NCBI GenBank assembly: GCA_946803715.1
Contig: CAMPET010000006.1
Coordinates: 366,190-392,936 of the forward strand
Length of the DNA: 26,747 nucleotides
Direction: 5' to 3'
Origin: Beroe ovata
Lineage: Eukaryota > Ctenophora > Nuda > Beroida > Beroidae
Under the pieces are notes generated by a model. That model worked only from the letters and a program-made list of their open reading frames with translations. It had not been told where the DNA came from and did not search any database. Shown here piece by piece: positions 1 to 26,747 of the stretch (position 1 is its first letter; each line of letters starts with the position of its first letter). The translations under genes were made by a program, and so were the position numbers.

Positions 1-5
1 TTGGG

Positions 6-54
<49 letters not shown>
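6..54. repeat. (TG)n microsatellite
   Basis: This is an almost pure TG dinucleotide run at the left edge of the window. The following 120 bp stay TG-rich. The open frame that runs through it (Val-Cys repeats) comes from the microsatellite and is not a gene. Confidence 0.95.
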
Positions 55-56
<2 letters not shown>

Positions 57-451
57 GAAGTATGTGTGTTTACTGTGTATACTGTATGCATATGTGAACG
101 TGTGTGTGCTTGTGTGTTCACTGTACGTGTTTGTGTTTACGCTCTACGCACTGTACGCTGGTATAAACGTTTCACATGAATTATCTTCTCCACCTTCATA
201 TCCAATGTTACCCAATATCCAATGTGGCGGCGTAAAACAGGAGGGTGCCACAAAGTTATCGTGGTCACTATAATGATGTGTTTACTGTTTCTCACCAGAC
301 TTCTGAAGGAGTTTCTGTAAAAACAACCCGTCTATAGATACTTTTCCTTATGATTGTACAATTTAACAAAAATATACAATAGAAGCCTATTGATTCAATT
401 GAAGATATGAGCGTTGAGGGGCAGTATCATCATGAGTTATAGGTATTATAG

Positions 452-539
452 TGAAAAGTCTGTTCACCTTTTAGGACGAAGCTAAAGCCGACTCATGTCT
501 CATGCTAAGGGAAATATCGGATCAAGTGTAGGCATAACA
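452..539 (-). repeat. LTR (3' LTR in element orientation)
   Basis: This 88-bp terminal repeat has TG...CA ends and is identical to the copy at 1670-1757. A purine-rich tract lies directly upstream in element orientation (540-550). Confidence 0.85.
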
Positions 540-715
540 TCCTCCATCTTAGATCCGTCCTAGCGTTTCCATCGTCTTTTCGAGAAGAGATTAGCTGGGA
601 ATCTTAGGTTATGTGCGAGTTGGGGGTCCTTTTCTCCCTTCATTTACGTCATTACATGTCCACCCCGTCCATTCTCTACGAACTCTCATATGTCCCTATA
701 AATTTTTGGTGGAAT

Positions 716-942
716 CTGGAACCCAAATTTTGCCCAGATGGTTGGTGCCGGGACTTGGATCCTACTCAATGTCCTCATTCCCGGGATTCATCAATTTAAA
801 TCTCTCCTAATTTCTCCAGCATAGTTTCTCGAATTTCTCAATCACATCTCGTGTCCAATATCCTGTCCATTCTGATCGATTTTGGAATTTTCGAGAGGTA
901 GCTGGAACCCAAATTTTGCCTAGATGGTTGGTGCCAGGACTT
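716..942. repeat. Pair of 41-bp direct repeats inside the LTR element
   Basis: The segments 716-756 and 902-942 match over 41 bp with two differences (core AACCCAAATTTTGCC, then AGATGGTTGGTGCC). Looser similarity surrounds them. They occupy the non-coding 3' part of the element. Confidence 0.85.
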
Positions 943-1096
943 ATAATTTTTCTCAACCCCTCAGCTACTCTTTTACTCGTAATGTATATACAGTCGCTTA
1001 AAAGTCACTGTATTTACCGAAATCACATAAAGTATAAGAATACATTCTTATATGTATTCAATGATTATTGTCATTATTCATCAATACACCGAGTGT

Positions 1097-1639
1097 CTAT
1101 GATAATTTGGGGGGGGGTCCCCAACACCAAACAAGAATAACATATTGCACATCCAGTATGCAATCGCAGAATCTCCTCATTGCTACAGATGAGCAATTTC
1201 CTTCCTCCCCAAAGAAACATTCCATCTTCTCCTCCTTGGTAGTCCCTTTAAATCTTTCTGATTCGTTTAACTGATGAGCCGGCTCCATTTTAGCTTTGTC
1301 CCTCTCCTTCAACGAGGTGTCTATTCCAAGGAGGTTTGCAAACCCATGACTCAAATTACTGAGTTCCCCGTTTTCCTCAAAGAAACTTTCATCAACGTCG
1401 TCCTTCAATAGTTGTTTCTTCAACTCTTCCAGAATGTGCAGCATTTGGTCACAGTCAGACAGTGTGTCAGTCCATTTTTCCTTGTTTGCTGCAATCCTTT
1501 TTTCCTTGTCTTCTGCTTTTTGTTTTAGTTCAGCATTCTCTTTTCTCAGCTCCGCTAGTTCAGCACCGAATCTCTCATTCTGTTCCAGGAGTCTTTGCAG
1601 GCTGGCCTGTATCTCCGCAATAGCGTCTTTATCTCCCAT
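1097..1639 (-). CDS. Coiled-coil protein of the small LTR element (gag-like?)
   Basis: This 180-aa ORF starts at an ATG (1637-1639) only 31 bp inside the 5' LTR, the place where a gag gene would begin. Residues about 5-75 are rich in Glu, Lys, Leu and Ala with heptad spacing (ELAELRKENAELKQ), which predicts a long coiled coil. The middle is acidic. The last ~40 residues look non-conserved and may be chance read-through. No CCHC zinc knuckle, protease or reverse transcriptase motif is visible. Its position suggests a reduced gag or a captured coiled-coil segment, but I do not recognise the family. That it is expressed is inferred only from an open frame of 180 codons. Confidence 0.5.
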   Translation of the reverse strand: MGDKDAIAEIQASLQRLLEQNERFGAELAELRKENAELKQKAEDKEKRIAANKEKWTDTLSDCDQMLHILEELKKQLLKDDVDESFFEENGELSNLSHGFANLLGIDTSLKERDKAKMEPAHQLNESERFKGTTKEEKMECFFGEEGNCSSVAMRRFCDCILDVQYVILVWCWGPPPKLS

Positions 1640-1669
1640 GCCGCAGGTTCGTCAGCGTTCTGTCACCAC

Positions 1670-1757
1670 TGAAAAGTCTGTTCACCTTTTAGGACGAAGC
1701 TAAAGCCGACTCATGTCTCATGCTAAGGGAAATATCGGATCAAGTGTAGGCATAACA
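1670..1757 (-). repeat. LTR (5' LTR in element orientation)
   Basis: This is the second 88-bp copy. A primer-binding-like sequence starts one base inside it, and the ATG of the element's ORF lies 31 bp further on. Confidence 0.85.
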
Positions 1758-1785
1758 ATAGAATGTTATTGTTACACCATTTCAG

Positions 1786-2451
1786 GTTCAAGAGACAGAG
1801 TTTGAGAAAGAGTATGAGAAAAAGTGGGAGCAGGTAATTCTGGCCTAGGTGTGCCATTTTGGTGGGCTAGGTTTAATGTTATAGTACGATACTGGTATTT
1901 GTCTATTACAATGACATATTATGCAGTCATTATCTCAATATGATTATTCATGCAGTGATTAACTCATGCTTCGAGTAAAACCCGGCGTCCAATGAGGGTA
2001 GAATATGGCCAATATGATACTGGTGTCTCCATCACACCAAGGACGTTTATTTTGTATTCGCTCTGGAGCAATATCCTATAAATATCCTTATAGTAGGGTC
2101 TGGAAAGAACATTTGAACAGCTATCTTCATGAACGTGAACAACGTATCACATTGATATTATTTCACGATTTCACTTCAGTTTCAAACGAAGTTTGTCGAT
2201 GGGTGCTATAAAGAAGAAGAAGGTGGACAACAAGGAAACTCCCCAAAGCATGTCAAGGTAGGCGATTGGTTATTCGAAGTTGTCGAATGTATTTCCCTGA
2301 GAAGAATCAAGGTTACAGAAAAGAGTACATTGAGATTTGTCGCGCGGCTGCCTTGTTGAATTGGATGCATGAAGAATCTGAACAGGTTTCAGGCAGCCTT
2401 GGTATTCGGGGGTTCAAGATTAGGTCTAAACGTCATGGATGTAAATTGTAA
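1786..2451 (+). CDS. Possible three-exon gene fragment, unknown product
   Basis: This is a tentative model. Exons 1786-1833, 2180-2257 and 2302-2451 are each bounded by AG/GT signals, are all in phase 0, and join into one open frame ending at TAA (2449-2451). The translated pieces look protein-like: a charged helix ending EYEKKWEQ, a linker starting FQTKFVDG, and a segment containing KEYIEICRAAALLNWMHEE. I recognise no family. The 5' end is missing and the second intron is only 44 nt with a GAG acceptor, so the model could be wrong or a pseudogene. The LTR element sits 24 bp upstream of the first acceptor. Confidence 0.25.
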
Positions 2452-3584
2452 TATAATATGCATCTGCTGTTAAAGTAAAAGAGGTACCTTCACTAGGTGG
2501 ATTATCGTCTTCATTCGGTACATGAATGAGTGGGGAAAATGGTTAACGCCCTCGTCACCATCAAACAATAGAGTTCATAGACTGAATGAACAAAATTCGA
2601 TTTCCGTTTGGAATATTATATTCGGTATTCCTAGCAAACTTCCCTCCAGAATCCTGGTGTGGTAATGTGAACTGTAAAATCTTATTCTTCCAGTTCCCTA
2701 GTTTATGTGCCCTGTAAATGCCACTTTGTTACATTTTGCTCGTTATAATTACTCTGATAACAATCCTCCTGTACTTGGGTTACCGAATTCCATGAATCCC
2801 AGTATAGAATTTCGTGCAGCTCTATTCCACGCAATATCATATCAGAATCGCCAGTATGAATGTTGGGAGAGAGAGAGAGGGGGGGAGTGGGATAATGAAT
2901 TTATACGCCAACCAGAGCAATTATAGTAGTAGCACACTTCACTGCTCAGTGCTCATTTATTGCCACGTGGACAATGGTGTTAGAGTCGAACTGACTTTTG
3001 CAACTGAGTTGACTATGGATTGAGAACTGGGTGTGGAAGACGAGATGTCTAATAAGAGGTCGGAAAGGACAGATTGATGTGTACTCTTGCCATGTAGATA
3101 TCAATAATAGCAAACCTCTTCATGTTTGCTTGCCTTGTCACGCAGCTTTCTTGTACATACAATGTATTTCGTCGTGTGTTGACTGTTTACGTGCTTTTTA
3201 TACATTGGAATGCCTTCACCTACAGTGCCAATTCAGATGTATTTTAAAGAAGGATGCATGAACTGACATTGTACAATTACACTAAACAGAAGTCAGAAGT
3301 AAAATTTAACTAGGTGTATGAAACTATGGACATTGGACATCCGATTATAATGCAATCGTGTGTGCTCAATTCTGGAATCCCCCTAACAATGTTTATAGGT
3401 AACAATAATACATTATACAATACATTGTACTTACTTGATAAGCACAATGTAGCCTGCGCGTGCTATTAGATTGCTTATTTTGATGATCAATTCTACTTCC
3501 TCAAACTGCGTGTATTATTCTATAGTTGTTGTTTGACGGTCGATACAGCTCTGAGCGGGAACCCACAGTTTTGCCGCAGCAGTA
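2452..3584. other. Intergenic, no supported gene
   Basis: I see only short open frames here (up to about 76 codons) without homology or splice context. A GA/G-rich tract lies at 2868-2886. The last few hundred bases should hold the promoter of the Stealth-type gene, but no clear TATA box was found. Confidence 0.6.
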
Positions 3585-5012
3585 ATGAAGCGATTTCTCC
3601 TCTCCAATGCGCGGAGCCACATACATTGCATGTGGATAGCATGTTTTCTGTGGGCAGTACTGTGGATTATGTACTGCAGACCGCTGAGATGCGGCCCTCA
3701 CACCACCCTCCTTCCTCCCATTGACGTGCTATACACCTGGGTTAATGGGTCTGACGAGATCTGGCAACGTGCCATGCAGAAACACAGGAAAATCTCACTC
3801 GGAAACAATGTCTTCTCATCCAACGCCGGCCAGAGCAGATACTTCGACAACGATGAACTCAAATATTCCCTGAGATCTTTGCACCAATTTGCACCGTGGG
3901 TTAGGAACATATACATCCTGACCACAGGTCAAGTTCCAAGATGGCTCGACACAAGTCACCCCAAAATAAAGATCATAACCCACGATGAGGTCTTTGTAAA
4001 TAAGTCCCATCTACCCACCTTTAGCTCGCCTGCGATAGAGGCTAATTTCCACAACATTCCATACATTTCAGAGCTATTCCTCTACTTGAACGATGACTTC
4101 TTCTTAGGTGGTCCAGTCACCCGTGAGGATTTCATTACCACCTACGGAGGGTACAAGATCTATATCGGACAAACAGAAGAGAGAGAGGACCCTAATTATG
4201 TGCATAATGTGGCCGGGCCTAGAACTATAGTCCTTACAGGAACTTACATTGAGAAAGACATGTACGCAAAATCTCTTAACTTTGTAGACAAGTTGTACAC
4301 ATTGAAGTGGGGTAAGGTGCCGAGGAGAGTTCCACCTCACATGCCCATCCTAGTGAACAAAACTATACTCCGGGACCTTCACTCCACCTTTCCTCAACAC
4401 TTCAATACCACCTCCTCAAACAAGTTTAGGAGAGGGACTGATATGCAGTTCGCCTTCTCATACACTCACTTCATTGCCAGTTCAGTGTACCAGCCTAGCT
4501 TTTCCGAGCTTCTTACAGCAAGTGATTCCAACAGTGATGGTGCATTGAGTAGCGGAGAAATGGATTTGTTAGTGAGTAAAATCCTGCCACTCCCAATTCC
4601 AGGCGGAGTTCGATCTAAGTTCCACTCGCTTCTCGATAGATGCTCGACTAAAGTTATCTCACAGTTGCTAGAATGTTCTCACCTTTACAAACTGTTACTG
4701 GACTACCCTCCATCGATCAGATTGCCAGTGTACCAGCACGAGCGCGTTGATGTGGGCAATACTGTTCATTTCAAACAGCTGAAAGGCAATACAACTCGAG
4801 TTCAGAATGTATTGGATGAGATGAGGAGTGATCCGAGGAAATTCATTGCCATTAATGACGATCTAAATCACTATGGTGACAGGGAAAGTTTGAAATTGTA
4901 TGCGGAGTTCAAGAAAACTATGTTTCCATATCCCAGCCCTTTCGAACATGCTTCTGGAGAGGAGAATGATTTCAGTTACTTGCATCGCAAAACCCCTTCG
5001 GAGGAAATGTGA
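3585..5012 (+). CDS. GNPTAB-like Stealth-family sugar-phosphate transferase, compact and intronless
   Basis: The 475-aa protein carries all four Stealth conserved regions in order. CR1 is IDVLYTWVNGSD (46-57). CR2 spans about 85-188, with FDNDELKYSLRSL, WVRNIYILTTGQ, LPTFSSPAIE and YLNDDFF. CR3 spans about 251-298 (DMQFAFSY), and CR4 about 419-454 (INDDLNHY). A canonical EF-hand loop at 314-325 matches the EF-hand of animal GNPTAB. One hydrophobic segment (15-31) predicts a type II Golgi membrane protein. Animal GNPTAB attaches GlcNAc-1-phosphate to lysosomal enzyme glycans for mannose-6-phosphate targeting. Compared with human GNPTAB (about 1250 aa), this protein lacks the Notch repeats and the DMAP-binding region, and the gene has no introns. 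Its substrate is therefore uncertain. The ATG at 3585 is the one that includes the membrane anchor. Confidence 0.88.
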   Translation: MKRFLLSNARSHIHCMWIACFLWAVLWIMYCRPLRCGPHTTLLPPIDVLYTWVNGSDEIWQRAMQKHRKISLGNNVFSSNAGQSRYFDNDELKYSLRSLHQFAPWVRNIYILTTGQVPRWLDTSHPKIKIITHDEVFVNKSHLPTFSSPAIEANFHNIPYISELFLYLNDDFFLGGPVTREDFITTYGGYKIYIGQTEEREDPNYVHNVAGPRTIVLTGTYIEKDMYAKSLNFVDKLYTLKWGKVPRRVPPHMPILVNKTILRDLHSTFPQHFNTTSSNKFRRGTDMQFAFSYTHFIASSVYQPSFSELLTASDSNSDGALSSGEMDLLVSKILPLPIPGGVRSKFHSLLDRCSTKVISQLLECSHLYKLLLDYPPSIRLPVYQHERVDVGNTVHFKQLKGNTTRVQNVLDEMRSDPRKFIAINDDLNHYGDRESLKLYAEFKKTMFPYPSPFEHASGEENDFSYLHRKTPSEEM

Positions 5013-5267
5013 ATTGTAAATATTTGAAGAACCGATCTAATTATCGTCTTAACGGTATCTCTGACTTTAATTTCGGTGCGGAACTATTCATATTTTCATA
5101 GTATATTGATGTGTTATTTCGCATCAACTACAGCTTTGACACGAGTTTACACTATGCTGTGTACAACGCCCTTATTCAATATTGACACTAATCTGAAATT
5201 AATATACTTTCAAATTATAGTCCGAAATTAATATTATTGCCAGTCTCCACAAATTCTTGCCAAGAAA

Positions 5268-5445
5268 CAAAGTGAAAGAATGTAATCGATTTGAAAAAAA
5301 TCAAATCAGAGCACAGTCTAATCTATAAACATATTTTCGATCGTAGCTGCTTTATCACATCAAATCACAGCTGCTTCATCAAATCTTCCGGTATAGATAT
5401 CGTATCGCCATCTTGACACCACAATACTTTCTCTCTGAAAAGCTT
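5268..5445 (-). pseudogene. Decayed copy of the 3' flank of the repeat membrane-protein gene
   Basis: This stretch resembles 6150-6275, the 3' flank of the minus-strand membrane-protein gene. Matching blocks in order are a tract like TTTGAAAAA, AGCACAGT, CATATTTTCGATCGT against CATATTTCAATCGT, and AGATATCGTATC followed by CATCTT. Similarity is by eye, roughly three in four bases. Together with the duplicated promoter near 6063 it suggests a second, now coding-dead copy of that gene, whose body has been lost to or replaced by the transposase fragment. Confidence 0.45.
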
Positions 5446-5477
5446 TCTGTAATTGGTACATTACCGTGTACTTAAAT

Positions 5478-5785
5478 TAAAGTGCCTACAGATCAAGGAC
5501 TAATGATGCCCGCGATGGTTCCTACCTCGTATGGGCCCGGCCCAGTGCCTTCGCCACCATCGCCGACTCCATCCCTCTCCCCCTTGACTTGGACCCATTC
5601 ACCGGCTACTTCGAGTGGACTTGGGTCGGTGGTGTCAGCGGTAGACGTGCTCGATTCCCTCCCGAGACCTGGAATCAAACCGACCGAAAACTTCTGCGAG
5701 TCCTTCAACGAGACCTTCTCCGATGTTGTGGGGCACTCCAACCCCACCATCTACAACTTCCTCAATGCAGTACAAGTACGAGTTA
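5478..5785 (+). pseudogene. MULE-type transposase C-terminal fragment, frameshifted
   Basis: Two reading frames together resemble the end of MULE transposases of the FLYWCH-associated kind. The first (about 5481-5680) reads SYLVWARPSAF, then GYFEWTWVGG and RARFPPETWNQTDR, like the YFEDTYIG...WNxxDR region. The second frame (about 5680-5780) reads ENFCESFNETFSDVVGHSNP then TIYNFL, like the NNxVEGWHxxF...HPxxWxF end. The switch lies near 5675-5690, and about ten expected residues (the PRTNN part) are missing. No upstream catalytic core is seen. This is a dead remnant. Confidence 0.65.
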
Positions 5786-6053
5786 CTTTGTATCAGTTAG
5801 CAGTGCTGATAGAGTTATGTGTGCGATTGATTAATATATTATTAGCATTACCTTAATAACCGCCCGGGTATAGGACTGTAGATTGGGGGACTCTCGGTGT
5901 ATGATAAGTAAATCAGTGTAAGATAACATAAAAATCTCCCGACCTAGCGCCCACCCTGAGGGAATCTCCCGACCTAGCGTCCGCCGTCCGTCCCCCATTG
6001 AGACGGAAAGCTCAAAAGGGAAACGTTTGTTGTGTAAAGCTTAACAGGTGCAC
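5786..6053. other. Spacer with a duplicated 17-bp motif
   Basis: AATCTCCCGACCTAGCG occurs twice (5934-5950 and 5963-5979). The part from about 6018 resembles the 5' leader of the minus-strand membrane-protein gene (AAACGTTTGTTGTGTAAAG against AAACGTATGTTGAATGATGTGTAAAG). Confidence 0.45.
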
Positions 6054-6086
6054 ACTGCACTGTATTTATACGGAATACAGTGCAGT
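6054..6086. repeat. Perfect 13-bp inverted repeat over a TATA-like motif
   Basis: The arms ACTGCACTGTATT (6054-6066) and AATACAGTGCAGT (6074-6086) are exact reverse complements around a 7-nt spacer. The left arm and spacer contain TATTTATA, i.e. TATAAATA on the minus strand. Confidence 0.9.
6063..6070 (-). promoter_or_regulatory. Second TATA-like box, likely duplicated promoter
   Basis: On the minus strand this reads TATAAATA within CCGTATAAATACAG, close to the TATA region of the membrane-protein gene (TCGTATAAATACTG at 7102-7113). Flanking leader similarity supports duplication. No open frame of matching type follows it. Confidence 0.4.
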
Positions 6087-6318
6087 CATATTAACACCAG
6101 TTTGAGGTTGATCTTCATTCTAAAAGTTCTTGCTTAGGAACAAACTGGACGACAATTGTCGGTTTTTGAAAAATAAAATACAAATCACAGCACAGTTCAT
6201 ATCATATTTCAATCGTGCACTGAATTAAAGAAGAGACAATTCATCTGGTAAAGATATCGTATCTTTCCCATCTTTTTCCTTGAAAAAGTTGTCTTGGAAA
6301 AAGTTATGTGGGATCGAA

Positions 6319-7035
6319 CTAGTGTCTTCTTTGTCCTACAAGGCGAGTCTCCCGGTGAAAAAGGTTATCTGGGATCGAAATGGTGTCGTCCACCTCCTGC
6401 AAAGCGACTCTCCCGGTGAAAAAGTTATCTGGGATGGAAATGGTGTCTTCTTCATCCTGCAAAGCGACTCTTCCGGTGAAAAGGTTATCTGGAATGGAAA
6501 TGGTGTCTTCTTCATCCTGCAAAGCGAGTCTCCCGGTGAAAAAGTTATCTGGGATCGAAATAGTGTCTTCTTTATCCTGCAAAGCGAGAGTCCTGGTGAA
6601 AAAGTTATCTGGGGTCGGTTTGGTAGAGCCATCACGGAAATCGTCCCTTTCCGTGAAAAATGTTTCTCTCGATTCTTGAAATACGGGCACAAGTCCGATC
6701 CACGCCCCTTCAGACGTCAGTCCGTCGTCAGACCAACCCACCTGAATGTCGAAATTGTCCTCAAACGCCATAATCGTTTTTGTGGCGTCATTTTCCGGAA
6801 TCCAGGAAAGGTTCCAGATTGCCTCATTTGGATCTCTTTCCTTTCTCTCTAGCACAGTTACTTCCTCTTGTTCCATTGATAAACCTGCCTCCAGATCAAG
6901 GAACGCCTCCTTATATAATGCATCCGAGTGCATCATACCGGCCCTATTACCTTTGCAGTAGTACATTGCTGCAAAAATCCCACATAAAATTAGGATGAGT
7001 GCAATTCCTGTTGCAATGAGCCATGTAATGTTCAT
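6319..7035 (-). CDS. Orphan single-pass membrane protein with 20-residue tandem repeats
   Basis: This single-exon 238-aa protein has an N-terminal hydrophobic segment (about 4-26), likely a signal anchor, followed by CKGNR. An acidic region (40-140) follows. The C terminus is built of 20-residue repeats (142-161, 162-181, 182-201, 202-221, partial 222-238) with consensus PDNFFTGRLALQDEEDTISI. They come from a 60-bp tandem repeat at 6322-6612. In the last unit one extra base shifts the frame, giving the end HRETRLVGQRRH. A TATA box lies about 70 bp upstream. I recognise no family. The even spacing and preserved frame over four units argue for a real gene. The plus strand is also open here, but only because of the repeat. 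Confidence 0.6.
   Translation of the reverse strand: MNITWLIATGIALILILCGIFAAMYYCKGNRAGMMHSDALYKEAFLDLEAGLSMEQEEVTVLERKERDPNEAIWNLSWIPENDATKTIMAFEDNFDIQVGWSDDGLTSEGAWIGLVPVFQESRETFFTERDDFRDGSTKPTPDNFFTRTLALQDKEDTISIPDNFFTGRLALQDEEDTISIPDNLFTGRVALQDEEDTISIPDNFFTGRVALQEVDDTISIPDNLFHRETRLVGQRRH
6322..6612. repeat. 60-bp coding tandem repeat (about five units)
   Basis: Units share GGTGAAAAAGTTATCTGGGAT followed by variants of GAAATGGTGTCTTCTTCATC, spaced 60 bp apart. Length stays a multiple of three except for one added base in the copy nearest the stop codon (6357-6371). Confidence 0.9.
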
Positions 7036-7103
7036 GATTGAAGGAATGAAACGTATGTTGAATGATGTGTAAAGATCAACTAAACAATAAAACAGACGCG
7101 CAG

Positions 7104-7111
7104 TATTTATA
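7104..7111 (-). promoter_or_regulatory. TATA box of the repeat membrane-protein gene
   Basis: TATTTATA on the plus strand reads TATAAATA on the minus strand, 69 bp before the start codon at 7035. This places a start site near 7075-7080. A related box exists at 6063-6070. Confidence 0.5.
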
Positions 7112-7115
7112 CGAA

Positions 7116-7744
7116 ATCACACACACGTGCAATTCTTATCTGTTGCGTAGCAACGGAATTGTAGAGATATGCCATCTTAAAACTCGTCCAATAAGACTGA
7201 GGTTTGCTTGAAAAAAGGGGGAATTCCAGGGCTCCGACTCAACTCTGATGAAACAGTGGCAGATTTCAGGAGAATAACAAGGATGTTTTGTTTTCGTGCA
7301 GATTGCAGTAATTTCAGAATAACTGGTGCAATCATGCGACGTATGGAATTCCAGTACGGGAGAACTGTCAAACTTTCACTCAATTCCAACAGTTTGGCAA
7401 AATATTTTTGAAAATTCGGATGGCGCGGAGAGTTATTTGTGAGGTATCAGCAATCTTGTGCCCGCGGCAAGTGCCCGCGCGTTGATTGTGTGTTAATTCA
7501 GGCGTGATTGTGTGAAACTGGGACCATAATGACCAGGCTGAGCGGTGCGGTGATGCGGTTGCGAAATCCTCTCTCTCCCTGTTTCATCTTCATGATTTCC
7601 CCCACCCCTCGCATCGAGAGTATATATGGAGAGTTATAGATGGATTGAAACGTGATAACTCAAGTTGGTCCTCTCTGTAATTTTGGAACTGTCTCTACAA
7701 GGAGAACTCACCGATAAAGGTGATATCTGCGTTTGATAATGGAT
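7116..7744. other. Intergenic between two minus-strand genes
   Basis: No supported gene. The short open frames here begin with non-ATG codons and have no recognisable content. The segment should hold the upstream control region of the 6319-7035 gene and the 3' end of the secreted-protein gene. Confidence 0.55.
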
Positions 7745-8458
7745 TCATTTTATTAGTTTACACCGGAAAATTTTCATTTTTGCTCCTTTGATCGCGTGTT
7801 CTTTTAACCCGTGGTGGATATAGAACTTACCCATCATTCCGAGTCTCCAAATCTTCCTGCAGAAGAGCGTATCACCGGAACTAAATGTTTCCGTGCCGAC
7901 CCACTTTGCTGTTGCAGGTATTCCTCCGACCTGGCCATCATAGCTATCATAGCGGATTCTAGCATCCTGCCAGTCAGGACTGTCCATGACAAACTCCTTC
8001 GTCTCCCATTGTGAATGCCAAACCTCGCTGCACTTGAGTTTCACATCGCTCACCCACACGATCCCGGTATCTTGACACTCCAGTGATGCTATCATCCCAT
8101 AGTAGTAGGTACCATCCATACGAGCTTCACAGTGTATTGCCACGGTTGCTGGTACTGTGGATAGTTGCACTAGCTTTTCAGCATACCACGCCATTCCTCC
8201 TGGCATGTAATAATAATAATAATAATAAAATATGGTAGCTTAGACACAGTATCGAGGTAGCTAAAATATGAAAATATCTTGCTNTGCACCTGAGTTATAT
8301 ATAAATCGGAGTTTTGTCATGTGACGATAGGTATTTAACATTGACAAGCAGTAGAGTTGAATATTGTATATACTCCACCAACCAATAGTGTGACAGACTG
8401 GCCTACCTCCGGCAGAGACGAGGAGCACGAGGTTTAGTGCGTGTCCGAGTGTCCACAT
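7745..8458 (-). CDS. Orphan small secreted protein, two exons
   Basis: Exon 1 (8458-8407) starts at ATG and encodes a signal peptide, MWTLGHALNLVLLVSAG. A GTAGGC donor at 8406-8401 and an acceptor CCAG at 8203-8200 join it in phase 1 to exon 2 (8199-7745). The protein is about 169 aa. The mature part has five cysteines (HCEA, LECQ, LKCS, LFCRK, FRCK) and many Trp and Tyr, as in small extracellular domains. The C terminus is basic. I do not recognise the family. An AATAAA overlaps the last codons. The intron holds a (TAA)n run next to the acceptor and one N. The signal-peptide exon fitting in frame is the main support. Confidence 0.6.
7749..7754 (-). terminator. Poly(A) signal overlapping the secreted-protein stop region
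   Basis: AATAAA on the minus strand is formed by the codons just before the TGA stop. Confidence 0.4.
8207..8228. repeat. (TAA)n microsatellite
   Basis: A short TAA run next to the acceptor of the secreted-protein intron. On the minus strand it is T-rich and may act as the pyrimidine tract. Confidence 0.85.
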
Positions 8459-8974
8459 TTCACCGGTCACCACTCACTGAATGTTGAGTTTGGAGTCTTG
8501 TATTAATGAATGGTAGGATTAGTACGACTGAAAATCTCCAAATATAATTTAGTGAAGGCACGTTACCACAAGTGTACTAATACAAGTGAGCAATAAGATC
8601 GCTCCAGCTCCATGCTCTCATTATCAGGAACAGCGTGGATGGGGCTCACTTGAGGACAAGATTCCTGTCGCCCAGCTGATGGGTTCAAGGATCTTGACAT
8701 TACCCTAATCCGTAACAGCAATGGAGATTTTCATGCACACGATGGGGCAATTATGCTTCCCTTATATTTATGTTACACTTGTTTAATTGCTGACAATTAC
8801 GCACTGTTCAAACACAAGAGAATATATGGTTAGCATTTGCAAACCGGCTGCCGTGGAGATGGTCAAAATCTAGTCCTTGTTTAACTTTGGGTCTTTATTT
8901 ATGGGTTGATAAAATGACATTACGCATTCGATCCTGAGGGGTGCAGGCTGGGTTCATTAGCTGAAGCCTACTTC
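8459..8974. other. No supported gene
   Basis: I looked for upstream exons of the SH3 gene here and found none I trust. One acceptor-like site with an open stretch (about 8626-8706) lacks a good donor. Confidence 0.5.
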
Positions 8975-9065
8975 AGCTTACTGTGGTATAGCTTACTGTG
9001 GTATAGCTTACTGTGGTATAGCTTTCTGTGGTATAGCTTACTGTGGTATAGCTAACTCTGGTGTA
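8975..9065. repeat. 15-bp tandem repeat array
   Basis: AGCTTACTGTGGTAT repeats about five times with single-base changes, then degrades into CTGGTGTAGT copies. It ends 33 bp before the first visible SH3-gene exon. Confidence 0.9.
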
Positions 9066-9097
9066 GTCTGGTGTAGTCTAACCCTCGTGCATTTCAG

Positions 9098-11019
9098 TCT
9101 ATCTGTGGACCCGTACACTCTACCGGCTCAACAAGCCAACTTCTACTCCCCGACAAGTGAGTTACAACATGAGAATATAGAACATGAGATAATAGAACAT
9201 GAGAATATAGAACATGAAATCGCGATGAATAGGTAAATGTTTATATTCAACTAAATTATACACCTTACGATTTTCACCTTAATTTTCTCTCTCTCTCTGC
9301 TGTAGAGTCAACTCCTGTAAAGAAAAGCTCGCCACAAAGACCAAAGGTACTCACATGATAGCTTTGGATCATTAAATTATGAGACATTAATATTCCGACG
9401 TATTTTCTGACATAACATGACAGACATATAATGATTCCTAAACTGGTATTTATTGCTACAAAATCTCTTCTTCAGCCACCTAGAGCATTAGACAACATCG
9501 ACAACGCTACTGCCACTGTAACAGCAGATCCAGGTGATTGAGTGAATCGTCTTGCCAGGTTTACACCACTATTATAGCATACCACTCGAACGCCAGTGCC
9601 GTTGAGGTTAGCTTCTGACATAGTCAGTACGGAAGCATCAAATATCGCACCTATTTTTTCCATTGAAAAATGAATTCGCGGCGCGAAATCGTTATCGGGA
9701 CGTGCTAAGTGATGTGATTGTGACGAATATAGTAGCGTTAGGCATGACGCGTAGTAGCATAATCTAGTCGGGACATTTTTGACAGATCGCTTGATATACA
9801 GATTATGTTAACTTTTAAATGAACAGTTTATTAGCACGGATCAGAATATGCTTAATGTAATAGTTAATCCATTGCTCAGCGGCCCCCTTTTCTCCCTCCA
9901 TAAAAGTGGACCCTGGAATGAAAGTGGAGTGCATACACGTGTACAAGGCTGTGGATGAGGACGAGCTCTCCTTTGCTGCGGGTGATGTGGTCACTGTGGT
10001 CCAATGGGACAGCACTGATGAACAGGTGTGCTAGTGGGGGAAGGAGGGTGAAATAATGTTCCGCTACCCGATTTATCAAATCAATGATGGGATAACCGCG
10101 CACTGCGGCACCATGTGATAGTCAGCCGACGTGTTGGGCTAATTTCCACTCCAATGCAGGACGAAGGGTGGTTCATGGGAGTTCTTGACGGTACTGGAGC
10201 CAAGGGAGCGTTCCCCATCAACTACACTCGCAGATTCAATGGTGTGTGTGTGTGTGTTTGTGTGTACTGTGTGTGNNNNNNNNNNNNNNNNNNNNNNNNN
10301 NNNNNNNNNNNNNNNNNNNNNNNNNNNNNTGTGTGTGTGTGTGTGTGTGTGTGCCTGTGTGTGTGTGCCTGTGTGTGTGTGTGCCTGTTTGTGTGTGCCT
10401 GTGTGTATACTGTATACCTACTGTGTCTGCCTACGCACTTTGGCGGTTTTACTTTTTGATAATTTTCTCACTTTCAGATGCTATTGTCGAGGAGGACGAA
10501 GAAGTTTTCAGTTTGAATGGACCGTCCTCCTTGGGCTTTGAGAATATACCAGGCTCTGTTGAGGTTGAGACCGTTGCCTCCACGAATCTCGATCATGACG
10601 ACTCGCTCTCTGGTTCGCCGAAACCTGTTGAGGCGATACGCACCAGTGATATTCGAGTTGATCCTGATGCGGACATAACAGCTGATACCGGTACAGCTGA
10701 TATCGATACCGCTGATGTGGACATAACAGCTGATATCGATACCGCTGATATCGATACAGCTGATATCGATACAGCTGATATCGATGCAGCCGATACTGGT
10801 CCTGCCGATATTGATATTGGTGCAACAGACATTGGTACAGTTGACATTGATACGCCTTATGCCGATACTGCTGGTATTGGTACAGCCGATATTGATATTG
10901 CTGGTACTGGCACAACCGATAATGGTACAGCTGAACTTGGTGGATCTAATATTGATGCAGTTGATGTTGACAATGCAGCTAATGATGATGCAGCTGATAT
11001 TGACGTTAAATCTGATTAA
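9098..11019 (+). CDS. Amphiphysin/BIN-like SH3 protein, 3' part, with acidic repeat tail
   Basis: Six phase-matched exons: 9098-9156, 9306-9346, 9476-9533, 9907-10025, 10160-10241 and 10478-11019. The linker exons read DPYTLPAQQANFYSPT and TPVKKSSPQRPK. Exons 4-5 encode an SH3 domain (VECIHVYKAVDEDELSF, AGDVV, EQDEGWFMGVLDG, GAFPINYTRRF). The join QDEGW is typical of amphiphysin/BIN1 SH3 domains, which bind dynamin and synaptojanin Pro-rich motifs in endocytosis. Unlike those proteins, which end with SH3, this one continues 180 residues, the last ~125 a degenerate Ala-Asp-Ile-Asp-Thr repeat. No BAR domain is found upstream, so the 5' end is unresolved, and naming it BIN/amphiphysin rests on SH3 only. 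Intron 5 holds a TG microsatellite and an N gap. Confidence 0.75.
10242..10410. repeat. (TG)n microsatellite with assembly gap
   Basis: TG repeats with 54 Ns (10276-10329) inside an intron of the SH3 gene. The repeat begins at the donor site itself (AATG|GTGTGTG). Confidence 0.95.
10660..11010 (+). repeat. 15-bp coding repeat, Asp/Ala/Thr-rich
   Basis: GATATCGATACAGCT-type units encode ADIDT-like pentapeptides. They are nearly identical at 10700-10790 and increasingly diverged towards the stop. Confidence 0.85.
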
Positions 11020-12815
11020 GGCTACCAGTGGCAGTAGAAGGAAGATTTCTCGTCATGAAACTTTCAGCTCAATACAGCATGATCTGTTCTAATATTATAA
11101 AAGAACGATATAAGCTATGCCCTAGCTATCGTCACGTTATACGTCACATCATTCTGCACGTGAGTTGAGCGTGCGCGATAATGTTTACCAGAACGGGTGG
11201 GGTTTCTGGGAACTGTTCAAGAGACCTATCCAATGCCTTCTAGAAGGTACTGCAAGTATGAGACATCGCTTTTGCCAGCTTAGGTATTCCAGAGGAGTGT
11301 AATGCTCTGTGGGCCTTCCTCAGTCACTGTGATTGTTGAGCATCGCGTCTCGAACACTGTGATTGTTGTCTTCAGTTTCAGCCAGTCTCACCTCCAGATA
11401 GTTAGTGACGCGTAATACGATAAGCTAGGGATATTGTTATCGTTCAGTCTATGTCCATTGTCCATTCTCCCGCGGTGCATTCGTCCCCAGTCACTCTCAG
11501 TAGCCGTGGTTCTACTTCACAGCTACATGATATTGGTAACAGTACGGAATACCCAACTTCTAGGATACCCAATGTAAGTTCTCGGTACTGATATATGCAT
11601 GATCTTGCATGTCCCTCCAGCGCCTATTTCCAATCCTCTCCGGTGAGTTTGTAGTTGTGCCTCACAGAATCCATGAGAAAGTACACTTGTCAGCTTAATA
11701 TGAACAACAGTTCGGAACATGAAATGAAAGAGGCCGTCCACAATCGGGAAATTTCATGCAACTGGCAGTGTCATTGCGATTACTGTGAGTGTGAGGTACG
11801 AAATGTAACAGTAACACTCACAGCGGTTCATCATCATGTGCGGTTTTTTATTCTTCCAAGTGTTATCATGGATGAAAAGAATGGTGCAATGATATTAATA
11901 TTGATAATATATGCCTGAAACTTTTTTTCGCAATTAAAACTTCTGTAAACATGTAAATGAGATCGAGATTTTCGAATTATATTTTAAAATGGCTGAGTCA
12001 ACTCAAGCTTCTGAAAATTTAACCGATTTTGAACTTGATTTAGACTGCTACTCATTCAACTGAGTACGAACACCTTCAGATTTCATATTCCTGATCCTCA
12101 TCAGTCATGATATGGATTATGATATTGATATTGCGACAGTATTTTACGTTAATTAATTCTTGTGACAGATTTTTAATAATACTAGTATTAGATTTTGAGT
12201 TGGATTATGAGAACTTTATTCAGATTATCATATACCATTACCCATCAGTATACTTTATTTTCAATGTGGTGTCATAGTGTTGAGTGTAGTACTAGTAGTG
12301 AAACTGAGATTGTGGGAATTGAATATATGTGGGAATGGAATATATTCGATTTCACTTTCAGCTCAGCACTCAGGCTGGGTGAGAATGAAGAATATAGATA
12401 TTCCGATTTTAGGCGGCAGGTGACTCTGTTCTAATTCTCGATATCCTCCGTCACATTTATTTGTATCCCCAAATTGTTGGCAACAGCAATGAGCAATACC
12501 CATACAGCAATACTAAGGGCCTGTCCATTGTCCAATATGTTTACGGGGGCCGGGGCCTAGGCCCAAGTTTCCGGAAACAATGAAACATGGACAGCTACAG
12601 CTTCACTCTTCAGGCAATTTTAAATTTATGTTGGCTGTCGATGATAGCCCCTGTCGAGAATTTCGTTGCGCGGCGCGCGCGCCGCAAATTATTCTCAGAC
12701 GTGCAGACATGATAGATCGGGTTTTCGCTGGCGATCGCCGCTTCGCGGCTTGCAATTGCGTCAGCACTCAGCTGGGCCTAGCATGAGCATCGCCAAGCAA
12801 AATTTATGAGTTGAA
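11020..12815. other. Gene-poor intergenic region
   Basis: No conserved gene recognised. Short frames exist (for example 11655-11918 + and a 24-codon ATG frame at 11990-12064) without support. A GC-rich near-palindrome lies around 12665-12690 (TTGCGCGGCGCGCGCGCCGC), followed by ATTCTCAGACG. A related block lies at 21970-22020. Confidence 0.5.
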
Positions 12816-12818
12816 AAG

Positions 12819-12921
12819 TCGGTGATATAAAAAGTCGTAGAAAGAGCCGCGCGTGACCGACCCGAATACATCGCGCGCGCTGCGCGGCTCCTTTAACGAC
12901 TTTTCATATCAGTATCACCGA
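12819..12921. repeat. Fold-back (MITE-like) inverted repeat
   Basis: TCGGTGAT (12819-12826) pairs with ATCACCGA (12914-12921). Inside it, AAAAGTCGT pairs with ACGACTTTT, and GAGCCGCGCG pairs with the CGCGCGCTGCGCGGCTC side. The arms are imperfect but keep order and spacing. No coding capacity. Confidence 0.75.
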
Positions 12922-13393
12922 GTAAAATAAAGGACGCACGCGCAACGTGTGCACATATAGCCATTAAATGCGTTATGGCCATCAAATATTTCTATTCAAG
13001 TTTAAACTTTGGATGAAATGGTAGTGAATGCCCAGTTTTTAATATATTGTGAATTGTGATGGTTAGATACCATAACTCTTATATTTATATTTATTTTAAA
13101 TTAGCCGCGCTGACCACTGTAAAGAAAATGAATACATCAACCATCACATTTTAAAAACACAAATTTTATCTAACACTGTTCCCCACTTTTCGAACTGCCA
13201 AAGTATATGATATCATAGTCCTTCGACAAATCAAAGTGTATTTACTGTGTACTTAAAAAGCATAAAGTGATCGAAGGCATGATCGACTCAACAAAGATAT
13301 GATGATTGTCTAATCAACTTGTGTGTTTTCCTGTCAAGAGAGGTACACAAATATAGTTCATGGATTGGACGATTGAATAAGAGTCGCATAAGT
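12922..13393. other. AT-rich spacer, no gene
   Basis: No open frame of note. AGGTACACAAAT at 13341-13352 recurs at 13529-13540, on the other side of the palindrome. Confidence 0.6.
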
Positions 13394-13529
13394 TACGATG
13401 AGAGAGAGTTAGTTAATTCTCTTTTGACTCTGTTTACAAATGAAAATACGTCTTTTAATTGCAATTAAAAGACGTATTTTCATTTGTAAACAGAGTCAAA
13501 AGAGAATTAACTAACTCTCTCTCATCGTA
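13394..13529. repeat. Perfect 136-bp palindrome
   Basis: Two 68-bp arms meet without spacer at AATTG|CAATT (13461/13462). Every base of the left arm (TACGATGAGAG...) is matched in the right arm (...CTCTCATCGTA). It would form a 68-bp hairpin in RNA or a cruciform in DNA. AGGTACACAAAT occurs on both sides (13341-13352 and 13529-13540). Confidence 0.97.
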
Positions 13530-13854
13530 GGTACACAAATGTTATCAGGATTGGGCTCCCTGATCGCTATTCAATCTAGCCATATCTTATGCATATGCTA
13601 CCTCTATGTCACCGTGTAATATGTGCAGATTATCGAAATCTGCATGAAATGCACAGGTTTACAAAGCCACGAAAGATACAAATAGCCAATCTCTACTTAA
13701 TTATAATAGGGATTCTACCCCAAGCATTTCTATCCCAAAGAATTCCAATTATTGTATATCATCTTTGCTATCTATTTAATCATGTTTGATACATGAATGA
13801 TGTTCCAATAGAATAGAATTTATTCTTATATGCCCTTACTTTTATGATAGTAGA

Positions 13855-14836
13855 ATGGAAAGATCAAGGCCTGGTCTCCCTAAATGTACTCCTAATAACA
13901 TCATATCAATTGACTGTGAGATGGTTGGTTGTGGACAGAAAGGCAGGATAAGTGCTTTAGCTAGATGTAGCATTGTTGACTACTCTGGCAATGTCATATA
14001 TGATAGTTATATAAAGCCAGTCAAACCAGTAACTGACTATAGAACAAAATGGAGTGGAATAAAAAGACACCACCTAATGAATGCAACACCATTTGCTGAG
14101 GCTCGAGAGCTTATCAAGAAACATATATCTGGAAAATATATTGTTGGACATGACTTGAGGAATGATTTTCAAGCAATCAAAATTGTTACACATCCTCTTT
14201 TGGTGAAGGATACCTCAAAATGTCAGGCACTACGTCATATGGCTGGATTACCTGAAAAACAGAAACCTTCTCTTAAAAAATTAACAGGTAATGAATTGTG
14301 AACTTCCTTGATTTGCAACTTCTTGGTAGCAGGAGTATTTAAATTTAGTGTAATTCTATATGAATAGGCATATGTTTTTTGTCAGGATTGATATTAGGAG
14401 AAGTCATCCAATCTTCTTCCCATTCTTCTGTAGAAGATGCTAGAGCAGCAATGATGCTTTACAAGAAAGTTGAAGATGAATGGACTACCTATTCCTCTGG
14501 ATCATTTCAAAAATAACACAAATTTCAATATTGCTGATTTTGATGAAAACGATATTCAAAGGAATAAAAAAGGGAAAATTAATAATATGAATACAGATCG
14601 TAATAATGATAGCTAATATTTGAGATAGATACAGATTCATTGATAATGATATATATGCAATTTTACTTATAATTTCGGCAGGACTGTTGTTTGGAGAAGT
14701 GATTCAGTCATCATCACACTGTTCAGTCCAAGATGCAAGAGCAGCAATGATGCTGTACAGAAAAGCTGAAGACCAATGGGACAATCAATCTAATCCATTT
14801 ATGAATGATCGTTATTGGGAAGCAGTGAATGATTGA
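13855..14836 (+). CDS. ISG20: ISG20-type DEDDh 3'-5' exonuclease with two alternative last exons
   Basis: Exon 1 (13855-14287) carries Exo I (IDCEMVG, Asp20 and Glu22), the family motif TDYRTKWSGI and Exo II (GHDLRNDFQA, Asp104). Its GTAATG donor can join either of two duplicated terminal exons, both in phase 1. Exon 2a (14386-14516) encodes EVIQSSSHSSVEDARAAMML and ends FQK, giving about 187 aa. Exon 2b (14682-14836) encodes EVIQSSSHCSVQDARAAMML and ends AVND, giving about 195 aa. Both contain Exo III with its His and Asp, so each form should be catalytic. Without splicing the frame stops after Gly-Asn-Glu-Leu and would lack Exo III. Human ISG20 (181 aa) degrades single-stranded RNA and DNA; AEN and ISG20L2 are close relatives. 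Subcellular site is not shown by the sequence. Confidence 0.9.
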
Positions 14837-15750
14837 TGTTATCATGATTTTAGCTACAAATAGTTCAGTTTTTTAAACCAACTGGTCCTCATAACTGCAT
14901 AGGTTCATATAAGTTAGAAAACAGCATTCTTATCCTCGCTTAAATGAAAGTTTATCCTCGGTTTTATGATAGACTTCAATTGTGGTAACAGAGTCATCAT
15001 ATTCTTCCACATCATGTGAAACTACACGAATTCTCACGTTTTTTGCCTCAAAATTGAAAATATGCGATCCAATCACACCTTATAGCAGTCACCAGATGCC
15101 ACCGATTTTATACTTTGGTTATGATCGAGGATAAAATTTTGGCCGAATATAATTTTTAGGAGTCCAGGATCGCATATCCTAGATACACCGGTTTTTGCTT
15201 TTAAATTTTAAGTAAGTAGATATCTGCAAAATCGCAATCGATTACCCTATTGTAGGCAGAGTTGAGGGGTCTGGGGGCGCAGCCCTTAGAAACCACACAG
15301 TTTTTTGTATTTAGATCTTGAAGTTTCATTAAATTTCGGTCAAATTATGCATGATCATTATCATAGAAAACAGAGCAGGGTCTGGGGCGCAGCCCCCAGA
15401 AGCCACACGTTTTTAACCAGTCGTTTGACCGAGGATAAGTATAGCTTTCTACCGAGGATTGATTTTCAGATATCCCCGAAAAAATTTATCCTCGGTCTGG
15501 ACCTTATCCTCCCTATGGTAAATAAATTTAATGAAGCGGTGTCACTGGGTGGTGTCAAAAGGCGGTGTCACTGGGCGGTGTCACTGGGCTATACCTAGCT
15601 AAATATAGTTAGCAGTTGATGTAGACTACATGAGAGAGCTCTCAGAAAAGTACAGTTCTATTTATCATATACAGCCATATATACTGTGTATCTACTATGT
15701 ATTTATGATATTTATGATTGTTTTAACTTTTAACTGTTTTATCTTCCAGA
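14837..15750. other. Intergenic with an unclassified repeat-rich element
   Basis: TATCCTCG-type motifs occur in both orientations (near 14931, 14952, 15124, 15430 and 15487). A block GGTCTGGGGGCGCAGCCC with AACCACAC occurs twice (15267-15297 and 15380-15408). A GCGGTGTCACTGGG repeat follows (15536-15589). This looks like a non-coding dispersed element. The open frame at 15305-15598 runs through it and is not supported as a gene. Confidence 0.5.
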
Positions 15751-16950
15751 ATGATTGAAGTTAACATATTTCTGAATGAAGATAGATGTGGATTATGTGC
15801 TGTCCAATCATCAACAAGGCTTGCAAAGTACAAAGTTCCTGAGTTGCTGTCAAAAATTCACTTCCTCTCTCCTCACTATCTTGTTTGCTCATCACTCAAA
15901 AAGCCGCTCCTCTATGTGTGGAATATAGGGCAAGATTCATCAGTGCAGAAATATGTCCTCCCAGGAATGGCATTGAGTCTGGCATCTTCTCCTTGCGGAG
16001 TGTACCTTGCAGTAGCTGTAGATAACTATGTAAAGTTCTGGCACCTTCCTAGCGGACAACTCATCAATACAGTCAGTAATCACTATCAGAAGATTGAAGT
16101 TCTCACTTGGTCTCATGATGGTAGACTGATAATTTCAGGAGGACATGATAACAATATTAATGTTTGGGAGTTTCATAAAGTGTTGCACGAAAAATCCAAC
16201 TGTACTCCACTCTACTCTTTCACCAATCATTCCATGGCGGTCACTGATTTGTATTGTGGATATGGCTGTTATCAGAGTCGGCTTTTTACATCTAGTCTTG
16301 ATAATACCTGTAACATCTACAAACTGAGCACCGGGAAGTTGATTATTACCATAGAATTCCCTTGTCCTGTATTCAAAATCCTGGTTGACATATGTGAAAG
16401 ATATGTTTATGCAGTGAGCGTTACAACTGATGTCTACAGAGTATCACTAACAACTGAACCGGAAAAGGACATCAGCAAGTCAATGAAACCTTTTATAACT
16501 TGCCCTAACAAGATAACATCATGCTGCCTGACTGATAGCGATCAGGCTATAGTCATTGCAACTTCGGAGAATGAATTGATTAAATATTGTGCAATGACAG
16601 GGCAAGTACTTCCGAACTCATTCAAATCTAAGACGCAAGTTTTTGAGATGATGAATATAGTGCTTCCTTCGTACAAACGGAATGATAAACCTGTACCATA
16701 CCCCTTTCCGCATGCTTTGCAAAGAGCTACAACAGGTGTCATGCCAGAGTGCTCAATGATGCTGGAAGTGACTCCTCGTCCGCTCCTATATTCGTCAAAC
16801 ACTGATTTCTATGATCTTGTTGAGGAGGCTATGACAGAGGAGGAGCAAGGTTCAGAAACAGTATCAGATTTGAAACAAAGGGTCGGAGAATTGAGTGCTT
16901 TGTCGGATAAGTTAGTAGCATTTGCAACAGACAACTTGATTGGATCATAG
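15751..16950 (+). CDS. WDR18: WDR18 homologue, WD40 protein of the PELP1/Rix1 60S maturation complex
   Basis: This is a 399-aa single coding exon (human WDR18 is 432 aa). It follows the WDR18 pattern: a near N-terminal SPHYLVCSS and PLLYVWNIGQ, a blade LASSPCGVYLAVAV with KFWHLPSGQL, the motif SNHYQKIEVLTWSHDG with IISGGHDNNINVWEF, then HSMAVTDLYCGYGC and LFTSSLDNTCNIYKLSTGKL. Later blades are weak, as in the family. The C terminus (from about 345) is a charged helix ending KLVAFATDNLIGS. WDR18 (yeast Ipi3) acts in the nucleolus and nucleoplasm with PELP1 and TEX10 in ITS2 processing and release of pre-60S particles. An acceptor (ATCTTCCAG) ends two bases before the ATG, so an upstream, probably non-coding, exon is likely. 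Confidence 0.85.
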   Translation: MIEVNIFLNEDRCGLCAVQSSTRLAKYKVPELLSKIHFLSPHYLVCSSLKKPLLYVWNIGQDSSVQKYVLPGMALSLASSPCGVYLAVAVDNYVKFWHLPSGQLINTVSNHYQKIEVLTWSHDGRLIISGGHDNNINVWEFHKVLHEKSNCTPLYSFTNHSMAVTDLYCGYGCYQSRLFTSSLDNTCNIYKLSTGKLIITIEFPCPVFKILVDICERYVYAVSVTTDVYRVSLTTEPEKDISKSMKPFITCPNKITSCCLTDSDQAIVIATSENELIKYCAMTGQVLPNSFKSKTQVFEMMNIVLPSYKRNDKPVPYPFPHALQRATTGVMPECSMMLEVTPRPLLYSSNTDFYDLVEEAMTEEEQGSETVSDLKQRVGELSALSDKLVAFATDNLIGS

Positions 16951-17114
16951 GCTAATTACTCACTCATTATGCGAATATTATTTTATTATTTTGATTCAGT
17001 TTTTACTGTTTTTACGTTGAGATCAAATTCTTTCTAATAGTTGGGATCGGACTCATGTTTAATGCTTAGGTACCTACCGCTGGGCGCTGAGTACCTAGAA
17101 GTCGATTCTTCAAT

Positions 17115-17120
17115 AATAAA
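17115..17120 (+). terminator. Possible WDR18 poly(A) signal
   Basis: AATAAA lies 165 bp after the WDR18 stop and only 33 bp before the next start codon. Transcripts of the two genes may nearly abut or overlap. Confidence 0.4.
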
Positions 17121-17152
17121 CTACCTTCTTCTGTTGCAGCCCTTTTTAGTCC

Positions 17153-18151
17153 ATGAGTACAGAAACAGGATCACGGGATGCCAAAAGTACACATGACCCT
17201 ATACACATTGGAGAACAGTGCAGCTTCACAACTTGTGGAACACTCGACTTTCTACCCATAACATGTTCTTTCTGTAACTCGGTCAGTTCTCAGGATCTCC
17301 TAGCCATAACCCCACACCAATAGTTGATGATTAACACCTGACTCCTCACTATACACCATCTCATGGGTAGTATGTAAAAAGCAATATTTCAGGTATTCTG
17401 CAAGATCCACCACACCCCTCCCTCTCACAGCTGCAGCAAAGTGCCCGAGAAGTTGGCTGATCATGTCAGCTCATCACCAGCCTCGAAGCCTTGTCATATT
17501 TGTCAACATACAGGTTAGTGCCACTAACTTTGTGGGTATACTTTGGCAGTGCAGTGGTATTCATTGCATTCTCTACCGCTCTCAAATGATATGATAAGAA
17601 TTTTTCTCGATCCTGATTATGTTACCCTCATCATCCCTTGTCCAGATATAGTGAACGTTATCTGTGAAGGTTGCAGCAGCATGTGTTGCATGGCCCACCG
17701 CACGCTCGAGCAACATAGCTGTCTCTCCATTCTCTCCGATCAGAGTGCACTCAAACCCTCCCTCCCCTCTCTACCTTCCTCCCAAATCAAAGGGGTAACC
17801 CCCAAACGGAAGGGGGCCAAGTCTCTGGCTCTGGAACGCAAAGTGATGTTGATGAAGATGAAGAACAAGAGTGGCGGCCCCAGCTCTGTTCCTGTTAGCG
17901 AGAGACTCTTTATCAATGTAACCCGGGCCACGACCAAAGATCCTTGTTATTTTCACTTTAGCAAAAGTTGGCTTGTGGGTCGGTGTATTGACGTTGTGGC
18001 AGGGTATCTGAAGATGAGAAATAACAATGACAAAGTTGGTCACGAAGTTTTGACCATGTCGTGCAATGGCACCGACCTGCCTATGTCGGAACTCCTCTCT
18101 GAGTTTACTGAGAGTGGTGACACTGTAATGATTTACTACAAGCCACCCTAG
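17153..18151 (+). CDS. ZFAND1: ZFAND1 homologue, two AN1 zinc fingers plus ubiquitin-like C terminus
   Basis: Three exons (17153-17281, 17393-17513, 17646-18151) join in phase 0 and phase 1 to give about 251 aa (human ZFAND1 is 268 aa). The first AN1 finger spans exons 1-2 (GEQCSFTTCGTLDFLPITC, FCNS, VFCKIHH, HSC). The second spans exons 2-3 (PCHICQH, ICEGCSSMCCMAHRTLEQHSC). Each supplies the Cys and His ligands expected. A basic linker (TPKRKGAKSLALERKVMLMK) leads to a C-terminal ubiquitin-like fold (about 165-251) ending VMIYYKPP. In human cells ZFAND1 brings the 26S proteasome and p97 to stress granules under arsenite. The start codon begins exon 1 and lies 13 bp after an acceptor-like TTGCAG, so a 5' UTR intron is possible. 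Confidence 0.88.
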
Positions 18152-18535
18152 TTGTTCAAATTAGAGGTTATTCAGTTCCTATGGTATATTCAAATTTTGA
18201 TGATTACATCTCTCAAGGTGATAATGTCGACGATTTTAATACAAATCTACAATCTTTATTTAGATTTTACTGAATAAGGGGTAGATTTTGAATAAGTAGG
18301 ATAGATTCAAGTAATGCCAAGTGGCTTAGGAAGTTGGATAGGTTTTGATTGTTGTATTGAGGTTAAATAGAAGAAATGAAGAAACGTTTGTGAATAAAAT
18401 GTTCGTATATTTTCAGTTTCTATAAAAATCTGGACTTACCTAATACCTATTCTTTTCTTCAATTTCAAGTATAACCATAACTGCCAATAATTTGTATACC
18501 TTGCCTGATCATCTCCAATTTCTACCTCTAAGGTA
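18152..18535. other. Short intergenic region between ZFAND1 and alpha-SNAP
   Basis: 384 bp, AT-rich, with AATAAA at 18392-18397 as a possible ZFAND1 poly(A) signal. Must hold the alpha-SNAP promoter, but no clear box is seen. Confidence 0.5.
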
Positions 18536-19417
18536 ATGAGTCAGGCTCGGGCACAAGCGTTGTTAGACGAGGCCAATAAGAAGCTATCCACAGGACCAGG
18601 CTTCCTCGGCAAACTCTTTGGTGGCACCTCAAGAAACACTGAGGATGCGATAGATCTATTTGTACAGGCAGCCAACAACTTCAAGATGGCTAAGATGTGG
18701 TGTGAGGCAGGCAACGCTTTCATGAAGGCTGCGTCTCTCAATTCCAGTATCTCTAAACATGAGTCAGCAAGTCAGTATGTGGAGGCAGCCAACTGTTTTA
18801 AGAAGAACAACAAGGAAGAAGCTGTGAAGTGCTTGTCAGAGGCAGTGTTGGTATATGAGGAGTTAGGCAGGTTTAGCATAGCTGCCAAGCATCTCGCATC
18901 GCTGGGGGAATTGTATGAAACGCTGGATGTGCCGGACATTGAACTTGCAGTGGTAAATTATGAGAAGGCGGCTACATACTACGAGGGTGAAGATAGTTTG
19001 AGCAATGCTAACAAGTTTAAATTGAAAGTTGCTCACTATTCCGCTCTGACATTCACCACTGAAGGGTATGAGAAAGCATTGTCGATATACGAGGAAGTCG
19101 CTGGTCACAGTATTTCCAATAATCTTCTCAAGTGGAGTGCCAAGGAGTACTATTTCAAGGCCGTCCTGTGTACCATGTGTCTAAAAGGACCTGTCAGAGA
19201 CCGTATTACACATTACGAAGAGGATTTCCCATCTTTCATCAACTCGAGAGAGCATAAGTTGGTGTGTGCTTTACAGGATGCCATTGACGAGGCTGACCTT
19301 GATGCTTTCAGCCAACTACTTCAGGAATATGATAGCATCAGTCCTCTTGAACCATGGCTTACCAAAATCATGCTGAAAATCAAGAAGTCAATCAATGAAG
19401 ATCCTGACATTTGTTAA
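18536..19417 (+). CDS. NAPA: Alpha-SNAP (soluble NSF attachment protein), intronless coding region
   Basis: The 293-aa protein matches the family length (human alpha-SNAP 295 aa). It starts ARAQALLDEANKKLSTGPGF with the membrane-attachment loop region FLGKLFGG (23-30), followed by TPR-like helical hairpins (AIDLFVQAANNFKMAKMW, AGNAFMKAASL, AANCFKKNNKEEAVKCLSEA, AAKHLASLGELYE, ALSIYEEVA). The C-terminal domain reads LVCALQDAIDEADLDAF and LEPWLTKIMLKIKKSI. Alpha-SNAP links SNARE complexes to NSF so that they are disassembled after membrane fusion. The usual acidic end with a critical penultimate leucine (EEDLR in mammals) is replaced by EDPDIC, which keeps acid residues and has isoleucine in that place. 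Poly(A) signals follow at 19541 and 19795. Confidence 0.95.
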   Translation: MSQARAQALLDEANKKLSTGPGFLGKLFGGTSRNTEDAIDLFVQAANNFKMAKMWCEAGNAFMKAASLNSSISKHESASQYVEAANCFKKNNKEEAVKCLSEAVLVYEELGRFSIAAKHLASLGELYETLDVPDIELAVVNYEKAATYYEGEDSLSNANKFKLKVAHYSALTFTTEGYEKALSIYEEVAGHSISNNLLKWSAKEYYFKAVLCTMCLKGPVRDRITHYEEDFPSFINSREHKLVCALQDAIDEADLDAFSQLLQEYDSISPLEPWLTKIMLKIKKSINEDPDIC

Positions 19418-19540
19418 TGGATTGATGGGACGTTCGGCATGATGTCTCGGTCGTGGGAATTTTTATCTGTCATGGAATCATACAATCATGCACTGTTCGT
19501 GGTTTTGTGATGTGATATAATGTCAGATAAAAAATTAGAG

Positions 19541-19546
19541 AATAAA
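19541..19546 (+). terminator. Alpha-SNAP poly(A) signal
   Basis: AATAAA 124 bp after the stop codon. A second AATAAA lies at 19795-19800. Confidence 0.5.
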
Positions 19547-19600
19547 AAGAAATGCACAATTGCAATATGCAATATTTCGTTCGTTTTTGTCACTGTCATA

Positions 19601-20176
19601 CGATCAGATCAGCTATTCCAGCATGAATTATAATCATCATCCCAAGTAAAGCGGAGACAAGATAACTGAACATGATATGCCTGCATAATGCATAATATGT
19701 TGCGATTAGTAGATTAAGTTTTGACGTGTATAAATTCGCCAGAAAATCCAATTTCAGCTTCTTTCAACATTTGGTAAATGCCTATTGATTATGAAATAAA
19801 CTTGATTTGTAAGTTTCAGTGAAGTGGTACGGGTGAAAACTTTCGTCAGGGAGAGGCTTGACGATTAATTTTAAGTTTAATGTTGTTGAATTAGACTGCT
19901 CTCATGATACTGCTATTTGTTTTATGTTTGAGTAAATGAGTAATGAATTCCAATTGAGAGTATTGTCAAAAGTCTGAAGTATTACTTTTTAATGAATCTT
20001 ACGATGCTCGTAAATTATTGTCCCTATTAATTATTCAAAACACGTAAGTTCAACTAACACCGAGCTACTATAACCTATAGCAATGTCCCCGTTTGATGGC
20101 ATAAGGTAGCTCGACTCTAGCCCACAGTGCACCCACACACACACAGTACACACACACACACAAAAACACACANNNN

Positions 20177-20215
<39 letters not shown>

Positions 20216-20262
20216 AACAGATTCTGTATTCCACACCTCCTACCTCCCCACCCTGAGAGATC
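19601..20262. other. Intergenic with a (CA)n microsatellite and small gap
   Basis: (CA)n runs at about 20130-20210, with four Ns at 20173-20176. They lie about 50 bp upstream of the SBDS start codon. No other feature is supported. Confidence 0.7.
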
Positions 20263-21610
20263 ATGTCAAAGATCTTCACTCCGACGAATCAGAAGCTGCT
20301 GACCAATGTGGTGGTAGTGAAGTTGAGAAAGGGTGGAAAACGGTTTGAGATAGCGTGTTACAAGAATAAAGTGGTTGCGTGGCGCAGCAAGATGTGAGTG
20401 TCATCACACTTTTATTTACACGCATCTTTTCAAATGATGTTCCTAGTCTTATTTACGTATCAATATTCAATACGTTCTGATAAAGACTTCGCGATTAACT
20501 AAGAACGCAATTACAGAAACCTTACCTCATTCACCATCACCCTATTTGCCAGATCAATCTAATCACCATTCTGAAAACATTCACACTGAGACCACTCCAG
20601 AGAGAAGGATATTGAGGAAGTTCTCCAGACAGAAACTGTCTTCACCAACGTGTCCCGTGGTGAGGTGGCCAAGGCAGCAGATCTGAAGAAAGCGTTCAAC
20701 TCCGACGACCACAAGAAAATATGTTTGGAGGTATTGTATAATTATATTATAGCCGGGTATGTGCCCATTCTAACGATCTGAAATTACTTACGTGAAGTAA
20801 TTTCAGATTTTGGAAAAGGGAGAGTTCCAGATATCAGAGAAAGAGCGGCAAAGCGCACTAAACAACAAATTCACAGAAATTGCATCGAATATCTCAACCA
20901 TGTGCATAAACCCCACCACACAGCGACCATACCCAGTTTCTATTCTCGAGAAAGCGATGAAAGATGCTCATATCAGTGCAAAACCTAACAAATCAGCTAA
21001 ACAGCAGGTATGGTTATGCTGTGACTATCTTGTGACTTACTGTCCTATAGTATCACAGGCTGTGCTATGACTGGCACTCGACTGACACTGTGTATTTGTG
21101 ACATTTGACTGTTATTGCCACGGTAGTACATTCTGAGTATCACTCATACAATACCCTTTGTATATCTTCTGTCTCAATGTACTTCTGAATCTTGACTTCT
21201 AACATATAGGCATTAGAGGTGATAAAAGTTCTTAAAGAATCAATCCCAATTGATCGAGTCAAGATGAAGATCAAAGTTTCAATGACATTGTCAGACTCGA
21301 AGAAATGCAGGGATCAGATTAAGGAGCAGTTTCTATCAGTAATATCAGAAGACAACGATTCACAATTCGAAATAGTAAGAAACAATGACGCCCAATAATA
21401 CGTAGATCAGTTTTCTCCTTGTGTTATTGTTCCCCTGGGGGGCAGACTCTGAGGAGCTTTGTTTAATTTGAATAACCGCAGGTGGGTTTGGCGGAGCCTG
21501 GAAATTACAAGGGTTTGGCAGAGATTGTGGGAAAACATTCAAGAGGAAAAGGAATGTGTGAGGTGCTTGGAGTTGAACAAGCATCAGAAACTGCGGTTTT
21601 TGAAAACTAG
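20263..21610 (+). CDS. SBDS: SBDS ribosome maturation factor
   Basis: Five exons (20263-20393, 20601-20730, 20807-21007, 21210-21374, 21482-21610) join in phase to 251 aa (human SBDS is 250). The N-terminal FYSH domain reads [38 protein letters not shown] and [20 protein letters not shown]. The middle domain has [35 protein letters not shown] and [15 protein letters not shown]. The C-terminal ferredoxin-like domain starts [10 protein letters not shown] and ends [16 protein letters not shown] plus a tail. SBDS works with the GTPase EFL1 to remove eIF6 from pre-60S subunits in the cytoplasm. All introns are GT-AG (207, 76, 202 and 107 nt). Intron 2 carries a hairpin over its acceptor. Confidence 0.97.
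20776..20808 (+). promoter_or_regulatory. 14-bp hairpin enclosing the SBDS intron-2 3' splice site
   Basis: ATCTGAAATTACTT (20776-20789) and AAGTAATTTCAGAT (20795-20808) are perfect reverse complements with a 5-nt loop. The AG acceptor (20805-20806) lies in the right arm. A branch-like CTAAC (20770-20774) sits just before the stem. The intron is only 76 nt. Confidence 0.8.
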
Positions 21611-22865
21611 TGGAATGTTTTGTTAACTGTTCTGTTTTAAGTTTCGCTTTTACGAAATGAACAGTGTTGTTTGACTTTTTTGTTTTAATTGGGGTATTCT
21701 CGATCAGCGTATTTTGTGTGTAGCACAGTGAGGGCTATTTCAAGATGCCATTGTACCAAATGATTTGCGCAATAGTGTATTATTTGGAAAACGCGAAAGG
21801 TTTGGAGTAGAAGTGATGGCGCAAAATAATGATTATCACTCGATCGCGCGCGCGATAGTCAAAACGTGCGTGGAAGAGTGCATTTCCGAAGCATGGAATG
21901 CGCGCACGAAACAGATTGCTGTCGATCGATGATTGTCCGATTTTATCTGACAGATAAAATCTGACAAGATCGATGATAGAACTTTCTCCTGCGCGCGGCG
22001 CAAACTTGTCCTCAGACGCGGTTTACCAACAATTAGATTGCAAATAATTTACAAATCAATTTGTGAATTTTTTCACGATTTTAGACCTATTTCAGTATTT
22101 CATGCCACAGTTTTAACTCACAATCCAGTTTTTGTTAATTCAGATGCCTCGAACATTAGTTTTCATCTTCATATCTGTGAACCCAACCTTGGATTTCTTG
22201 TATAGAACTTAAAATCTTTGACCATCTGAGTAGAGAAATTTCTAATATAAGCAAGTTTTTTGCCAGCTCCAAACTGAATGTTCCCAACTTTGATAATGAG
22301 GCCTGATGACATTTTACCACAGATCCTGAAGTTTTGGGATAACATGGGTTCAAACTGGTCATTGGGGTTGTGTGCTTGGTTTGCATTGGCATAGCATAAT
22401 TGTTATTATATATTATTACTAGGGAGCCCGTCAAGTACTCAAGTAGTCACGATAAACATCAACGCATCAGATAATGAAACGACTAAAAAACGTATTGTGA
22501 AAGGTTTTGAACGTGGTAGCTACTTTCCCAGCTTTAATCCAGATTCCAGATCAAAAGCGATCACAGCAACAGGTCACTCAGTCTGTAGGTACAATCAAAA
22601 CAGAAACATATTATGCAAGATCTGACTGTCATTGTACGCGCATCAAACTGCACGTGCAACTCCTCCCTTCCCTATCAACAGGCAGAGAGCANTCTGGGAG
22701 CTTAGTTTCATTGCTTGCTATAATTTAGTATTCTTGTGAATTGAAGCTACTTTTATGAGTTGGAGTAGAAGTTGCGTGCATTACCAGAATTTTTAGAATT
22801 CTTGAAAGAACTGAATTGAATCTATTCTAGCTTATATTTGGAACTCAAGGTGTTGACAACGAACA
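21611..22865. other. Intergenic between SBDS and paxillin, with GC-rich dispersed repeat
   Basis: 21838-22020 holds CGCG-rich blocks resembling 12640-12710 (GATGATAG, GCGCGCGGCGCAAA, TCCTCAGACG). An 11-bp inverted repeat, GATTTTATCTG/CAGATAAAATC, lies at 21942-21964. One N lies at 22692. No gene supported. Confidence 0.5.
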
Positions 22866-24716
22866 ATGGATGACTTAGGTAAGACATATTCATTTTAAAT
22901 TCACATCACCTGTTCTTTTAAGATCTTATTCATTCCTCATTTCAGATGCAATTCTTGCTGATTTGCAGCAGTCAACTGCTATTTCAACACCCAAAACTGC
23001 GCCAGTCTATGCAGAGCCATTCAGACCTCCTAAGAACCAGTCTAAAGCCCAGATTCCACCTGGTGGATCATCCCTGAGAGACAGTATCCGCACAGTTCCT
23101 GAACCAGTGGTCGAGGAAGAGGACATCAGAGCACCAACACCTGTACTTGAATCAGGAGAGGAGGCTAATGTTGCTGGTGCTGATGATGTCTCTGATGACT
23201 ATGTGTGAGTCTCACATTATATTTCTGTAATGGTTATGTTCTTATTGTCCAAATAACTATCAAGTGCTGATAAAGTGATATGGCGATATGCTGTTTCGTC
23301 TGCATATTATCATTATTCCCCCATAGGAGCGCTTAATTTCCAGAAAGGATTGTTATAAGTATCTGTTATAACTGTGATCGATAGCAGAGACCATTAATTG
23401 TATGATATATGATACACTAAATGTGATACACACCAATTGATAATGCTGTTAGTGGGTTTGCATAGTGCGTAGTACAGAGATAAGATGTGATGATACGTCA
23501 TGCACTTTGACACTTGTTGTTACCATGTTGTGTCTCAAACTGTCACGAGTCAACACGACAACTATACGATACACTCATATGATACATCATGTACAAAGTC
23601 TACGTCAGGAATATTTCACAGTGACACGCGCCGTGTAATGTACAAATAGTGAGGTACTGCTATCAGAATGTCGACTCAAAGGACTGTTTCATAAAGCTTC
23701 ACGTACTCATGTCTGCGTGTGCAGTGTACACTCGGATATATATGTGTATAGGCCAGCTCAAGATCCAATGCCTGGTTGGATAGATGGTTCATCAACTAAG
23801 TAGGCTCTCCATAAACTAATACATGTCTTTGGTATTCGTGTCTGAGTTATCAACAAGAATCATAATATACTGTGTGTCACATTTTCTCAACTTTTACCAA
23901 GGAAGAATTGGGAATGTCAACACAGCATAACAGTTTCTGTCAATATGACTTGTATATTGCGCCTTGTATTTCATCAACGATGACAGTTTGTCAGTGTTAG
24001 GTTTCGGAAACTAGGCTTTCGCCAAGGATTGTGATGTAACACTGCGGACCTATAGCTACTGCGATGTGACACTGTGAAGTGTGTACCCATGATTGTGGTG
24101 GGACACTGTGTACTGTGTACCCATGATTGTGATGTGACACTGTGAAGTGTGTACCCATAATTGTCTTACTAACACATCAAGAACTGTATGAACTACAAGC
24201 GCTATATAATGAGCACTGTAACCGACAGGCAGAGTTTACAACGGCTGCAAGAGCCGTCACGAACCAGCAACATTGACGATCTTGATAATCTACTGGATGA
24301 TCTGAACTTCGTCCAGAAGAATTACAACCCTGGTGAACAACGTGAGTTACCTGATGCACGTCATACAATGTTCAATGTTCATTGCACGTATCATGCGGTA
24401 GTCGGTACACATGTGGTGGACACGTGTTTACCTCTATTCGGCGGCTGTAATCAATAAGCATCCCCCAAAGTATCATATAGTTGTATGTCAGGGTGTTGAG
24501 ATGTGAAAAAGTGGGAAGATGCCCGAACCTCCTGTAAATTATAGCCTATAGGTCTTGAATCTATTGTTGATATCTTCTACAAAGCAAGCCTCTCATTCAT
24601 TTGAGTTTAGATGGTTAAAATACTCAATATAACGCACAGTGAATAGGAACACTATTTCGTGCCAACTGAATTTTCAGCCAAATTCTCCCGTTCTTGTACT
24701 ATCCTTGTACTTACAT

Positions 24717-24751
<35 letters not shown>

Positions 24752-26633
24752 NGAAAACAGGAATACTTCTCTCTCAGTTCATAGCTCTGTTACACTTAAA
24801 AATGATGCATGACACGCGCACACACACACACGCGCACACACACACACACATTGTGGTTATCAATGATGAGAATTTGTAACACAATCTTTCGCACCGGCCG
24901 CCGAGTCCCTGACCGTGTAGATGGCATGTAATTATTAAAACTATTTCTGAGAGACTTCACAACTGAGACATGACTCTCTGAAATCCTGGTATGATTCGAA
25001 ATACATGTGAAGCAAGAGAATGACGTAAGCGCCGGATTAGTTAATATTACACGCTGTAATGAAATCATCATCAACACCCAGCGCCGTGAATGAGGTATTG
25101 TGATGACCTCTGCAGTAAGCGGATGCTATACCACGGCATCACACTATATCCATTAATGTGTCCACAAGATACTCTGTTTCCACAAGATACTGTCTACAAA
25201 TTGTGGACAGTGTCACACTGTCGCATACCTGTCAAGCAGGACATGGGTGTTTGTGTGTGTTATAGTCGATAGTCGTTCCCGTCTTTTCAATCATTACAAA
25301 TCCGTATTCAATATATATTCAGTGAGAATATATGCGTGATATATGCACGACCCTGGATAATATGACAAGATTAGTATGTGTATGTGTGTGTGTGTGACGT
25401 GCGTGTTAAGGTATGCGATGGGTGTCAATTTGTGACCTCCAGTTCTCGACAGCTCACAGCACTACATCCTCACATTCCTCTCTCCCCCTCGCAAAACAGT
25501 CAATCTCTCCCATGAAACCGTGGATAAGGGAGTGGACATCTAATTCTGTGTCACAGTTGTTATAAGGGTTGTTATCAGACCAGTACTCTTGCAGTGAAAT
25601 TGTTTCTCATAACTTGCTTCATTTAGAACTCAGGAATAACATAATTTGAAGTGGTCGTGAATGTGTTGTCGAGCAGAGGAGCAACGCTGCCAGACTGTCA
25701 AACTTTGACTGTTCCAGTTTCAGGCTGTCACCTTTCATGATTCAAACTGTCACTGTTCCAGTGTCACACTGTCATGAACTGCCTCAGTTACACAATGACA
25801 GTGTCACACTGTTGCAGAATTTTAGCACTTGGTGTAAGGCGCGTCCGTCTGTTTGCTCCATTTCCCGCGCTTAAAGGGCGCGGTTCGTGTGCGCGCGCAT
25901 CACGCGAAATGTAAATTCCGAGAGTGTGGGAAAATTATTCAATTACTTAACATTTAGTCTGCAAGAACAAGCAAGTATTATAGTTCTGCAGTCACTACAG
26001 CGAAACAATGTGATTGTTGAGCCACCTCACACACAGTCCCTGGTTTTATGATACCTGCTAGTACGTCTGTCCCTGAAATTAGCCCCCAGTAGCCTGTAGC
26101 AAAAACGATATTGTACTTTGTAGATTAGATCAGAGATTCAATAACCTGGAATCGCTCAATCTTCTGTATCATGTGACACATATGTATTGCAGTGATTGCG
26201 GGATGTATTGCAATCTAGGGCTACTATAAGCTGGTATTTGATTTCAGATACGCAGCTAATAGCTCACAGCTATAGATTTCAGATACGTAGCTAGTAACTA
26301 GAAGCTGGTATCTGGCATTAAGTAACTGAATGATGTAAGTGAAATAACATTATTTCAGCTGTTCCAGAAACTGACGAAGTTGTCTGCGACGATTTCCCAG
26401 GTAGTAACTAGAGAATGAAGTGTTTGTCATTTGGTGGTCAGGAGTTCTGTTCCCCTGGTGGCGATTTTCATTTTAGCACAACTTACAGAAATCGCACGAT
26501 CGAGCGCTACCAAGGATCTGGATTCGCTGATGGAGTCACTACAAGGGTTCAATAATAACGCGCCTGCCCCACCCCCTGTTACGGCAGCTGACAGCAGACA
26601 TTCCTTCCAACCCACACCAACTTCAAACTCAGG
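22866..26633 (+). CDS. PXN: Paxillin, 5' part (LD motifs), continues past the window
   Basis: Six phase-matched exons: 22866-22878, 22946-23204, 23752-23799, 24229-24341, 26359-26400 and 26477-26633. LD1 is at the very N terminus (MDDLDAILADL). It is followed by PVYAEPFRPP, a Tyr-x-x-Pro site of the kind phosphorylated by FAK/Src and bound by CRK. Exon 4 holds an LD2-like motif (NIDDLDNLLDDLNFVQKN), and exon 6 an LD4-like motif (ATKDLDSLMESLQGF). LD motifs bind vinculin, FAK and GIT/PKL. The four LIM domains that place paxillin at focal adhesions must lie to the right. Intron 1 is 67 nt and intron 4 is 2 kb. The first exon encodes only 4 codons plus one base, splitting LD1. Exon 4's start is set by phase, since an earlier acceptor would hit a stop. 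Confidence 0.92.
24027..24164. repeat. ~34-bp tandem repeat in a paxillin intron
   Basis: Three to four units of the type ATGTGACACTGTGAAGTG plus TGTACCCATGATTGTG, ending 64 bp before exon 4. Confidence 0.85.
24718..24851. repeat. Two (CA)n microsatellites in paxillin intron 4
   Basis: CA runs at 24718-24751 (followed by one N at 24752) and 24818-24851. The 2-kb intron otherwise holds TGTCAC-rich low-complexity sequence (25697-25815) and a GCGC-rich patch (25865-25910). No extra LD-motif exon was found. Confidence 0.9.
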
Positions 26634-26661
26634 GTAAGGAAACTTCAAAGTCGGGGTAAGT
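26612..26661 (+). repeat. Duplicated splice-donor segment after paxillin exon 6
   Basis: ACTTCAAACTCAGGGTAAG and ACTTCAAAGTCGGGGTAAG lie 22 bp apart. Both contain a GTAAG donor (GT at 26634 and 26656). Confidence 0.75.
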
Positions 26662-26747
26662 GATAGGCGCGCGCTCCCTGGTATTTTGAATACATTCTTC
26701 ACATAATATACGCTGTACAGTGTGTGTATGTGTGTGTGTCGGTGTGT

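Follow-up and report, generated by a model that had tools for sequence, protein, structure and literature searches.

A duplicated last coding exon with Exo III residues in a predicted 3'-5' exonuclease gene of Beroe ovata

The window, meaning the whole 26,747-nucleotide stretch of DNA that was analyzed, appears to contain one AEN/ISG20L2-type 3'-5' exonuclease gene in which the last coding exon is duplicated, such that either a proximal copy (exon A) or a distal copy (exon B) would be chosen and exon A would have its own poly(A) site. We put the probability of this reading at roughly 0.72. Exon 1 (13855..14287, forward strand, 433 nt) runs from an ATG to a phase-1 donor and carries Exo I (D20 and E22) and Exo II (GHD at 98-100 and D104). 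Downstream on the same strand lie a 98-nt GT-AG intron (14288..14385); terminal exon A (14386..14516), with Exo III as HSSVEDA, a derived ten-residue tail TTYSSGSFQK that lacks the sequence [DE]x[FY]W, and its own stop; and terminal exon B (14682..14836), with Exo III as HCSVQDA, a tail ending in NPFMNDRYWEAVND like that of relatives, and its own stop. The borders are GT-AG for both splice options, with the donor CAG/GTAATGA at 14288 and acceptors that read ...TTTTTTGTCAG/GA for exon A and ...AATTTCGGCAG/GA for exon B. Exons A and B are thus homologous neighbors that share an acceptor phase and have open frames and separate stops, and joining exon 1 to one or the other gives predicted products of 187 and 195 amino acids, respectively. 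Splice reconstruction reproduced to the base the coordinates, acceptor phase, stops, and lengths given in an earlier note on this DNA, and it confirmed that the catalytic His and Asp are kept in both exons, as residues 157 and 162 of either product. With DCE at 20-22, GHD at 98-100, and D104 common to both, each product holds the full DEDDh set, as assigned from what we take to be the positions of the Exo I, II, and III motifs. We note that an AG lies directly before the ATG (window positions 13840-13857), with 18 open codons upstream in the same frame, and that use of a second AG at 14366-14367, 18 bases 5' of the exon A acceptor, would bring in six further in-frame codons.

Both predicted products passed the Pfam RNase_T model over residues 18-170, with 57.4 and 55.9 bits against a cut-off of 24. 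The best solved relatives of the exon B product were human ISG20L2 (7yw5, 7.7e-48) and human ISG20 (1wlj, 1.6e-35), followed by plant SDN1 (5.6e-18) and then PAN2 (1.3e-9); ISG20L2 and ISG20 were also the top solved proteins for the modelled relative P0002. Moreover, many of the named proteins among the 120 matches listed of 331 found are AEN or ISG20L2. The earlier label "ISG20-type" is therefore fair for the domain, as ISG20L2 and ISG20 are the best solved relatives and the named matches are often AEN or ISG20L2. By these comparisons the gene appears closer to ISG20, AEN, and ISG20L2 than to other DEDDh families, and we place it with the trio and not with one vertebrate gene. A protein search of the genome with exon 1 returned three matches, namely, itself and two paralogues, C80 (44%) and C35 (38%), which we take to be REXO4-like and REXO1-like, respectively. 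Both paralogues sit on long, unsure branches of the tree, and the open frame of C80 includes Exo III as well; a scan with Pfam RNase_T found six matches in the genome, exon 1 and C80 included. No finding of this analysis points to immunity and, to our knowledge, interferon genes are absent from this early-branching animal. The earlier claim that exon choice would give two active nucleases is plausible, and the part of it that stands is that each product is predicted to complete an RNase_T domain with the DEDDh residues. We conclude that both products are predicted 3'-5' exonucleases with a complete DEDDh core.

To describe the tails, we define the tail motif as [DE]x[FY]W after Exo III and report its occurrence among the 120 relatives listed of the 331 found. 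The Exo III pattern is present in 111 of the 120, and the tail motif then follows in 66 of those 111; 23 of the other 45, which have Exo III and no tail motif, are named ISG20L2. When names were counted by hand among the 120, all 14 AEN-named proteins had the motif and 23 of 24 ISG20L2-named proteins lacked it, the exception being the sea-star protein P0056. The sole ISG20-named fish protein among those listed, P0038, has it. The Exo III pattern is missing from nine of the 120 (P0005-P0007, P0009-P0013, and P0119). P0119 has a variant Exo III and then the tail motif. The other eight all diverge from the alignment at one shared Leu-Thr/Ser/Ala-Gly/Ser position, after which they stop immediately or continue for no more than about 35 residues; we interpret them as putative unspliced frames that read on into a conserved intron.

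A 36-row tree placed both products in a 14-row clade (98/97) together with unnamed relatives and P0099, a row that fills only 44% of the alignment columns. The "sb/" identifier of P0099 is presumably in the style of Pleurobrachia bachei, and from that style the clade is probably ctenophore. All six clade relatives that pass the junction (P0001-P0004, P0008, and P0099) have exon B's tail, with P0003, which lies outside the tree sample, counted with the clade for its 93% likeness to P0002. P0115, the row next to the clade in the tree, has no motif and a different, longer tail. Exon A's tail is the end of none of the 120 relatives listed of 331, and a protein search with the exon A region (residues 145-187) gave no candidate; the same search also missed P0001, despite several 5-residue words in common with that region, and is given no weight here. 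The earlier note had claimed different C-terminal tails, and the tails do differ, but it missed that they are not equivalent, as the tail of exon B is conserved and that of exon A derived. Because the six relatives all have exon B's tail, we conclude that within the 14-row clade exon B is the ancestral exon and exon A the derived copy. For the same reason, exon A may be rare, lineage specific, or unused.

Exons A and B resemble each other well beyond chance. In tblastn searches of the window, the exon A peptide matched exon B with 71% identity over 38 amino acids (E of 8.8e-17; 1.1e-14 in reverse), in agreement with the closely matching exon starts noticed earlier, and the likeness is not due to chance because the next-best matches in the window reached only 0.67 for the exon A peptide and 1.1 for the exon B peptide. 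In a DNA search of the whole genome (77.8 Mb, 534 contigs), exon A matched exon B at 78% over 98/104 bases (E of 1.5e-14). No third copy of the exon was found, either by tblastn in the window or by the exon A DNA search of the 77.8-Mb genome. The two introns are unrelated, with a best common match of 9 bases, and a recent duplication was rejected on that ground. The results support an old tandem duplication as the likely origin of the two terminal coding exons.

One way to explain the B-type tails of all six clade relatives past the junction, and the loss of the tail motif from exon A, is that exon A is a relic, a decaying duplicate that has dropped out of splicing, with exon B as the source of the only protein. 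The divergence between the two copies argues against that explanation. The dN/dS comparison proposed in the earlier note gave, by NG86 alone and over a stretch of only 30 to 36 codons with dS near saturation, values of 0.10/1.58 (30 codons), 0.10/1.83 (33 codons), and 0.16/2.48 (36 codons), a ratio of about 0.06 that indicates codon-level constraint in the core. Over 33 codons, the copies differ at 22 nucleotides, 15 of them in third positions, and at 7 amino acids. When 22 changes were placed at random in 20,000 trials, 71% of trials produced a stop and only 1 (5e-5) had as few as 7 amino acid changes. The frame, acceptor, and core residues of exon A are intact despite a dS above 1.5. Moreover, comparison with four relatives assigned two to four of the core changes to exon A and three to exon B, a rate comparison that covers the seven differing residues and excludes exon A's tail, which is wholly changed. 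Because the two copies carry similar numbers of core changes, exon A does not look like a relic, and we consider decay of an unused exon improbable. Few amino acid changes together with unrelated introns fit an old duplication in which both cores were kept as coding sequence, and the earlier proposal of an old duplication kept under selection is supported by the unrelated introns, the ratio of about 0.06, and the single equally conservative outcome in 20,000 random placements. We conclude that the data support both copies as likely coding and under codon-level constraint in the core.

The sequence behind each terminal exon was scanned for poly(A) signals and splice donors. An AATAAA at 14563..14568 (forward strand), 47 bases after exon A's stop, is a candidate signal for polyadenylation of the exon A transcript, and the next AATAAA 3' of exon B, at 15521..15526 on the same strand, is a candidate distal signal; both are consensus matches only. 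An ATTAAA lies between exon B and the latter, at 15328. The same scan found an AATAAA inside exon 1 at 14058, and such matches are therefore not rare here. The only GT between exon A's stop and exon B's acceptor, at 14600, matches 3 of 7 consensus positions, and the real donor matches 5 of 7. Two unused GTs nearby, at 14350 and 14699, match 4 of 7 and, like the hexamer in exon 1, indicate that these scans discriminate poorly.

The GT at 14600 could also serve a different purpose. If it acted as a donor, exon A would be internal and mainly regulatory, a "poison" exon that leads to nonsense-mediated decay, and 83 bases would then separate exon A's stop from the junction. We regard this as very improbable, as the putative donor matches only 3 of 7 positions and codon-level constraint on exon A's protein would be unexpected for a purely regulatory exon. 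The candidate signal 47 bases past exon A's stop, together with the weakness of the only GT before exon B, instead makes choice of the terminal exon coupled to choice of the poly(A) site what seems to be the simplest and likeliest model. In the coupled model, the single donor at 14287/14288 would be spliced to proximal exon A and cleavage would occur at the poly(A) site behind it, giving a 187-amino-acid enzyme without the C-terminal motif. Splicing to distal exon B would instead give the ancestral 195-amino-acid form. Mutual exclusion would require no special machinery, as exon A ends in a stop with no good donor after it. We infer that both junctions are probably used.

As both forms have a complete DEDDh core, they would be expected to differ in the role of the tail, such as partner binding, location, or stability, and not in catalysis. 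In the model of P0002, blocks of residues 51-210 average at least 90, residues 211-220 average 81, and the last 13 residues are at about 55; confidence in the core holds to the end of the Exo III helix (residues 197-210). Judging from this model, which is of a relative and not of the two products, the exon A and exon B forms are probably alike in catalysis, the difference between them lying in a peripheral tail. A role as C-degron for the AEN C terminus was considered and found no support: in the available text of one paper, it is the N terminus of AEN that binds AAMP, and AEN has no C-degron (PMC12871134). Another possibility is that both exons are used and that choosing between them amounts to noise or a minor dosage effect, with the two forms functionally alike and exon A's tail unconstrained. 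Identical DEDDh residues in the two products, a tail region predicted to be peripheral in P0002, and an exon A tail that has no counterpart among the 120 relatives listed of 331 would all fit, but both cores have been maintained for long and at about equal rates, and we give such an inconsequential choice little credence. We favor a role for the tail within the coupled model, and that role is what we infer from the intact core of both forms.

Other features of the window were recorded. Upstream of the gene lies a palindrome that ends 327 bases before the exon 1 ATG; its first 71 bases (13395-13465) are 100% identical to the opposite strand at 13458-13528. With 40 of 128 candidates scored, at least 52 genomic matches to these 71 bases were counted; 32 of them form 16 opposite-strand pairs within 250 bases, and 13395-13528 is a putative MITE-like hairpin element. 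A SNAP-like single-frame gene at 18536-19417 encodes 293 amino acids that are 92% identical to one relative and about 47% identical to the best insect proteins. On the minus strand, the open frame at 6319-7035 contains a repeat resembling "LQDEEDTISIPDNFFTGR" in four to five tandem copies. The GC content of the window is 36 to 44% in 2-kb blocks.

The literature searched contained no paper combining ctenophores with ISG20, and in one ctenophore paper the phrase "mutually exclusive exons" concerns the splitting of annotated genes. Homologous 3'-terminal exons are already a known class. In the available passages on human tandem-exon events, 77 of 236 exchange the C terminus, and the 3' exons of TPM1 are duplicated (PMC9741552), and, in those on human capping protein beta, homologous 3'-terminal exons are accompanied by multiple poly(A) sites (PMC3228551). 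As far as those passages describe them, the gene studied here resembles capping protein beta and TPM1 in that its last coding exon is present in tandem copies, which have separate stops and a common acceptor phase. What differs from that class is that the swapped exon here contributes two catalytic residues to the active site of a nuclease. Catalytic residues inside a swapped exon are less usual: the same passages report that human tandem-exon regions overlap 10.7% of predicted functional residues, with a conserved catalytic arginine of KHK as an example (PMC9741552). The exon pair by itself opens no new class of mechanism, but it would add a case of a duplicated exon with catalytic residues; in that text, human exons of this kind include few predicted functional residues (PMC9741552).

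The gene is like AEN, ISG20L2, and ISG20 in domain, motifs, and fold. Among the 120 relatives listed, exon B's tail is like that of the AEN-named proteins (14 of 14 with the motif) and exon A is like the ISG20L2-named proteins (23 of 24 without it). In those families, motif-bearing and motif-less forms mostly come from different genes, but in this case a single gene could produce the two. Because one gene would then make an enzyme with and without the motif, production of both forms would provide a clean natural experiment on the role of the C-terminal [DE]x[FY]W in AEN-like nucleases. The most far-reaching version, which we hold doubtful, is that in this early-branching animal an exon switch, coupled to poly(A) site choice and running through the active site, lets one nuclease gene make the AEN-like tailed and ISG20L2-like tailless forms that are separate genes in vertebrates.
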